Of a stretch of 60,533 nt of DNA, positions 1 to 60,533 are shown in pieces (positions within the stretch are counted from its first letter, which is position 1; each line of letters opens with the position of its first letter). The translations under genes and the position numbers were made by a program. The notes beneath the pieces were generated by a model. It saw nothing but the letters and a program-made list of their open reading frames with translations. It was not told the origin of the DNA and searched no databases. Source of the DNA: Oscillospiraceae bacterium. GTDB taxonomy: Bacteria > Bacillota > Clostridia > UBA1381 > UMGS1253. Where the stretch lies: positions 1 to 60,533 of the forward strand of contig SVKA01000008.1 in NCBI GenBank assembly GCA_015068725.1. The letters are read 5' to 3'.

Positions 1-94
1 CAATAATCGCTTGAAAAAACTTTGAAAGCGGCTATTGGGCAGATGAGCCAAACGGGCAAAATCTGCGAAACTGTTTGCGAAAGGAGGTTTAGCT

Positions 95-196
95 ATGGGC
101 TGCTTCTTCAACGGATGTGGCGATGACAATGGTTGTAGCTGGATTATCTGGATAATCCTTATACTCATTGTACTTTGCTGCTGCTGCAACGACTAA
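95..196 (+). CDS. 33-residue Cys-rich membrane microprotein, unknown
   Basis: A strong AAGGAGG site at 81-87 lies eight bases before ATG 95, and the frame runs to TAA at 194-196. The peptide has three parts: a Cys/Gly/Asp-rich head with Cys at 3, 8 and 14, a hydrophobic Ile/Leu/Trp stretch at about residues 16-27 that can span a membrane, and four consecutive Cys just before the terminal Asn-Asp. A hairpin terminator follows about 100 bases downstream. Small Cys-rich one-helix proteins are common in Clostridia, but I do not recognise a named family and assign no function. The ribosome site and the non-random composition support a real gene; it is easily missed because of its length. Confidence 0.65.
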   Translation: MGCFFNGCGDDNGCSWIIWIILILIVLCCCCND

Positions 197-299
197 ACAC
201 CTGCTATATGACAATACTTAGGTAAAAGGACACAAGGCTCGTCCATAGCAAAAAGCCGCCTCTTGCAAACAATTATAACGGCAGGCTTTGAGCAAAAAC

Positions 300-328
300 G
301 CCGTCGGAAATTTTTCCGGCGGCATTTT
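300..328 (+). terminator. Rho-independent terminator after the microprotein
   Basis: A 10-bp stem pairs 300-309 with 314-323 (one G-T pair), with a four-base loop, and is followed by ATTTTCTT. It lies about 100 bases after the microprotein stop codon. Confidence 0.6.
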
Positions 329-341
329 CTTGTAAATAAAA

Positions 342-371
342 CAGCACCCATAAAAATGGGTGCTGAATTTT
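342..371 (-). terminator. Terminator of the rplM-rpsI operon
   Basis: A perfect 10-bp inverted repeat (342-351 with 356-365) lies about 30 bases downstream of the rpsI stop. It is flanked by T-runs on both strands, so it could also stop rightward transcription. Confidence 0.75.
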
Positions 372-396
372 TTCGATGTAATCTGTAAATAACCGA

Positions 397-792
397 TTAA
401 CGTTTGCTAAACTGTGGAGCACGACGAGCTGCTTTGAGGCCGTACTTCTTTCTTTCCTTCATTCTCGGGTCACGTGTGAGGTAACCAGCCTTCTTAAGTA
501 CTGCTCTGAACTCAGAATCAGCCTCAAGTAGTGCGCGTGCAATACCATGACGGATTGCGCCTGCCTGACCTGTGAAACCACCGCCTGTAACAGTTGTTAT
601 AACATCAAACTTTGCATCTGTTTTAGTAGCTGTCAAAGGCTGACGTACAATAACCTTCAATGTTTCAAGACCAAAATAATCGTCAATATCTCTTTTGTTG
701 ATAGTTATATTACCTGTGCCGGGTACAAGACGTACTCTCGCAACGGATTTCTTTCTTCTGCCGGTACCATAAAATACTGTTTTATCTGCCAT
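397..792 (-). CDS. rpsI: 30S ribosomal protein S9
   Basis: Ribosomal protein S9 of the small subunit head, whose C-terminal tail reaches the P-site tRNA. The protein shows the family N-terminus [13 protein letters not shown] and the invariant tail ending QFSKR. I start it at ATG 792 (131 residues, the normal size): the GGAGG site directly abuts an upstream ATG at 801 but stands at good distance from 792. It lies 18 bases behind rplM, the standard rplM-rpsI arrangement, and shares its promoter. Confidence 0.97.
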
Positions 793-809
793 TTTCGTCA
801 TCCTCCTTC

Positions 810-1247
810 TTATTTAATCTCGCCTGTCCATACTTCGGGCTTCTGTGCCGCATTTTCATGCTCGCTGCCCTTGTATACACGAAGTCTTTTTAGTGCATGT
901 GCACCGATTGTGTTGTGAGGAAGCATTCCCTCAATGGCCATGTACATAGCCTTATCGCTGTTCTCAACCATAAGCTTCTTGTACTTAATCTCCTTAAGGC
1001 CGCCCATCCAACCGGTGTGGTAATAACGCACCTTGTTGTCAAGCTTCTTTCCTGTAAGGATTGCCTTGTCTGTGTTTAGAATGATAACATGGTCACCACA
1101 ATCAACGTGAGGAGTAAAAGTAGGAAGATGCTTTCCTCTCAATATGCTCGCTGCTGTTGAAGCAACTCTGCCAAGCGGCTTGTCAGTTGCATCTATGATA
1201 TACCATTTTCTGCTAATTTCGCTGCTTTTTGCCATATAGCTACTCAT
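810..1247 (-). CDS. rplM: 50S ribosomal protein L13
   Basis: Ribosomal protein L13, an early assembly protein of the large subunit. The 145-residue product carries the family motifs [16 protein letters not shown] near the N-terminus, GDHVIILN in the middle and LRVYKGSEH near the C-terminus. AAGGAGG stands seven bases before ATG 1247. It is the first gene of the rplM-rpsI operon, read from a consensus promoter at 1313-1341. The 65-base leader could hold an autoregulatory L13 site, but I cannot identify one. Confidence 0.97.
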
Positions 1248-1312
1248 TTTTCTACCTCCTTAAATAGTTGCTTATATTAAAAAAATAAGCCGTCAATTAA
1301 TTACCATATGAT

Positions 1313-1341
1313 ATTTTAATACAAGAGTTAATTTTTGTCAA
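1313..1341 (-). promoter_or_regulatory. Sigma-A promoter of rplM-rpsI
   Basis: On the minus strand TTGACA (1341-1336), a 17-base spacer and TAAAAT (1318-1313) stand about 65 bases before the rplM start. Confidence 0.8.
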
Positions 1342-1455
1342 CACTTTTTTCTTATTTTTTTAATTTGTTCAAACCAATCTCCGTTTTTCTCTTGTTTTCT
1401 CTTTTTTTCTCGCTGATACTCGTTTCCCATTTTCACTTTTTTATGCAAAAATCAA

Positions 1456-1487
1456 GCCTGGGCATCAATTTTTAATCGTGCACAGGC
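1456..1487 (-). terminator. Terminator of greA
   Basis: Arms GCCTGTGC and GCCCAGGC pair with one mismatch and are followed on the minus strand by TTGATTTTT, just downstream of greA. Confidence 0.6.
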
Positions 1488-1511
1488 ATAATTTTTAAAA
1501 AAATTCGGTTC

Positions 1512-1991
1512 TTATCGATTAATTTCAAGTATTTTAAACTGAATTTTTCCCGCAGGAGCATCTACATCAACGATATCTCCTACTTTTTTGCCGATAAGTG
1601 CTTTTCCGACAGGCGACTCATAAGAAAGTCTGTTTTGCGACGGGTCTGCCTCGGAGCTTCCGACAATCGAATACTCCTCTTCATCCTCAAACTCAACATC
1701 CAAAAGCTTTACACGCGTTCCTATTCCCACAGCGTCTGTGCTGATAGCACTTTCGTCAACCACTCTTGCAAGCTTGAGCATACCTTCAATCTGAGCAATT
1801 CTTGCCTCTACCTGAGCCTGCTCATTTTTTGCCTCATCATATTCGGAATTTTCAGACAAATCCCCAAAGGCCAATGCCTGCTTTATTTTTTCTGCAACTT
1901 CCTTGCGGCGAACAACCTTGAGTTGTTCAAGCTCACTTTCAAGCTTTGAAAGTCCCTCTGCAGTCATTAAAATTTCCTTTGCGTTCTCCAT
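1512..1991 (-). CDS. greA: Transcription elongation factor GreA
   Basis: GreA enters the RNA polymerase secondary channel and stimulates cleavage of backtracked transcripts. The 159-residue protein has the usual N-terminal coiled coil (about 1-77) with the tip motif [16 protein letters not shown] at about 43-58, and a C-terminal FKBP-like domain with the conserved [20 protein letters not shown] site lies eight bases before ATG 1991. It has its own promoter and terminator, so it appears monocistronic. Confidence 0.97.
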
Positions 1992-2026
1992 AACACAAAT
2001 CCTCCAAACCCTTGCCCCATATTAAA

Positions 2027-2055
2027 GCAATATATTTTTAAAAAGAATTCGTCAA
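2027..2055 (-). promoter_or_regulatory. Probable promoter of greA
   Basis: On the minus strand TTGACG (2055-2050), 17 bases, then TATTGC (2032-2027), about 35 bases before the greA start. The -10 box is weak. Confidence 0.5.
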
Positions 2056-2102
2056 ACAAAACTTATAATGTCCCATACAATTCATATATTATACTATTCG
2101 GC

Positions 2103-2987
2103 TTACGGTTTGTCAAGATTTTTGTGCGGCTTGTATAAAACTTTTTTAAATTTGCAGCCTATATTTTCAAGTTCCGTATAAATATTGTCTGTTCTTGCAA
2201 TATTTACATCGCAGCAATCAAACAAAAATTCTACACACCTTTGATGGCAAATTCCAAAATAATCCATCAATACATTAAGCCCGAACGGCAAAGAAAACTC
2301 TATCGTATTTTTGCACCGAAACGCATACTGTCCGCTTTCATCTATTATGACGGCTTGTTCATTCAAAACAGGATTTGGCGTTTTGTCAAAAGTAACCACT
2401 ATGTCAAACAAGTTAAGCTCTGACGAATTTTTAGACACCTTTGCCGAAAGCCCCATATCAGCATATAACCTGTCCGCATATTTTACAGCCTCATCTGCAT
2501 CATTGGTGCAAAGCGTAAGATATTTAAATTCTGTAGAGAGCCTTTCTATGCTTTTGTAGCTATACTCGTCAAAGCGGCTATGCCATATAGCCGCCGACGA
2601 GGAAGATATGTCAATGCCCTTTTGGTTTGCGCACCAAAGCACAACATCACGCAAAAGCAAATTGAAAAGCCGTGTTCCCGTCGGCACCTTAAAGTGCCTG
2701 AAAAATTTTTCGCACGGAAAAAAATCAAGAACCTCATCTGTAAGATATACACTCTCTATGCCATTTTTTTCAAGCGAGCGCACACATTTGTCTATGACAG
2801 AATTTATCTTTTTTTCACTATACTCACAAGCCTCGCCTACACTGCAGCCTATTGTGTATATACAAATCGGATGCGTAGCGCAAATCACCTCTGTATAGGA
2901 TATTTTGTTTCTTTTTGGCTTGATTTTATCCCAAAACGAAGTATTTTTGCCATCATTTTTTTCAAGCGTAACTATCGCACATTTCAT
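2103..2987 (-). CDS. Unknown 294-residue Cys-rich protein
   Basis: I do not recognise a family. The product is soluble-looking, with no signal peptide or membrane segment. It has many Cys (for example ICYTIGC-like text at about 43-53, and CHQRC and CCD near the C-terminus) and alternating helix and strand segments that could form a Rossmann-like fold, but no nucleotide motif is clear. ATG 2987 is preceded by AGGTGA. That ribosome site sits in the loop of a perfect 12-bp inverted repeat whose second arm contains the start codon (2979-3011). It lies 80 bases behind the SLH protein gene with no visible terminator between, so it may be the last gene of that run. Confidence 0.75.
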   Translation of the reverse strand: MKCAIVTLEKNDGKNTSFWDKIKPKRNKISYTEVICATHPICIYTIGCSVGEACEYSEKKINSVIDKCVRSLEKNGIESVYLTDEVLDFFPCEKFFRHFKVPTGTRLFNLLLRDVVLWCANQKGIDISSSSAAIWHSRFDEYSYKSIERLSTEFKYLTLCTNDADEAVKYADRLYADMGLSAKVSKNSSELNLFDIVVTFDKTPNPVLNEQAVIIDESGQYAFRCKNTIEFSLPFGLNVLMDYFGICHQRCVEFLFDCCDVNIARTDNIYTELENIGCKFKKVLYKPHKNLDKP

Positions 2988-3011
2988 ATGTCTTCACCTC
3001 ATATGAAATGT
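2979..3011 (-). repeat. Perfect 12-bp inverted repeat enclosing an SD site
   Basis: ACATTTCATATG at 2979-2990 and CATATGAAATGT at 3000-3011 are exact reverse complements separated by nine bases. On the minus strand the loop reads AGGTGAAGA, the ribosome site of the unknown gene, and the downstream arm contains its ATG (2987-2985). It could be an RNA hairpin controlling translation or a protein operator. Confidence 0.8.
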
Positions 3012-3067
3012 ATATGCACATAATTTTTTAAATATCTCCTGTTTTTAAATTTTTAATCCGCAAAATA

Positions 3068-5407
3068 TCAGTTGGCCTTATACGAAACCTTAATTACACG
3101 TACAATGCCGCCACTGTTTACCGATGCATCTGCCCAAAGCTCAACAGATAAAACTCTTGATGACAAAATATCGTTTTGCGACATAGTAACATATTCACGG
3201 CTTGTCGGGTCCATACGGTAAATCACAACATCCTCATCCATTTTGTATACCTCTGTACCGACCTTTATTCTGTTATAGTCTATCGCTGCAACAGAATTAC
3301 CGCTTCCCACCTTTGTAAGTGTAACCATAGAGCTTAGCGATTTTCCGCTCACCGAAATCTTTACAGGCGTGCCGACAGACTGAGAAAAGGCCGAATTTGT
3401 CGTATATTTTGTTTCCGTACCCCTGACATTCACAACATACGTTCCCGAAATACTGCTTGCATTGTTTTTAACATCTCTCGACGTAAGAATACCATACTGC
3501 GTATTTGAGTCGGATATATCATCAAAAAGTATTACGCCGATATCTCCAAACGCCGACGTTATGGCATACGCAATGACATCGCCTTTTTCAACAGATGCCT
3601 TCTTTATGTCCGAAAGCTCAAGCTTTTTAACCGAAATACTGCCATCGGCTGTCTTTGCCAAATCAAACAATGCCGCACCATCTGCGATTGTTTTTCCGTT
3701 AATTGTTTTATCATTTTTATCGATATATCCCGAAAGGTCATTTGTATGTACCTTTACAAGCGATATAACACCGCCGTCAAAGCTCATCTTTACAAGGCTT
3801 CCTTCATAATCGGAGTAATCCTTTTTTGCGGTGTAAGTATACATCTGTCCATCGGTCTGCATAACAGTAGCCTTCTGCACAAGCTTTCCTTTATCAGCCT
3901 CGTCGGTGCTTAGTTGACTGTCCGATGAAACAAGCACCGCATAGTCTAAAAGCAAATCATTCGAAACGTTTACAACACCTGCAATATCGCCGTTTTTGCC
4001 CAAAAGCAGTGTAATTCTGTCATTTATTTTAAAGCTCGACGCACTTTCATCAAGCTTTGACTGAGCAGCGCGCGTTTCAATCGCAAAGGTTTTTCCTCCA
4101 AGCTCAATTGACGTAACATTTGCCTTATTCGGCAGTGCCTTGTCATATGTGCCCGTAACCTTGTCAATATATACATCCATTATATTCGTAGTAGGATTAT
4201 AGTATATTACATCATTTCGTTTTATCTGCGAAAGTGATGCACTGTAGCCATCGCGGTAAACACGAAGTGTAGATGGGTCCTTAATCGTAATTCCCGATAT
4301 ACTTGTATCACCCTCACTCATATCGCGGCTTGCTATCACAGGCGTAATTTTTGTCGCGCCATCAAGCATAGCATATTCCCATACACCGTCATAGCTGCCT
4401 TTAAGGGTTACTACTGCGCCCGACTCAAAGTACTGCGCAAATGATGAGTAGTTTCCGCTTTTTCCTTCATAATACATTGTAAGATTTTTATCAAATGTAT
4501 ACTCAATCTCGCCTGTATCGGATATACACACATACTCGCCGTCGCCTACAGCCTTCTTTATTGTAAGTGTGTAGCTCGCCTGCTTTTGAGGAAGCGCAAG
4601 TATAATCCTTTTTTCATCATCAAGATATAGCTTTACAACACTTCCTATCATATCAAAAACGTCATTTGTGAGCGTTTTGTATGTTGCCTGTGATGTTTTT
4701 ATGCGGTCTGCCGAAAGCGATTTATCGTTTTCATACGACGAAATAAGCGTTACCTCGTCTATAACCTCATATCCAAAATTATCAATAAGCGTCTTTTTCG
4801 ATGCAGGAGTCGATGATTTCATCTCCGCTTCAAGTCCGCGGCCAAGCAAAATTGCGCAGTCGCCTCTCGTAATAGGTGTGTCATATCCATAATCAAGCGA
4901 ATCCGTAAGCCCCAAAGCCTGTGCCTTCTGGATATAATTGTCTGGCCAGAAATCACCGATATCATCGCCCGTATAACCAAGCATACGAAGCGTTACCGTT
5001 ACCGCCTGTGCAAAGGAAATATTTTCTTCTGGATGAAAGCTTCCGTCAGGATAGCCAAGAATAATTCCGTTTTTTGAAACATAATTTATGTATTTGACTG
5101 CCCAGTGGTCAGGTGCAACGTCCTTATATGAGCTTGCGCCCGAGGTTGATACGGTTTCACCCTGTTTATCCAAAACGCATACCGCAAGCTTTGCAAATTC
5201 GGCACGCGTAATATTATCATAGGGCCTGAGCGTTCCGTCGCCATCGCCCGAAAGTATACCAAGCGTGTTTAAAAGTTTTGCATACACCCAAAACGCAGCA
5301 TCATCGGAAACATCCGAAAACACGCTGCCTGCACTTACGCTTGCAGTAATGGAAAATGCCATGCACAGTGCAAGAAAAAGAGATATAATTTTTTTAGTAT
5401 TTTTCAC
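3068..5407 (-). CDS. Secreted SLH-domain surface protein
   Basis: A secreted cell-surface protein of about 779 residues. A signal peptide (about 1-28, Lys-rich start, hydrophobic core, cut near VSAG) is followed by three SLH repeats at about 30-75, 92-138 and 152-195, with typical GDGDGTLRPYDNITRAEFAK and YPDGSFHPEENISF motifs. SLH triplets bind pyruvylated wall polymers. The remaining 580 residues are beta-rich and unrecognised. The longest frame begins at GTG 5416, but AAAGGGTG sits at the right distance from GTG 5407, which I prefer. It follows the ABC permease by 40 bases with no terminator, so it may be cotranscribed with the transporter. Confidence 0.9.
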   Translation of the reverse strand: MKNTKKIISLFLALCMAFSITASVSAGSVFSDVSDDAAFWVYAKLLNTLGILSGDGDGTLRPYDNITRAEFAKLAVCVLDKQGETVSTSGASSYKDVAPDHWAVKYINYVSKNGIILGYPDGSFHPEENISFAQAVTVTLRMLGYTGDDIGDFWPDNYIQKAQALGLTDSLDYGYDTPITRGDCAILLGRGLEAEMKSSTPASKKTLIDNFGYEVIDEVTLISSYENDKSLSADRIKTSQATYKTLTNDVFDMIGSVVKLYLDDEKRIILALPQKQASYTLTIKKAVGDGEYVCISDTGEIEYTFDKNLTMYYEGKSGNYSSFAQYFESGAVVTLKGSYDGVWEYAMLDGATKITPVIASRDMSEGDTSISGITIKDPSTLRVYRDGYSASLSQIKRNDVIYYNPTTNIMDVYIDKVTGTYDKALPNKANVTSIELGGKTFAIETRAAQSKLDESASSFKINDRITLLLGKNGDIAGVVNVSNDLLLDYAVLVSSDSQLSTDEADKGKLVQKATVMQTDGQMYTYTAKKDYSDYEGSLVKMSFDGGVISLVKVHTNDLSGYIDKNDKTINGKTIADGAALFDLAKTADGSISVKKLELSDIKKASVEKGDVIAYAITSAFGDIGVILFDDISDSNTQYGILTSRDVKNNASSISGTYVVNVRGTETKYTTNSAFSQSVGTPVKISVSGKSLSSMVTLTKVGSGNSVAAIDYNRIKVGTEVYKMDEDVVIYRMDPTSREYVTMSQNDILSSRVLSVELWADASVNSGGIVRVIKVSYKAN

Positions 5408-5447
5408 ATATATCACCCTTTATGTTGTTATTTTAAAGCATATTATA

Positions 5448-6629
5448 TTATTCAAATCTGAGTGCCTCGATAGGATTAAGCTTTGATGCTTTGTTTGCAG
5501 GATAGAACCCAAAAAACAATCCCATCGCAACAGAAAATCCAAAGGCAACGATAATTGTTCCGACACTTGCCGTTGCACCTATTCCCAGAAGCGACCCGAG
5601 CGTCGTTCCAAGCCAGATGCCGAGCACAATTCCAATAATGCCTCCAAGGCAGCTTATCAGTGCCGACTCAATCAAAAACTGTGTAAGAATGTGGCTGCGT
5701 CTTGCGCCAATAGCCTTTCGTATACCGATTTCGCGCGTTCTTTCAGTAACCGACACAAGCATTATGTTCATTATGCCTATACCTGCAACCAAAAGCGATA
5801 TACCCGCAATTCCGCCAAGCATCGCCGTCATCGTTCCCATCGCTTCGTCAAGCGTTTCCATAAGCTCCTTCTGGTCAGTTATCGTATATGTATTGGAGCC
5901 GACAAATTTTTCACCAAGATAATCTTTAAGCTGTGCTTTTGCAGCTTCTGTCACCTCGTCATCTGCCGACTGCACCATATATGTACGTACAACGCCATTT
6001 CTTAGAAGACGTGTAGCAACGCTGTACGGAATAACAACCGCATCGTCCGCCGTCGATTCCTCACTGTCCTGAGTTTCCTTTAAGACACCTACAACGCTAA
6101 ACGGCGTGCCGTTGATTTTGATTTTTTGTCCGATAGGATTTGCACCGTCAAAAAGCTCATTAACAAGGTACGTTCCTATAACGACTACACGATTTCTGTT
6201 TGCAACATCAAGCGCACTTATATAGCGTCCGTCCGCAAGCTCTATGCCACGTATATCGGCATATTTTTCATTTGTTCCCGTAAGAGAGGTCGAATCGGTG
6301 TTTTTTGCGCCGTTTTTGACCATAATACCGCCGCCCGATACAACGGGCGCAACGCCTGAATAAAGCTCGGGAAAGGCATCTATAAATTCTACCATTTCAT
6401 CAGGGTCAAGCGTTTTGCTGCCCCTTCCCATTACATTTACAGTCAAAAGGTTTGTTCCTGCGCTGGCAATCTGCTCTGTTATCTGCGCCGTAGCGCCTTG
6501 TCCTATCGCCATAAGCGCAATTACAGAGCCTACACCGATTATGGAGCCAAGCATCGTAAGAACAGAGCGCATCTTGTTTCCCCATATACTCTTCATCGCC
6601 ATTTTAAACGGCTGTACTATATCTGTCAT
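5448..6629 (-). CDS. MacB/FtsX-type ABC transporter permease
   Basis: Membrane subunit of a MacB-type exporter. The 393-residue protein has one N-terminal TM helix (about 20-43), a large extracytoplasmic MacB_PCD domain (about 45-260) and three C-terminal TM helices (about 270-300, 325-350, 360-385), with the family text TREIGIRKAIGARR before the second TM segment. It overlaps the ATPase gene by four bases. With the adaptor and ATPase it should form a tripartite pump acting on envelope substrates or peptides; the substrate cannot be read from sequence. Confidence 0.93.
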   Translation of the reverse strand: MTDIVQPFKMAMKSIWGNKMRSVLTMLGSIIGVGSVIALMAIGQGATAQITEQIASAGTNLLTVNVMGRGSKTLDPDEMVEFIDAFPELYSGVAPVVSGGGIMVKNGAKNTDSTSLTGTNEKYADIRGIELADGRYISALDVANRNRVVVIGTYLVNELFDGANPIGQKIKINGTPFSVVGVLKETQDSEESTADDAVVIPYSVATRLLRNGVVRTYMVQSADDEVTEAAKAQLKDYLGEKFVGSNTYTITDQKELMETLDEAMGTMTAMLGGIAGISLLVAGIGIMNIMLVSVTERTREIGIRKAIGARRSHILTQFLIESALISCLGGIIGIVLGIWLGTTLGSLLGIGATASVGTIIVAFGFSVAMGLFFGFYPANKASKLNPIEALRFE

Positions 6630-7336
6630 ACAAGCTGCCCTCCCCCTGCTTTGGTTGCGCTCTCGGTATCAGCATCCGAGACAATTTCTCCGTCGGCAAT
6701 TCGTATAATTCGGTTTGCCTGCTTTGCAATATTGTTATCATGCGTAATAATTACTATCGTCTTTCCCTCGGCGTGTATTTCTTTTAGCATAGCCATAACC
6801 TCGATGCCGCTTTTTGAATCAAGCGCACCCGTAGGCTCGTCTGCAAGTATAAGCTGGGGCCTGCTTGAAAGCGCCCTCGCAATAGACACCCTTTGCTGCT
6901 GACCGCCCGAAAGCTCGCTCGGCTTATGATGCATTTTATCGCCAAGTCCCACTCTTTCAAGCGCCGTTTTCGCCATATGTCTGCGCTCGGTAGCAGAGTA
7001 TCCCGCATACGTGAGCGGAAGCTCGACATTTTCTATTGCATTAAGCCTTGGCAGCAAATTATACTGCTGAAATATAAAACCAAGCTTTTTATTTCGCAAA
7101 AGAGCAAGCTCGTTATCACTCATTTGGCTTATTTCCTGACCATCTATAAAGCATTTGCCCGAGGTCGGCGTATCAAGCGCACCTATCATATTCATTAAAG
7201 TAGATTTGCCCGAGCCTGACGGCCCGACAATCGCAACAAATTCGTGCTGCTTTATATGAAGCGAAACACCATTTAGCGCACGCACCTCTATATCACCCAT
7301 TTTGTATATTTTATACATTTCTTCTATTCTTATCAT
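6626..7336 (-). CDS. ABC transporter ATPase, MacB/LolD type
   Basis: ATP-binding subunit of the exporter. Walker A is GPSGSGKST, the signature LSGGQQQR, Walker B LILADEPT and the H-loop IITHD, all intact. The reading frame can begin at GTG 7351, overlapping the stop of the adaptor gene, but a GAGGTG site stands six bases before ATG 7336 and family members begin MIRIE or similar, so I use 7336 (236 residues). It is translationally coupled to the permease downstream. Confidence 0.95.
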   Translation of the reverse strand: MIRIEEMYKIYKMGDIEVRALNGVSLHIKQHEFVAIVGPSGSGKSTLMNMIGALDTPTSGKCFIDGQEISQMSDNELALLRNKKLGFIFQQYNLLPRLNAIENVELPLTYAGYSATERRHMAKTALERVGLGDKMHHKPSELSGGQQQRVSIARALSSRPQLILADEPTGALDSKSGIEVMAMLKEIHAEGKTIVIITHDNNIAKQANRIIRIADGEIVSDADTESATKAGGGQLV

Positions 7337-7347
7337 GCAGGCACCTC

Positions 7348-9279
7348 TCACCTTCTCATAGAGCCGCCGCCCATGCCTGCAGGCATACCGCCACCCATAC
7401 CTGCGGGCATACCACCGCCCATGCCGCCCATCATAGAGCCCATGCCGCCCATCATATTTGTCGCAGACGAAGCATTTGATGAGGTAACACTTACATATAC
7501 GATATCGCCCTCACTAAGACCGCTTAAAATTTCAATTTCATCTTCGTTGCTTATACCAATAGTAACCTCTACACGTTCAAAGTCCTCCATGGTATAGTTT
7601 TGCTCGGCATTGTTTCTAAGGTTGTTTCGGTTTTGCATAGCAGAGCTTGTCGGTCTTTCGCCTGTCGGCATTTGACCAGTCGGCATCTGTCCTGTTGGTC
7701 TTTCACCATTTGGCATTTGGTCCGTTGGCATTTTGTCTGTTGGTCTTTGAATCTGTGACGCAGATGCATCTTCTTTTTTCACACTCTTTGGTTGCTTATC
7801 GGCTTTAAGCTTTTGCACATACGCCTTACCGCTTACCATAGTAACCGCGTCTACGGGCACTTTTAGTGCATCAGCTTTATTTTCTACAACAACAGTTGCC
7901 GTTACATTCATTCCTATCATAAGGCCTTCCGGCTCATCTATTACTACCTGAACAGGATATGTCGTAACGCCGCTCTGGGACTGACCTTCCTGTATAATCT
8001 GTGTAATATGTCCGATAAACACCTTTTCTTCAAGTGCATCTGCGACAACCTCAACGCTTTGACCGATTTCTATCTTTGAAATATCAAGCTCGTCTACATC
8101 CATTGTAAATTTCATTTTTGACATATCTGCAATCGTTGCAAGGACCGTCGAATTAGTACCTGTTCCGACTGTGTCGCCCTCTTTATAATCCTTTTTTATA
8201 ACCGTTCCCGTTATTGGCGAGGTCAGAGTGTAATCATCAAGAGCTTCAAACTGTGAGTCAAGCGATAATAAAAGGTCTGAATACTCTATATCGCTTCTTT
8301 CAAGGCTGTCGAGTGTCGAGCTGTTTGATATCTCAACAATCGCCTCTCCCGCCGAAACAACATCGCCGTTTTTATGGTAAATAGCTATAACCTTACCGCT
8401 CGATTTTGTGTAAAGTGTTTCTGTATCAGACGCTGTTGCGCCCGCGCCTGCGCTGCACATTATTCCATTCACACTTGCAGTAAATCTCATGCCTTCTGTA
8501 ATTGCGCCCGGATTTTCAAATTCAATTTCAACATAGTACATAACAGTGCCATCACTTGAGCGTACGGGTGAATAATCAATATCGGTTATAGTGCCGTAGA
8601 TTCCGCTCGTCATATAGTCAGCGCTTGTAAGCTGCGCTGGTGCCCCTATGTAAATATCATCTATAACCGAGGCCGCAAACGGAACCTCAACCTTCATAGC
8701 ATCATCATTTGTAACGGTACACACCTTTGTATTTGCGTTCACACTGTCGCCAACCTTTAAATCAAGGCCGCTTATATGACCGCCCACACTTGCCCTGCTC
8801 ACCCAGTCGTCGAGCGTTTCCTGATTGGAACGCCTTGTAATCTCTGCTTTTGTAATCGAGTTTTGCGCCTTCTGTATACTGATTTGGGCATCGCTGTCAT
8901 CAAAAGTATATAAAAGTGCATCTTTTTCAACAATCTGTCCCTCTTCAAACGGTGCTGACGTAATGTTTCCTCTCACCAAAGGAACGATATCATATTTATC
9001 CATCGCCTCCATAACGCCGCTGCCCGTTATGGTAACCTTTAATTCACCAATTTGTGCAACAGATGTCGAAAGCCTTACCGCCGATGCCTGTTTAGCTTTG
9101 TTTGAGATACCTTTATAAACAAGAAAAGCTATCAGTGCAATCAATAAAACTGCAACAATTATAATAATTTTTCTCGTTTTTTTGTTTTTAAAGTCAATTT
9201 TTTTGACCTTTTGCACGCTTTTGTCTACAAGTGGCATCTGCAAAAATTTGTCCTTCATAGCTATTAGTTTTTCCTTCAC
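7348..9279 (-). CDS. MacA/HlyD-type membrane-fusion adaptor with Met-rich tail
   Basis: Periplasmic-adaptor-type protein that anchors in the membrane and works with the ABC permease and ATPase directly downstream. It has one TM helix at about 37-57, then two lipoyl/barrel-sandwich halves with a long helical hairpin and beta-barrel, as in MacA and YknX. GGAGG eight bases before GTG 9279 sets the start rather than TTG 9300. The C-terminal part is unusual: a run of PT(G/D)(Q/E/K)MP-like repeats at about 500-550, then a conserved domain, then a terminal Gly/Met tail with repeated MGG and GGGMPAGM units (about 615-643). Confidence 0.92.
   Translation of the reverse strand: MKEKLIAMKDKFLQMPLVDKSVQKVKKIDFKNKKTRKIIIIVAVLLIALIAFLVYKGISNKAKQASAVRLSTSVAQIGELKVTITGSGVMEAMDKYDIVPLVRGNITSAPFEEGQIVEKDALLYTFDDSDAQISIQKAQNSITKAEITRRSNQETLDDWVSRASVGGHISGLDLKVGDSVNANTKVCTVTNDDAMKVEVPFAASVIDDIYIGAPAQLTSADYMTSGIYGTITDIDYSPVRSSDGTVMYYVEIEFENPGAITEGMRFTASVNGIMCSAGAGATASDTETLYTKSSGKVIAIYHKNGDVVSAGEAIVEISNSSTLDSLERSDIEYSDLLLSLDSQFEALDDYTLTSPITGTVIKKDYKEGDTVGTGTNSTVLATIADMSKMKFTMDVDELDISKIEIGQSVEVVADALEEKVFIGHITQIIQEGQSQSGVTTYPVQVVIDEPEGLMIGMNVTATVVVENKADALKVPVDAVTMVSGKAYVQKLKADKQPKSVKKEDASASQIQRPTDKMPTDQMPNGERPTGQMPTGQMPTGERPTSSAMQNRNNLRNNAEQNYTMEDFERVEVTIGISNEDEIEILSGLSEGDIVYVSVTSSNASSATNMMGGMGSMMGGMGGGMPAGMGGGMPAGMGGGSMRR
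7352..7780 (-). repeat. Low-complexity repeats in the adaptor gene
   Basis: Two coding repeat tracts: 7352-7455 encodes Gly/Met units, and about 7640-7745 encodes tandem Pro-Thr-Gly-Gln-Met units with a period of about 15 bases, e.g. repeated GGCATTTG and GTCGG blocks. Such tracts change length easily. Confidence 0.7.
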
Positions 9280-9407
9280 TGCCAATCCCTCCGGGTACAA
9301 TAAATTTTTATTGATACTTTATGTAAAAGCAATTTACCACATATAATGATACTATATATATATAAACACAAGATGAACAAATTGTAAATTCTTGATTTTT
9401 AATAAAA

Positions 9408-9447
9408 TAAAGCGGCTTGGCATCACAACCAAAAAACCGCTTTAAAA
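9408..9447 (-). terminator. Terminator of the M23 peptidase gene
   Basis: Stem TAAAGCGG (9408-9415) with CCGCTTTA (9437-9444); on the minus strand it is followed by TTTTATT. It separates the peptidase from the transporter run. Confidence 0.65.
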
Positions 9448-9476
9448 TATCTTAATTAAAAGATGTGCTTTAAACA

Positions 9477-10517
9477 TTATTCATACGCATTTGGGTCGTG
9501 CATTTGATAAACTCTGTTATATTCCTTTGTATCGTCCTTTTGAACCGCAGATTTGTTTTTCTGTAAAAACTCCACAAGCTGATACATATCAATCCAGATT
9601 TCATTATTTGAGTCCTTTTGCGACTCATCAAAAATGAGCTGAAGTCCAAAATGCAGATGCGGTATATTTATGTTGTTCGTATTTTCTTTTATGCTGTAGC
9701 CACTCATGCCCAGATACCCTATCACATCACCTGCGCTCACGCTTTTTCCTACAAAAAGCGAGCTGTGATACGGGCGGTCCTTTCTAAGATGAGCATAATA
9801 GTAATAGCGCATACCATCAAGCGAGCGTATTCCGATGCGCCAGCCGCCGTATCTGTTCCAGCCAAGCGCCTCAACAATGCCCGATTCCACTGCAATAATC
9901 GGCGTTCCCACACTGCCCATCAAATCATTTCCAAGATGCTTTCTCTTAAAGCCATACGTTCTGCCCGCTCCAAAATCGTCATAGTGCGAAAAAGAGTACC
10001 CCTTTGCAATCGGCGAAAAGCCTTTGAGTCCGTATTTTCTTGCCATAACTTTTCCAGCATCTGTATCCTGCTCGATTTCATAATATCCCACAAGTCCACC
10101 AAGAGCCGCCCTGTAACCTTCATAATAATAGTTATAATATTTTTCGTTTCCTGCAATTTGCTCTGCACTTTCTCCTTCTTTCATTTTTCGACATACCTCA
10201 TCTACATCGGCAGCTTTGCACGCGCTGAGCTTTCCCCCTTTTTTTGTTGCAAGGCACGCTATAATTTTAATCCAGTCAAGCTTTACGTCATCTGATTTTT
10301 CAGACTCTATATCCGCCTTCATCGCGCGCGACATAATTTCATTTGTAGCATCAAACTCGAACCACTTTATATATGAATTTTCTGCTTCATCGGCATTTAC
10401 CGACACGCTCGTTTTTATACTCATGCTCATTTGCACTACGGCTGATACACTCACGCAGCACACAATGCATACACATATAAAAGAAAAAAACAGCTTTTTT
10501 CCTGCAAATATTTTCAT
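9477..10517 (-). CDS. Secreted M23-family (LytM-like) peptidase
   Basis: Putative zinc endopeptidase acting on peptidoglycan cross-bridges, or a degenerate scaffold of that fold. A signal anchor (about 1-25 from ATG 10517) is followed by a helical region of about 130 residues and a C-terminal LytM domain. The domain has the metal motif HLGND (H-x3-D) and the catalytic HLHFG (HxH), so it looks active. I start at ATG 10517 (GAAGGG site, then Lys and a hydrophobic core); the longer frame to 10586 adds an implausible N-terminus. Its middle residues, around YEGYRAALGGLVG, are conserved in clostridial homologues I recall, but not in all M23 enzymes. Confidence 0.88.
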   Translation of the reverse strand: MKIFAGKKLFFSFICVCIVCCVSVSAVVQMSMSIKTSVSVNADEAENSYIKWFEFDATNEIMSRAMKADIESEKSDDVKLDWIKIIACLATKKGGKLSACKAADVDEVCRKMKEGESAEQIAGNEKYYNYYYEGYRAALGGLVGYYEIEQDTDAGKVMARKYGLKGFSPIAKGYSFSHYDDFGAGRTYGFKRKHLGNDLMGSVGTPIIAVESGIVEALGWNRYGGWRIGIRSLDGMRYYYYAHLRKDRPYHSSLFVGKSVSAGDVIGYLGMSGYSIKENTNNINIPHLHFGLQLIFDESQKDSNNEIWIDMYQLVEFLQKNKSAVQKDDTKEYNRVYQMHDPNAYE

Positions 10518-10590
10518 AACCAAAGCCCTTCTCAATACATATTTTACTTCAATTCTTATTATATATATGATTAAAAAAGGCCTCATATGA

Positions 10591-10628
10591 AAAAACCATC
10601 TTGCGCTTTTTTACGAAGATGGTTTTTT
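10591..10628 (-). terminator. Terminator of the rnf operon
   Basis: An 11-bp stem (AAAACCATCTT with AAGATGGTTTT) followed by a T-run lies directly after the four-TM gene that ends the rnf run. Confidence 0.8.
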
Positions 10629-10631
10629 ATT

Positions 10632-10985
10632 TTATCTGTTTCTTTCAATAATTTTTCTCACTATAAAGCCTATAATCTGAGCTGTATATGCAAGCAGCAA
10701 ATACACAAAAATATTTCCAATCATGCTTTCGCCATAATATAAAAAGCATGCAGGCGCATATAAAAACATAACCACAAACGGATAATACCACTTAAAGCCC
10801 TCTTTTATCGTAAGCGCTATTGCCGTTACAGAAATAACGAGTCTGTTAACCACTTCCGATATTAACATCACGGTCAAAAGTCCTTCCTGTGGCACAACAA
10901 ATGTCAACATTGGAAGAGCATAAAACGCTATAAGACACGCAATAATATGCCATTTCATAGGTCTGAATATATCTGAAAAATACAT
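10632..10985 (-). CDS. Unknown four-TM membrane protein, last gene of rnf run
   Basis: A 117-residue hydrophobic protein with about four TM helices (residues 12-32, 36-60, 66-85, 90-112) and a basic C-terminus. GGAGG six bases before ATG 10985 sets the start. It lies 32 bases behind rnfB, with no terminator between, and a strong terminator follows it, so it is probably cotranscribed with rnfCDGEAB. It is not one of the six known Rnf subunits and I do not recognise it. A role with the complex or in its maturation is inference from position only. Confidence 0.75.
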   Translation of the reverse strand: MYFSDIFRPMKWHIIACLIAFYALPMLTFVVPQEGLLTVMLISEVVNRLVISVTAIALTIKEGFKWYYPFVVMFLYAPACFLYYGESMIGNIFVYLLLAYTAQIIGFIVRKIIERNR

Positions 10986-11017
10986 ATATATCCTCCGCTT
11001 TCTTTTGAAAAAATATT

Positions 11018-11797
11018 CTATGCAATAATGCCTCGTGGGCATTTTTCTTTGCAAGCACCGCAGTTTGTGCATTTTTCACTGTCAATAACCGCGAGATTGT
11101 CCTGTATTGTAATCGCCTCGGACGGACAAACCTTTGCGCAAAGACCACAGCCAATACAACCCACACGGCACGATTTTGTAACAGCCGCTCCCTTTTGCTT
11201 AGAGCTGCAAAGCACAATTCTTTCAGCCTTTTCGGGCAAAAGTTTTATAACATGCTTTGGACATGCATTTACGCACATACCGCAAGCGGTGCATTTTTCG
11301 CTGTCAATAACTGCTACTCCGTCTTTTATAGAAATTGCACCGAATTTGCAAACGCTCACGCACGTGCCAAGGCCAATACAAGCATACTCACACTTTTTCT
11401 GTCCTCCGCCAAGACGCATCGCCGCATTACAGTCATTTATACCTTTATATGTGTATTTTTCCTCAGCCACACTTGCCGAGCCGCTGCAAAGTACAACGGC
11501 GCTCATTTTTTCTTCTTCGCCTGCTGTTACACCCATAATCTCGGCAATCTGCTCACGCTGCGTAGAATTACAAACAGGGCATCCTGAATATTGCGCCTGA
11601 CCGCTTACAACCGAGGCGGCAAAGTTTGAACATCCGGCAAAGCCGCAACCTCCACAGTTTGCTCCGGGCAAACACGATACAATTTTATCTATTCTCTCAT
11701 CACTTTCAACATGGAAGACCTTTGAGGCATATCCAAGCAGCGCTCCGAACAAGAGTCCAAGTCCACCAAGTATCAAAAGAGATATCAATATCTGCAT
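11018..11797 (-). CDS. rnfB: Rnf complex subunit RnfB (ferredoxin-type)
   Basis: Electron-entry subunit of the Rnf ferredoxin:NAD oxidoreductase. It has an N-terminal TM anchor (about 1-25), an Fe-S domain with CLPGANCGGCGFAGC and GCPVC, and then four further Cys clusters: CEYACIGLGTC...C, CTACGMCVNACP, CRVGCIGCGLCAKVCP and CTNCGACKEKCP. This multi-cluster form is typical of Clostridia and binds several 4Fe-4S centres. It follows rnfA by 54 bases. Confidence 0.96.
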   Translation of the reverse strand: MQILISLLILGGLGLLFGALLGYASKVFHVESDERIDKIVSCLPGANCGGCGFAGCSNFAASVVSGQAQYSGCPVCNSTQREQIAEIMGVTAGEEEKMSAVVLCSGSASVAEEKYTYKGINDCNAAMRLGGGQKKCEYACIGLGTCVSVCKFGAISIKDGVAVIDSEKCTACGMCVNACPKHVIKLLPEKAERIVLCSSKQKGAAVTKSCRVGCIGCGLCAKVCPSEAITIQDNLAVIDSEKCTNCGACKEKCPRGIIA

Positions 11798-11851
11798 AAT
11801 ACGAACCCTTCCTTTCCTTTAAATCGTACACTATAATAAGCTTAGTCCTTC

Positions 11852-12433
11852 TCAGATTTTAAATCCGGAAAAGCCCATAAACGCAAGTGCAATAAGTCCC
11901 GCACTGATAAGTGCTATCGGAAATCCTTCAAGACACTTTGGAATTTTTGAAAATTTTGTTCTTTCACGCACACCTGCAAAAAGTACAATCGCAAGTGTAA
12001 AACCGATAGCCGCAGTAAGTCCGTATACAACTGAGCTTATAAAGCTATATCCATTGTCAATATTTAAAATTGCAACACCAAGCACGGCACAGTTTGTCGT
12101 AATAAGCGGCAAATATATGCCAAGTGCATTATAAAGCGACGGCATAAGCTTTTGCAAAACCATTTCTACAAACTGTACCAAAACAGCAATTACAAGAATA
12201 AAAGCAATCGTCTGCAAATACTCAAGCTTAAGCGGCACAAGCATATATGTCCACACCGCATATGTTATGGCAGACGCAAGCGTCATTACAAACGCAACAG
12301 CGCAGCCCATACCTACCGCTGTATCAACTCTCTTTGATACGCCTAAAAACGGACATATTCCCAAGAACTTTACAAGCACAAAATTTTCAATCAATATAGC
12401 CGTAAGTGAAATTGTAAAAAGCTCTGCAACCAT
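11852..12433 (-). CDS. rnfA: Rnf complex subunit RnfA
   Basis: Integral membrane subunit of about six TM helices, homologous to NqrE. The N-terminus ([19 protein letters not shown]) and the conserved Cys and Asn residues that help bind the intramembrane Fe-S centre are present. The start ATG shares one base with the rnfE stop (TAATG), so translation is coupled. 193 residues is the normal length. Confidence 0.96.
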
Positions 12434-13053
12434 TATGCATCACCGCCTTTTCTCTTTTTAGATACTGAAACAATAAGCTGTATCATACCTATTACAAGAC
12501 CTAAGATGATGAATCCTCCTGGAGGAAGTATAAACATCGTCATAGGTGATGCATTCCCAAGAACGTTTATACCCCAGATAGTACCTGCACCAAGGATTTC
12601 GCGTATGGCCGATACAATCGAAAGTGCGCATGTAAAGCCAAGTCCCATGCCGAGTCCGTCAAGTGCCGAAAGCGTAACTGTATTTTTTGATGCAAACGCT
12701 TCTGCACGCGCCAGAATTATACAGTTTACCACTATAAGCGGAATAAAGATTCCAAGGCTTTCTGCAAGTGCGGGCAAAAATGCATTTAACAACATCTCAA
12801 TAATTGATACAAAGCCTGCGATAATTACGATATATGCTGCAATTCTTATCTTGTCCGGTATAAATTTTCTTAAAAGTGAAATTACAACGTTTGATGCAAC
12901 AAGCACAAGCGTTGCCGCAATACCCATTGTTACACCATTTTGAAGTGTAGTAGTAACAGCAAGCGTCGGACACATTCCGATAAGCTGTACAAATGTTGGA
13001 TTTTCAGCCAAAAGTCCATTAGAAAGAGTGGCTAAATACTTATTTTTTTTCAT
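12433..13053 (-). CDS. rnfE: Rnf complex subunit RnfE
   Basis: Integral membrane subunit, homologous to NqrD and RnfA, with about six TM helices and the family motif [18 protein letters not shown] near the N-terminus. It overlaps rnfG by ATGA and rnfA by one base. 206 residues is within the family range. Confidence 0.96.
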
Positions 13054-13631
13054 TGTATATATATCCCCTCTCCTTTAATTTGTTTTAGCATCGAAACTGC
13101 AGAATTAACACTGTCTGCAAGTGCCCTAGAACTTCTCGTTGCACCTGATATAGCGTTTACCTGATCATCCTTTGCACCGGCTTTTACAACGCTTACCTCT
13201 CCTTTGCCTGTAAACTGACCCTTAAAGTCCTCTTTCACAAGCTTTGCACCAAGGCCGGGAGTTTCCGAGTGCGAAATTATGCTTACACCGGTTACGATAC
13301 CTTCTGTATCAACGCCTATCACGCTGACGATTTCGCCGCCATAGCCGTTTTGCGCCATTTTTACACACAAGCCTGTCGCCTCACCCGATGCATCCTTTGC
13401 AACATATATCGCCTGTGCACCGTAGCTTTTAGCCGATGCCTCATCAAGCGGCTCAAAGCTTTCGGCATTTGTCATTACCTCACGAAGCGCCTCATTTTCT
13501 GCCAAAACCGCATTTTGTGCTATCTTGTCGACAGTTACCATATTTACCCACGCAAGAAGCGCTGCCGTTACCGCGGTTATTATAAACAAAACCAAAGCAT
13601 ACTTGAAAATATTTTTCATCTGATTATCCAC
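13050..13631 (-). CDS. rnfG: Rnf complex subunit RnfG (flavoprotein)
   Basis: Extracytoplasmic subunit with one TM anchor (about 8-28) and an FMN-binding domain. Near the C-terminus it carries the flavinylation motif SGATRSS, whose Thr accepts FMN covalently. I start it at GTG 13631: GGAGGTG stands seven bases before it, and this start overlaps the end of rnfD. The inner ATG 13619 lies too far from the ribosome site. 193 residues. Confidence 0.93.
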   Translation of the reverse strand: MDNQMKNIFKYALVLFIITAVTAALLAWVNMVTVDKIAQNAVLAENEALREVMTNAESFEPLDEASAKSYGAQAIYVAKDASGEATGLCVKMAQNGYGGEIVSVIGVDTEGIVTGVSIISHSETPGLGAKLVKEDFKGQFTGKGEVSVVKAGAKDDQVNAISGATRSSRALADSVNSAVSMLKQIKGEGIYIQ

Positions 13632-14667
13632 GTTTTGACACCTCCCCGAATTTTCTCGGATGAACATACTTATCTATAAGCGGTGTTACCACGTTCATAA
13701 GAAGTATAGAATACGAAACTCCTTCGGGATATCCGCCAAAACGTCTTATAACAAATGTGAGTATGCCGCAGCCTATTCCAAAGATGATATGACCTGCCTT
13801 TGTTGTAGGTGTTGTTACATAATCGGTAGCCATAAAGAATGCTCCAAGCATAAGACCGCCCGTGCACAAGTGGTACATAACAAAGTTTATGTTATACGGA
13901 TGTGAGCCGAAGAAAAATACCAAAAGCGCAAAGCTTCCTATATATGCAAGCGGTATACGCGCATCAATAACGCGTCGCACCATAAGATAAATACCGCCAA
14001 TTAATATAAGAACCGTCGCCGTTTCACCAATGCATCCGCCAATTCGTCCCAAAAACGCATCGTATAAAGACGGTGCGGCAGCGCTTTCAAAGCCTTCCTT
14101 CAACAAGGAAAGCGGAGTTGCGCTTGTGGTTACATTAATGCGGTTTACATAGTTTGAAAAGCTCATTACGGGAGATACAAACGATGTCATTGCAACAGGC
14201 CACGAAGCAAGCATAAACGCACGCGCCGCAAGTGCTGGGTTGACAAAGTTGTGTCCAATTCCGCCAAAAAGCTGCTTTACAATAATAATTGCAAACACCG
14301 AACCGATTATCACCATAGGATACGGAATTGTAACCGGAAGATTATACGCAAGCAAAAGACCGGTTACGGCTGCGCTCAAATCGCCAATCGTTGTTTTTGA
14401 CTTTGCACGCGAAAGTGCATCTTTCATTGTTGTCTTTTTTTCATTTTTAATTTTAAAACCAATATAAAACCACTGATATACATACTCGGCAAGCACGCAC
14501 GATATAACGCTTGTGCCTACAACCGCAAGTGCGCGTATACCAAAGTAAAACCATCCTGCTATAAGTGCCGGTATAAGAGCAATTATAACATCAAGCATTA
14601 TCGTTTTTGTATTTTCCGCTGTTGATATATGCGGCGATAATGATACGACAAATTTTTTATCCGCCAT
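13624..14667 (-). CDS. rnfD: Rnf complex subunit RnfD (flavoprotein)
   Basis: Membrane subunit related to NqrB with about 9-10 TM helices and 347 residues. The TTSATPL motif at about residues 173-179 is the covalent FMN attachment site. Its ribosome binding site is unusual: GGGGAGG (14700-14694) is 26 bases from the ATG, but a perfect 7-bp hairpin lies in between and shortens the effective spacing to about nine bases. It precedes rnfG and follows rnfC by about 60 bases. Confidence 0.95.
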   Translation of the reverse strand: MADKKFVVSLSPHISTAENTKTIMLDVIIALIPALIAGWFYFGIRALAVVGTSVISCVLAEYVYQWFYIGFKIKNEKKTTMKDALSRAKSKTTIGDLSAAVTGLLLAYNLPVTIPYPMVIIGSVFAIIIVKQLFGGIGHNFVNPALAARAFMLASWPVAMTSFVSPVMSFSNYVNRINVTTSATPLSLLKEGFESAAAPSLYDAFLGRIGGCIGETATVLILIGGIYLMVRRVIDARIPLAYIGSFALLVFFFGSHPYNINFVMYHLCTGGLMLGAFFMATDYVTTPTTKAGHIIFGIGCGILTFVIRRFGGYPEGVSYSILLMNVVTPLIDKYVHPRKFGEVSKRG

Positions 14668-14700
14668 ATTAATTTTGCAGAAAAATTCTGCATCCTCCCC
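14668..14700 (-). promoter_or_regulatory. Rnf D ribosome site with bridging hairpin
   Basis: On the minus strand: GGGGAGG (14700-14694), one base, a hairpin TGCAGAA-TTT-TTCTGCA (14692-14676), eight bases, then the rnfD ATG (14667). No other start in the rnfD frame fits the ribosome site. Folding of the hairpin would put the Shine-Dalgarno site at normal distance. Confidence 0.65.
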
Positions 14701-14725
14701 TCAAGTTTATCTTTATAATAACCCC

Positions 14726-16066
14726 TTATTTTTTGCCGCTTTCTCTTGCGCGCTTCATTTCCATCACCTTCTGCTTTGCAACGCGGATGTTCTGAAGCGG
14801 ATGACGCCTTCCCGGACACAAATACGAGCATACTCCACATTCAATGCAATCGAGTATGTTATATTTTTCGCACATCTCATAATCGCGCTCCTGGGCATAC
14901 ATATTAAGATATAGCGGCATCAGATGCATCGGACAAGCCTTGACGCATTTTCCGCAGCGTATACACGTTTCATCCTCATCATAAACGTTCATATCAGAGC
15001 TAAACGCCAAAAGTGCTGACGTTCCCTTTACAACAGGAACATTTAATGATAACTGCGCCTGTCCCATCATAGGTCCGCCCATAATTATCTTTTCAGGGTC
15101 CTTTACAAAGCCGCCCGCCTTTTCAAACAAGGTTTCAAAGCTTATGCCCGTACGAACCTCAAAATTTGAAGGATTTGCAACCGCATCACCCGACACCGTA
15201 ACTATACGTCTTATCGAGGGCATACCCGTTTTTATTGCAGTCGCAACAGCCACCGCAGTATCTACGTTTACTACAACTGCGCCCGCATCTGCGGGAAGAC
15301 CGCCGCTTGGCACTTCACGTCCCGTAATTGCCCATATAAGCTGCTTTTCCGCTCCCTGAGGATACTTTGTTTTAAGCTCGCAAAGCTTTATTCCCTCATA
15401 TTCGCTTTCTTTAAGCTTTTCTTTTATAAGCAAAATTGCATCGGGCTTGTTTTTTTCTATCGCAATATGACCAACATCTAATCCAAGCACACGCATAATC
15501 GCCTTCAAGCCGAACAAAACCATATCAGGCGTTTCCAGAAGCACTCTGTGGTCACTCGTAAGATACGGCTCACATTCCGCACCGTTTACGATTATGTATT
15601 CAATTTTCTTATCCTTTGGTACAGAAAGCTTGACATGCGTCGGAAAGCCTGCGCCTCCCATACCGACAATACCCGCCTCGCGAATAATTTTTATAATCTC
15701 CTCGGGCGACAAATCTTCAAGCTTTCCCTTTGGCACAACGCTTTCGTCGATAGTATACTCACCATCGTTTTCAACAATAATGCTCATAACATTGGCTCCG
15801 TTTGGATGAAGCCTTTTCTCAATCGCCTTGACCGTTCCAGAAACAGAGCTGTGAATGGGTGCCGATACAAATGCCTCAGAATCTGCAATTTTTGTTCCCA
15901 CATTGACATGGCTTCCGATTTCAACAATTGGCTCAAGTGGTGCGCCAATATGCTGTATAAGCGGATAAACGTGCTCACTTACACCGTCTAAAACACATAT
16001 CGGTACATTGTTTGTATATGTTTTATTATCATCGGGATGAATTCCTCCCTTAAAACTATATGCCAC
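14726..16066 (-). CDS. rnfC: Rnf complex subunit RnfC (NADH-binding)
   Basis: Peripheral subunit that exchanges electrons with NAD. It has the N-terminal GGIHPDDNK motif, a barrel-sandwich segment, the nucleotide/FMN-binding GMGGAGFPTHVKL at about 136-148, and two 4Fe-4S clusters near the C-terminus (CIRCGKCVKACP and CIECGVCSYLCP). GTG 16066 follows AGGAGATGATAACAA. As first gene it sets the order rnfCDGEAB, the usual clostridial order. 446 residues. Confidence 0.96.
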   Translation of the reverse strand: MAYSFKGGIHPDDNKTYTNNVPICVLDGVSEHVYPLIQHIGAPLEPIVEIGSHVNVGTKIADSEAFVSAPIHSSVSGTVKAIEKRLHPNGANVMSIIVENDGEYTIDESVVPKGKLEDLSPEEIIKIIREAGIVGMGGAGFPTHVKLSVPKDKKIEYIIVNGAECEPYLTSDHRVLLETPDMVLFGLKAIMRVLGLDVGHIAIEKNKPDAILLIKEKLKESEYEGIKLCELKTKYPQGAEKQLIWAITGREVPSGGLPADAGAVVVNVDTAVAVATAIKTGMPSIRRIVTVSGDAVANPSNFEVRTGISFETLFEKAGGFVKDPEKIIMGGPMMGQAQLSLNVPVVKGTSALLAFSSDMNVYDEDETCIRCGKCVKACPMHLMPLYLNMYAQERDYEMCEKYNILDCIECGVCSYLCPGRRHPLQNIRVAKQKVMEMKRARESGKK

Positions 16067-16363
16067 TTGTTATCATCTCCTTTTTGATAAATCTTTGCAT
16101 ACATAATATATTTTAACATATTAATCTACATATTGCAATTATAGTTAAATAAATAACAATATTTGGTGATCTTTGTAAAAAAACGCAATAAAATTTTTTC
16201 TCTCAGACACTTTTTCGTGTATAATACGCCAAAAGTTACGCAATAGTAATATAACAGTCATATAACTGTTATAGCAAAAATGCCAATAGCATAATATAAT
16301 ATATTTACATCACACTTTGTATTAGTGTAGTTTGAGAGTCTTGCACCGAAGGGAGAGATTAGC
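16067..16363. other. Divergent intergenic region rnfC / mecA
   Basis: AT-rich DNA that must hold the promoters of the rnf operon and mecA. TATAAT at 16220-16225 is a possible mecA -10, but its -35 is poor. An inverted repeat ATAACAGT-CATATA-ACTGTTAT (16251-16272) is the only clear symmetric element. I could not place the rnf promoter. Confidence 0.5.
16251..16272. repeat. 8-bp inverted repeat upstream of mecA
   Basis: ATAACAGT (16251-16258) and ACTGTTAT (16265-16272) are exact reverse complements around a six-base centre; operator-like, about 90 bases before mecA. Confidence 0.5.
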
Positions 16364-16978
16364 ATGAAAATTGAAAAGCTTTCAACAGATAAAATCAAAG
16401 TTACAGTTACGCCCGAAGAGCTTGACACATGGGACATAAACCCAAGAGAAATTTCGCCCGATTTACCTCAGCTTAAAGATTTTATAGCGTCGCTTATAAA
16501 ACAGTCATACAATGCATCTGATGACGAACTTTTAAATTCAAACATACTCGTCGAAGCGCGCCCTCAGGGAGAAAACTTCGTTTTTGTAATCACACGCGTG
16601 GGCGGTGATTATGAAAAAATACAAAAGCAAATATCAGGTTGTGTGAAAAAGCAAAAGTTTTTAAACGGAAACTATACTCCCCGCATCGTATCAGAAGATG
16701 CTATGTCATATTTTCTGTTTGATTCGCTTGATGACTTTTGCCAGATGCTCGGTTCGGTTGGTTGCAAAGCTTTGCAAGATACCGTTTTGTACAAAGCGCA
16801 AGACGGCTTTTTCCTTGGAATAAAGCGTCTGGGCAGCGACTTTAAAAAAATATGCTCTCTTGTAAGCGAATATGCAAAATCCGCAGGACACGACGCCGCT
16901 GTAAACGCATATATATGCGAGCACACGACAAAGTTTGCCGAATACAAGGATTACGAAGCGCTAAGACGTTGTTTCTGA
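16364..16978 (+). CDS. mecA: Adaptor protein MecA-like
   Basis: MecA-family adaptor that delivers substrates to the ClpC AAA+ protease in Firmicutes. The N-terminal substrate domain opens MKIEKLSTDKIKVTVTPEEL as in the family, with a central charged linker and a C-terminal ClpC-binding-type domain (about 110-204). ATG 16364 follows AAGGGAGAG. 204 residues is close to the usual 210-220. No clpC is in the window. Confidence 0.85.
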   Translation: MKIEKLSTDKIKVTVTPEELDTWDINPREISPDLPQLKDFIASLIKQSYNASDDELLNSNILVEARPQGENFVFVITRVGGDYEKIQKQISGCVKKQKFLNGNYTPRIVSEDAMSYFLFDSLDDFCQMLGSVGCKALQDTVLYKAQDGFFLGIKRLGSDFKKICSLVSEYAKSAGHDAAVNAYICEHTTKFAEYKDYEALRRCF

Positions 16979-16990
16979 TAAAAAATGCCA

Positions 16991-17022
16991 AAGGCTGTGA
17001 TGAGCTTCATCACAGCCTTTTT
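16991..17022. terminator. Bidirectional terminator, mecA / mtn
   Basis: A perfect 13-bp stem (16991-17003 with 17007-17019) with a three-base loop and T-runs separates the two convergent genes. Confidence 0.85.
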
Positions 17023-17026
17023 GTGT

Positions 17027-17713
17027 TTAAAGATTCTTTATATACTCACATATCAGTGCAGTAGAATTTTTTGCTGCCATAGCGCAAAACTGACCATAAT
17101 CCATGTGCGAGGTTCCGTCCGCTTTGTCAGAAACTGCACGAAGCACGCCAAAATCCACACCGTTCACATAGCATACATGACCGATGCTGCCGCCTTCCAT
17201 TTCGCACGCAATCGCATCAAAATTGGAAACAAGCCAGTCCTTTTTTTCGCTGTTGGCAATAAACGCATCGCTCGTCGAAATGGTCCCCTTCAAAGTGCGA
17301 ACACCAAGATTGTCAGCGCATTTTGAAAGCAAGGACGCAACCTTCTGGCTGCATGGTATTTTTATAATATTAATTGTAGAAATAAGCCCAACAGGGTCGC
17401 CAAGCGGTGATGTATCGGCATCGCTTTGAACAACAAAGTCCGCTATCGCAACATCACCTATATCAAGAATGTTTGATAAAGAGCCGCCCACACCTATATT
17501 GATTATTGTATCGGGAGCATATTTTAAAATCATACTCTGGGCACATATTGCAGCATTTACCTTGCCAATACCGCAGCGCGCCACTACAACATCCTTTCCG
17601 TGAAGCTTTCCTTTTACAAAATCGACTCCGCTGATTTTCTCGCTCTGGGTATCAGAGAGCATCGATTTTAGCATATCAACTTCAATATCCATAGCACCTA
17701 TAATTCCAAGCAT
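17027..17713 (-). CDS. mtnN: 5-methylthioadenosine/S-adenosylhomocysteine nucleosidase
   Basis: Hydrolyses methylthioadenosine and S-adenosylhomocysteine to adenine plus the ribosyl-thio product. The 228-residue protein has the N-terminal GIIGAMDIEVDML with the catalytic Glu, the INIGVGGSL loop, the substrate motif CEMEGGSIGHV and the catalytic Asp in RAVSDKADG. It lies 13 bases behind luxS, so S-ribosylhomocysteine is made and cleaved by products of one operon, which points to methyl-cycle detoxification. Confidence 0.96.
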   Translation of the reverse strand: MLGIIGAMDIEVDMLKSMLSDTQSEKISGVDFVKGKLHGKDVVVARCGIGKVNAAICAQSMILKYAPDTIINIGVGGSLSNILDIGDVAIADFVVQSDADTSPLGDPVGLISTINIIKIPCSQKVASLLSKCADNLGVRTLKGTISTSDAFIANSEKKDWLVSNFDAIACEMEGGSIGHVCYVNGVDFGVLRAVSDKADGTSHMDYGQFCAMAAKNSTALICEYIKNL

Positions 17714-17726
17714 ATTTTATCCTCCG

Positions 17727-18179
17727 TTAATAGTTAAGATTATCTGCATCAACTCTTTTTAAAACTTCAAGATAACGCTCACACTCTTTTTTTGCATTTT
17801 CAAGACTTAGCGTTTTATAATTTCCACACTCAACAGAAGAATTTCCAAAAACATCTCCCTCATGCGAAAGCACATCAGCGCACGCTTTTTTTAATACATC
17901 AAGCACCTTTTTGTTGTCTGCATTTCTTACAAGAAGATAAAATCCCGTTTGACATCCCATAGGTCCAAAATATATCACATCTTCTTTAATTGAAGAATTT
18001 CGTATATACGTTGCAAACATATGCTCGCATGAATGCATCGTCGAATGGTCCATAAGGTCATTTGTGTTAGGCTTTCTTGTGCGCAAATCATACGTTGTAA
18101 TATCGCCGTCAATGCGCGAAATATACAATCCCGTTTCAAGCGTTTCGTGATTGACTGTAAAGCTTGCAATTTTTTCCAT
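17727..18179 (-). CDS. luxS: S-ribosylhomocysteine lyase LuxS
   Basis: Cleaves S-ribosylhomocysteine to homocysteine and DPD, the precursor of AI-2. The metal motif HSCEH (HxxEH) at about 53-57, the PMGCQTGFYL motif with the catalytic Cys, and the length of 150 residues all match the family. It is first in the luxS-mtn operon, read from a good promoter at 18232-18260. No AI-2 import (lsr) genes are nearby; the rbs operon downstream is a ribose type. Confidence 0.96.
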   Translation of the reverse strand: MEKIASFTVNHETLETGLYISRIDGDITTYDLRTRKPNTNDLMDHSTMHSCEHMFATYIRNSSIKEDVIYFGPMGCQTGFYLLVRNADNKKVLDVLKKACADVLSHEGDVFGNSSVECGNYKTLSLENAKKECERYLEVLKRVDADNLNY

Positions 18180-18231
18180 AATTTTTCCTCTCTGTTTTTT
18201 AGTTTATTACATTTTCCTTGTTATTGTGTCT

Positions 18232-18260
18232 ATTTAACCATAAAAATGCCCTATTGTCAA
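18232..18260 (-). promoter_or_regulatory. Promoter of luxS-mtn
   Basis: Minus strand TTGACA (18260-18255), 17 bases, TTAAAT (18237-18232), about 50 bases before luxS. Confidence 0.65.
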
Positions 18261-18345
18261 GCGATACAAATGTTAACTATTCACAAAAAATCATCAATTT
18301 ATATGTGTTTTCAAAAGAAAAACGCTATTTTTTCTTTTAGAAATA

Positions 18346-18374
18346 TTGAATTTGTATTTCCGGCATAGTATAAT
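18346..18374 (+). promoter_or_regulatory. Promoter of glmM
   Basis: TTGAAT (18346-18351), 17-base spacer, TATAAT (18369-18374), about 70 bases before the glmM start. Confidence 0.75.
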
Positions 18375-18443
18375 TATATCGAAAAAAATCGAATATGTAT
18401 AATTGCTTTTATGCAGTTATACAAAACAGGGAGGTCTATAATT

Positions 18444-19799
18444 ATGGGTAGATTATTTGGAACCGATGGTGTAAGAGGCGTTGCTAACAAAGAGCTTACA
18501 GCAGAACTTGCATTCAAGCTCGGATATGCAGGTGCAACCGTACTTACAAAAGAACTTTCTCACACGCCTAAAATTCTTGTAGGCAAAGACACTCGTCTTT
18601 CGGGCGATATGCTCGAATGTGCTCTTGAAGCAGGCATATGCTCTACAGGCGCACAAGTTATAAAGCTTGGTGTAATTCCTACACCTGCTGTTGCTTATCT
18701 TGTAAGAAAATATGGCGCAGATGCAGGCGTTGTTATATCCGCATCACATAACTCGTTTGAATACAACGGAATAAAGTTTTTTAACTCGCAAGGCTATAAA
18801 CTCAGCGATGAGGTTGAAGAAAAAATTGAAGAAATTATTCTTGATGGCAAAGAAAGCGGAATTGAATTTCCGACTCACGAAGGTGTAGGAAGCTGCACAA
18901 ACGGCGAAAACGCAGCAAACGACTATATTGAATATTTATCTTCAGCAATCGGCTGTTCTCTCGATGGACTAAAGCTTTTAGTTGATTGCTCAAACGGTGC
19001 AAATTCAAAAATTGCACCGCTTGCATTTGAAAAGCTCGGCGCAAAGGTAGAGTGCATAAGCTGTGAACCCGACGGAATAAATATCAATGCAGGTTGTGGC
19101 TCGACTCATATAGATAAGCTTGCAAAAAAGGTAGCAGACGATGCTTGTTATGATATCGGCATCGCATTTGACGGCGACGCTGACAGAATGCTCGCAGTTG
19201 ATGAAAAAGGCGTGCGTCTTACGGGCGATGAAATTATGCTTATCGTGGGAAAATATATGAAGGAAAACGGCAAGCTTAAAAACAACTCAATCGCCGCAAC
19301 CGTTATGAGCAATCTCGGATTTTTCATCGGCGCAAAGAAACTTGGTATAAACGCTGTGCAAACAGCGGTGGGCGATCGCTATGTGCTCGAAGAAATGCTT
19401 AAATCCAATTACGTTCTCGGCGGAGAAGAATCAGGTCATATTATTTGCCTTGATTATAATTCGACGGGCGACGGACTTTTGTCGGCGCTGCTTTTACTTG
19501 AAGTAATGCAAAAGACCAAAAAGCCGCTTTCCGAGCTTCGAAAGATTATGACCGTTCTTCCGCAGGTACTTGTAAATGCGCGCGTTAAAAACGAAAACAA
19601 GCCGCAGCTTACACAAAATGAGCAAATTGTCAAAGAAATTGCCGCTCTTGAAGCGCAGCTTGAAGGCGAAGGCAGAGTATTGATTCGTCCTTCGGGAACA
19701 GAGCCGGTAGTTCGCGTTATGCTCGAAGGAAGCGACAAGGCATGGCTTACAGAAAAGGCAAAGGCTCTTGCATCGCTTATAGAGGGCTTGCTCGGTTAA
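18444..19799 (+). CDS. glmM: Phosphoglucosamine mutase
   Basis: Interconverts glucosamine 6-phosphate and glucosamine 1-phosphate on the way to UDP-GlcNAc. The protein shows GRLFGTDGVRG at the start, the phosphoserine loop SASHNSFEYNG at about 99, the metal loop DGDADR at about 239 and the phosphate-binding RPSGTEPVVRVM near the end. GGAGGT before ATG 18444 sets the start; the frame open from 18411 is not needed. 451 residues is standard. It has its own promoter and terminator. Confidence 0.97.
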   Translation: MGRLFGTDGVRGVANKELTAELAFKLGYAGATVLTKELSHTPKILVGKDTRLSGDMLECALEAGICSTGAQVIKLGVIPTPAVAYLVRKYGADAGVVISASHNSFEYNGIKFFNSQGYKLSDEVEEKIEEIILDGKESGIEFPTHEGVGSCTNGENAANDYIEYLSSAIGCSLDGLKLLVDCSNGANSKIAPLAFEKLGAKVECISCEPDGININAGCGSTHIDKLAKKVADDACYDIGIAFDGDADRMLAVDEKGVRLTGDEIMLIVGKYMKENGKLKNNSIAATVMSNLGFFIGAKKLGINAVQTAVGDRYVLEEMLKSNYVLGGEESGHIICLDYNSTGDGLLSALLLLEVMQKTKKPLSELRKIMTVLPQVLVNARVKNENKPQLTQNEQIVKEIAALEAQLEGEGRVLIRPSGTEPVVRVMLEGSDKAWLTEKAKALASLIEGLLG

Positions 19800-19826
19800 A
19801 AATTTTATAATTATTTTAAAAGTTAC

Positions 19827-19866
19827 AAAAAGCATAGAATCAAAAAAAAAGATTCTATGCTTTTTT
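19827..19866 (+). terminator. Terminator of glmM
   Basis: Stem AAAAGCATAGAATC with GATTCTATGCTTTT around an A-loop, followed by a T-run. Confidence 0.85.
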
Positions 19867-19992
19867 ATTTTTCAAATTAAAGTATATCTAAAAACCATAA
19901 AGTGCACAATACATATAAATCGTATATTTTCATGCAGAAAAACACATATTATACATGTTGATACTTCAAAGTAAATAAAGGAGAAACATTAT

Positions 19993-20919
19993 ATGAAAAA
20001 GGCAATCGTTTTCGGAAGCTTTGTTGTCGATTTAATGGCGAGGGCGCCGCATCTGCCCGCACCTGGCGAAACCGTAAAAGGCTCTATGTTTGCACAAGGG
20101 CCCGGTGGAAAAGGCTTTAATCAAGCTGTTGCGGCAAAGCGTGCAGGCGCAAGCGTTTTAATGGCCACAAAACTTGGCAAAGATTCGCTTGCAAGTATTG
20201 CTTATGATAAACTGAAAAGCGAAAACATGAGCACACAGTGCATTTTTGAAACAGATAAAGCATCCACCGGAACGGCAATCATAATGGTTGACGAAAAAAC
20301 CTCGCAAAACCAGATAGTTGTAACAAGCGGTGCGTGTGATACGTTTGATGAAAGCGACATACAAAAAATAGTCCCGCATATAAAAGAGTGCAATTTTCTT
20401 TTAACGCAGCTTGAAACAAATATTGACGCGGTAGAGCATATAATCTGCGAGGCAAAGAAAAACGATGTTTTTGTAATACTAAATCCCGCTCCCGTACAAA
20501 AAATTGACGATGAGCTTTACAAAAAAATTGATATTATCACGCCAAACGAGGTTGAAGCATCAATTCTTACGGGCATAAAAATCAATAACGAAGCTGACGC
20601 AACAAAAGCCGCAGGCGTTTTCCTTGAAAAGGGAGTAAAAAGTGTTATAATCACGCTCGGCAAAAAAGGCGCACTTGTTACAGATGGCAAAAAATATAAA
20701 ATAATTGACAACTACGATGTAGATGTGCTTGATACAACAGGTGCGGGCGACGCATTTAACGGCGGACTTTTGGCAGCTCTTTGCGAGGGCATGGATATAT
20801 GGAAGGCATCACGCTTTGCAAATGTGGTATCAAACCTTGCCGTAACACATCTTGGCACCGCCAATGCCATGCCATCAAGGCAAGAGATAGACGAATTTAT
20901 TAAAAAACACAATATTTGA
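19993..20919 (+). CDS. rbsK: Ribokinase
   Basis: PfkB-family kinase that phosphorylates ribose to ribose 5-phosphate. The family N-terminal motif GPGGKGFNQAVAAKRAG (about 36-52) and the C-terminal DTTGAGDAFNGG with the catalytic Asp are present. The first gene of the rbsK-D-A-C-B-deoC run; the ribose context supports ribokinase over other PfkB sugar kinases. AAAGGAG stands eleven bases before ATG 19993. 308 residues is standard. I could not place a convincing promoter in the 126 bases upstream. Confidence 0.93.
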   Translation: MKKAIVFGSFVVDLMARAPHLPAPGETVKGSMFAQGPGGKGFNQAVAAKRAGASVLMATKLGKDSLASIAYDKLKSENMSTQCIFETDKASTGTAIIMVDEKTSQNQIVVTSGACDTFDESDIQKIVPHIKECNFLLTQLETNIDAVEHIICEAKKNDVFVILNPAPVQKIDDELYKKIDIITPNEVEASILTGIKINNEADATKAAGVFLEKGVKSVIITLGKKGALVTDGKKYKIIDNYDVDVLDTTGAGDAFNGGLLAALCEGMDIWKASRFANVVSNLAVTHLGTANAMPSRQEIDEFIKKHNI

Positions 20920-20935
20920 AAATGGAGTGATTTAT

Positions 20936-21331
20936 TTGTTAAAAGGCGGAATACTAAATCCACAGATAGCACATACTCTTGCAAGCCTTGCACATATGGA
21001 TACGCTTGTTGTATCCGACGCAGGACTTCCCATTCCGAAAGGAACCGAGCGAATAGACCTTGCGTGGAAAGAGGGCGAGCCAAAATATCTTGATGTGCTT
21101 TCTGAAATTTTAAAGCACATAGTGGTCGAGAAAGCAATATTAGCAAACGAGCTTAAAAGCGTAAGCCCAAAAATGCACGAAGATATTGTTGCCCTGCTTG
21201 GCGGTATACCAATAGAATATGTAGAGCACACAAATCTTAAAGCGCAGACAGAAAAAGCCAAAGCCATTATACGAACTGGCGAATTCACGCCATATCCAAG
21301 CGTGATACTTGTTTGTGGCTGTGCGTATTAA
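20936..21331 (+). CDS. rbsD: D-ribose pyranase
   Basis: Interconverts pyranose and furanose forms of ribose so that the kinase can use it. The protein begins LKGGILNPQIAHTLASLAHMD, matching the family start with its catalytic His, and ends with the conserved RTGEFTPYPSVILVCGC. I call TTG 20936 as start: GGAG stands eight bases before it, and family proteins begin at this residue; the GTG at 20927 lies inside the ribosome site. 131 residues. It sits 16 bases behind rbsK. Confidence 0.92.
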   Translation: MLKGGILNPQIAHTLASLAHMDTLVVSDAGLPIPKGTERIDLAWKEGEPKYLDVLSEILKHIVVEKAILANELKSVSPKMHEDIVALLGGIPIEYVEHTNLKAQTEKAKAIIRTGEFTPYPSVILVCGCAY

Positions 21332-21360
21332 GCATTATTTTATGATAAGAGGGCAGAAAA

Positions 21361-22848
21361 ATGACCGACTATATTTTAGAGCTTAAAAATATAACAAAAA
21401 CCTTTCCTGGTGTACGCGCTCTTGATAATGTGCACCTTCAGATAGCGCCCGGTGAGGTACATGCCCTGTGCGGCGAAAACGGTGCGGGCAAATCCACGCT
21501 GATGAAAATTATATCGGGCGCACAAAAGTACACTTCGGGCGAAATTTTGGTAGATGGAAAGAGCTATGTCTTTGAATCGACAAGTGAAGCGCAAAATGTC
21601 GGAATTTCAATGATATATCAGGAGTTTAACCTTGTGCCCCATCTGTCAGTAGCAGAAAACATTTTTCTCGGAAGATTAAAAACAAAAAACGGCGCCGTAC
21701 AGTGGAAACAGATATACAATGACGCAAATGAAATTTTAGAAAAGCTTGGTCTTGATATAGACCCGCATAAGACGGTTTCAAGCCTGTCGGTTGCACATAT
21801 GCAGATGGTTGAAATCGCAAAATGTCTTTCAATAAACGCGCGCGTCATTATTATGGACGAGCCGACAGCCGCGCTTACCGACGAAGAAATCCGTGTGCTT
21901 TTTGATATAATAGCCTCTCTTAAAAAGCAGGGCATTTCAATCATATACATCTCTCACAGAATGGACGAAATATTTACTATAAGCGATACAATAACAGTTT
22001 TTCGTGACGGAAAATATATTAAAACTCTCAAAACGCAAAACACAAATTATGATGAACTTGTATCGTTAATGGTCGGACAGAGCATAGAAAAGCTTTATCC
22101 CGACAGAGCTTATCAAAAGGGCGAGGTCGTGCTTGATGTAAAAAACCTTGTCGGCAAAGCGGTAAATGACGTATCGTTCCAGCTTTATAAGGGCGAAATT
22201 TTGGGTATATGCGGACTTTTGGGCGCAGGCAACATAGAGCTTTCAAAAATAATTTACGGCGCAACCCGCAAAACAAGCGGAAGCGTTATAAAAGACGGCA
22301 GAGAAATCAAATGTAAGGATCCGTATACCAGTATAAAAGACGGCATCGGCCTTGTCCCCGATGACAGAAAAAATGACGGACTTGTGCTTATGCGAAGCGT
22401 CAAGGAAAACATCTCGCTTTCCTCTTTAAAAGGGATTTCAACAAATGGATTTATAATTTCTTCGCGTGAGAACACAAAGGTGGCAAACGTGATTGAGGCA
22501 TTATCTGTCAAAGTACCCTCGCCCGAGCACATAGTCGGCAATCTAAGCGGCGGAAATCAGCAAAAGGTTGTGTTTGCAAAGGTTTTGCAGGCAAGCCCCG
22601 ATATTCTTATTCTTGACGAGCCTACGCGTGGCGTCGACGTGGGTGCAAAGGCAGAAATTTATCAAATAATCGACCTTCTTACAAAGAAGGGGAAAAGCAT
22701 AATATTAATTTCCTCCGACCTTCCCGAAGTGATTGGTATGTGCGACCGTATACTTGTTATGAAAGAAGGAAAAATTGTAAAAGAGGTTCTAAAATCAGAG
22801 GCAACGCAGGAAATCATACTCTCGTATGCCGCAGGAGGTGTAGTCTAA
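21361..22848 (+). CDS. rbsA: Ribose ABC transporter ATPase (two nucleotide-binding domains)
   Basis: Duplicated ATPase of a CUT2 sugar importer. Domain 1 (about 1-240) has Walker A GENGAGKST and Walker B VIIMDEPTAAL; domain 2 (about 245-495) has the degenerate GLLGAGNIEL loop typical of this family, LSGGNQQK and LILDEPTRGVD. It drives import with RbsC and RbsB. Its stop is directly followed by the rbsC GTG. Confidence 0.96.
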   Translation: MTDYILELKNITKTFPGVRALDNVHLQIAPGEVHALCGENGAGKSTLMKIISGAQKYTSGEILVDGKSYVFESTSEAQNVGISMIYQEFNLVPHLSVAENIFLGRLKTKNGAVQWKQIYNDANEILEKLGLDIDPHKTVSSLSVAHMQMVEIAKCLSINARVIIMDEPTAALTDEEIRVLFDIIASLKKQGISIIYISHRMDEIFTISDTITVFRDGKYIKTLKTQNTNYDELVSLMVGQSIEKLYPDRAYQKGEVVLDVKNLVGKAVNDVSFQLYKGEILGICGLLGAGNIELSKIIYGATRKTSGSVIKDGREIKCKDPYTSIKDGIGLVPDDRKNDGLVLMRSVKENISLSSLKGISTNGFIISSRENTKVANVIEALSVKVPSPEHIVGNLSGGNQQKVVFAKVLQASPDILILDEPTRGVDVGAKAEIYQIIDLLTKKGKSIILISSDLPEVIGMCDRILVMKEGKIVKEVLKSEATQEIILSYAAGGVV

Positions 22849-23844
22849 GTGAATAATCAAATCAGCAAAAAACGCATTTTCAATAAAATCATGAACGAAT
22901 ACCGAAGCTTTGCAATACTTGCAATAATTTTACTTTTCGCTTCCATAATTTCGCGTGATTTTTTATCGCTCACAAACATTTTCAACGTAATAAGGCAGGT
23001 TTCTATAATTTCAATTCTTGCCTGCGGTATGACGTTTGTCATTTTAACGGGTGGAATTGACCTTTCTGTCGGCTCTATCCTTGGTCTTTCGGGCGCACTT
23101 TGCGCAGGCACGCTCAGCGCAGTTACATCATGGTCAGGGAGTGCATTTTTGGGTATTACAGCCGCAATTCTAACAGCACTCATTGTCGGAACTGTGTGTG
23201 GCTTTTTTAACGGTCTGTTTATCACAAAGGGCTCTTTGCCGCCATTTATAGTAACGCTTGCTACGCTCACTTTATTATCAGGACTTTTGCTTGTGTATAC
23301 AAACGGTGCTCCCATTCGTGTAACTGATGCGTCCTATATGTTCATAGGAAAAGGATTTTTGTTTGGAATACCCTTTCCTATATGGCTTTTGGTCATTGTA
23401 TATGCGCTCGCATTTTTTATCCTTCAATATACAACATTTGGAAGACGGGTATATGCTATCGGCGGAAACAAAGAAGCCTCGCGCCTTTCGGGTATTGACA
23501 CAAAGAAAATCGAAACGTATGTATACGCACTAAACGGCTTTTTAGCAGGTCTTGGCGGAATTATTTTAACCGCAAGACTCGGTGCCGCCCAGCCAACCGC
23601 CGGCAGTGGCTTTGAGCTTGATGCAATAGCCGCCGTAATTTTGGGCGGAACAAGTCTCTCAGGCGGTCAGGGCTTTGTACTTCCCACCGTGGTCGGAGCG
23701 GTAATTTTGGGTGTTTTGGACAACATTTTGGTGCTTATGAACGTAAACCCCTTTGTATCCGACATTGTAAAAGGCGGCGTAATTTTGGTTGCGGTGCTTA
23801 TAGACAGAAAATTTAAAAATATATCATCAAAAATTGAAGGCTAA
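22849..23844 (+). CDS. rbsC: Ribose ABC transporter permease
   Basis: Membrane subunit of the importer, 331 residues with about 8-10 TM helices. It carries the CUT2 permease text LTGGIDLSVGS (about 63-73) and LGAAQPTAGSGFELDAIAAV with ILGGTSLSGG. GTG start at 22849 is adjacent to the rbsA stop, so the two are translationally coupled. Confidence 0.96.
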   Translation: MNNQISKKRIFNKIMNEYRSFAILAIILLFASIISRDFLSLTNIFNVIRQVSIISILACGMTFVILTGGIDLSVGSILGLSGALCAGTLSAVTSWSGSAFLGITAAILTALIVGTVCGFFNGLFITKGSLPPFIVTLATLTLLSGLLLVYTNGAPIRVTDASYMFIGKGFLFGIPFPIWLLVIVYALAFFILQYTTFGRRVYAIGGNKEASRLSGIDTKKIETYVYALNGFLAGLGGIILTARLGAAQPTAGSGFELDAIAAVILGGTSLSGGQGFVLPTVVGAVILGVLDNILVLMNVNPFVSDIVKGGVILVAVLIDRKFKNISSKIEG

Positions 23845-23864
23845 GCCTAAAAAGGAGAATGAAA

Positions 23865-24830
23865 ATGAAAAAAACTAAAAAACTAATCAAATCCGCTTTT
23901 GGCACTCTGTTGTGCGCTGTAATGGTATTTTCTTTTGCCGCTTGCGGAGAAAACACAGGACTTACAACAGGTGAAAAACAGTTTAAAATCGGTCTTTCAA
24001 TGAACACGCTAAACAACCCTTACTTTGTTGATGCAAAAAATGGCGTCGAAAAGGGCGCAAGCGAAAACAACATAAAACTTTCCGTTGTTGACGCGCAAAA
24101 CGACCCTTCAAAACAGATTACCGACGTTGAAAATTTGATTGCGCAAAAGCCCGACCTTATAATAATTGACCCGTCAGACTCTGATTCAATAGTTTCTGCC
24201 ATTGAAGCGTGTAACGATGCAAACATTCCCGTTGTAACAATGGACAGAAAAGCAAATGGCGGAAAGGTGGTTGCGCATCTTGGTTTTAATGCGATTGAAT
24301 CAGGAAAAATTGCCGGTGAATATATCGCAAAAATGATGAACGGAAAAAATGCAAATATCGTTGAAATTCAGGGCATAATGGGAACAAACGTTGCTCAGGA
24401 CCGTTCGAAAGGCTTTAACGAGGCAATCTCAAAATATTCAAATCTTAGAAAAATCGCAACACAGTCTGCTGACTTTGACCGCGCAAAAGCGATGAGCGTT
24501 ATGGAAAACATCTTGCAGGCAAACAAAAATATTGACGCCGTATACGCATCAAATGATGAGATGGCACTCGGTGCACTTGAGGCGATAAAAGCCGCAAAAA
24601 GAGAAAACGAGATTATCCTTATCGGCTGTGATGCCATTGACGATGCACTTGCAGCAGTAAGAAGCGGCTCACTTAATGCAACAATTGCGGAGCCTCCGTT
24701 TTTTCTTGGCAAAAACGCACTTATAACCGCAGTAAAATATCTAAACGGCGAAATCGTCGAAGAGGAAGTAATTCTTGATTCTACACTTTTGACAGCCGAA
24801 AACATCGACAGCGTAAAAACAAAGGAATAA
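23865..24830 (+). CDS. rbsB: Ribose-binding lipoprotein
   Basis: Substrate-binding protein of the importer, anchored outside the membrane. The signal peptide ends in the lipobox FAAC, giving a lipid-modified Cys at about 28. The mature part has two lobes of the periplasmic-binding fold, with IDPSDSDS and VTMDRKANGG as in ribose-binding proteins. AGGAG stands at normal distance from ATG 23865, while ATG 23859 abuts it. The ligand could also be another pentose or a nucleoside-derived sugar; rbsK and rbsD make ribose likeliest. Confidence 0.93.
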   Translation: MKKTKKLIKSAFGTLLCAVMVFSFAACGENTGLTTGEKQFKIGLSMNTLNNPYFVDAKNGVEKGASENNIKLSVVDAQNDPSKQITDVENLIAQKPDLIIIDPSDSDSIVSAIEACNDANIPVVTMDRKANGGKVVAHLGFNAIESGKIAGEYIAKMMNGKNANIVEIQGIMGTNVAQDRSKGFNEAISKYSNLRKIATQSADFDRAKAMSVMENILQANKNIDAVYASNDEMALGALEAIKAAKRENEIILIGCDAIDDALAAVRSGSLNATIAEPPFFLGKNALITAVKYLNGEIVEEEVILDSTLLTAENIDSVKTKE

Positions 24831-24847
24831 AAAACAGGTGAGAAAAA

Positions 24848-25486
24848 ATGAAGCTTAATAATATTATTGACCACACACTTCTTCGTGCAGACGCAACAAA
24901 AGAAGAAATTGTTTGTCTTTGCGAAGAAGCAAAAGAACATCGCTTTGCATCTGTATGCACAAATTCCTCTTTTACTTCTCTTGTGCACGAAAAGCTATCA
25001 GACTCAGGCGTTCTGACATGCACAGTCGTAGGGTTTCCGCTCGGCGCTATGAGTACATCTGCAAAGGCTTTTGAAACAAAGCAGGCAATAGCTGACGGAG
25101 CCGACGAAATCGATATGGTCATACACATAGGCGCATTAAAAAGCGGCGATTATGACTATGTACTAAACGATATAAAAACTGTTGTAGATTCGGCAGAAGG
25201 GAAACTTGTAAAGGTTATAATCGAAACGTGTATGTTAGACGATAATCAAAAAATAAAAGCGTGTGAACTCGCCGTGCAGGCAGGTGCCGGATATGTAAAA
25301 ACCTCGACAGGCTTTGGTAGCGGCGGTGCTACTGTGCGCGATATAGAGCTTATGCGAAAAACCGTAGGTGAAAGCATTGGAGTAAAGGCATCAGGCGGAG
25401 TAAAAACAAAAGAGGATGCACTTGATATGACAAACGCAGGCGCAAGCAGAATAGGTTCGAGCAAAGGTACAGAAATTTGCAAATAA
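24848..25486 (+). CDS. deoC: Deoxyribose-phosphate aldolase
   Basis: Cleaves 2-deoxyribose 5-phosphate to acetaldehyde and glyceraldehyde 3-phosphate. The 212-residue protein has the start IDHTLL, the VVGFPLGA loop, the Schiff-base Lys in [13 protein letters not shown] and GVKASGGVK near the end. It lies 17 bases behind rbsB and before the terminator, so it closes the ribose operon. Its presence suggests the operon also serves deoxyribose or DNA-derived sugars. Confidence 0.95.
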
Positions 25487-25492
25487 TACAAA

Positions 25493-25530
25493 AAGCCGCA
25501 TCAAATATAATGTCTGATGCGGCTTAACTT
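25493..25530. terminator. Bidirectional terminator, deoC / LCP gene
   Basis: Stem AAGCCGCATCA (25493-25503) with TGATGCGGCTT (25515-25525). The T-run is best on the minus strand, and it also closes the plus-strand rbs operon. Confidence 0.8.
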
Positions 25531-25538
25531 TATTATTA

Positions 25539-26888
25539 TTATATACCTTCTGGATAATCGCCAGGATTATTCACCTCGGGAGTTTTCGTCGGCGCAGGTG
25601 TTTTGGCCGGTGTTTTTGTCGGAGCCGGTGTCTTAGCCGGCGTTTTTGTCGGTGTTGGCGACGCCCCCGGCTTTACCGATGATGTGGGCTTTGGCGACTT
25701 GCTCGGTTTTGGTGATGCTGATGTCTCCGGCTTTGATGTTGCTTGAGCATCATCGTCATCATCGTCCAAATCAGGCGTCGGTGTTGGCGTTGCGCTTGGC
25801 GTCGGCGTTGGTGTTGGTGTTTTTGTCGGACGCGGTGTCGGTTTTACCTTTACGTTATACCAGAACACATTATTGGCAAGATTTTCCATCTCTGTCGGAT
25901 TATGAAGCCAATACGAAACTGCACCTTCATTTGTTGTACCCGGCAAAATATACATATTTATATTTTCCTCGTCTACCTTTGTAAGCGACGGAGCATATTT
26001 TATTGCATCGCCAAGTGTAATGTTTGTTTTAACATACTTTGACATCGTGTTATAAAGCTCGCGAACCTTTAAAAGATTTGACGCATTCGCATGCTGAGAT
26101 ATAAGCGCTTTCAAAAACTCGCGCTGAACCTCTGTTCTCTTTATATCCGCCTGTGCATATTGATTTCTCGAGCGTACAAGCTGCTCGGATTTTGCACCAT
26201 CCAAAAGCTGCTCTCCCGGCTGCAAGTCAATAAGCAGGTTCTGCTCGGGGTCTTTGTAATACAGACGCATCGGGACATCAAACCTTACGCCACCCAAAAT
26301 ATCAATCGCCTCACGAAAGCCTTCAAAATCGACCTTTACATAAAAGTTTACAGGAAGTCCCGTAACTTCACCAACCTGCTCGATAAGTCCCGACATTCCC
26401 TTTGCAGCATATACAGAATTTATTTTAGCATATCCCCTGCCGCCGTATGGGTTGGAAACTCTCGTATCACGCGGAATTGACATTATATTTACTGTGTGAT
26501 TTTTACAGTCCATCAACGCAAGCATTATTGTGTCTGTATTATATCCGCCGCCGTCAGCGCCGACCAAAAGTACGCTCACCTTGTCTTCTATGATATCATC
26601 TACCAATACATTCGGGTCGTCCGGATTAAAACCGATGTTTGAAATTCCCCACCCGATAATTCCAAGTATGAGCATTATGCTTATAATAATCATCAGCATA
26701 ATAAGACCGTTTTTCTTTGTGCCTTTCGGTCCCTTTGACGCCCTGCGGCGTCTTTTTGACTGCTGATAATTCATACGTCTTCTTATTTCTGACGTACCAT
26801 CCGATTGCACATCTCTATGCACATACAAATCTGTCTGCTCAGGCGTATCAGAATCCATTCTGTTTATTATTATCTCTTTTTCCTTCAT
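25539..26888 (-). CDS. LytR-CpsA-Psr (LCP) family cell-wall ligase
   Basis: LCP enzymes transfer wall polymers from lipid carriers to peptidoglycan outside the membrane. ATG 26888 follows AGGAGA. A basic cytoplasmic segment (about 1-60) precedes one TM helix (about 62-83); the LCP domain (about 100-310) has VLLVGADGGG, the MSIPRDTRV motif and SRNQYAQADIKRTEVQR with the polyprenyl-phosphate Arg residues. The C-terminal 110 residues are low complexity: TPTPTP runs, six consecutive Asp and repeated KTPAPTKTPA units, likely a wall-spanning spacer. It is read leftward, behind the tRNA-Thr/Tyr pair. Confidence 0.93.
   Translation of the reverse strand: MKEKEIIINRMDSDTPEQTDLYVHRDVQSDGTSEIRRRMNYQQSKRRRRASKGPKGTKKNGLIMLMIIISIMLILGIIGWGISNIGFNPDDPNVLVDDIIEDKVSVLLVGADGGGYNTDTIMLALMDCKNHTVNIMSIPRDTRVSNPYGGRGYAKINSVYAAKGMSGLIEQVGEVTGLPVNFYVKVDFEGFREAIDILGGVRFDVPMRLYYKDPEQNLLIDLQPGEQLLDGAKSEQLVRSRNQYAQADIKRTEVQREFLKALISQHANASNLLKVRELYNTMSKYVKTNITLGDAIKYAPSLTKVDEENINMYILPGTTNEGAVSYWLHNPTEMENLANNVFWYNVKVKPTPRPTKTPTPTPTPSATPTPTPDLDDDDDDAQATSKPETSASPKPSKSPKPTSSVKPGASPTPTKTPAKTPAPTKTPAKTPAPTKTPEVNNPGDYPEGI
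25560..25850 (-). repeat. Pro-Thr coding repeats in LCP gene
   Basis: GC-rich tandem units encode KTPAPTKTPA (about 25568-25660, unit near 33-36 bases) and TPTPTPTP (about 25790-25850). They are coding repeats, not intergenic repeats. Confidence 0.8.
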
Positions 26889-26952
26889 GAAAATTTCTCC
26901 TAAAAAGTAATCACTCACAAAAACTCATTAACTATGTACAAACACAACAAAA

Positions 26953-26976
26953 GCCGCAGCAAGCATGTGCTACGGC
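26953..26976 (-). terminator. Terminator of the tRNA-Thr/Tyr pair
   Basis: A 9-bp stem (GCCGTAGCA with TGCTGCGGC, one T-G pair) followed on the minus strand by TTTTGTTGT, right after tRNA-Tyr. Confidence 0.75.
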
Positions 26977-26980
26977 AATT

Positions 26981-27065
26981 TGGTGGAAGGAGATGGATTC
27001 GAACCATCGAAGCTGAAAGCAACAGATTTACAGTCTGCCCCCTTTGGCCACTCGGGAACCCTTCC
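26981..27065 (-). tRNA. tRNA-Tyr(GTA)
   Basis: Class II tRNA: acceptor GGAAGGG pairs with TCCTTCC (one G-T), anticodon loop with GTA in CTGTAAATC, long variable arm, TTCGAATCC T-loop and encoded CCA (26983-26981). Confidence 0.97.
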
Positions 27066-27068
27066 ATA

Positions 27069-27144
27069 TGGAGCTGGTGATGGGACTCGAACCCGCAACC
27101 TGCTGATTACAAATCAGCTGCTCTGCCAATTGAGCTACACCAGC
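27069..27144 (-). tRNA. tRNA-Thr(TGT)
   Basis: Acceptor GCTGGTG with CACCAGC, D-arm AGCTCAATTGGCAGAGC, anticodon TGT in the loop TTTGTAA, T-arm GGTTCGAGTCC, encoded CCA. It is four bases upstream of tRNA-Tyr in the same transcript. Confidence 0.97.
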
Positions 27145-27234
27145 ATATTCCATCGCATGCATCACTTGCAAGAAACCTCGAAATACTTCCCCTACAAAAC
27201 TATTTTGTCGGAATCTCTCAAATGCGACTTTCAT

Positions 27235-27263
27235 AGTATAGCACACATTAAAATGTATGTCAA
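27235..27263 (-). promoter_or_regulatory. Promoter of the tRNA-Thr/Tyr pair
   Basis: Minus strand TTGACA (27263-27258), 17 bases, TATACT (27240-27235), about 90 bases before tRNA-Thr. Confidence 0.8.
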
Positions 27264-27300
27264 GAGTTATTTTTAATTTTTTTTATTTTTTTATTTTTTG

Positions 27301-27834
27301 CTATTCCACTATCGTCATATGCATATTTTTCATAACATCTATCGCCTTATTATGAAGCTCGTCATCAAAGCTTGCACACATATCGGAAAGTATCCTTATA
27401 TCAGCGTTTTCAAATTCCGTCTGCAAAACGATTGCATTTGCTATTACGCACATATTTGTAACAACGCCGCACATATTTATCACATCAGGTGCGCCGCATG
27501 TATTTCTTATTATATCAGCAAGAGTGCTCGAACCAAAGCCACTCTTTTTTACCATTGTCACGCCTTCTTTGTCATAAAATTCTTCAAACGAGCCGTAAAG
27601 TCTGTGTCCATCGCCTCCATCTATACAGTGAAGCACCGGAAGATTTTTTCCCTCTCGGGTATTCATATAATTATCGGTATGTGTATCAAGCGTAAAGAAT
27701 ACGTGCTTGCCTGATTCAAGTGCGTTTTTGACGCCTTCATAAATCTTTTTTTCAAGCGTTTTTGCCTTTTCAAAGCCAAGTGCACCATCTACAAAATCCT
27801 TTTGATAATCTATTACAACAAAAATTTCATTCAT
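27301..27834 (-). CDS. Isochorismatase-family cysteine hydrolase, nicotinamidase-like
   Basis: Small cytosolic amidohydrolase of the isochorismatase superfamily. The catalytic triad is visible: Asp in VIDYQKDF, Lys in VKKSGFGS and Cys in GVVTNMCV, together with DTHTDNY (metal-type Asp and His). This pattern suggests nicotinamidase (nicotinamide to nicotinate), but the protein is 177 residues, short for that enzyme, and the substrate is uncertain. AAGGAG before ATG 27834. It has its own promoter. Confidence 0.85.
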   Translation of the reverse strand: MNEIFVVIDYQKDFVDGALGFEKAKTLEKKIYEGVKNALESGKHVFFTLDTHTDNYMNTREGKNLPVLHCIDGGDGHRLYGSFEEFYDKEGVTMVKKSGFGSSTLADIIRNTCGAPDVINMCGVVTNMCVIANAIVLQTEFENADIRILSDMCASFDDELHNKAIDVMKNMHMTIVE

Positions 27835-27867
27835 GATATTTGCTCCTTATTTCCTTTATTATCAATT

Positions 27868-27896
27868 ATTATACCACTATTTTGACAAAATTACAA
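27868..27896 (-). promoter_or_regulatory. Promoter of the isochorismatase-family gene
   Basis: Minus strand TTGTAA (27896-27891), 17 bases, TATAAT (27873-27868). Confidence 0.6.
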
Positions 27897-27980
27897 GTAT
27901 ATTTGACAAGGGGAAAATTATACGTCTTTTCCTATATTATTTCATCAAAAAATTAATTTTGTATTTTGACAATAAATTTG

Positions 27981-28009
27981 TTGACTTTTATTACGTGCAG
28001 ATGTATAAT
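27981..28009 (+). promoter_or_regulatory. Promoter of the second SLH protein gene
   Basis: TTGACT (27981-27986), 17 bases, TATAAT (28004-28009), 65 bases before the start codon. Confidence 0.8.
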
Positions 28010-28073
28010 GATTTATATATACGTTCTAATAATAGATTTATATATTTTCATTTTTTACAAGGAGTGATTTTAA

Positions 28074-29774
28074 ATGAAAAAATTTCTAAGTGTTGCTTTG
28101 ACATTGACAATGATTGTTTCAATGCTTACAGCAACAGTGTCGGCTGCAACTATGAGCGATATATTCACCAACGAGTGGTCAAGCACAACCCCCGTATACG
28201 GTGATGTTATGCTTGATGTCGCAGTTTCGGCAAAAAGAAGCGGTTATACTACATACAGTACTGCAGATTTGCAGTTGTCGGACACTAATTTGAGCAGTGG
28301 CATTGGTGTAGATTATAAGGCAACTCTTGATATGTTGCCCGTAACCACTTTGTCTTCAACAATGCTTAACAGAGATTTTGTTTCAAGCGCATTAAATGAT
28401 GATGCAGCAGAAACTGAATTTTACGCAGGAACGGTAGCTACAAATATTGAGGTAAAGATAACTTATCCTTCCGCCGCTGTTGTTGACAACGTTGCTCTCG
28501 ACGCAGCAGGCATTGACAATTCTGCTTATGTAGAAAACGGAAGCAGAACTTTCTCTGCTGAAGGAGAAAACACGGTAGCAACCATCAACTATAAGCAGGC
28601 AAACGACTCGCTTACTATTAATGATCTTATCAATAATCCGGGAACGCTTTTTGATAATATCAATTTTGTTATCAATGGTGTGTTGGCATACAACGCTGAG
28701 GGAACATACAATGTTTCTGTTGAAATGTCGGGTGCTACAACCTTTACATTTACAAGTGGTGCTGTGGCAACTGTAACATATAAGACAAACCCGGAGTCTC
28801 ATGCAGTGTCCGTTTCAACAGCTGCCTCATCAACTACTGGTGGCGGCGCTGGTAATGGTGGTGTAGTAAGAACACCTGCTCCGAGTGCAACATCTACACC
28901 CGGTGCAACATCTGCTCCAAGTGTAACACCCGTAGAGGTTACTGTATCAAAAGAAGCAGCAGATAATTCAAGCGAAACCGGCGCAGCGATTTCTTTGCCG
29001 ATTGAGCCTGTTGATGTTAAAGATAACGCAGATAATGCACAGCCTATTTCGGTAACATTGCCGGCTGAAACTACTGTAAAGGTAAAAATCCCCGTGGCAA
29101 ATGCCGACAACGGAACTGTTGCAGTAATTGTAAACGAGGATGGAACTACTGAGGTTATAAGAAAGACTACACTTCACGAGGATGGCTTGATAGTTCCTCT
29201 TGACTCTTCAGAAACAATCAAGATTGTAGACAATTCAAAAACATTTGAAGATACTATCGGACATTGGGGAGAAGATTATATTGATTATGTAACATCAAGA
29301 GAGCTCTTTAATGGTACATCCGAAACAACGTTTGAACCTGATGCATTTATGACAAGAGCTATGATTACGAGAGTTTTGCATAATTATGAAAGTAATCCCG
29401 AACATAGCTTTGATGGTTCGTTTGCAGACGTTGCGACTGGCGAATGGTACACAGACTCGATTTTATGGGCAGCTCAGCATGGTATCGTAAAAGGTTACGA
29501 GGACGGAAGCTTTGGTGTAGACGGTAATGTAACAAGAGAGGATTTCGCAGTTATACTTTATCGTTATGCGGGCGCTCCTGAACATGTTGGTGCAGGTATG
29601 GGCAGCTTCACAGACGCTGACAACATAAGCGATTATGCTATTAATGCACTTTCATGGGCAGTAGAAAAAGGTATAATCAGCGGTGTAAGCGATAATACGC
29701 TTGACCCGAAGGGTGAGGCTACTCGTGCACAGGTTGCTACAATGCTTCAGAGATTTGTTTCTGTGCAGTGGTAA
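28074..29774 (+). CDS. Secreted SLH-domain protein
   Basis: A 566-residue secreted surface protein. A signal peptide (1-24, ending VSAA) leads to an unrecognised beta-rich N-terminal domain (about 25-240, Thr/Ser/Asp-rich), a Gly-rich linker GGGAGNGG, a short Pro/Ser/Thr-rich spacer, another beta-rich segment (about 290-385), and three C-terminal SLH repeats (about 395-440, 455-500, 515-560) with FEPDAFMTRAMITRVL, YEDGSFGVDGNVTREDFAV and LDPKGEATRAQVATML. The opposite domain order from the other SLH protein suggests independent surface roles. AAGGAGTGA precedes ATG 28074. Confidence 0.92.
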   Translation: MKKFLSVALTLTMIVSMLTATVSAATMSDIFTNEWSSTTPVYGDVMLDVAVSAKRSGYTTYSTADLQLSDTNLSSGIGVDYKATLDMLPVTTLSSTMLNRDFVSSALNDDAAETEFYAGTVATNIEVKITYPSAAVVDNVALDAAGIDNSAYVENGSRTFSAEGENTVATINYKQANDSLTINDLINNPGTLFDNINFVINGVLAYNAEGTYNVSVEMSGATTFTFTSGAVATVTYKTNPESHAVSVSTAASSTTGGGAGNGGVVRTPAPSATSTPGATSAPSVTPVEVTVSKEAADNSSETGAAISLPIEPVDVKDNADNAQPISVTLPAETTVKVKIPVANADNGTVAVIVNEDGTTEVIRKTTLHEDGLIVPLDSSETIKIVDNSKTFEDTIGHWGEDYIDYVTSRELFNGTSETTFEPDAFMTRAMITRVLHNYESNPEHSFDGSFADVATGEWYTDSILWAAQHGIVKGYEDGSFGVDGNVTREDFAVILYRYAGAPEHVGAGMGSFTDADNISDYAINALSWAVEKGIISGVSDNTLDPKGEATRAQVATMLQRFVSVQW

Positions 29775-29805
29775 TAACACCAATTAAGTAAACTGTTATA
29801 CAATC

Positions 29806-29835
29806 AAAAAACTCCTGTGTATGCAGGAGTTTTTT
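29806..29835 (+). terminator. Terminator of the second SLH gene
   Basis: AAAAAACTCCTG with CAGGAGTTTTTT, loop of six bases. Confidence 0.85.
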
Positions 29836-29863
29836 AGTGTGAGAAAAGATACAGGGTGATAAT

Positions 29864-30751
29864 ATGAGAAAAACACCGACTGATATAAAAGAACAACTTA
29901 AAGCATACGCAAAAGAGCTTAAAATTTCGGACATAGGTGTATGCAAGGCGCGTGTATACGACGAGCTTTGCGATGCGTTACCAAAATATGATACGCCGTT
30001 CGTGCCATCATATGACAAACGTATATCACCTTTTGCTTTCGTAAAAAATGCCCGCTCAGTTATAATGTGCGTATTCAATTACTATACAGGCGAGAAAAAC
30101 GATGCAAATTTATCACGTTATGCGTGGGGACTTGATTATCACAGCGTTGTAAAAAATAAGCTTTCAAAGCTTTGCAAGCTCTTAAAAAAGGATACGGGCG
30201 ATTTTGAGCATTATATTTTCTGCGACAACTCACCTATGTGTGATAAGCACCTTGCCTATCTTTCGGGACTTGGCTTTATAGGCGAAAATCACCTTCTTAT
30301 ACATCCAAAATATGGCTCATATGTTTTTATAGGCGGAATTATTACAGATTTGGATATTGAGGAAGATGTACCGCTTGACACAAAATGCGACGGATGCAAA
30401 AAATGCAAAGAGAGCTGTCCCGGAAGGGTATTTGATGAGCTTTTTGATGCAAGAAAATGTGCCTCGTATATTATGCAGAAAAAAGGTACCTTGTCCGCCG
30501 ATGAACAGAAAATAGTTGCAAATTCAAAAAAGGTGTGGGGCTGCGATATATGCTCACAGGTATGTCCTCACAACGCACACTCTGTAATTACAGATATTGA
30601 AGAATTTTTTGTAAAAAGCTATAATGTAGAAGAACGCTTTATAAAAGATGACGTATCCTTCAAGGAAGCATATAAAAACCGTGCTTTTTTTTGGCGTGGG
30701 CGCGAAACAATTAAACGAAACACAGATATAATAAATACACATAATAAATAG
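29864..30751 (+). CDS. queG: Epoxyqueuosine reductase
   Basis: Cobalamin-dependent Fe-S enzyme for the last step of queuosine synthesis in tRNA. The N-terminal domain carries SYDKRISPFAF and CDNSPMCDKHLAY with GFIGENHLLIHPKYGSYVF; two ferredoxin-type clusters follow (CDGCKKCKESCPG and CDICSQVCPHN). At 295 residues it lacks the HEAT-repeat C-terminus of the E. coli form, as in many Firmicutes. No other que gene is nearby. Confidence 0.94.
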   Translation: MRKTPTDIKEQLKAYAKELKISDIGVCKARVYDELCDALPKYDTPFVPSYDKRISPFAFVKNARSVIMCVFNYYTGEKNDANLSRYAWGLDYHSVVKNKLSKLCKLLKKDTGDFEHYIFCDNSPMCDKHLAYLSGLGFIGENHLLIHPKYGSYVFIGGIITDLDIEEDVPLDTKCDGCKKCKESCPGRVFDELFDARKCASYIMQKKGTLSADEQKIVANSKKVWGCDICSQVCPHNAHSVITDIEEFFVKSYNVEERFIKDDVSFKEAYKNRAFFWRGRETIKRNTDIINTHNK

Positions 30752-30880
30752 CTCTGCAATAAAAATCGTTTATTATGCCCATAACATTTAAAAAAGAACA
30801 CACAATTTGAGTAAAAATGCCAAAGCAAAAGAATATTTATACGCAATTTTAAAAAGTTTTTCCTTATTTTCAAATATTAT

Positions 30881-30898
30881 ATTGCATTTTTATGCATA
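30881..30898 (+). promoter_or_regulatory. Predicted ArgR/AhrC operator (ARG box)
   Basis: ATTGCATTTTTATGCATA matches the Gram-positive ARG box pattern TNTGNATWWWWATNCANA at all defined positions except the first. It covers the -35 box and spacer of the argC promoter, as expected for arginine repression. Confidence 0.65.
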
Positions 30899-30910
30899 AT
30901 AATGTATAAT
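30882..30910 (+). promoter_or_regulatory. Promoter of argC-argB
   Basis: TTGCAT (30882-30887), 17 bases, TATAAT (30905-30910), about 50 bases before argC. Confidence 0.75.
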
Positions 30911-30961
30911 AATACCAATTCGATATTTAAATAACTTTTTATCTGAAAAGGAGAGAATAAT

Positions 30962-31996
30962 ATGTTTACAGCAGCAGTTTTAGGAGCAACAGGCTATGCA
31001 GGCATCGAGCTTGTACGTCTTTTAAATTCACATCCCGAGGTTGAAATCAAAATGCTCGTTTCCCACAGCTTTGTGGGCAAAAAAATAAGTGAAGTATATC
31101 CCAATTTCAAGGGTGTGCTCGATTTGGAGTGCGAAGACCTTGACGTAGACAAGGCAGCAGCATGCGACGTTGTATTTACTGCGCTTCCGCACGGAGCATC
31201 AAAAGAGGTAATACCGCAGCTTTATAACAAGGGAGCACGCATCATTGATTTGAGCGGTGATTTTCGCTATGATGATGCCGATGTATATGCAAAATGGTAC
31301 GGCGAGGAGCACTCATCACCCGAAATTTTGAAAGAGTCTGTATACGGTCTTTGCGAGCTTCATCGTGATAAGATAAAAAATACACGCCTTGTTGGAAATC
31401 CCGGTTGTTATACAACCTGTTCGATACTCGGTCTTGCACCGCTTCTGGCAAACGGAATTGTTAAAAGCGACAATATTATAGTAGATGCAAAATCGGGTGT
31501 TACAGGTGCGGGCAGAAGCAGTGCACTTGATTATAGCTTTTGTGAGTGCACCGAAAACGCAAAGGCTTATAAAATAGCTACACACCGCCATACATCAGAG
31601 ATTGAGCAGGAGCTTTCAAAACTTGCAGGCGAGGAAATAATGATTTCATTCACACCCCATCTTATTCCTCAAAAGCGCGGCATCCTTTCAACAATGTATG
31701 CAAATCTTAAAAAGGATAAAACCACCGAGGAGCTTATAGAGCTTTATAAAGAGTATTATAAGGATGAGTACTTTGTTCGTGTATATGATTCGGGGCTTCC
31801 TGAAACAAATCACGTTGCAGGCTCAAACTTTGTTGATATTGGTCTGGTTGTTGATACGCGCCTTAAAAGAGTTGTAATAAGCAGCGTGATAGACAACATC
31901 GGCAAGGGCGCGGCAGGACAAGCCGTTCAGAATATGAACATTCTTTTAGGTCTTGACGAAAAAACAGGTCTGTCGGGCGCAGGCTTTTATCTATAA
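30962..31996 (+). CDS. argC: N-acetyl-gamma-glutamyl-phosphate reductase
   Basis: Third enzyme of arginine and ornithine synthesis; NADPH reduction of N-acetylglutamyl phosphate. AVLGATGYAGIELVRLL is the NADP-binding start, GNPGCY holds the catalytic Cys, and HRHTSEIEQEL and TPHLIPQKRGI are conserved. 344 residues is standard. AAGGAGAG precedes ATG 30962. It precedes argB by 24 bases. Confidence 0.97.
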   Translation: MFTAAVLGATGYAGIELVRLLNSHPEVEIKMLVSHSFVGKKISEVYPNFKGVLDLECEDLDVDKAAACDVVFTALPHGASKEVIPQLYNKGARIIDLSGDFRYDDADVYAKWYGEEHSSPEILKESVYGLCELHRDKIKNTRLVGNPGCYTTCSILGLAPLLANGIVKSDNIIVDAKSGVTGAGRSSALDYSFCECTENAKAYKIATHRHTSEIEQELSKLAGEEIMISFTPHLIPQKRGILSTMYANLKKDKTTEELIELYKEYYKDEYFVRVYDSGLPETNHVAGSNFVDIGLVVDTRLKRVVISSVIDNIGKGAAGQAVQNMNILLGLDEKTGLSGAGFYL

Positions 31997-32020
31997 TATA
32001 TTTTGAAAGGAATAAATAAA

Positions 32021-32893
32021 ATGTTGGATATGAATTCACTTATTAAAAAAGCAGAAATACTTATCGAGGCGCTTCCGTACATACAACGTCTGTCAGGCAA
32101 AACTGTTGTAATAAAATATGGCGGAAACGCTATGATAAACGACGAGCTTAAAGATTCCGTTATGGAGGATATCACGCTTTTAAAGTTTATCGGTCTTAAC
32201 CCTGTTGTCGTTCACGGTGGCGGCCCTGATATTTCAAGTGCACTTAAAACATACGGAATTGAAAGCAAGTTTATAAACGGACTTCGTGTAACTGATGATG
32301 AAACTATAAAGGTTGCTCAGATGGTGCTTATTGGCAAAACAAACAAGGAAATTGTTGCAGGAATCAACTGCAAGGGTGGCAAGGCTGTCGGAATTTCGGG
32401 TATTGACGGCTCGCTTTTGGAGTGTGAAAAGCTATACACCGAGGTTGATGGCGAAAAAGCAGATATCGGTCATGTCGGCGAGGTTGTAAAGGTAAATGAC
32501 GAGCTTATAAAGCTTCTTACAAGCGATGAATATATCCCCGTAGTTGCACCAATCGGCACGGATAAAAACGGCGATAGCTACAATATAAATGCCGATACGG
32601 TTGCAAGTGTGCTTGCGTGCGCACTAAAAGCTGAAAAGCTTATGCTTTTAACCGATATTGACGGTGTAAAAGATGCAAACGGCGATATAATATTTGAAAT
32701 CAACGCCGAGCAAATCCGCAAGCTTATAAACGACGGAGTAATAAACGGCGGTATGATTCCAAAGGTGCTCGGCTGCGTATCTGCAATCAACGCAGGTGTT
32801 GAGAGAGTACATATTATAGACGGACGTATCCCCCACTGCATACTTCTTGAAATATTTACCGACAAGGGTATCGGAACTATGATAACAAAATAA
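32021..32893 (+). CDS. argB: Acetylglutamate kinase
   Basis: Phosphorylates N-acetylglutamate, the step before Arg[31 protein letters not shown] and GGMIPKV are the family motifs. ATG 32021 follows AAAGGA; a frame extending to TTG 32003 is not needed. 290 residues. argJ, argD and argF are not in the window, so the pathway is split. Confidence 0.97.
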
Positions 32894-32921
32894 ACAGATA
32901 TAATTATTTTTGCATTTATGC

Positions 32922-32950
32922 TTGCAAATACATTCGCATAATGTTACTAT
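32922..32950 (+). promoter_or_regulatory. Possible promoter of the dCMP deaminase gene
   Basis: TTGCAA (32922-32927), 17 bases, TACTAT (32945-32950); moderate match. Confidence 0.45.
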
Positions 32951-32985
32951 TAATATAAAGGAAAAAATTTTTGGAGGGATTATTT

Positions 32986-33474
32986 GTGGAAAGACGTGAT
33001 AAAACAAATTATTACCTTGACATCGCACAAACTGTCGCAAAGCGCGGCACTTGTCTTAGAAGAAAATTCGGATGCATAATAGTAAACAACGACGAAATTA
33101 TCGCTACAGGCTATGCGGGCGCACCAAGAGGGCGCAAAAACTGCTCAGATTTGGCATTTTGTATGCGCGATAAACTCAATATTCCGCGTGGCGAGCGCTA
33201 TGAAATGTGCCGTAGCGTTCATGCAGAGGCAAACGCAATCATAAGTGCATCAAGACGCGATTTGATTGGTGCTACTCTTTATATGGCGTGCATTGACCCG
33301 CAGACAGCCGAGATACTGCCCGGTACAAATTCGTGTGCTATGTGCAAGCGACTCATTATAAACGCAGGAATTGCCAAGGTTGTTGTGCGTGATACAGAAG
33401 ATAGCTATCGTGCAATTTTGGTCGAGGATTGGGTTGCAAATGACGAAACACTTGAAGGTAGTTTTGGATATTAA
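32986..33474 (+). CDS. comEB: Deoxycytidylate deaminase (ComEB-like)
   Basis: Zinc enzyme that deaminates dCMP to dUMP for thymidylate synthesis. The zinc and catalytic motifs are VHAEANAI and CAMC (SCAMCKRLI), with TGYAGAPRGRKNC in front. GGAGGG seven bases before GTG 32986 sets the start; an ATG-like frame to 32971 precedes the ribosome site. 162 residues. It stands alone between argB and a terminator. Confidence 0.93.
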   Translation: MERRDKTNYYLDIAQTVAKRGTCLRRKFGCIIVNNDEIIATGYAGAPRGRKNCSDLAFCMRDKLNIPRGERYEMCRSVHAEANAIISASRRDLIGATLYMACIDPQTAEILPGTNSCAMCKRLIINAGIAKVVVRDTEDSYRAILVEDWVANDETLEGSFGY

Positions 33475-33485
33475 TAATGAGTATA

Positions 33486-33513
33486 GAAAAAGCCGACTAA
33501 TGTCGGCTTTTTC
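33486..33513. terminator. Bidirectional terminator, dCMP deaminase / thioesterase
   Basis: AAAAAGCCGAC with GTCGGCTTTTT around TAAT; it serves both converging genes. Confidence 0.85.
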
Positions 33514-33518
33514 TATGT

Positions 33519-34223
33519 TTATCTTAGTTCCGCAACAGCATATACATTACCTTTCCCATTATGTACAACGCACGTATATGCATTATCATCTTTATTTACA
33601 CCTACGCATATTTTATCGCCAAGCACTGCCGCATTTTTATAGCTTACACGAAGCTCGGACGGAACAAATCCTTCAGGCAGCGCCTCTAATGCATAATCTA
33701 TATAATGCACATTGTTAACGTGATTATTTGTATCAATATCGCGCTTGCCTACGATGCATTCATATACATCCTCATACTGCTTTGGTGTGTGCAGCCTTGG
33801 CTCTGCAGCTGTGCCAAAAATAAAATCGGGCACAGGATTATACACATCTGCAACCTCGGGCGTAACTCGGACAAGCTTTTGATTTACTGAATCATACAAA
33901 AACCACGTCGAGCTTGCAACCGCTAAAACCTCATCATTTTCATCTGTTATTTTAAAATCACGATATCCATATACTCCAGCAAACTTTGTTGCCCATGTAT
34001 ATGTGCGTATTGTTTCATTATAGCGTGGATATCGGTTTATCTTTATATGCCAGCCTGCCAATAGCCACGCGAGACCATCTTCTCTAAGATTATTTATGCC
34101 TTGTCCAAGGGAATCTGAATGGGCCATCGTGGTGTCCTGAAAATATGACACAAGCGCGCCAAGCGATGCTGCCGCATTGGTTGTAACCTCGCTATATCTT
34201 ACTGTGTATTTCTTTTCAAACAT
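33519..34223 (-). CDS. Acyl-ACP thioesterase
   Basis: Hydrolyses fatty-acyl-ACP to release free fatty acid (FatA/FatB-like family). It consists of two hot-dog folds in tandem; the C-terminal one holds DTNNHVNNVHYIDYAL, with the catalytic Asn and His. GGAGGG five bases before ATG 34223 sets the start (234 residues). It lies 14 bases behind ymdB, so rny, ymdB and this gene may form one run, although a hairpin follows rny. Confidence 0.92.
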   Translation of the reverse strand: MFEKKYTVRYSEVTTNAAASLGALVSYFQDTTMAHSDSLGQGINNLREDGLAWLLAGWHIKINRYPRYNETIRTYTWATKFAGVYGYRDFKITDENDEVLAVASSTWFLYDSVNQKLVRVTPEVADVYNPVPDFIFGTAAEPRLHTPKQYEDVYECIVGKRDIDTNNHVNNVHYIDYALEALPEGFVPSELRVSYKNAAVLGDKICVGVNKDDNAYTCVVHNGKGNVYAVAELR

Positions 34224-34237
34224 ATATACCCTCCGGA

Positions 34238-35023
34238 CTAAAAATCTGTAAAAGAAAGTCTTTTTATGCTGCGACATTTTCCCGTTTCTTCATCAATATC
34301 AAGAATAACACCATTAAACTGTGCGCCGCCCTCCGCGATTTCAAACTTTTGCGGAAGCCCGGTCAAAAATCTGTCAACAATAATTTTTTTGTCCATTCCA
34401 AGCACAGAATGATACGGTCCCGTCATACCAACATCGGTTATATAGCCCGTTCCCTTTGGAAGTATTTTTTCATCCGCCGTCTGAATATGCGTATGCGTTC
34501 CCAAAACGGCGCTCACCTTGCCATCAAGGAAATATCCAAGCGCCATTTTCTCGCTCGTCGCCTCGGCGTGCATATCAACAATTATAACGCTGCAGCCTTG
34601 TTTTTTAAGACTTTCAACCTCACGCTCGGCAGCCTCGAGAGGATTATCGCACGCAAGGTCAACATATATGCGTCCAAGCAGATTTATTACGCCGACCTTT
34701 ACATTTTTTATATCAATGCACACACTGCCTTTTCCGGGATTTGACGAAGGCAAATTCGCCGGACGTATAACGCGCGAGGTCGTCTTTAATATATCAAAAA
34801 TATCTTTGTTGTTCCAGACGTGATTACCCATTGTAACAACATCTACGCCCGCATCAAAAAAGCTGTCGCTGATTGTCTGCGATATACCTCTTCCATGCGC
34901 GGCATTTTCGCCGTTTACAATGACCATATCTATATTATTTTGAAGCTTTATTTCAGCAAGCGCGCTTAAAAACATATCTCGTCCGCACGCTCCGACAATA
35001 TCACCTGTAAATAAAATTTTCAT
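34238..35023 (-). CDS. ymdB: YmdB-family metallophosphoesterase
   Basis: Binuclear metal phosphodiesterase of the YmdB family (B. subtilis YmdB hydrolyses 2,3-cyclic nucleotides and affects biofilm and motility choice). Metal ligands are visible in order: FTGDIVG, NGENAAHG, MGNHVWN, DMHAEATSEK and GTHTHIQTAD. 261 residues from ATG 35023 (GGAG six bases before). It follows rny, an arrangement common in Firmicutes. Confidence 0.94.
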   Translation of the reverse strand: MKILFTGDIVGACGRDMFLSALAEIKLQNNIDMVIVNGENAAHGRGISQTISDSFFDAGVDVVTMGNHVWNNKDIFDILKTTSRVIRPANLPSSNPGKGSVCIDIKNVKVGVINLLGRIYVDLACDNPLEAAEREVESLKKQGCSVIIVDMHAEATSEKMALGYFLDGKVSAVLGTHTHIQTADEKILPKGTGYITDVGMTGPYHSVLGMDKKIIVDRFLTGLPQKFEIAEGGAQFNGVILDIDEETGKCRSIKRLSFTDF

Positions 35024-35084
35024 ACAAAGCTCCGCCTTCACTGCTTTTTATTATCGCCAAAAAACTAACTGCTGATACAATTAG

Positions 35085-35112
35085 GGCTTTGCAGCACAGT
35101 AGCTGCAAAGCC
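35085..35112 (-). terminator. Hairpin between rny and ymdB
   Basis: A perfect 11-bp stem, GGCTTTGCAGC with GCTGCAAAGCC, lies between the rny stop and ymdB. The minus-strand 3-prime side reads CTAATTG, a poor T-run, so it may be a partial terminator or a processing signal rather than a full stop. Confidence 0.55.
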
Positions 35113-35134
35113 TTAAAATCAATACGCAAATTTA

Positions 35135-36712
35135 TTATTTCGCATAATCGACTGCACGCATTTCACGAATAACGTTAACCTTAATCTGTCCGGGATATTC
35201 CATCTCGTCCTCAATACGCTTTACGATATCACGTGCTATCAATACTACGCCCTCGTCCTTTACATCATCAGGCTTAACCATAATTCTTACCTCACGTCCT
35301 GCCTGTATAGCAAATGACTTTTCAACGCCGTCAAACGAATTTGCAATTTCCTCAAGCTTTTCAAGACGCTTAATGTATGTTTCAAGATTTTCACGTCTTG
35401 CGCCCGGTCTTGCAGCGGATATAGCATCACATGCCTGAACAATTGCAGCAACAATGGTCTGCGCCTCAACGTCGCCATGGTGCGCCATAATAGCGTGGAT
35501 TACATCGTTGCTCTCCTTGTATTTCTTCGCAATATCAGCACCGATTGTAACGTGCGAGCCTTCCATTTCATGGTCAACCGATTTGCCCAAATCGTGCAAA
35601 AGACCTGCTCTTTTAGCAAGTGCAATATCCACACCAAGCTCGCCCGCCATTACACCGGCAAGCTGTGATACCTCAATTGAATGCTTTAATACATTTTGCC
35701 CATAGCTTGTTCTGTATTTTAGACGACCAAGCAGCTTGATAATTTCCGGATGAAGTCCGTGCACGCCCGTTTCAAATGTAGCACGCTCACCCTCCTGCTT
35801 GATTTCATTTTCAACCTCGCGGCGCGCTTTTTCTACTGTTTCCTCGATGCGTGCGGGGTGAATTCTGCCGTCAACAATGAGCTTTTCAAGCGCAAGTCTT
35901 GCAATCTCACGTCTTATCGGGTCAAAACCTGATACAATAACAGCCTCGGGCGTGTCATCAATAATCAAATCAATGCCCGTAAGCGTTTCAAGTGTACGGA
36001 TGTTTCGTCCCTCACGACCGATAATTCTTCCCTTCATCTCATCGTTGGGAAGCGGTACAACCGATACAGTTGTTTCTGCAGCGTGGTCTGCTGCAACCTT
36101 CTGTATTGCAAATGCTACAATATTTTTCGCATTCTTTTCAGCATCGTCCTTTGCCTGCTGCTCAATATCCTTGACCATAATTGCCGCTTCGTGACGAATC
36201 TGGCTTTCAAGGTCCTTTAAGAGCATCTGCTTTGCCTCTTCAGCAGTAAGTCCCGAAATCTTTTCAAGCATTTCGATTTCTTCTGCCTTGATTTTTGCAA
36301 TTTCTACTTCTCTTTCTTCAAGACTCTTAAGCTTTTTATTAAGCATCTCGTCCCTTGCTTCGATTGCTTCGCTCTTTTTATCAAGGTTTTCTTCTTTTTG
36401 CTGAATTCTTCTCTCCTGACGGGTAATTTCGCCGCGTCTTTCCTTGATTTCCTTGTCAAATTCCAATCTCAGCTTGTGATTTTCTTCCTTTGCTTCAAGC
36501 AAAATCTCACGTTTTTTGCTCTCGGCAGTCTTTTTAGCTTCGTCAATGATTTTGCTCGCTTCATTTTCAGCTCCGCCAACCATAGCCTCAGCTTCCTTTT
36601 TTCTTTTCTCATAGCCTGCTTTTGATGCCGTCAGATAAACAATGACGGCTATTGCAACCGCAACAACTGCGGATATTGCTATAGTAATTAAAATCTGTGT
36701 ATCTATAGCCAC
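35135..36712 (-). CDS. rny: Ribonuclease Y
   Basis: Membrane-anchored endoribonuclease that starts mRNA decay in Firmicutes. It has an N-terminal TM helix (about 4-28), a long charged coiled coil (about 30-190), a KH domain with [15 protein letters not shown] at about 212-226, and an HD domain with [15 protein letters not shown] at about 355-369. I start it at GTG 36712, the only reasonable start after GGAGGTG, though the spacing is short (about three bases). 525 residues, near the usual 520. Confidence 0.95.
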
Positions 36713-37144
36713 ACACCTCCCTTTTTTTAATAAGAGCGGCGAGCGCATATTCCTGTATATTAAAAACGAACTGATTTGTAAAATTTTCCATACAAATAAT
36801 ATAAAACCCCGTCAGTATACACTCCCCCAATGCGAGCGCTAAACAAATAAGTACTATCGGTATACAGTTTGATATGAATAATTTTTATAATAATGTATAA
36901 ATCGGTTAATTTTATGCAGGAGTATGGCCTCACACCACTCACAGCTTAACTTTACATCTTTTAAAATCAACAACCTGACTGAAAATCAATGCACTTTTCG
37001 CAAAAACAACTGCAAATGCACATATAACTCCAATCATACATTATTATTTTAAACTTTTTTTTATAATGTGTCAAGATATATTTTAATTTTATATAATAAA
37101 TATTAGTAATAAAAATAAAAATCATAAAAAATTAAAAAAAAGAC
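36713..37144. other. Intergenic region, rny / tRNA-Gly
   Basis: About 430 bases of AT-rich DNA. It must hold the rny promoter; TATACT near 36813-36818 on the minus strand is a possible -10 without a good -35. Otherwise I see only A/T runs and no gene, repeat or known RNA. Confidence 0.5.
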
Positions 37145-37173
37145 TTTACAAGTCATTTTTTATGTGTTATAAT
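37145..37173 (+). promoter_or_regulatory. Promoter of tRNA-Gly
   Basis: TTTACA (37145-37150), 17 bases, TATAAT (37168-37173), 20 bases before the tRNA. Confidence 0.75.
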
Positions 37174-37193
37174 ACTATCCGTACCAAACAAAT

Positions 37194-37268
37194 GCGGGAG
37201 TGGCTCAGTGGTAGAGCGTCACCTTGCCAAGGTGAACGTCGCGAGTTCGAATCTCGTCTTCCGCTCCA
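37194..37268 (+). tRNA. tRNA-Gly(GCC)
   Basis: Acceptor GCGGGAG with CTTCCGC, D-arm TGGCTCAGTGGTAGAGC, anticodon GCC in CTTGCCAAG, T-loop GTTCGAATC, encoded CCA at 37266-37268. Confidence 0.97.
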
Positions 37269-37270
37269 AA

Positions 37271-37312
37271 AAAGAAACGGTGATTTTGAGGAAAATCACC
37301 GTTTCTTTTTTT
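37271..37312 (+). terminator. Terminator of tRNA-Gly
   Basis: A perfect 17-bp stem (37271-37287 with 37292-37308) and a long T-run. Confidence 0.9.
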
Positions 37313-37495
37313 GTTCTCTTCACTTTTCGTTTTTCTCTCTTAATTTTTCTCTTATAAATGTATTTTTGCTTACGCAAAATATCAAATTTATAAATAATTT
37401 GCAGTATAATAAAATGCAAATTCCATCTATCAGTGTATGTATATACATCATACTGCATAAGGTTTGTTTCGCGGCAATCGGGGTTTGCGTTTTTT

Positions 37496-37524
37496 ATGCG
37501 TCGGCTTCGGTTGGCGCATTTTTT
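37496..37524 (+). terminator. Terminator-like hairpin in leader of small ORF
   Basis: ATGCGTC (37496-37502) pairs with GGCGCAT (37513-37519), one T-G pair, then six T. It ends 20 bases before the ATG of the 45-residue ORF and just before its ribosome site, so it could act as an attenuator. Confidence 0.55.
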
Positions 37525-37544
37525 AATTGAAAGGAGAAATTGTT

Positions 37545-37682
37545 ATGCCGGATTACAAAAGCATGTATTTCGATTTGTTTAATTCAGTTACCAACGCAAT
37601 CGAAATACTTAGCAAGGCTCAAAAAAGAGCGGAGGAAATGTATATCACCTCATGCGAGGACGATGAAGAAACGGACGAGTAA
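37545..37682 (+). CDS. 45-residue acidic small protein, unknown
   Basis: AAAGGAG stands eight bases before ATG 37545. The peptide starts MPDYKSMYFDLFNSVTNAIE, continues as an amphipathic helix, and ends in a strongly acidic tail (CEDDEETDE). I recall very similar short proteins in many Clostridia, but no function is known to me. It is bracketed by a terminator-like hairpin upstream and a terminator downstream, so it seems to be its own unit between tRNA-Gly and the GH3 gene. Confidence 0.75.
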   Translation: MPDYKSMYFDLFNSVTNAIEILSKAQKRAEEMYITSCEDDEETDE

Positions 37683-37708
37683 TCTTTATCTATGATAAAA
37701 ACACTATA

Positions 37709-37749
37709 AAAGAACTATAATTTTCAAAAAAAGTTATGGTTCTTTTTGT
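37709..37749 (+). terminator. Terminator after the 45-residue ORF
   Basis: AAAGAACTATAA pairs with TTATGGTTCTTT (one T-G pair), followed by a T-run. Confidence 0.7.
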
Positions 37750-37756
37750 TATTATG

Positions 37757-37785
37757 TTGAAAAAATCAATTTCTTATGTTAGAAT
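37757..37785 (+). promoter_or_regulatory. Promoter of the GH3 gene
   Basis: TTGAAA (37757-37762), 17 bases, TAGAAT (37780-37785), about 38 bases before the start codon. Confidence 0.65.
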
Positions 37786-37822
37786 AATACGAAAGCAAAA
37801 TATTTTATAAGGAGTGCTTGGT

Positions 37823-39397
37823 ATGTTATTAAATATTGATGAAATGACACTGGAACAAAAGCTTGGTATGGTGCTTTGCGCAAGACGCTTTGACATCAAG
37901 GACGGCGATATAGATTATATCATCGAGCTTATAAAAAAGCGCGCACTCGGTTGCGTTCAGCTTCCTGCAAACAAACCGGAGGTTATGGAAAAAATTCTTG
38001 CCGCAATTAAGGAGGCAGATTATCCCGTTTTGATATTTAATGATACCGAAACAGGCTTTCCTACAACAAAGCTTCCGCATATTCCGCTTGTTTCTCTGGC
38101 AGCAACAGGCAAAAGAGAGTATTATGAAGCGTTTGCAAAAGGTATCGTAAACGATGCAAAGGCAGCAGGCTTCAACGGTACATGGGGACCTGTAATTGAC
38201 ATATTAAAGGGCGACGGACCGTGCAGCGTGCACAGAAAGTTTTCAGATACGCCCGAAAAAGTTAGTGAGGCGGCAGAAATTATTGCCGGTATTTACAAGC
38301 AAAACCACTACATATCAACAGGAAAGCATTATCCGGGCATCGGCATAAAGGAGCATCTGTTTGACACGCATATGACAGAAGGCTTTGCAACGTCTACAAA
38401 AGAGGATTTGCTAAATTGCGACCTTCTTCCGTATAAGCATCTTTTGGAAAAAGGACTTTTGCCGGCTATAATGGCAGGACATAATATGTTTGTAAACATT
38501 GACCCAGACTATCCGGCATCACTTTCAAAGCCTGTTCTGGATATAATAAGAGAAATGGGCTTTGACGGAATTATCTTCACAGATTCGTTTGCTATGATGG
38601 CAATACTTCAAAAATACGGCGAGGAAAATATTTACGGCATGGCAATAGCAGCAGGTATTGATATCGTTCTTCCAAACTATCGCACATCGGTAAAGGACTG
38701 CTACGATATGCTTTATAAGAATTTCAAGGATGGCGCTTTTACCGAAGAGCGTCTTGATGAGTCTGTTCGCAGAATTCTTAAAGCAATGGAATTTGTAGCG
38801 CAGAAGCCTGAAAACCCAACAACATTTACCAAAGAGGACGCGCAGCTTCTTAATGATGTTGCGAAGGATTGTATCACAGCAATTACAGATGACGGTCTTT
38901 CGGCAAAGCTTGATGGCGAAAACGAAGACAAGCTTTTTGTCATTTTAAAGCCCACTACATTTTTAAATGATGACGGCGCCGAAATCAGCATGGCAACGTG
39001 GTATTTCCCCGACAGAATTGCAAAAAAGATTGAAAAAGAATTCCCCGGTGTAGGTATTGAATACCTTCCCGAATTTTCAAGAAACCTTGATAACGAAAGA
39101 GTACTGCTCGCCGCAGCAAAGCGCAAGGAGGTTATATTTGTTACCTTCTGTGCAACTCAGCCATATCTTGGTACAGATGGGCTTACACGCCGCACAGAAT
39201 CGGTTATAAACGCTCTTGCGAATTCAAAAAAGGTATCTGCCGTTGTACATTTCGGTAATCCCTATGCACTTAAGCATCTTCTTCCGGTAAAGAGAAGAAT
39301 TTATGGTTATCACATTTCAAAATCACAGGAATATGCAATCGACGTTTTGAAAGGCAATATTGAAGCAAAAGGAACAATGCCTTACAATATAGACTAA
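37823..39397 (+). CDS. Glycoside hydrolase family 3, NagZ-like
   Basis: A cytosolic 524-residue GH3 enzyme without signal peptide. The N-terminal barrel (about 1-335) has KHYPGIG followed by DTHMTEG, the Lys-His and Asp-His elements of NagZ-type beta-N-acetylhexosaminidases, and the nucleophile Asp in GIIFTDSFAM (about 245). A C-terminal alpha/beta domain follows. The likely role is hydrolysis or phosphorolysis of N-acetylglucosaminides, for example from peptidoglycan recycling; beta-glucosidase activity cannot be ruled out. AAGGAG before ATG 37823 sets the start rather than GTG 37814. Confidence 0.88.
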   Translation: MLLNIDEMTLEQKLGMVLCARRFDIKDGDIDYIIELIKKRALGCVQLPANKPEVMEKILAAIKEADYPVLIFNDTETGFPTTKLPHIPLVSLAATGKREYYEAFAKGIVNDAKAAGFNGTWGPVIDILKGDGPCSVHRKFSDTPEKVSEAAEIIAGIYKQNHYISTGKHYPGIGIKEHLFDTHMTEGFATSTKEDLLNCDLLPYKHLLEKGLLPAIMAGHNMFVNIDPDYPASLSKPVLDIIREMGFDGIIFTDSFAMMAILQKYGEENIYGMAIAAGIDIVLPNYRTSVKDCYDMLYKNFKDGAFTEERLDESVRRILKAMEFVAQKPENPTTFTKEDAQLLNDVAKDCITAITDDGLSAKLDGENEDKLFVILKPTTFLNDDGAEISMATWYFPDRIAKKIEKEFPGVGIEYLPEFSRNLDNERVLLAAAKRKEVIFVTFCATQPYLGTDGLTRRTESVINALANSKKVSAVVHFGNPYALKHLLPVKRRIYGYHISKSQEYAIDVLKGNIEAKGTMPYNID

Positions 39398-39412
39398 AAA
39401 ATCTTTAAATTA

Positions 39413-39457
39413 AAGCCTCAAAAATCGGAGCTCACTTTGATTTTTGAGGCTTATTTT
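39413..39457 (+). terminator. Terminator of the GH3 gene
   Basis: A 14-bp stem (39413-39426 with 39439-39452) and a T-rich tail. Confidence 0.85.
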
Positions 39458-39472
39458 TATTGTAAAAAATGC

Positions 39473-39501
39473 TTGACACAGCTTTATTTTTATGCTATTG
39501 T
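39473..39501 (+). promoter_or_regulatory. Promoter of the antiporter gene
   Basis: TTGACA (39473-39478), 17 bases, TATTGT (39496-39501). Confidence 0.65.
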
Positions 39502-39576
39502 AATTGATGGTTTGTTTATGCGAGCCATAATAAATACTTTTAAAACAATACATAAAAAGGAAAGCGGTGTTTTTTA

Positions 39577-40872
39577 ATGAACGCAATTTTATCAGTTTCA
39601 ATTGCTCTTTTGGCAGGGCTTTTGATGACCAGATTATTCAAAATTTTTAAACTGCCGTCAGTAACCTCATATTTGATTGCAGGTGTATTGATTGGACCAT
39701 ACTGCCTTGGCGCACTTAAAATAGCGGGGCTTGGTTTTCATTCTGCCGCAGAGGTAGAGGCTCTTTCGATTTTGTCGGATATTGCACTTGGCTTTATCGC
39801 CTTTTCTATCGGTAGCGAATTCGAGCTTGGCGCACTTCGCAAAACCGGTAAGCAGGCGTGCGTTATAGGTATTTTTCAGGCACTTGCCGCAACACTTTTA
39901 GTTGATTTGGTACTTTACGGCATGCATCTTATGATTCCGGATAAGCTTTCACTTTCTCAGACACTTGTCTTAGGTGCTATTGCAACGGCCACTGCACCGG
40001 CGGCGACTTTGATGGTTGTTCGTCAGTACAAGGCAAAAGGCTCCCTTACAAGTCTTTTGCTCCCTATCGTTGCTTTGGACGATGCTGTAGGTTTGGTTGT
40101 ATTTGCCGTTTCATTCGGAATTGCAAAAAGCCTTTTGGTCGGCAGCATCGATATGATTTCGCTTTTGGTTAATCCCCTTTTGGAAATCGTATTCTCACTT
40201 GCACTCGGTGCTGTTATGGGATGGATTTTGACACAGCTTGAAAAGCTCTTTAACTCAAACACAAACCGTTTAAATCTTACAATAGGCGCGGTTATACTGA
40301 CAGTTGCACTGAGCATGCTCGATTTTCATATCGGACCTGTTCACATAAGCTTTTCTTCGCTTTTGACATGTATGATGCTCGGCACAATCTTCTGCAACAT
40401 ATGCCCTCTTTCACACACGCTTATGGAAGCAGCAGACAAGTGGACTTCACCAATTTTTGCAATTTTCTTTGTAATCAGCGGTGCTGCGCTTGAGCTTAGC
40501 GTTTTTACAGATACTGCAATCGTTTTAATCGGCGTAGTTTACATCATTTTCCGTTCACTCGGAAAGTATTTTGGTGCTTTTGCAAGTGCCAAGCTTACAA
40601 AGTGTTCGGACTCGGTATGCAAATATTTAGGTATCACCCTTCTTCCGCAGGCGGGTGTTGCACTCGGTATGTGTACAACTGCAATGCAAATCGGCGAGCA
40701 GGGACACCTTATAAGAAACATCACATTGTTTGCCGTTTTGATTTACGAGCTTTTCGGTCCACTCTTTACAAAGATGGCGCTTACCGCTGCAGGCGATATC
40801 AAGCCTATGAGCGATGAAATCAAAAACCGCAGAAAGACGCTTTTGCATCAGGCATCACAAAAAAATGATTAG
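39577..40872 (+). CDS. CPA2-type cation:proton antiporter
   Basis: A 431-residue membrane protein with about 12-13 TM helices, of the Kef/NapA type of sodium/hydrogen exchangers. The start TRLFKIFKLPSVTSYLIAG, the LGFIAFSIGSEFEL segment and the ATAPAATLMVVRQYKAKG plus LDDAVGLVVF region (the conserved Asp pair of the ion site) support this. There is no C-terminal TrkA regulatory domain. It stands alone between promoter and terminator. Confidence 0.9.
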   Translation: MNAILSVSIALLAGLLMTRLFKIFKLPSVTSYLIAGVLIGPYCLGALKIAGLGFHSAAEVEALSILSDIALGFIAFSIGSEFELGALRKTGKQACVIGIFQALAATLLVDLVLYGMHLMIPDKLSLSQTLVLGAIATATAPAATLMVVRQYKAKGSLTSLLLPIVALDDAVGLVVFAVSFGIAKSLLVGSIDMISLLVNPLLEIVFSLALGAVMGWILTQLEKLFNSNTNRLNLTIGAVILTVALSMLDFHIGPVHISFSSLLTCMMLGTIFCNICPLSHTLMEAADKWTSPIFAIFFVISGAALELSVFTDTAIVLIGVVYIIFRSLGKYFGAFASAKLTKCSDSVCKYLGITLLPQAGVALGMCTTAMQIGEQGHLIRNITLFAVLIYELFGPLFTKMALTAAGDIKPMSDEIKNRRKTLLHQASQKND

Positions 40873-40892
40873 TAATCTGATGGTTTAGATAA

Positions 40893-40942
40893 AAACTAAA
40901 AGGCTATGGCGAAGCAAACTTCGTCATAGCCTTTTTTAGTTT
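40893..40942. terminator. Bidirectional terminator, antiporter / dehydratase
   Basis: Long stem AAGGCTATGGCGAAG with CTTCGTCATAGCCTT (one G-T pair), CAAA loop, A- and T-runs on either side. Confidence 0.85.
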
Positions 40943-40954
40943 CTCAAAATATTG

Positions 40955-42793
40955 CTATGCATAATTTTCATCAATTGTATACGTAGGCACAACCTCTGCT
41001 ACGGCAGTTTTTATGGCCGCATCATCATCTTTTTCAAGCGCCGCTTTTAAAACCTCAAGCTTTTGATTCAGTATATCCACATCTATATCAATCGGCTGAC
41101 CTACAAATATTTTACTGTGAGCCGTTTTATTAAGTCCTTCTTCATCCATCAAAAGCTCTTCATACAATTTCTCGCCCGGACGAAGACCTGTAAACTCTAT
41201 CTTGATATCTGCATCGGGCTTATATCCCGAAAGTGATATAAGCTTTCTTGCCAAATCATATATTTTTACCGGTTCACCCATATCAAGCACAAATATCTCG
41301 CCGCCCTGTGCATACGACGCCGCCTGCAACACAAGCTGTGCAGCCTCGGGTATAGTCATAAAAAACCTCGTTATTTCAGGGTGCGTTACCGTTACAGGTC
41401 CACCATCTTTAATCTGTCGTTTAAATAGCGGAATAACGGAGCCATTTGAACCAAGAACATTTCCAAAACGTACAGCAACAAATTTTGTCTTACCCTCTTT
41501 GGCAAAGGTTTGTATAATCATTTCGCACATACGCTTGCTTGCGCCCATAATATTCGTGGGATTAACCGCTTTATCTGTCGAAATCATTATAAAACGCTCT
41601 ACACCATACTTTTGTGCATATAAAGCAACATTGTATGTACCAAAAACATTATTCTTTATAGCCTCGGACGGACTTTTTTCCATCAGAGGAACGTGCTTAT
41701 GCGCTGCGGCATGGAAAACCATATCCGGTTTATAAGTGCTAAAAATTTTCTCAAGGCGTTCTTCATCTCTTATCGATGCTATTATCGTGTCGATATCCTG
41801 CTTTGGATATTTCTTTTTTAGTTCAAGCGAAAGCTCGTAAGCTGTGTTCTCATAAATATCAACAACTATCAGTTTAGCAGGCCTGTACTTTAAAATTTGT
41901 CTGCAAAGCTCTGAACCTATCGAGCCGCCGCCACCTGTTACAAGAACGGTTTTGCCGGCTATATCATTTGCAATCTGCTTATTGTCAAGCGTAACAGGGT
42001 CTCTTTCGAGCAAATCCTCTATTTCAACCTCTCGTATGGTATTGGAGGTTATCTTCCCGGTCAGCATCGCCTCGATACCGGGCAAAATTTTGACCTTGCA
42101 GCCTGTGCTTGCACATATATCAAGTATTTGTTGTCTTTGCTGGTACGGCAGATTATAAATTGCAAAAATTATCTCATCGATACCTTTTTCTTTACAAATA
42201 CGCACGATATCGTTTCTTGTTCCCAAAACATTGACGCCATAAAATCTCTTTTTGTATTTTAATTTCTCGTCATCAATCAAACCCACCACATTATAAGACA
42301 TATGCGGATTTGTATTGATTTCACGAAGCAGCGTTACTGCAAGACTTCCCGCTCCGATTATGAGAGCACGCTTGTCATGATTATTTTTTTTGCTGAACAT
42401 ATACTTGTATAAAAGCCTCACAAAAAACCTTACCGAGCAAACAAGCATAATAATACACGCATTTGCAGCTACGTTCAGTTTTGGGAAAATATAACCATTT
42501 TTAATCAAAAAACCAATAAAAATATTTATTATCGCCGAAAAAATGCCAACACATAAAAGCTTTGCATAATCCGAATAAGAAGCATATATCCAGTCAATTT
42601 GATATATGCCACATATAGCAAAAACAACAGGACAAATTGTTGTCAGTAAAATTATTGCGAATATTCCGCCTTCTATGTAAGTTATAATAGCAGAAAGAGG
42701 GGCAATAACCGCTATAATCGCTACATACGCGAGCAATCCCATCAATATATCTATTATAAAAAAATGTCTGTTCCTTATGAAGCGAAAATCCAT
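40955..42793 (-). CDS. Membrane-bound nucleotide-sugar 4,6-dehydratase (CapD/WbpM-like)
   Basis: Makes modified UDP-sugars for surface glycans. Four or five TM helices (about 10-125), a middle Rossmann-like domain with LIIGAGSLAVTLLREI, and a C-terminal SDR domain with GGGGSIGSELC, HAAAHKHVPLME and MISTDKAVNPTNIMGASKR (this family replaces the usual Tyr of YxxxK by Met). The longest frame begins at 42952, but GGAAGGCGA stands five bases before ATG 42793, and homologues begin near the first TM helix, so I use 42793 (612 residues). ATG 42904 is a second candidate. Confidence 0.9.
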   Translation of the reverse strand: MDFRFIRNRHFFIIDILMGLLAYVAIIAVIAPLSAIITYIEGGIFAIILLTTICPVVFAICGIYQIDWIYASYSDYAKLLCVGIFSAIINIFIGFLIKNGYIFPKLNVAANACIIMLVCSVRFFVRLLYKYMFSKKNNHDKRALIIGAGSLAVTLLREINTNPHMSYNVVGLIDDEKLKYKKRFYGVNVLGTRNDIVRICKEKGIDEIIFAIYNLPYQQRQQILDICASTGCKVKILPGIEAMLTGKITSNTIREVEIEDLLERDPVTLDNKQIANDIAGKTVLVTGGGGSIGSELCRQILKYRPAKLIVVDIYENTAYELSLELKKKYPKQDIDTIIASIRDEERLEKIFSTYKPDMVFHAAAHKHVPLMEKSPSEAIKNNVFGTYNVALYAQKYGVERFIMISTDKAVNPTNIMGASKRMCEMIIQTFAKEGKTKFVAVRFGNVLGSNGSVIPLFKRQIKDGGPVTVTHPEITRFFMTIPEAAQLVLQAASYAQGGEIFVLDMGEPVKIYDLARKLISLSGYKPDADIKIEFTGLRPGEKLYEELLMDEEGLNKTAHSKIFVGQPIDIDVDILNQKLEVLKAALEKDDDAAIKTAVAEVVPTYTIDENYA

Positions 42794-43017
42794 TTTTATC
42801 GCCTTCCCATTATAAAGTATTATCGTATGTACAAATATCCACAATATAAGTGTATCAATAATTCTTCTTCTTGTCAATAAGTTATAAAAATTTTGAAAAC
42901 ACATAAAACCTCTTGTAGAAATAACCCAAAACAAGAAAATTACTGCGCTCACTTTTCATATGTAGCCTTTTATAATTTTTCGTCATTACAACTAAATGTT
43001 GTAATTTCCTGCAAATT

Positions 43018-43050
43018 AAAAAACAGAGCAAAGCTCACTTTGCTCTGTTT
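43018..43050 (-). terminator. Terminator of tRNA-Leu
   Basis: AAACAGAGCAAAG with a complementary arm TTTGCTCTGTTT directly follows the CCA end on the minus strand, with a T-run after it. Confidence 0.85.
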
Positions 43051-43137
43051 TGGTGCCGGTGGCCGGACTCGAACCGGCACGGTGTCGCCACCGGTGGATT
43101 TTGAGTCCACTACGTCTGCCAATTCCATCACACCGGC
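43051..43137 (-). tRNA. tRNA-Leu(CAA)
   Basis: Class II tRNA: acceptor GCCGGTG with CACCGGC, anticodon CAA in GGACTCAAAATCC, long variable arm, GGTTCGAGTCC T-arm, encoded CCA. Confidence 0.96.
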
Positions 43138-43194
43138 AAATCAAATTACCCAACATCAATTTAATTTTGATGCTCTAAATCTGACTACCAAAAA

Positions 43195-43224
43195 ATGATA
43201 CCATATTTTATACATATATGTCAA
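43195..43224 (-). promoter_or_regulatory. Promoter of tRNA-Leu
   Basis: Minus strand TTGACA (43224-43219), 18 bases, TATCAT (43200-43195). Confidence 0.75.
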
Positions 43225-43263
43225 GTGATTTTGAAAAAATAATACACAAAAGTTTTTGATTTG

Positions 43264-43292
43264 TTGACATGGTGGTGCGTATGTGATAGTAT
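43264..43292 (+). promoter_or_regulatory. Promoter of the VanW gene
   Basis: TTGACA (43264-43269), 17 bases, TAGTAT (43287-43292), about 60 bases before the start. Confidence 0.65.
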
Positions 43293-43353
43293 AATTACAT
43301 AAAATTCATTGTTGACGATGTTTTTTAAGACACGTCAAAAGAAAGGGACAACA

Positions 43354-44010
43354 GTGAAAAAGCTTATTAAAATTACGTCTGTAATAACAATTATAATAAT
43401 GTGCACTTCATTTTTGACGGTATATTCCCACGACCTTGGTGCTATGAGGAGTATGGGCATTGATTACTCAGCATGGGAAAAAGAAGCGCCCGTTTCTGCG
43501 CCTATTCCTACGCCACAGCCTCCCATAACATCACGCAGCTATCGGGAGGTCGAAATCGCACGTGCAACGACACTGTACGAAACTTATGCTTCGCAGGCAA
43601 ACAGAAACAACAATATGAAGCTTGCCACAGAAGCGATTGACTATACAATTATAGAAAACAACAATACCTTTTCTTTTAATAATACAGTTGGTCCCCGTAC
43701 ACAGGAGCGTGGCTATAAGGAAGCGACAATTTTTGTCGGCAAAGAAAAGGAGCAGGGTCTTGGCGGCGGTATATGTCAGATTTCATCGACAGTATATATG
43801 GCGGCAAAAAAGGCAGGACTTAAAATTTTGGAAAGATATCCTCATTCGATGCCTGTTACATACTGTTCACGCGACGACGAGGCAACAGTTTCGTGGGGCT
43901 ATCTTGATTTCAGATTTCAAAACAACACCGGCGATGCACTGCGTCTTGAAGCGTCATGCAAGGGTGGCGTCGTAAAGGTTATAATATATAAAATGATAGC
44001 ACTTGATTAA
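43354..44010 (+). CDS. VanW-family surface protein
   Basis: A 218-residue protein with an N-terminal membrane or secretion segment (about 3-25), a Pro/Ser linker and a VanW domain with FSFNNTVGPRT, GGGICQISSTVY and RYPHSMPVTYC. VanW proteins are common in Clostridia and are linked to the cell envelope; their biochemistry is unknown to me and the name does not imply vancomycin resistance. AAAGGG before GTG 43354 sets the start. It lacks the YkuD or G5 domains some homologues carry. Confidence 0.9.
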   Translation: MKKLIKITSVITIIIMCTSFLTVYSHDLGAMRSMGIDYSAWEKEAPVSAPIPTPQPPITSRSYREVEIARATTLYETYASQANRNNNMKLATEAIDYTIIENNNTFSFNNTVGPRTQERGYKEATIFVGKEKEQGLGGGICQISSTVYMAAKKAGLKILERYPHSMPVTYCSRDDEATVSWGYLDFRFQNNTGDALRLEASCKGGVVKVIIYKMIALD

Positions 44011-44027
44011 AACTGTTTTTTCAGTTT

Positions 44028-44060
44028 GGCAGCTTGCTTTATTCAGGCGAGCTGCCTTTT
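44028..44060 (+). terminator. Terminator of the VanW gene
   Basis: GGCAGCTTGC with GCGAGCTGCC, then TTTT. Confidence 0.75.
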
Positions 44061-44149
44061 ATATATAAGTTGTCATAAAAAATTCTCCTTATGAATAAAC
44101 ATTAGTAAACAGAGAAAAATAATCATAACGTGTGGAAGGAGAACTTTTG

Positions 44150-44782
44150 ATGACGCAGTACCAGGATAACAACACAGTAACCATAGCAGGTATTTTGGAG
44201 GATACCCCCGTATTTAACCACGAGGTTTATAAAGAAAAATTTTACATCTTTACTTTGCGCGTCAAGCGTCTGAGCGAAGCATATGACTACATAAAGGTAA
44301 TTTTATCAGAGCGCCTTTTTGGCAGCAAATTTGATGTGCGAAAAGGAGATTTTGTCATTGTAAACGGACAGTTTCGTTCATATAACAATTACACAGGCAG
44401 CGGCAGTCGCCTTGTACTGAGCGTATTTGCAAAGGATATACGCATCGGGACGGAAGAGGAGCTTGAAAATCCAAATCAGATATACCTTGACGGCTTTGTG
44501 TGCAAAGAACCAGTGTATCGCACAACTCCATTCGGGCGCGAAATTGCAGATGTGCTTTTAGCAGTAAACCGCTCCTACAACAAATCCGACTATATCCCAT
44601 CAATAGCATGGGGACGAAATGCAAAATTTTGCCGTGATATAAGTGTCGGCTCGAGAGTGAGAATATGGGGCAGAATTCAGTCGCGCGACTATCAAAAACG
44701 CCTTGACGACGAAACTGTTGTTACTAAAACGGCATATGAAATCTCAATCGGCAAAATGGAGCTCGTTTTAGACGAGGGATAA
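44150..44782 (+). CDS. Double OB-fold, SSB-like protein
   Basis: A 210-residue protein containing two OB-like segments: about 1-105 (VTIAGILEDTPVF ... KGDFVIVNGQFRS) and 108-210 (IYLDGFVCKEPVYRTTPFGREIADVLLAVNR ... GSRVRIWGRIQSRDY). Both resemble single-stranded DNA-binding proteins, with the second more typical. It lacks the acidic C-terminal tip of a replicative SSB, so it is probably a specialised or accessory ssDNA-binding protein. AGGAG before ATG 44150 sets the start. Confidence 0.82.
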   Translation: MTQYQDNNTVTIAGILEDTPVFNHEVYKEKFYIFTLRVKRLSEAYDYIKVILSERLFGSKFDVRKGDFVIVNGQFRSYNNYTGSGSRLVLSVFAKDIRIGTEEELENPNQIYLDGFVCKEPVYRTTPFGREIADVLLAVNRSYNKSDYIPSIAWGRNAKFCRDISVGSRVRIWGRIQSRDYQKRLDDETVVTKTAYEISIGKMELVLDEG

Positions 44783-44799
44783 TTTTCTATAACCAACAA

Positions 44800-44830
44800 A
44801 AAAGCGGAGAGTATATCCCCGCTTTTATTT
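44800..44830. terminator. Bidirectional terminator, OB-fold gene / rqcH
   Basis: AAAAGCGG with CCGCTTTT flanked by A- and T-runs between convergent genes. Confidence 0.7.
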
Positions 44831-46594
44831 TTTTAATTTTTCTGCTAATTCTTCATCAGGCTCTATATAAATCGTGTTGTAATTCTCATATATAACCATT
44901 CCCGGCTTTGCCCCCGACGGCTTTTTCACGTTTTTTATCCGCGTATAATCGACCTCTACCTTTGGCGAGTTTTTCGCCGAGCTGTAAAACGCCGCAAGAG
45001 ATGCCGCCTCAAGCATTGTCCTGTCAGGAACGTCTTTATCGAGTCCAAGCTTTATAATTGTGTGCGAGCCTGCAAAGTTTTTTGTATGAAACCATATATC
45101 CGAGCTGTTTGCAAGCTTTAATGTAACATAATCATTTTGTGTGTTGTTTTTGCCCACATATATATCAAAGCCATCACTGCTTACAAAATGCATCGGCTTT
45201 GACGGTTGCTCGTTTTTTCTTTTACGCTCATTGGTGCGCGCATTTACATATCCTTGCGAGCACAGCTCGCTGCGAATTGACGAAATGTCCTCTTCATCTG
45301 CGGCAAGCGATATATTCTGCATTACACTTTCAAGATATAAAAGCTCCTCATTTGCTATTTCAAGCTGTTTTTGTGCCTGCTCCAAGGCCACCTTTGCCTT
45401 ATTGTACTTTTTATAGTATCTTTGTGCATTTTGCTGTGGCGTTATAGACGTGTCAAGCGGAATTATTATATCCTCACACTGCTCGGAGTAAAAATTTTGC
45501 ACAACCACGCTTTTTTCGCCATCGTTAATACGGTAAAGGTTTGCAGTAATAAGATCTGCATACAGTTTATGACGTTCGCGGTCGCGCGCACCGTCGATTG
45601 TTTGCTGCAAGAGCACAAGCTTTTTTGCGCAGCGGTCAATATTGTTTGCCACAAGCTTTGCAAGCGCAGCAGTTTTTTGTTTTTTTCTTTCCTCACTGTC
45701 GCGCAGAGCGTAATACGCCTCCACCGCCTCGCTTATCGAGCTGCATTTTTGCACATTTGCCATTTGCTGATACTGCTCTATATTGTGAGCGCAAAAATCA
45801 AGCGGTCTTTTGCTTACCTTGTCGTATATTATACAAGGCTCAAAGCGTTCATTTTTAATATCCTCAAACAAAGAAAAAATACTGTCACAAAGCAATTTTT
45901 GCATCCCGGGACTAAGCGAGGACACAAGAAAATCCGTTCCTTGAAGTGCCCTATGACACATCTCGCGCGCCGCAAGCGGACTTATCCCCTCAAAGCTTTG
46001 CACTATCAGCTTGTCCGCCTTGATTTTCTCATCGGCTGATTCAATAACCCTCACAATATCGGAATACTCACATTCAAGCGGATTTATCTTATCCTGCGGT
46101 GGCGGACAAGAGTACATCATGCCCGGAAGAATTTGTCTGACGCTCGAAAGCGTAAAATCTATATGCTTTATACTGTCAAGAATTTTACCTCCGTCATCTG
46201 TGAGGATTATATTTGAATGCTTACCCATTATTTCAATTATCAGATGCTTTATCGTAAGGTCGCCAAGCTCTGTATACGATTCTATGCAAAAATCTATGCT
46301 TCGCTCAAGCCCTTTCTGGCGCACCGCTATTAGCTTTCCGCCGCAAAGATGCTTTCGAAGAAGCATACAAAACATCGGTGCCGACAACGGATTTTTCTTT
46401 GATATCTCGCTAAAATGCGCGCGCGGATTTGACGAACTTGCCGATAAAAGCAGCTTTTTTGTTCCGTTTATGGAGCGAAACGTCATCGTAATTTCATCTT
46501 TTTCGGGCTGATATATCTTGTCAACCTTTGAAGACAAAATTTCGGTATTAAACTGTTTTACAAGAGCATGTACTGCTATACCGTCAAGTGCCAT
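44825..46594 (-). CDS. rqcH: Ribosome quality-control factor RqcH (NFACT family)
   Basis: Binds stalled 50S subunits carrying peptidyl-tRNA and adds Ala tails (bacterial NEMF/Rqc2; once named fibronectin-binding protein). The 589-residue protein starts with the NFACT-N type MALDGIAVHALVKQFN, has the long central coiled coil (about 270-430) and the C-terminal NFACT-R domain with SSDGFDIYVGKNNTQNDY and FHTKNFAGSH. GGAGGGGG stands four bases before ATG 46594. Its leader contains a hairpin (46624-46649). Confidence 0.95.
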   Translation of the reverse strand: MALDGIAVHALVKQFNTEILSSKVDKIYQPEKDEITMTFRSINGTKKLLLSASSSNPRAHFSEISKKNPLSAPMFCMLLRKHLCGGKLIAVRQKGLERSIDFCIESYTELGDLTIKHLIIEIMGKHSNIILTDDGGKILDSIKHIDFTLSSVRQILPGMMYSCPPPQDKINPLECEYSDIVRVIESADEKIKADKLIVQSFEGISPLAAREMCHRALQGTDFLVSSLSPGMQKLLCDSIFSLFEDIKNERFEPCIIYDKVSKRPLDFCAHNIEQYQQMANVQKCSSISEAVEAYYALRDSEERKKQKTAALAKLVANNIDRCAKKLVLLQQTIDGARDRERHKLYADLITANLYRINDGEKSVVVQNFYSEQCEDIIIPLDTSITPQQNAQRYYKKYNKAKVALEQAQKQLEIANEELLYLESVMQNISLAADEEDISSIRSELCSQGYVNARTNERKRKNEQPSKPMHFVSSDGFDIYVGKNNTQNDYVTLKLANSSDIWFHTKNFAGSHTIIKLGLDKDVPDRTMLEAASLAAFYSSAKNSPKVEVDYTRIKNVKKPSGAKPGMVIYENYNTIYIEPDEELAEKLKK

Positions 46595-46623
46595 GACGCC
46601 CCCTCCTTTTTTAGCATAAAATC

Positions 46624-46649
46624 ATGACTACCGGCAAGCCGATAGTCAT
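46624..46649 (-). repeat. Hairpin in the rqcH leader
   Basis: ATGACTA at 46624-46630 and TAGTCAT at 46643-46649, plus inner CGG-CAAG-CCG with a single C-A mismatch in between. It lies between the rqcH promoter and start codon. On the minus strand TGATTTTATG follows, a short T-run. Confidence 0.6.
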
Positions 46650-46683
46650 ATAACGCATATTTTTCACAATAAATTACTTTTTA

Positions 46684-46712
46684 ATTATACAATAACAACT
46701 CTAATTTGTCAA
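46684..46712 (-). promoter_or_regulatory. Promoter of rqcH
   Basis: Minus strand TTGACA (46712-46707), 17 bases, TATAAT (46689-46684): full consensus. Confidence 0.85.
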
Positions 46713-46725
46713 TCTTATGTGTTTT

Positions 46726-47250
46726 TTATAATACAAACAACATTGATGCCAAAATCCGATATTTTTCTTTTTTCGCCTGTTCGCGCGTCAGAACCTGAAC
46801 ACTACCTTCTTTATCACACAAAACAAGCTTGCTTTTCTTTTCACCGCGCTGCGCAACCAATATAGCCTCGCGGCCCTGCCACATTATTTTTACGGCAAAA
46901 ATATCTGCGTTTATCTCTTCTATTATCGGCGCTTGTATGTACTCGCTTGCCTCGGTTACAATAAACTTTGGTAAATCAAGCACCGTGTCATGACTTACAA
47001 GCGGTATTTTTTGTGAAATAATATATTTTTTACCCTTTTCATACATGCTTTTCGAATCGCCTATAAGATATGCAACTCTTACCCCAAAATACCTGGCAAG
47101 TACAACGAGATTTTGTGTGCGTGGTACCGTTATATCATTCTCATAATTTGAGATTACACTTTGTCCAACACCAATAATCTCTCCGATTTCTGCCTGTGTT
47201 TTATTATGAATTGTTCTTAAAAATTTTAATCGTTCTCCTAATGTAAGCAT
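46726..47250 (-). CDS. XRE-family regulator with S24-like C-terminal domain
   Basis: DNA-binding regulator of 174 residues. The N-terminal HTH (about 5-60) has LRTIHNKTQAEIGEIIGVGQSVISNYE. The C-terminal part (about 85-174) is beta-rich and recalls the LexA/S24 peptidase fold, but I see no Ser-Lys dyad, so it is probably only a dimerisation or sensing domain. GGAGG before ATG 47250. It lies 37 bases behind a second XRE gene. Confidence 0.83.
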   Translation of the reverse strand: MLTLGERLKFLRTIHNKTQAEIGEIIGVGQSVISNYENDITVPRTQNLVVLARYFGVRVAYLIGDSKSMYEKGKKYIISQKIPLVSHDTVLDLPKFIVTEASEYIQAPIIEEINADIFAVKIMWQGREAILVAQRGEKKSKLVLCDKEGSVQVLTREQAKKEKYRILASMLFVL

Positions 47251-47287
47251 TTTTTCGTCCTCCGATTTTTTGTATCATAATAATTTA

Positions 47288-47527
47288 TTATTTTTTCTCG
47301 TTTCCGTAAAATATCGTATCAAAATCAATGCTTAATATTTCCTTAATCAAAAGTATCTCATCAGGATATAAATGTCTTTGTCCTACTTCTATTTTAGCAA
47401 TAGCACTACGAGTAATATCGCATCCTCTTAATTGTAATTTTGCTGCCAATACATCCTGAGTCATTTTTGCATTTTCTCTTGCAAGACGGATATTTCGACC
47501 TATTTTTAATTCAATATCTTTATTCAT
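47288..47527 (-). CDS. Small XRE-family regulator
   Basis: 79 residues, essentially one HTH domain: IGRNIRLARENAKMTQDVLAAKLQLRG with DITRSAIAKIEVGQRHLYPDE. AAGGG lies about ten bases before ATG 47527; TTG 47536 is also possible. It is transcribed away from secA and precedes the larger XRE gene by 37 bases. A TATAAT at 47579-47574 is its likely -10; a palindrome covers the -35 position. Confidence 0.82.
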   Translation of the reverse strand: MNKDIELKIGRNIRLARENAKMTQDVLAAKLQLRGCDITRSAIAKIEVGQRHLYPDEILLIKEILSIDFDTIFYGNEKK

Positions 47528-47591
47528 AAAACTCAATCCCTTGCACTTAAATTAGAACAAAAGTCTTGGTTTTATTATAATTCGATACAAC

Positions 47592-47625
47592 ACCGATAAT
47601 GCTCCTATATAGGTGCATTATCGGT
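47592..47625. repeat. 34-bp near-perfect palindrome, operator-like
   Basis: Arms ACCGATAATGC (47592-47602) and GCATTATCGGT (47615-47625) are exact reverse complements around a centre CCTATATAGG (47604-47613) that is itself palindromic; only the two joining T bases fail to match. It lies between the XRE pair and secA and covers the -35 position of the XRE promoter. Confidence 0.8.
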
Positions 47626-47815
47626 TGAAACAAATTCTTTTACCCCAAAATAACTGTTGCAGAGGTGATTTTCGAATAAACACACCTAAAAACAATTAAT
47701 CCATTTATAATAAATTCATAAAGTTTTTACAAATAAATATGGTAATTAAATAAAATTAGTGTTATACTTATATATAGTTGTAATTTTTATAAGCAGTTTC
47801 AGGAGGGAAGCCTAT

Positions 47816-50551
47816 ATGGGCATGTTTGAAAAAATATTCGGAACATATTCCGACAGAGAGATAAAACGCATTATACCAATTGCAAAAAAGATTATGGACT
47901 ATGACGAGCAGTATTCTTCTCTTAGCGATGCGGCTCTTCGCGCAAAAACAGATGAATTCAAAGCTCGCCTTTCAAAAGGTGAAACACTTGATGATATACT
48001 GCCCGAGGCATTTGCTGCTGTACGCGAGGCATCGTGGAGAGTGCTTGGCATGAAGCATTTTTATGTGCAGATTCTCGGCGGTATTATACTTCATCAGGGA
48101 AGAATTTCCGAAATGAAAACAGGTGAAGGTAAAACTCTGGTATCTACTCTTCCTGCGTATCTTAATGCACTTACGGGCAAGGGTGTGCACATTGTTACGG
48201 TCAATGATTATCTTGCAAAGCGCGACAGCGAATGGATGGGCAAGGTATTTAAATTTATGGGACTTAGCGTAGGTCTTATTATACACGATTTAGACTCCGA
48301 GCAAAGAAGAGCAGCATACAACGCAGACATCACATACGCAACAAATAACGAGCTTGGCTTTGATTATCTTCGTGATAATATGGTAACGTATAAAGAAGAG
48401 CTTGTTGGCCGCGGCCAAAACTATGCCATAATCGACGAGGTTGACTCAATTTTGATTGACGAAGCAAGAACGCCTCTTATAATATCGGGCGCAAGCGGAA
48501 AATCTACCGAGCTTTACACTCTTGCAAACACTTTTGCAATAAAGCTTCGAGTAAAATATGTAAAGCAATCCGACGATAAAGAGCTTGACGAGCAAATCGA
48601 CGCAGATTATATCGTAGATGAAAAAGCAAAAACAGCTACGCTCACTCCCAAGGGTATAAAAAAAGCAGAAGAATTTTTTAATATTGAAAATCTGTCAGAC
48701 CCTAACAACATGCTTATCAGCCACCATATAAACCAGGCTATCAAGGCTCACGGCGTTATGAAACGCGACCGTGAATATGTTGTAAAAAACGGCGAAGTAA
48801 TTATCGTTGACGAATTTACGGGCCGTATGATGATGGGAAGACGTTACTCCGACGGACTTCATCAGGCAATCGAAGCAAAAGAACACGTAAAGGTTGAACG
48901 CGAGAGTAAAACTCTTGCGACAATTACCTTCCAGAATTTTTTCAGACTTTACACAAAGCTGTCGGGTATGACAGGTACAGCCCTTACAGAAGAACAGGAA
49001 TTTCAGCAGATTTATAACCTTGATGTTGTGGTTATACCCACAAACAAGGATATGATCAGAAAAGATTTTGACGATGCCGTATATAAAAATACAATTGGCA
49101 AATATAACGCTATTGTAGAGCAGGTAATTGCATGTCATAAAAAAGGTCAGCCCGTGCTTGTTGGTACAGTTTCGATTGAGAAATCGGAGCTTATAAGCGC
49201 TATGCTTAAAAAGCGCGGCATAAAGCACGAGGTGCTAAATGCCAAATACCATGAAAAAGAAGCCGAAATCATCGCTCAGGCGGGCAAAAAAGGCGCGGTT
49301 ACGATTGCGACAAATATGGCGGGCCGTGGTACAGATATCATGCTTGGCGGTAATGCCGAGCATATGGCAACACACGAAATGCGCCGTCTCGGTTTTAGCG
49401 AGGAGCTTATCGTAGAATCGACAAGCTATTCTGAAACGACAGATGAAGAAATTCTGAATGCAAGACGCACATTTAAAGAGCTTAATTTAAAATACAAAGA
49501 GCAGATACGCCCCGAGGCAGAAGAGGTAGCAGAGGCGGGCGGTTTGTTTGTAATAGGTACAGAGCGCCACGAATCACGCCGAGTTGATAATCAGCTTCGC
49601 GGACGTTCGGGACGTCAGGGCGATCCCGGCGCATCAAAATTCTTTTTATCGCTTGAAGACGACTTAATGCGTCTTTTCGGCTCGGAAAGAATAAGCATGA
49701 TGATTGACCGCGTGGGCATCGAGGATGACCAGCCGATAGAAGCAAGACTTTTGTCAGGCGCTATTGAAAATGCTCAAAAGAAGGTCGAGGGACACAACTT
49801 TGACATAAGAAAGCACGTGCTCCAGTTTGACGAGGTTATGAACGAGCAGCGCAAGATGATATATTCACAAAGAAGAAAAGTACTTGACGGCGAGGATTTA
49901 CATTCGACAATCCTTCATATGATGGATGAGGTAATAGACTCTACCGTGGACAATTATACCGCCGCAAGCGCTCCTGATGACTGGGATTTTGAAGGTCTTG
50001 GGGCTTTTGCAACATCGATGTTCTTTGCCCCCGAGGATACGTTCAAGCTTTCCTTTGATGAGCTTAATTCCATTACTCGCGAGGATATAACAGAAAAGCT
50101 ACACGCTCTTGCAGACGCAAGGATGGAGTATCAGAAAGAAATCTTTGGCGATAATATGGCAGAGCTTGAAAGAGTGGTGCTACTGAGAGTTGTTGATACA
50201 AAATGGATGGACCATATAGACGATATGGACCAGCTCAAAAACGGCATAGGCTTGAATGCTTACGCGCAGCGCGACCCCGTTGTCGAATACAGACTCGTCG
50301 GCTCGGATATGTATGATGAGATGCTTGCCAATATATCGCACGATACTGTGCGCTATGTTCTAGGCGCAGCGCCTGCAAGTGATGCTCTCGAAAGAAAGCA
50401 GGTCGCAAACCCGACAAGTGCGAGCCATGGCGGCGATAACAGTATAAAAAAGCAGCCCATCGTAAAAGCCGAAAAAGTCGGAAGAAATGACCCCTGCCCG
50501 TGCGGAAGCGGCAAAAAATACAAAAAATGCTGCGGTCTTAATGAAGAATAA
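47816..50551 (+). CDS. secA: Preprotein translocase ATPase SecA
   Basis: Motor of the general secretion pathway, working with SecYEG at the membrane. 911 residues. Walker [11 protein letters not shown] (about 100-110), [36 protein letters not shown], and the C-terminal zinc-binding SEC-C motif [19 protein letters not shown] are present. AGGAGGG eight bases before ATG 47816 sets the start; the frame open to 47759 is not used. It is followed by a terminator. A second copy or accessory SecA cannot be excluded outside the window. Confidence 0.98.
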
Positions 50552-50556
50552 TTTTC

Positions 50557-50587
50557 AAAAAAAGGTGTGATAATTCACACCTTTTTT
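50557..50587. terminator. Bidirectional terminator, secA / murC
   Basis: A7-GGTGTGA with TCACACC-T6, a four-base loop, between convergent genes. Confidence 0.85.
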
Positions 50588-50599
50588 ATATGCAAAAAT

Positions 50600-51979
50600 T
50601 TATTTTTCTGTTAAAATCTCCGAGATTTTATAAACGTTTCCCGCTCCCATTGTAATTACAATATCACCTTCGCCGATTATACTTTCAAGCTGCAAGGCAA
50701 TTTCGTCAAACGAGCTTATATATACGGCATTTTGGCCACGCTCCGAAAGTTTTTTTGACAAATCACTTGCATGAATCTTTCCCGTATCTTTTTCACGCGC
50801 GGCATAAATGTCTGTTACAATTATTTTATCTGCATCATCAAACGCTTTTGAAAACTCATCAAGCAGTGCTTTCGTGCGCGTATATGTATGCGGCTGAAAA
50901 ACCACATAAAGCTTTCCTTTACACATACTGCGTGCGGTTTTGAGAGTGCACATAATCTCTGTCGGATGATGCGCATAATCGTCTATAATACACGCTCCGT
51001 TATTTTCTCCCTTTTTTTCAAAACGTCTGTGAACAAGCGTAAATTTTTCAAGTCCCGCTGCCGCTTTCTCACCATCAAGTCCAAGTACATACGCACTGGC
51101 AAAGCCCGCAAGAGCATTTAAAACGTTGTGCTCGCCTGCGACGCCGAGGCGGACATGTACGATTTTTCCACCATACTCCACATCAAATTCGCCGCACCCA
51201 TCATTATATTTCAAATTTTTGGGGCAAAATATATTTTTTTCGTCAAAGCCATAGCTTAAAACAGTAGCCTTGACATTTTTTACACATTCCATTGCGTTTT
51301 TATCATCACCGCATACGATGACATAACCATTTTCATCGGGAATCTCGGCAAACTGACAAAACGCCTGTTTTATATGTTCAATATCCTTGAAAAAATCAAG
51401 ATGGTCCTCATCAACATTTGTTATGATTGCAAGCCTTGGAAAAAATTCTAAAAATGAGCAGTGATACTCGCACGCCTCGGTCAAAAAATACTCTGACTCT
51501 CCCACACGCATATTGCCGCCTATTACGTCAAGCTCTCCTCCGAGCATAATTGTCGGGTCGCATTCACACTCCAGCAAAACGTGCGAAAGCATTGACGTCG
51601 TAGTAGTTTTGCCATGCGTTCCGGCAACACATATGCTGCTTTTGTAATCACGCATAATTGCTCCAAGAAAGATCGAGCGTTCCACGCAGAGTATCCCATT
51701 TTGTTTTGCGGCTATGAGTTCTTCATTTTCGGCATTTATCGCCGCCGTATATACAACAAGGTCAGCCCCGTTTACATTTTCGCTGCTGTGTCCTTTATAA
51801 ATTTTTGCCCCCGCAGCTGTAAGCTGTCTTGTAATATGTGTTTCGTTTATATCCGAACCGCTGATAATATATCCGCGCTTTATGCATATATGAGCAAGTG
51901 CGCTCATACTGATTCCGCCTATACCTATAAAATGTATATGTGCCGACTCTTTTATATCAGACATATAAAAATTATTCAT
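50600..51979 (-). CDS. murC: UDP-N-acetylmuramate-L-alanine ligase
   Basis: Adds L-Ala to UDP-MurNAc in peptidoglycan synthesis. It has the N-terminal IHFIGIGGISMSALA (UDP-binding), GTHGKTTTTSML (ATP loop at about 120), ITNVDEDHLDFF and a C-terminal Mur ligase domain with DDYAHHPTEI. 459 residues is normal. GGGAGTGA about nine bases before ATG 51979. It is transcribed away from the spoVG region. Confidence 0.97.
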   Translation of the reverse strand: MNNFYMSDIKESAHIHFIGIGGISMSALAHICIKRGYIISGSDINETHITRQLTAAGAKIYKGHSSENVNGADLVVYTAAINAENEELIAAKQNGILCVERSIFLGAIMRDYKSSICVAGTHGKTTTTSMLSHVLLECECDPTIMLGGELDVIGGNMRVGESEYFLTEACEYHCSFLEFFPRLAIITNVDEDHLDFFKDIEHIKQAFCQFAEIPDENGYVIVCGDDKNAMECVKNVKATVLSYGFDEKNIFCPKNLKYNDGCGEFDVEYGGKIVHVRLGVAGEHNVLNALAGFASAYVLGLDGEKAAAGLEKFTLVHRRFEKKGENNGACIIDDYAHHPTEIMCTLKTARSMCKGKLYVVFQPHTYTRTKALLDEFSKAFDDADKIIVTDIYAAREKDTGKIHASDLSKKLSERGQNAVYISSFDEIALQLESIIGEGDIVITMGAGNVYKISEILTEK

Positions 51980-52356
51980 TTATAATGTCACTCCCAATTG
52001 TGAATTTTTTATATAAAAACATTATATACCAAATAAGGAATAAATAAAACATTTTTTTAATAAATATAGTGATTTTTATACAAGAAATTTTGATTTACAC
52101 CACTTAAAAAAGCTCTTCACAAGTCATTTTGCCACATTTTTTGTTGTTTTTATGTTAATATTGCACAACATTTAATCTCAAAATAAATAATTTAAGTGAT
52201 TTTTGTTTAAAAAACATTGAAAAAAGCTTGACTAACTCATTTCTTTATGTGAGAATGTTGATAGGGATTTTTATGCCCTTTGTTGCTGTGTTATGCTTCA
52301 TATTATGTTTGAGCGATGCCTAATTTGCGGCGCGCAAGAAAGGTGGTGAATGTATC
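51980..52356. other. Intergenic region, murC / spoVG
   Basis: 377 bases, AT-rich, with divergent promoters. TATAAT within GGTATATAATG on the minus strand is a likely murC -10. For spoVG, TTGACT at 52231 and GAGAAT 17 bases later make a mixed site, with a GAGAAT that resembles a sigma-H -10. No gene is visible. Confidence 0.45.
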
Positions 52357-52644
52357 GTGGAAATTACAGATATCAGAGTAAGAAAAATCAACGCAGAAGG
52401 AAAAATGAAGGCAGTTGTTTCCGTCACCTTTGATAATGCTATAGTTGTTCATGATATTAAAATCATTGATGGTCAGGAAAAACTATTTATAGCAATGCCC
52501 AGTAGAAAGACACCCGATGGTGAGTTCAAGGATATTGCACATCCTATCAATGCTCAGGTTCGTGAGTATCTCGAGAATGCTATACTCGAAAAATACGAAT
52601 CTGCACTTGCCGAGGAAGCTTCAGCAACAGAATCAGTAGAATAA
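52357..52644 (+). CDS. spoVG: SpoVG regulator
   Basis: Small regulator of sporulation and capsule or virulence genes, and an RNA/DNA-binding protein. It begins [19 protein letters not shown] and has [16 protein letters not shown] and [14 protein letters not shown]. 95 residues is standard. GTG 52357 follows AAGGTGGTGA at normal distance. It has its own terminator. Confidence 0.96.
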
Positions 52645-52704
52645 TATAAATACAAGTATTATTAAAAAAACACAAAATAACACAGTAAAAAAGCATATTA
52701 TAAA

Positions 52705-52745
52705 GCAGGGTTTTGCATACTTGATGCAAAACCCTGTTTGTTTTT
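52705..52745. terminator. Terminator, spoVG / ECF gene
   Basis: 13-bp stem CAGGGTTTTGCAT with ATGCAAAACCCTG, followed by a T-rich tail on the plus strand; converging genes share it. Confidence 0.8.
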
Positions 52746-52759
52746 ACTTATACAAGCTA

Positions 52760-53314
52760 TCAATGCGTTTTCTTTGGAATAACGCCTGTATTTTTCAAAA
52801 ACTTTGCCTTTTCAAGCGCAACCAAAAGCACAACCGAAATAACACAGTCAACCGCATGATGAAATACTGTAATGCCAAATACTGTTTCTATAAGATATGT
52901 AAGCGATGTACTGTTTGCAAAGCCGCAAATCGGGCCAAACGCATAAACCGAAACAGCCTCTCCAAGCCCGTGCAATACTGCACAAATTACAAACACAAGA
53001 TATGTGTTAACCTTCTTTTTGAGCATATACGCACCAACAAGCGCAAAAACTATATGACTTGCTGCACGAATTGCCACAATCGGACCGAGTGAAATGAAAA
53101 AGCCAACAGTCGAGCCGATAACCGTGCATACAGCCACCCACGGACTAAAAAACATCGCAACAAGTGTAGGCACGTGCGCCGCAAACGTTACACTAAACGG
53201 CTGCGGAAACGGAAGCTTGAACGGAAATAGCGGTATAATAAGCGAAAACGCTGTGAGAATACCCGCAATAACAATATTTTTTACATACTGATTTTTTGTA
53301 GTTGAAACTGCCAT
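52760..53314 (-). CDS. ECF transporter S component (vitamin type)
   Basis: 184-residue membrane protein with about five to six TM helices, of the substrate-binding S-component type that pairs with a shared EcfAAT module. FKLPFPQPFSVTFAAHVPTLVAMFFSPWVAV and RAASHIVFALVGAY recall niacin (NiaX-like) components, but the vitamin is uncertain. GGAGG before ATG 53314 sets the start. No ecfA or ecfT gene is in the window. Confidence 0.72.
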   Translation of the reverse strand: MAVSTTKNQYVKNIVIAGILTAFSLIIPLFPFKLPFPQPFSVTFAAHVPTLVAMFFSPWVAVCTVIGSTVGFFISLGPIVAIRAASHIVFALVGAYMLKKKVNTYLVFVICAVLHGLGEAVSVYAFGPICGFANSTSLTYLIETVFGITVFHHAVDCVISVVLLVALEKAKFLKNTGVIPKKTH

Positions 53315-53476
53315 TTTTATTCCTCCCAAAAAATATGTTTACAATATTTTACCGCAGAACACATAAAATTGCAAGTATTTTTGCATATTAAGTCAATTTT
53401 TGTCTGTTAATTTTTTCATAATTTCCGCCACATTATGCAATATATAAAAATTTTTTCTTATTTTTTTATTTTTTTG

Positions 53477-53505
53477 TTGACAAACGCTCATTATCGGTGT
53501 ATAAT
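53477..53505 (+). promoter_or_regulatory. Promoter of tRNA-Lys
   Basis: TTGACA (53477-53482), 17 bases, TATAAT (53500-53505), about 45 bases before the tRNA. Confidence 0.85.
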
Positions 53506-53550
53506 ATGAAAGTCGACTAAAAAAGACGCAACTTTTTTCTAAGTTAATAT

Positions 53551-53626
53551 GCACCATTAGCTCAGTTGGTAGAGCACCTGACTCTTAATCAGGGTGTCCA
53601 CGGTTCGAGCCCGTGATGGTGTACCA
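53551..53626 (+). tRNA. tRNA-Lys(CTT)
   Basis: Acceptor GCACCAT pairs with ATGGTGT (G1-T72 wobble), D-arm AGCTCAGTTGGTAGAGC, anticodon CTT in GACTCTTAATC, T-arm GGTTCGAGCCC, encoded CCA. Confidence 0.97.
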
Positions 53627-53660
53627 AACCGGTGAAATCGTTGATTTCATCGGTTTTTTT
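53627..53660 (+). terminator. Terminator of tRNA-Lys
   Basis: AACCGGTGAAATC with GATTTCATCGGTT, then a T-run. Confidence 0.85.
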
Positions 53661-53667
53661 ATAACTA

Positions 53668-53703
53668 AAAATGGCAATATGCACAGTTGCATATTGCCAT
53701 TTA
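53668..53703 (-). terminator. Terminator of the KDG-kinase-like gene
   Basis: Perfect 13-bp stem ATGGCAATATGCA with TGCATATTGCCAT and a T-run on the minus strand. Confidence 0.8.
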
Positions 53704-53715
53704 ATTTTAGCCTTA

Positions 53716-54813
53716 TTATCTTTGTACTCTTGCGCCTTTACCGCCGATAATGTTTTCAACCTCTTTAAGACTTGCCATTGAAGTATCGCCGGGAGTTGTC
53801 ATAGCAAGTGCACCGTGAGCTATACCATAGTTTACAGCTTCCGATGCCGGTTTGCCACTCATAAGACCATAAATAAGACCTGAAGCAAAGCTGTCGCCAC
53901 CGCCAACACGATCCATAATCTCAAGGCCCGGAAGCTCGATACCCTTATGAACCTGACCATCTGCATAGCATATTGCGCTCCAGTCATTAATTGTAGCAGT
54001 TTTAACAGTTCTTAGTGTTGTAGCAACAACCTTGAAGTTAGGATATGCTTTTGTAGCAGCCTCTATCATCTTATAGTAACCATCAAGATTTAATTCTTTA
54101 AGGTTTTCATCGTTACCTTCAACTTCCAAACCAAGACAAGCTGTAAAATCTTCTTCGTTGCCAATCATAACGTCTATGTATTTTGCGATTTCTTTGTTAA
54201 CCTCCTGTGCCTTAGCCTGACCGCCGATACCTTTCCAGAGTGATGGGCGATAGTTAAGGTCATAAGATACGATTGTGCCGTACTTTTTAGCAGCTTTAAC
54301 CGCTTCTATAACAACCTGGGCCGCAGTTTCGCTGAGTGCAGCAAAAATACCGCCCGTATGAAGCCAGCGAACACCAAGTGTGCCAAAAATATAATCCCAG
54401 TCGATATCGCCCGGTTTTAGCTGAGAAGCAGCTGTGTTACCGCGGTCAGAAACACCGACAGCACCTCTTATACCATAGCCTCTTTCGGTAAAGTTAATAC
54501 CGTTACGAACAGTTCTGCCGATACCATCATAGCTCATCCATTTGATAAGCGATGTGTCTACACCGCCCTGAAGAATAAAATCTTCCATAAGGTAGCCAAG
54601 GTCATTTTCAGCAAAAGCTGTAACAACGGCTGTTTTCATGTTAAAGCAGCGACGAAGACCTCTTGCAACGTTGTACTCTCCGCCACCTTCCCAAGCGCGG
54701 AAAGATCTTGCAGTTTTAATTCTGCCCTCACCGGGATCGAGCCTTAGCATTATTTCACCCAGAGAGATTTCGTCAAACATACATTCTTCCTTTGGTCTTA
54801 ATTTAAGATCCAT
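53716..54813 (-). CDS. kdgK: PfkB sugar kinase, 2-keto-3-deoxygluconate kinase-like
   Basis: Phosphorylates a keto-deoxy sugar acid, probably KDG from uronate or pectin breakdown. 365 residues. The N-terminal sugar-site text LDPGEGRIKTARSF and WEGGGEYNVARGL, and the C-terminal IMDRVGGGDSFASGL with the catalytic Asp, fit the clostridial KdgK-like group better than ribokinase. GGAGG before ATG 54813 sets the start. Its aldolase partner is not seen next to it, so the exact substrate is inference. Confidence 0.85.
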   Translation of the reverse strand: MDLKLRPKEECMFDEISLGEIMLRLDPGEGRIKTARSFRAWEGGGEYNVARGLRRCFNMKTAVVTAFAENDLGYLMEDFILQGGVDTSLIKWMSYDGIGRTVRNGINFTERGYGIRGAVGVSDRGNTAASQLKPGDIDWDYIFGTLGVRWLHTGGIFAALSETAAQVVIEAVKAAKKYGTIVSYDLNYRPSLWKGIGGQAKAQEVNKEIAKYIDVMIGNEEDFTACLGLEVEGNDENLKELNLDGYYKMIEAATKAYPNFKVVATTLRTVKTATINDWSAICYADGQVHKGIELPGLEIMDRVGGGDSFASGLIYGLMSGKPASEAVNYGIAHGALAMTTPGDTSMASLKEVENIIGGKGARVQR

Positions 54814-54868
54814 TTTTCATTCCTCCTGATATATTAAAGTACTTTGTTAAAAAACTGTGTTCTAATAC

Positions 54869-54897
54869 AGAATAACATATTATGTAAAATTTTTCAA
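54869..54897 (-). promoter_or_regulatory. Promoter of the KDG-kinase-like gene
   Basis: Minus strand TTGAAA (54897-54892), 17 bases, TATTCT (54874-54869). Confidence 0.65.
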
Positions 54898-54972
54898 CCA
54901 AAATCGCATTTTTTCTTAGTAAAATCAAAAAATATGTTTTTACCACCAATATCCATCTATAAAATCAACCAC

Positions 54973-55001
54973 TTGACTTTTTCTGCTTGCAAGAGTATAA
55001 T
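54973..55001 (+). promoter_or_regulatory. Promoter of the SGNH hydrolase gene
   Basis: TTGACT (54973-54978), 17 bases, TATAAT (54996-55001), about 40 bases before the start. Confidence 0.8.
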
Positions 55002-55039
55002 TTTTAAATAAATCATTAATAAGCCAAGGAGAAAAAGCT

Positions 55040-55771
55040 ATGCATATCAAAGAAAAATTGAACATGGACAAAGAGGCTCTTCTTAAAAACGGAGCTATCA
55101 CGATAGTCGCTTTTGGCGACAGTGTTACACACGGCGCATTAAATGACACTATTGACTACGAAAATGCGTATTGGAACGTGCTGAAAAGAAAGCTCAACGC
55201 CATAAGAGATTATGTGCCCGTAAATGTCATAAACTCAGGAATCGGCGGCGACCGCGCAGGTCTTGCCGTAAACAGAATAGAGCGCGACGTTACTTCGCAT
55301 CATCCCGATTTGATTATTGTATGTTTCGGACTAAACGATATTAACGTAGAGCTTGAAGATTACATAGAGCCGCTTAAAAAGATTTTCACAGAGTGTAAAA
55401 AAAGCGGTGCCGATGTAATTTTTATGACTCCCAATATGCTAAACACCTATGTGGCAGATGACGCTCCAAAGCAGCATCTTGACTATGCCGCCATAACAGC
55501 TTCATATCAAAACGAAGGTAAAATGGATAAATATATGTCAGCGGCAACAGATGCGGCAAAAGAAATGGACGTTACGGTTTGCGACTGCTATGGCGAATGG
55601 AAAAAGCTTTATAATAATGGTGTTGACACAACAAAGCTTCTTGCAAACCGCATAAACCATCCCACATCAAAGATGCATGAGCTTTTTGCGGATATGCTTT
55701 TTGATATAGTTATGGGAAAGAATTTCGAGAAAAAAGATTCTGCAACTACGATGTATGAGGATAAACAATAA
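55040..55771 (+). CDS. SGNH/GDSL-family esterase
   Basis: A cytosolic 243-residue hydrolase. Block I is VAFGDSVTHG (catalytic Ser), block II SGIGGD, block III GLNDINVE with the oxyanion Asn, and block V near the C-terminus reads RINHPTSKMH with the likely catalytic His; an acidic partner is not obvious. SGNH enzymes deacylate sugars and lipids; here the neighbours suggest deacetylation of plant or host glycans. AAGGAG nine bases before ATG 55040. Confidence 0.88.
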   Translation: MHIKEKLNMDKEALLKNGAITIVAFGDSVTHGALNDTIDYENAYWNVLKRKLNAIRDYVPVNVINSGIGGDRAGLAVNRIERDVTSHHPDLIIVCFGLNDINVELEDYIEPLKKIFTECKKSGADVIFMTPNMLNTYVADDAPKQHLDYAAITASYQNEGKMDKYMSAATDAAKEMDVTVCDCYGEWKKLYNNGVDTTKLLANRINHPTSKMHELFADMLFDIVMGKNFEKKDSATTMYEDKQ

Positions 55772-55779
55772 CGTTATAT

Positions 55780-55830
55780 AAAAAGCCGAAGATTTTTGGG
55801 CACACCTTACACCCTCGGCTTTATTTTTTT
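55780..55830 (+). terminator. Terminator of the SGNH gene
   Basis: AAAGCCGA with TCGGCTTT around a loop of about 25 bases, then a T-run. Confidence 0.6.
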
Positions 55831-55923
55831 GCAGACATTATGCCATATGAAAAAGACAAAAAACCATATACCGATTTATGCGTTTTGGATATAATGTAGT
55901 TATGATAATAAGGAGGTATGAAA

Positions 55924-57786
55924 ATGATCACATATAATGTAAGAGAATTTACAAAAAGTGAACTTAAAAAGTATCTTGACATATTAAATATAGACGCACA
56001 TATAACACTTGGACTCTTCGATGACTTTGGCATCGAAATGAAACTTGCCGAGCCATACTTTGATGATGCAATCGCTATATCCATAAAAGATAAAAAAGGC
56101 TATATTGCAGGCTCAAATGAAAGAAGTATTCTGATGGGCGTTTATCGTCTTTTTGACGAGTGGGGTGTACGCTTTGTAAGACCGGGCAAGGACGGCACAT
56201 CATATCCAGACAAGTGCAGTGCACAAGATGTCGAAATTCTTGAAGCTGCATCAAAGCGCCATCGCACAATGTGCATCGAAGGTGCTCTGACAATTAAAAA
56301 TGTTACCGATATGATAGACTGGATGCCAAAAGTTGGCTTTAACGGGTATTATATTCAGTTTGCAAAGCCGTATGTGTTTTTTGAAAGATGGTTTAACCAC
56401 AGAGAAAACGAATACAAAAAACACGAAGCCTTTGATGATGGCATAATAGATGAATATTACGACATTATGATTTGCGAGCTTAAAAAGCGCGGACTTCTTA
56501 TTAATACTATGGGACATGGTTGGACAACCGCTCCGTTCGGAATTGCGGCAGAGGGATGGTATCAAAAAGATTCAGAGTCATTTCCCCAAGAATACAAAGA
56601 TATATGTGCGCTCGTAAACGGAAAGCGTGATGTATGGGATGGCACACCTATTCAGACGCAGCTTTGTTACAGCAATCCCTACGTTAAAAAGACAATGGCA
56701 AACGCTGTTATCGACTATGTTCATACGCATCCTTATGTCGATGTTGTGCATTTCTGGACGGGAGATTACTTTAACAATACCTGTGAATGCCCGGAATGCA
56801 GCAAGGGCACCGTCGCAGACCATGTGATAGCAATACTGAACGAAATTACAGACACACTTGTCAAAGAGGGACTTAAAACAAAAATCGCTTTTGCAATTGG
56901 GTATAACAGCCTGCACCCCACAAAAATAAACAAAATCAGAAATCTTGAAAATGTGATACTAGATTTTGCTCCGATAACAAGATCGTATAGCCAGTCTTTC
57001 CCCAAAGGATTTAATATAAAACAAATACCTCCCTATAAAATAAATAACTTTAAATCGCTAAAATCCGTCGATGAGAATCTTTCATATCTTTACAACTGGC
57101 AAAAAGTGTATGGCGGCGACTGCGTCGATTTTGACTATCATCTTATGTGGGATCATATCCTCGATGCAGGTGGTGAGGGTATTTCAAAAATAATCCATCA
57201 GGACCTTCAAAACATGGAATCGCTTGGTTTTAACGGATTTATCAGTTGTCAGCTTCAGCGAAACGCATTCCCTACATCCCTTGCAATGACAATTATGGCT
57301 AAAACATTGTGGAATTCTGACACAGACTTTGAAAAAACAAGACGAACCCTTTATGCAGCAACCTTTGGAAATGAATGTGTCGATGAATTGTGCAATTATT
57401 TTTCTACCCTTTCTGATGCATTTGAGATTGACTCATTAAGAGCACGCAAAGAATATGACCAAAATGCTTTTCGTGCAAATATGGAAAAAGCAGTAGCCCT
57501 TATGGAGAGCTTTGGAAATACTATTGAGGCAAACAAAAACAAAGGAAACGATTGTCAAAAAGCATCGTGGAAGTATCTTGAGTATCATCAAAAAGCCTAT
57601 CTGCTTGTCGGCAAAGGCGCGCTAAAAAAACTTGACCAAAATGAAGAAGAGGGCAAAAAATATATTGATGCGGCAATAGAATATATCCTGAGAAACGAAG
57701 ATGAAATTCAGCCTGTACTTGACGCAATGTTTTTCAGGCGCATGATACGCTCACGTATCGTTGTTATAAAGCAAGAAGATAAATAA
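55924..57786 (+). CDS. DUF4838-type putative glycan-processing protein
   Basis: A cytosolic protein of 620 residues. The first 90 residues resemble the N-terminal domain of GH67/GH20-like enzymes (YIAGSNERSILMGVYRLFDEWG), followed by a TIM-barrel-like DUF4838 region (about 100-450) with MGHGWTTAPFG and VHFWTGDYFNNTCECPECSKG, and a helical C-terminus (about 470-620). DUF4838 proteins are presumed glycoside hydrolases, but catalytic residues are not established. AAGGAGGT is well spaced to ATG 55924; ATG 55918 abuts it. No signal peptide, so substrates would be imported oligosaccharides. Confidence 0.82.
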   Translation: MITYNVREFTKSELKKYLDILNIDAHITLGLFDDFGIEMKLAEPYFDDAIAISIKDKKGYIAGSNERSILMGVYRLFDEWGVRFVRPGKDGTSYPDKCSAQDVEILEAASKRHRTMCIEGALTIKNVTDMIDWMPKVGFNGYYIQFAKPYVFFERWFNHRENEYKKHEAFDDGIIDEYYDIMICELKKRGLLINTMGHGWTTAPFGIAAEGWYQKDSESFPQEYKDICALVNGKRDVWDGTPIQTQLCYSNPYVKKTMANAVIDYVHTHPYVDVVHFWTGDYFNNTCECPECSKGTVADHVIAILNEITDTLVKEGLKTKIAFAIGYNSLHPTKINKIRNLENVILDFAPITRSYSQSFPKGFNIKQIPPYKINNFKSLKSVDENLSYLYNWQKVYGGDCVDFDYHLMWDHILDAGGEGISKIIHQDLQNMESLGFNGFISCQLQRNAFPTSLAMTIMAKTLWNSDTDFEKTRRTLYAATFGNECVDELCNYFSTLSDAFEIDSLRARKEYDQNAFRANMEKAVALMESFGNTIEANKNKGNDCQKASWKYLEYHQKAYLLVGKGALKKLDQNEEEGKKYIDAAIEYILRNEDEIQPVLDAMFFRRMIRSRIVVIKQEDK

Positions 57787-57792
57787 TACATA

Positions 57793-57827
57793 AAAAAAGC
57801 CGAGGCTAATATGCCATCGGCTTTTTT
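57793..57827. terminator. Bidirectional terminator, DUF4838 / MATE
   Basis: AAAAAAGCCGA with TCGGCTTTTTT between converging genes. Confidence 0.85.
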
Positions 57828-57828
57828 G

Positions 57829-59181
57829 TTAAAACCTGTTCGTTTTCCACTTGCCTGAAATAAGAAAGCACATTCCAATGATAATCGGGACAAATCCTGC
57901 AAGCGCATCTCCGTACCAGAAACCAAGACAATCCATATTTAAAGCAAATCCGAGCAGCGCCGCTATTCCTACACGGCTTATTACACCGTCAATAATTGCA
58001 ACCGCCAGATTAAGCTTAGTATTTCCCGAACCATTAATAAGCGAAAAGCTGATGCTTCGTGTTGCAGAACCGAAGAAATTTAATATAATAGGCCAGATGA
58101 GGATTGCCGCAATTGCAAGAACATCTGTATCGCTTGTAAACGCTGCAAAGGTCTGGTTTGGGAACACAAATATTATTAAGGAAAATACAATCGAAATAAT
58201 AAATCCGCATACTCCTACGGTTTTTAATATTTGCGCTACACGCTCATCCTTTTTTGCGCCAAGGTTTTGTCCCACCATAGCACTGCCGGCGGTTGTAAAA
58301 GCTTGCGAAATAACACCGGCTACAACATTAATCTTGTTATAAATACCCGCAAGTGCAGAGAAGATTACTCCGTACATATTAATCCATGCCATCAGTACAA
58401 TTTTGGACATACTAATCGCCGCAGACTGAATCGCCATCGGAACGCCAAGCGCTACAATTCTCGAAAGAGCCTGCTTTTCTATTGCAAAGCTTTTTAATTT
58501 AAAATCAAAGCAAAAGCTCTCTCTGCTTTTGTAAAGATAAATAATTGATACTACAAAACTTACACCTTGTCCTATTACAGTTGCAAGTGCTGCGCCAAAA
58601 ACTTCCATGTTGTAGTATGCAACAAATATAATGTCAAGCACAATATTTAAAATCGCTGCAATTGCAATAAACACAAACGGTCTTTTGCTATCACCCATGC
58701 CACGAAGAATTGCACTTACGATATTATATCCGTAAATGAACACAAGTCCTACAATACACGTAATTGTATAATCCATAGTGTATTTATATGACTCTAAAGG
58801 AGTGTTTAGCCACCCAAGCATAGGATCACGTATAATAAAACAAATAACCGATATCAAAACAGAAACGATAAACAAAAATGTAAACATCGTACCTATCGTA
58901 CGGCGTACTTTGTCAAGACGATTTGCCCCGACATCCTGCGCTATCAAAACCTGTCCTGCTGATGAAAAGCCCATTGCCACAAATGTAAGCAAATGAAGTA
59001 TATCACCGCCGATAGAAACAGCCGACATGCCCGCTCCACCTATATACTGACCTACAACAATCATATCTACAATATTATAAATCGCCTGAAGTGCATTTGA
59101 CAAAAAGAGCGGAAAAGCAAACTTTAATAGCAGCTTTGTTACATTTCCTTTTGTCAAATCATTAACCATTGAATTACTCAT
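57829..59181 (-). CDS. MATE-family multidrug/organic-cation exporter
   Basis: A 450-residue protein with 12 TM helices of the MATE family, which exports drugs or metabolites in exchange for sodium or protons. The start LTKGNVTKLLLKFAFPLFLSN and FVAMGFSSAGQVLIAQDVGANR with the second-half VGQNLGAKKDERV are standard. ATG 59181 follows AGGAG at a long spacing (about 11 bases); ATG 59169 is a second choice. It has its own promoter. Confidence 0.93.
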   Translation of the reverse strand: MSNSMVNDLTKGNVTKLLLKFAFPLFLSNALQAIYNIVDMIVVGQYIGGAGMSAVSIGGDILHLLTFVAMGFSSAGQVLIAQDVGANRLDKVRRTIGTMFTFLFIVSVLISVICFIIRDPMLGWLNTPLESYKYTMDYTITCIVGLVFIYGYNIVSAILRGMGDSKRPFVFIAIAAILNIVLDIIFVAYYNMEVFGAALATVIGQGVSFVVSIIYLYKSRESFCFDFKLKSFAIEKQALSRIVALGVPMAIQSAAISMSKIVLMAWINMYGVIFSALAGIYNKINVVAGVISQAFTTAGSAMVGQNLGAKKDERVAQILKTVGVCGFIISIVFSLIIFVFPNQTFAAFTSDTDVLAIAAILIWPIILNFFGSATRSISFSLINGSGNTKLNLAVAIIDGVISRVGIAALLGFALNMDCLGFWYGDALAGFVPIIIGMCFLISGKWKTNRF

Positions 59182-59224
59182 TTTGTATCGTGCTCCTGTT
59201 TTGTATGTTTTAGTTAACATTGGT

Positions 59225-59253
59225 ATTATATCACTTAGCACAATAAATTGCAA
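59225..59253 (-). promoter_or_regulatory. Promoter of the MATE gene
   Basis: Minus strand TTGCAA (59253-59248), 17 bases, TATAAT (59230-59225). Confidence 0.7.
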
Positions 59254-59278
59254 ATGTTAATTATGATTGAAATAAAAA

Positions 59279-59334
59279 ATAATATCGTCTGCAGTAAAAA
59301 AACTGCAGACGACAGCTTCAAGCAAAACGAACGT
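59279..59334. repeat. Duplicated 3-prime-end element, copy A
   Basis: 30 bases (59279-59308) and a further 18 bases (59317-59334) are identical to copy B at 60357-60412; eight bases between them differ. The first part contains the hairpin CGTCTGCAGT-ACTGCAGACG with an A-loop, a likely terminator of the lipoprotein gene on the minus strand (tail ATATTATTTTTT). Confidence 0.8.
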
Positions 59335-59342
59335 TGTTGTAG

Positions 59343-60317
59343 TTACTCAATGTCAATACGTTCAAACTCATGCATATTCGAAAATTCTCTGTAAAACACA
59401 CTGTTTCCTATCACATGAATATTTACTATATTTCCATCGACAAGCTTTTCTCGCTCACTGCCATCAGGACGAATTCGATATAAATCTCCTTTTTCACTTA
59501 TATTTGTGTAAAAAATCCATTTTTCATTTGCATTTGCAGACAAGCAAACATCTTGGCAAATGCAGGTTTCGGCATTAGTGTTTAAATCATAACTGAATAG
59601 CTTTCCTTCTCTGTTATAATCCGAATAAAGCAGCTTGTTTTCTATTGAAAACAGATTGCATGGATATGCTTGGTTAATAGTAATTACGTCCGTTCCATCT
59701 GTTTTCATACCGCGAAGCTTTGGTTCGGTTTCGACATCCGTATAATAAATTCTATCGTCTACTATGCAAAAGTTCTGTACGCATTGAGCTAAGAGTTTTG
59801 AGTTTTTTCCATTTAAATCTGTCCTATACAGCGTACCATTAAGGCCAAGATTAAACTGTCCTAAATCTCCCCCATTCAATCCTGTCCTATACAACTCGTC
59901 CCAATCATCATCTTCGAAAAGACAAAAGTATATGTGGTCATCATATACAACAAGATGTTCCGCTCTTTTTTGTGTCAATTTCTTTTTGTGTTTACCATCA
60001 ACAGATATTTTCCATATATTACCGGGGCTACCACTAGTATAATATATGTAGTCGTTATATAAATTCAAATCATAAAAGCAGGAGCCTTTAGCAATAATTT
60101 CGACGGTATTCGTTTGAGTGTCTTTTTTGCACAAGGCATTACTATCTCCGTCAAAATAGATATAGCCGTTTTCACATTCGACAAAATACCCACCGTTTTG
60201 AATATTTCCAGGAAAAACTGCATTTTTATATGCCGGTTTGGGCTCATTTTGTGCACAGGAAATGCACAAAAACAATATAAGAGCAAAAAACAGTATAAAT
60301 TTGATTTTTTTAAACAT
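59343..60317 (-). CDS. Beta-propeller lipoprotein (DUF5050-like)
   Basis: Secreted lipoprotein of 324 residues. ATG 60317 follows GGAAGGTGA; the signal peptide ends near CIS-C, a lipobox-like site giving an N-terminal lipid-Cys at about 21 with an unusual Cys at -3. The mature part is made of beta-propeller-type repeats with Tyr-Tyr and Asp-Gly turns (IYFDGDSNALCKKD, IYYTSGSPGNIWKIS, ELYRTGLNGG, TLYRTDLNGK, LYRIRPDGS), as in DUF5050/KELCH-like proteins. LYRTGLNGG and LYRTDLNGK are near duplicates 25 residues apart. A role in sensing or surface binding is a guess. Confidence 0.82.
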   Translation of the reverse strand: MFKKIKFILFFALILFLCISCAQNEPKPAYKNAVFPGNIQNGGYFVECENGYIYFDGDSNALCKKDTQTNTVEIIAKGSCFYDLNLYNDYIYYTSGSPGNIWKISVDGKHKKKLTQKRAEHLVVYDDHIYFCLFEDDDWDELYRTGLNGGDLGQFNLGLNGTLYRTDLNGKNSKLLAQCVQNFCIVDDRIYYTDVETEPKLRGMKTDGTDVITINQAYPCNLFSIENKLLYSDYNREGKLFSYDLNTNAETCICQDVCLSANANEKWIFYTNISEKGDLYRIRPDGSEREKLVDGNIVNIHVIGNSVFYREFSNMHEFERIDIE

Positions 60318-60356
60318 CTTGTCACCTTCCTTGCTCGGCCATATCAATACCAAGGG

Positions 60357-60412
60357 ATAATATCGTCTGCAGTAAAAAAACTGCAGGCTGTAAATTCAAG
60401 CAAAACGAACGT
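60357..60412. repeat. Duplicated 3-prime-end element, copy B
   Basis: Same element as 59279-59334, here between the start of the lipoprotein gene and the stop of the next gene to the right. The hairpin is shortened: the right arm stops at ACTGCAG. Confidence 0.8.
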
Positions 60413-60418
60413 AGTTGA

Positions 60419-60533
60419 TTATTTTTTTAGTATCCATTTTATAACTAAAATAATAAGTATTGCCACAAGTACAACAATGAGTAAGCAAGCTATAATTAAA
60501 AAAATGCCCAACTGCCTTGACTCTTTGGTGTAA
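60419..60533 (-). CDS. C-terminal end of a membrane protein (partial)
   Basis: On the minus strand a frame enters at the window edge and ends at TAA 60421-60419. It encodes a hydrophobic stretch LGIFLIIACLLIVVLVAIL followed by a basic IKWILKK end, typical of a C-terminal membrane anchor. The rest lies outside the window and the family cannot be named. Confidence 0.55.
   Translation of the reverse strand, partial: YTKESRQLGIFLIIACLLIVVLVAILIILVIKWILKK

Follow-up and report, generated by a model that had tools for sequence, protein, structure and literature searches.

The 34-bp palindrome at 47592–47625 contains a conserved 20-bp element (O1) that is the predicted operator of the small XRE-family protein encoded beside it, here called XRE1. 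The best explanation of the data as a whole, and one that we consider very probable from the comparison of related loci, is that XRE1 represses its own gene through O1 and a second, weaker site (O2), with one of the two promoter sides having decayed in the window (the whole 60,533-nt stretch of DNA analyzed here). This reading draws on the conservation and position of O1, its spacing from O2, the loss of a promoter, and the rarity of the site. The initial annotation had suggested that the palindrome could be the operator of the small XRE protein and might also influence secA; the comparison supports the first suggestion and not the second. The features to which the text refers are as follows.

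46726–47250, minus strand: XRE2, a 174-aa HTH_3 protein whose gene starts 37 nt after the XRE1 stop
47288–47527 (stop codon included), minus strand: XRE1, a 79-aa HTH_3 protein and the proposed repressor, identified by its HTH_3 match, its structural model, and fold matches
47541–47560, minus strand: predicted O2, a weaker operator copy in the XRE leader (TTGTTCTAATTTAAGTGCAA, 16/20), 58 bp from O1
47566–47594, plus strand: relic of a divergent promoter, TTGGTT-17-AACACC where relatives have TTGACA-17-TATAAT
47574–47579, minus strand: −10 hexamer TATAAT of the XRE1 promoter, within a TATAAT column conserved between O1 and O2
47592–47598, no strand: XRE-proximal outer arm, not conserved in sequence, overlapping the place of the divergent −10 in relatives (47589–47594)
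47599–47618, no strand: predicted O1 operator core, ATGCTCCTATATAGGTGCAT, matching TTGCACYTATATARGTGCAA at 17 of 20 positions; the same motif precedes 75 of 80 homologous genes
47619–47625, no strand: outer arm on the secA side, symmetric with 47592–47598
47816–50551, plus strand: secA, the neighbor across from XRE1, probably outside the control of O1

The palindrome and its inner core

An inverted-repeat search recovered the palindrome with 16 of its 17 pairs matched, as two 18-nt arms that overlap by 2 nt and are 94% complementary. The description in the initial annotation, 11-bp arms around a 10-bp palindromic core with a lone mismatched pair, was accurate: the core is CCTATATAGG at 47604–47613, and the mismatched pair is T/T at 47603/47614. 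So was the statement that elements of this kind are rare in the window, which contains 2 even-centered palindromes with a score of at least 14 compared with none in 60 order-1 Markov shuffles. The second of these, which by its position is the inverted repeat at 37268–37311, looks like a terminator by eye. Further strong inverted repeats lie at 16990–17020, 33483–33516, 43020–43051, and 53669–53702, and most of the set, including 37268–37311, resemble intrinsic terminators by eye, with an A-run and a T-run. Folded as single-stranded DNA, the palindrome at 47592–47625 has −13.2 kcal/mol (z −9.0), and its other strand −12.9 kcal/mol (z about −9).

The −35 of the XRE promoter had been placed under the palindrome. 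This position does fall inside an arm (47597–47602), although the hexamer found there, GCATTA, is a poor one. The genome-wide search for the arms that had been proposed returned the exact 11-bp arm at one further place, C44:7490, which by our own reading lies inside a dehydrogenase-like coding frame and is therefore probably a chance occurrence. With up to one mismatch, the arm occurs 26 times forward and 23 times in reverse in the window's genome, a mild excess over the reversed control (15 and 14). The arm as a repeated element was rejected; of the further places, the one read was C44:7490, the only exact extra copy. What is conserved among relatives is the inner 20 bp (47599–47618), not the symmetric 34 bp, and the length of the palindrome alone overstates the size of the operator.

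Conservation and rarity of O1

The genome collection contains 446 relatives of XRE1, and the loci analyzed are the best 80 of these. A motif close to TTGCACYTATATARGTGCAA (at least 16 of 20 positions) precedes 75 of the 80 genes, or 76 of 81 loci when the window is counted, and lies about 75–110 bp upstream of the small XRE gene; in a Markov control, 2 of 16,200 reached the same score. O1 could not be recognized in the remaining 5 homologues (L060, L070, L100, L111, and L126), and the window's copy, at 17/20, belongs to the more diverged ones. A search of 101 genomes found XRE1 homologues at E ≤ 0.001 in 66, mostly distant. It also gave 16 relatives of 55–75% identity, 15 with O1 at a score of at least 17 and one (L025) without it; 5 of these 16 are on the same contigs as loci of the best 80, and the two sets overlap to that extent.

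Searches with the site itself lead to the same genes. The 18-bp core TGCACYTATATARGTGCA, allowing 1 mismatch, is present in 16 of the 101 genomes at one site each, and its reversed control in none. Fifteen of these sites adjoin an XRE1 homologue, while the sixteenth (G033) is at a contig end, the contig breaking inside an apparent ATG-AAT-AAA that is likely the start of the same XRE gene. A search of 391 genomes of the class for the exact 20-mer gave 5 genomes, of which 2 already belonged to the 101, and in all 5 the site adjoins an XRE1 homologue. O1 is thus a palindrome that the regulator's own promoter keeps and that seldom occurs at other places. A wider XRE1 regulon is ruled against by the single O1 site, at up to 3 mismatches, in the window's genome, which is 88.6% complete.

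XRE1, XRE2, and a sister subfamily

XRE1 matches the HTH_3 family (PF01381) with an E value of 6e-7 and 29.8 bits, above the cutoff of 23. Its structural model, with a mean pLDDT of 92.9, consists of the HTH domain only, and alignment and model together place residues 40–47 (RSAIAKIE) in the predicted third helix. The nearest solved folds are those of the controller proteins C.BclI (TM 0.80, 26% identity) and C.AhdI. XRE2 is probably co-transcribed with XRE1, to judge from the gene arrangement, and would then be under the same operators; an NFACT/RqcH-like gene follows downstream. The best relative of XRE2 among 61 genomes, at 45%, comes from G001, a genome of the same genus, and the 3.5-kb locus of that relative contains no XRE1 match.

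A sister subfamily, 40–46% identical to XRE1, has a recognition helix with TREA or TRES instead of TRSA. In 4 of the 5 such loci listed, the palindrome GGACTRATATYAGTCC stands in the corresponding place, ahead of a promoter block of the same kind, the exception being L032. With up to 1 mismatch, GGACTRATATYAGTCC occurs in 6 of the 101 genomes, and 5 of the 6 sites adjoin a sister-type XRE gene; because the reversed control also hits 5 genomes, the evidence lies in where the sites are and not in how many there are. The site therefore changes together with the recognition helix, on one contrast and not along a series. A sister-type XRE gene with GGACTRATATYAGTCC (up to 1 mismatch) near its start was seen in L157, L158, L160, L161, and L162. 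The half-site of the sister palindrome resembles the C-box of controller proteins, GACT...AGTC.

Two predicted operators around two promoters

A second copy, O2, scoring at least 14 of 20, is present in 64 of the 76 loci that have O1 (window included), at a distance of 57, 58, 59, or 60 bp in 13, 36, 12, and 3 of them, and a clear O2 is absent from the other 12. The 15 O1-bearing relatives of 55–75% identity divide into 11 with O2 at 14 or better and 4 with none, and the spacing is 53–54 bp in four relatives from the 101-genome search (L017, L020, L022, and L024). Locus L177 has three operator copies in equal steps of 56 bp, 31–143 bp upstream of its XRE gene. When L100 is compared with L098, O1 and the stretch with the divergent gene are missing and O2 is unrecognizable, with the XRE proteins 97% identical.

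The consensus of the 36 loci with 58-bp spacing, taken between O1 and O2, is anntATtATAaCAtnnnnnTATAATAAtGTCAAG. Read away from the XRE gene, it is TTGACA-17-TATAAT, often with TG before the −10, and 70 of 76 loci keep 10–12 of these 12 hexamer bases. The divergent −10 ends 4 bp from O1 in 68 of the 70, and 49 of the 70 have the TG. This places O1 on the predicted start site of the divergent transcript and on the XRE −35, and O2 in the early leader. The window is one of the 6 loci outside this group: its divergent promoter is lost, and the XRE −10 TATAAT is kept. A promoter consensus scan of 47480–47860 listed no site and missed the XRE1 promoter too, and is thus weak evidence either way.

From this layout, a mechanism can be proposed in which a dimer of the 79-aa XRE1 would bind O1. 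The XRE1 promoter would be bracketed by O1 over its −35 and O2 over the early transcribed region, so that bound XRE1 would repress its own gene and XRE2. In most relatives, where O1 also lies on the predicted start site of a strong opposite promoter, XRE1 would silence one neighbor as well. The segment that runs from O1 to the XRE stop codon, about 330 bp long, would have come to adjoin many different genes, and in the window, where the divergent promoter and gene would both be gone, O1 would survive as an autoregulatory site. Controller proteins are known for activation at low dose, and by analogy XRE1 may act in the same way.

Changing neighbors on the divergent side

A divergent reading frame of at least 35 aa with a ribosome-binding-like site lies within 200 bp of O1 in 63 of the 75 O1-bearing relatives and is absent in 12. 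These genes were called mechanically, and the calls are doubtful for L087 (which probably starts at a missed GTG), L091, L093, and L099. The 63 neighbors fall into 46 families, 36 of them with a single member, and are unrelated proteins of lipoprotein-like, zinc-ribbon, repeat-bearing, and membrane-like character. Among the Pfam families listed for them (25 of 39) are zinc ribbons (8 members), DUF4190 (5), copper amine oxidase N-terminal domains (4), BspA-type repeats (3), and DUF5067 (3). Between O1 and secA, the window has no divergent frame of at least 40 aa. A remnant of a divergent gene at 47619–47830 was considered and rejected, with no match to the 80 loci or the 63 divergent proteins.

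The edge of homology between related loci coincides with O1. Of 125 locus pairs with XRE identity of at least 80% and enough flank, 105 lose DNA homology between −25 and +12 bp relative to the outer edge of O1, 19 keep it beyond, and 1 loses it earlier; outside these 125 are 4 pairs without a match, 13 that were too short, and 23 without O1. When window positions 44001–50600 were compared with the 80 loci, matches (to 56 loci) were restricted to 47270–47640; 17 of these 56 alignments pass through O1 and 21 end at 47575–47584, in the decayed promoter. Such an edge is partly expected from selection on O1 alone, and only pairs that also share flanks argue for exchange. L076 and L087 have both chromosomal flanks in common (91% and 89%) and carry O1-XRE units that are 88% identical, and the roughly 930–945 bp between are without detectable homology, which resumes 5 bp before O1. 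L101 and L133 have the same pattern with a shared left flank (76%). These two pairs suggest that neighbors have been exchanged at O1. A third pair, L058/L063 (a 221-bp stretch, 77%), was also flagged and given no weight.

Covariation of the outer arms

The 7-bp outer arms that give the palindrome its full length lack sequence conservation, but the two arms of a locus covary. A symmetric extension of at least 5 contiguous bp beyond the core occurs in 17 of 73 distinct loci (window included), compared with a mean of 1.16 and a maximum of 6 in 2000 shuffles of arm partners, and with 0 of 73 in mirror and shifted controls. After similar flanks were collapsed, 9 of 48 loci were extended, whereas 5000 shuffles averaged 0.48 and never exceeded 4. 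O2, a poor palindrome, is extended in 0 of 61, and 30 of the 73 distinct O1 loci have no extension at all. Because the position of the divergent −10 falls within the arms, and no predicted transcript includes them, a stem in mRNA does not explain the covariation, which suggests a cause at the level of DNA, such as template switching or cruciform formation.

The first of these is possible, though we hold it tentatively. Under template switching, the arms, and with them the 34-bp length, would have arisen during replication by single copying events on the O1 hairpin, and in the window, where the arm ACCGATA covers part of the lost −10 place, the arm on the secA side would have been copied over the divergent −10, killing that promoter. 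The perfecting of inverted repeats by template switching is documented (PMC8794818 and PMC3820800). Extension far above the shuffled controls and its absence at O2 are consistent with such events, as are two pairs of loci, L061/L068 and L087/L102, among whose differences is a compensated change at the first position of the arm. However, extension is no commoner in perfect cores (7 of 23) than in cores with one mismatch (9 of 34), and this comparison lends template switching no help. Selection acting on a cruciform or on DNA shape would produce the same statistic, in which relatedness is only partly controlled, and the choice of template arm in the window is a guess.

Selection for a DNA cruciform, which supercoiling between divergent promoters would extrude from the extended palindrome and which would add a structural switch to the operator, is distinctly improbable. 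The stable hairpin on both strands, the TATA center, and the covarying arms are what such a structure would have; however, the 30 loci without extension indicate that it is not required, and one of the two promoters between which the cruciform would act is gone in the window.

A broader scenario joins these observations: XRE1 and O1/O2 would form a portable repressor cassette of Clostridia with exchangeable genes on its divergent side, a hairpin-forming O1 would be both the junction for swaps and the site at which template switching rewrites the promoter, and the window would be an end state in which copying of an arm erased the guarded −10 and the gene was lost. In this full form we find the scenario unlikely.

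Mobile elements, secA, and transcription termination

The stop of homology at O1 and the changing neighbors could also point to the end of a mobile element or a recombination site. In L061 and L068, XRE1 is followed by a RAYT-like transposase frame, and a relative is encoded by 3 short phage-labeled records and 1 IMG/VR contig. Against this stand the lack of a recognizable transposase frame beside the window's copy and the lack of a plasmid match. The window's genome has one O1 site, so the unit has no second copy as a boundary, and the combination expected of a transposon end or a RAYT-REP system, a transposase in the unit together with paired ends, was not found. We regard this reading as very unlikely. 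An origin of XRE1 as a plasmid or phage gene was rejected, given no plasmid match and 3 short, unannotated phage-labeled records; the one of these that was read, L179, carries both O1 and O2.

The frames in L061 and L068, which we take to belong to the RAYT family, are of the Y1 type and lie at or just after the XRE1 stop, at 3221–3709 in L068 and, broken by stops, at 1392–1868 in L061. RAYT-like frames were seen only in L010/L061 and L011/L068, with fragments in a few other loci, among them L066 and L119. A REP-like inverted repeat, GGGAGGG...CCCTCCC, is found inside the RAYT-like frame.

Control of secA together with the XRE genes, with O1 at the center of a shared divergent control region for protein export, is slightly less likely again. 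O1 does lie between the two diverging genes. No XRE homologue was found before secA in 8 related genomes, of which 7 have 1.5 kb of upstream sequence; in the other, G001, secA starts 174 bp from the contig end, and this genome accordingly says little. In the window, 190 bp separate the palindrome from the start of secA, and the divergent promoter usually covered by O1 has been lost. A candidate secA promoter, with an extended −10 (TGTTATACT, 47760–47768, picked by eye), is more than 130 bp past the palindrome.

That the palindrome is a transcription terminator or mRNA hairpin is scarcely credible, since, although it folds well, it is followed by a T-run on neither strand, is absent from the terminator scan, has no Rfam match up to E 1 in 46500–48500, and lies between divergent genes with nothing to terminate.

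Comparison with known systems

The controller proteins C.AhdI, C.BclI, and C.Esp1396I have the same HTH_3 fold of about 80 aa and, as in the case of XRE1, two sites by their own promoter. The operators of C.Esp1396I are inverted repeats centered on TATA, like O1, and 2 dimers bind side by side on 35 bp as described in PMC4041747, whereas O1 and O2 are 57–60 bp apart. Most controller proteins tested use GACT...AGTC half-sites in the account given in PMC4824078; the O1 half-site is TTGCAC. Of the features that mark controllers of restriction-modification (R-M) systems, XRE1 has the small fold of C.AhdI and C.BclI, and adjacent OL/OR C-boxes of the GACT...AGTC type were not found at XRE1 loci. 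No R-M genes lie beside the window's copy, whose neighbors encode XRE2, the NFACT/RqcH-like protein, and SecA, and no R-M family is among the Pfam families listed (25 of 39) for the 63 neighbors on the divergent side.

RcoLS20 and PrgX are XRE-type regulators larger than XRE1. RcoLS20 of plasmid pLS20 regulates its own gene and has two operators lying across two divergent promoters, and PrgX of pCF10 is likewise bound at two operators; both are described in PMC6540685 as tetramers that loop DNA and control conjugation genes, PrgX through a peptide-binding C-terminal domain. XRE1 differs in its length of 79 aa, its chromosomal location, and its single, changing target. Most relatives have the layout of two operators and two divergent promoters, while the window retains the XRE1 promoter only, and neither a conjugation target nor a C-terminal domain for oligomerization or peptide binding was found in XRE1 or among the window's neighbors. 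Where mutation by template switching has been described at quasipalindromes (PMC8794818 and PMC3820800), the two arms of an imperfect inverted repeat are converted into exact copies of one another. Unlike in those cases, the substrate proposed here would be a repressor operator and promoter in natural genomes.

Significance

No paper on this operator or module appeared among the open-licence listings searched. The uniform operator-promoter-operator design with its changing neighbor amounts to a natural series on how a regulator gains targets, and the covarying arms allow a test in bacteria of the role of template switching in shaping regulatory palindromes and of its ability to inactivate promoters.
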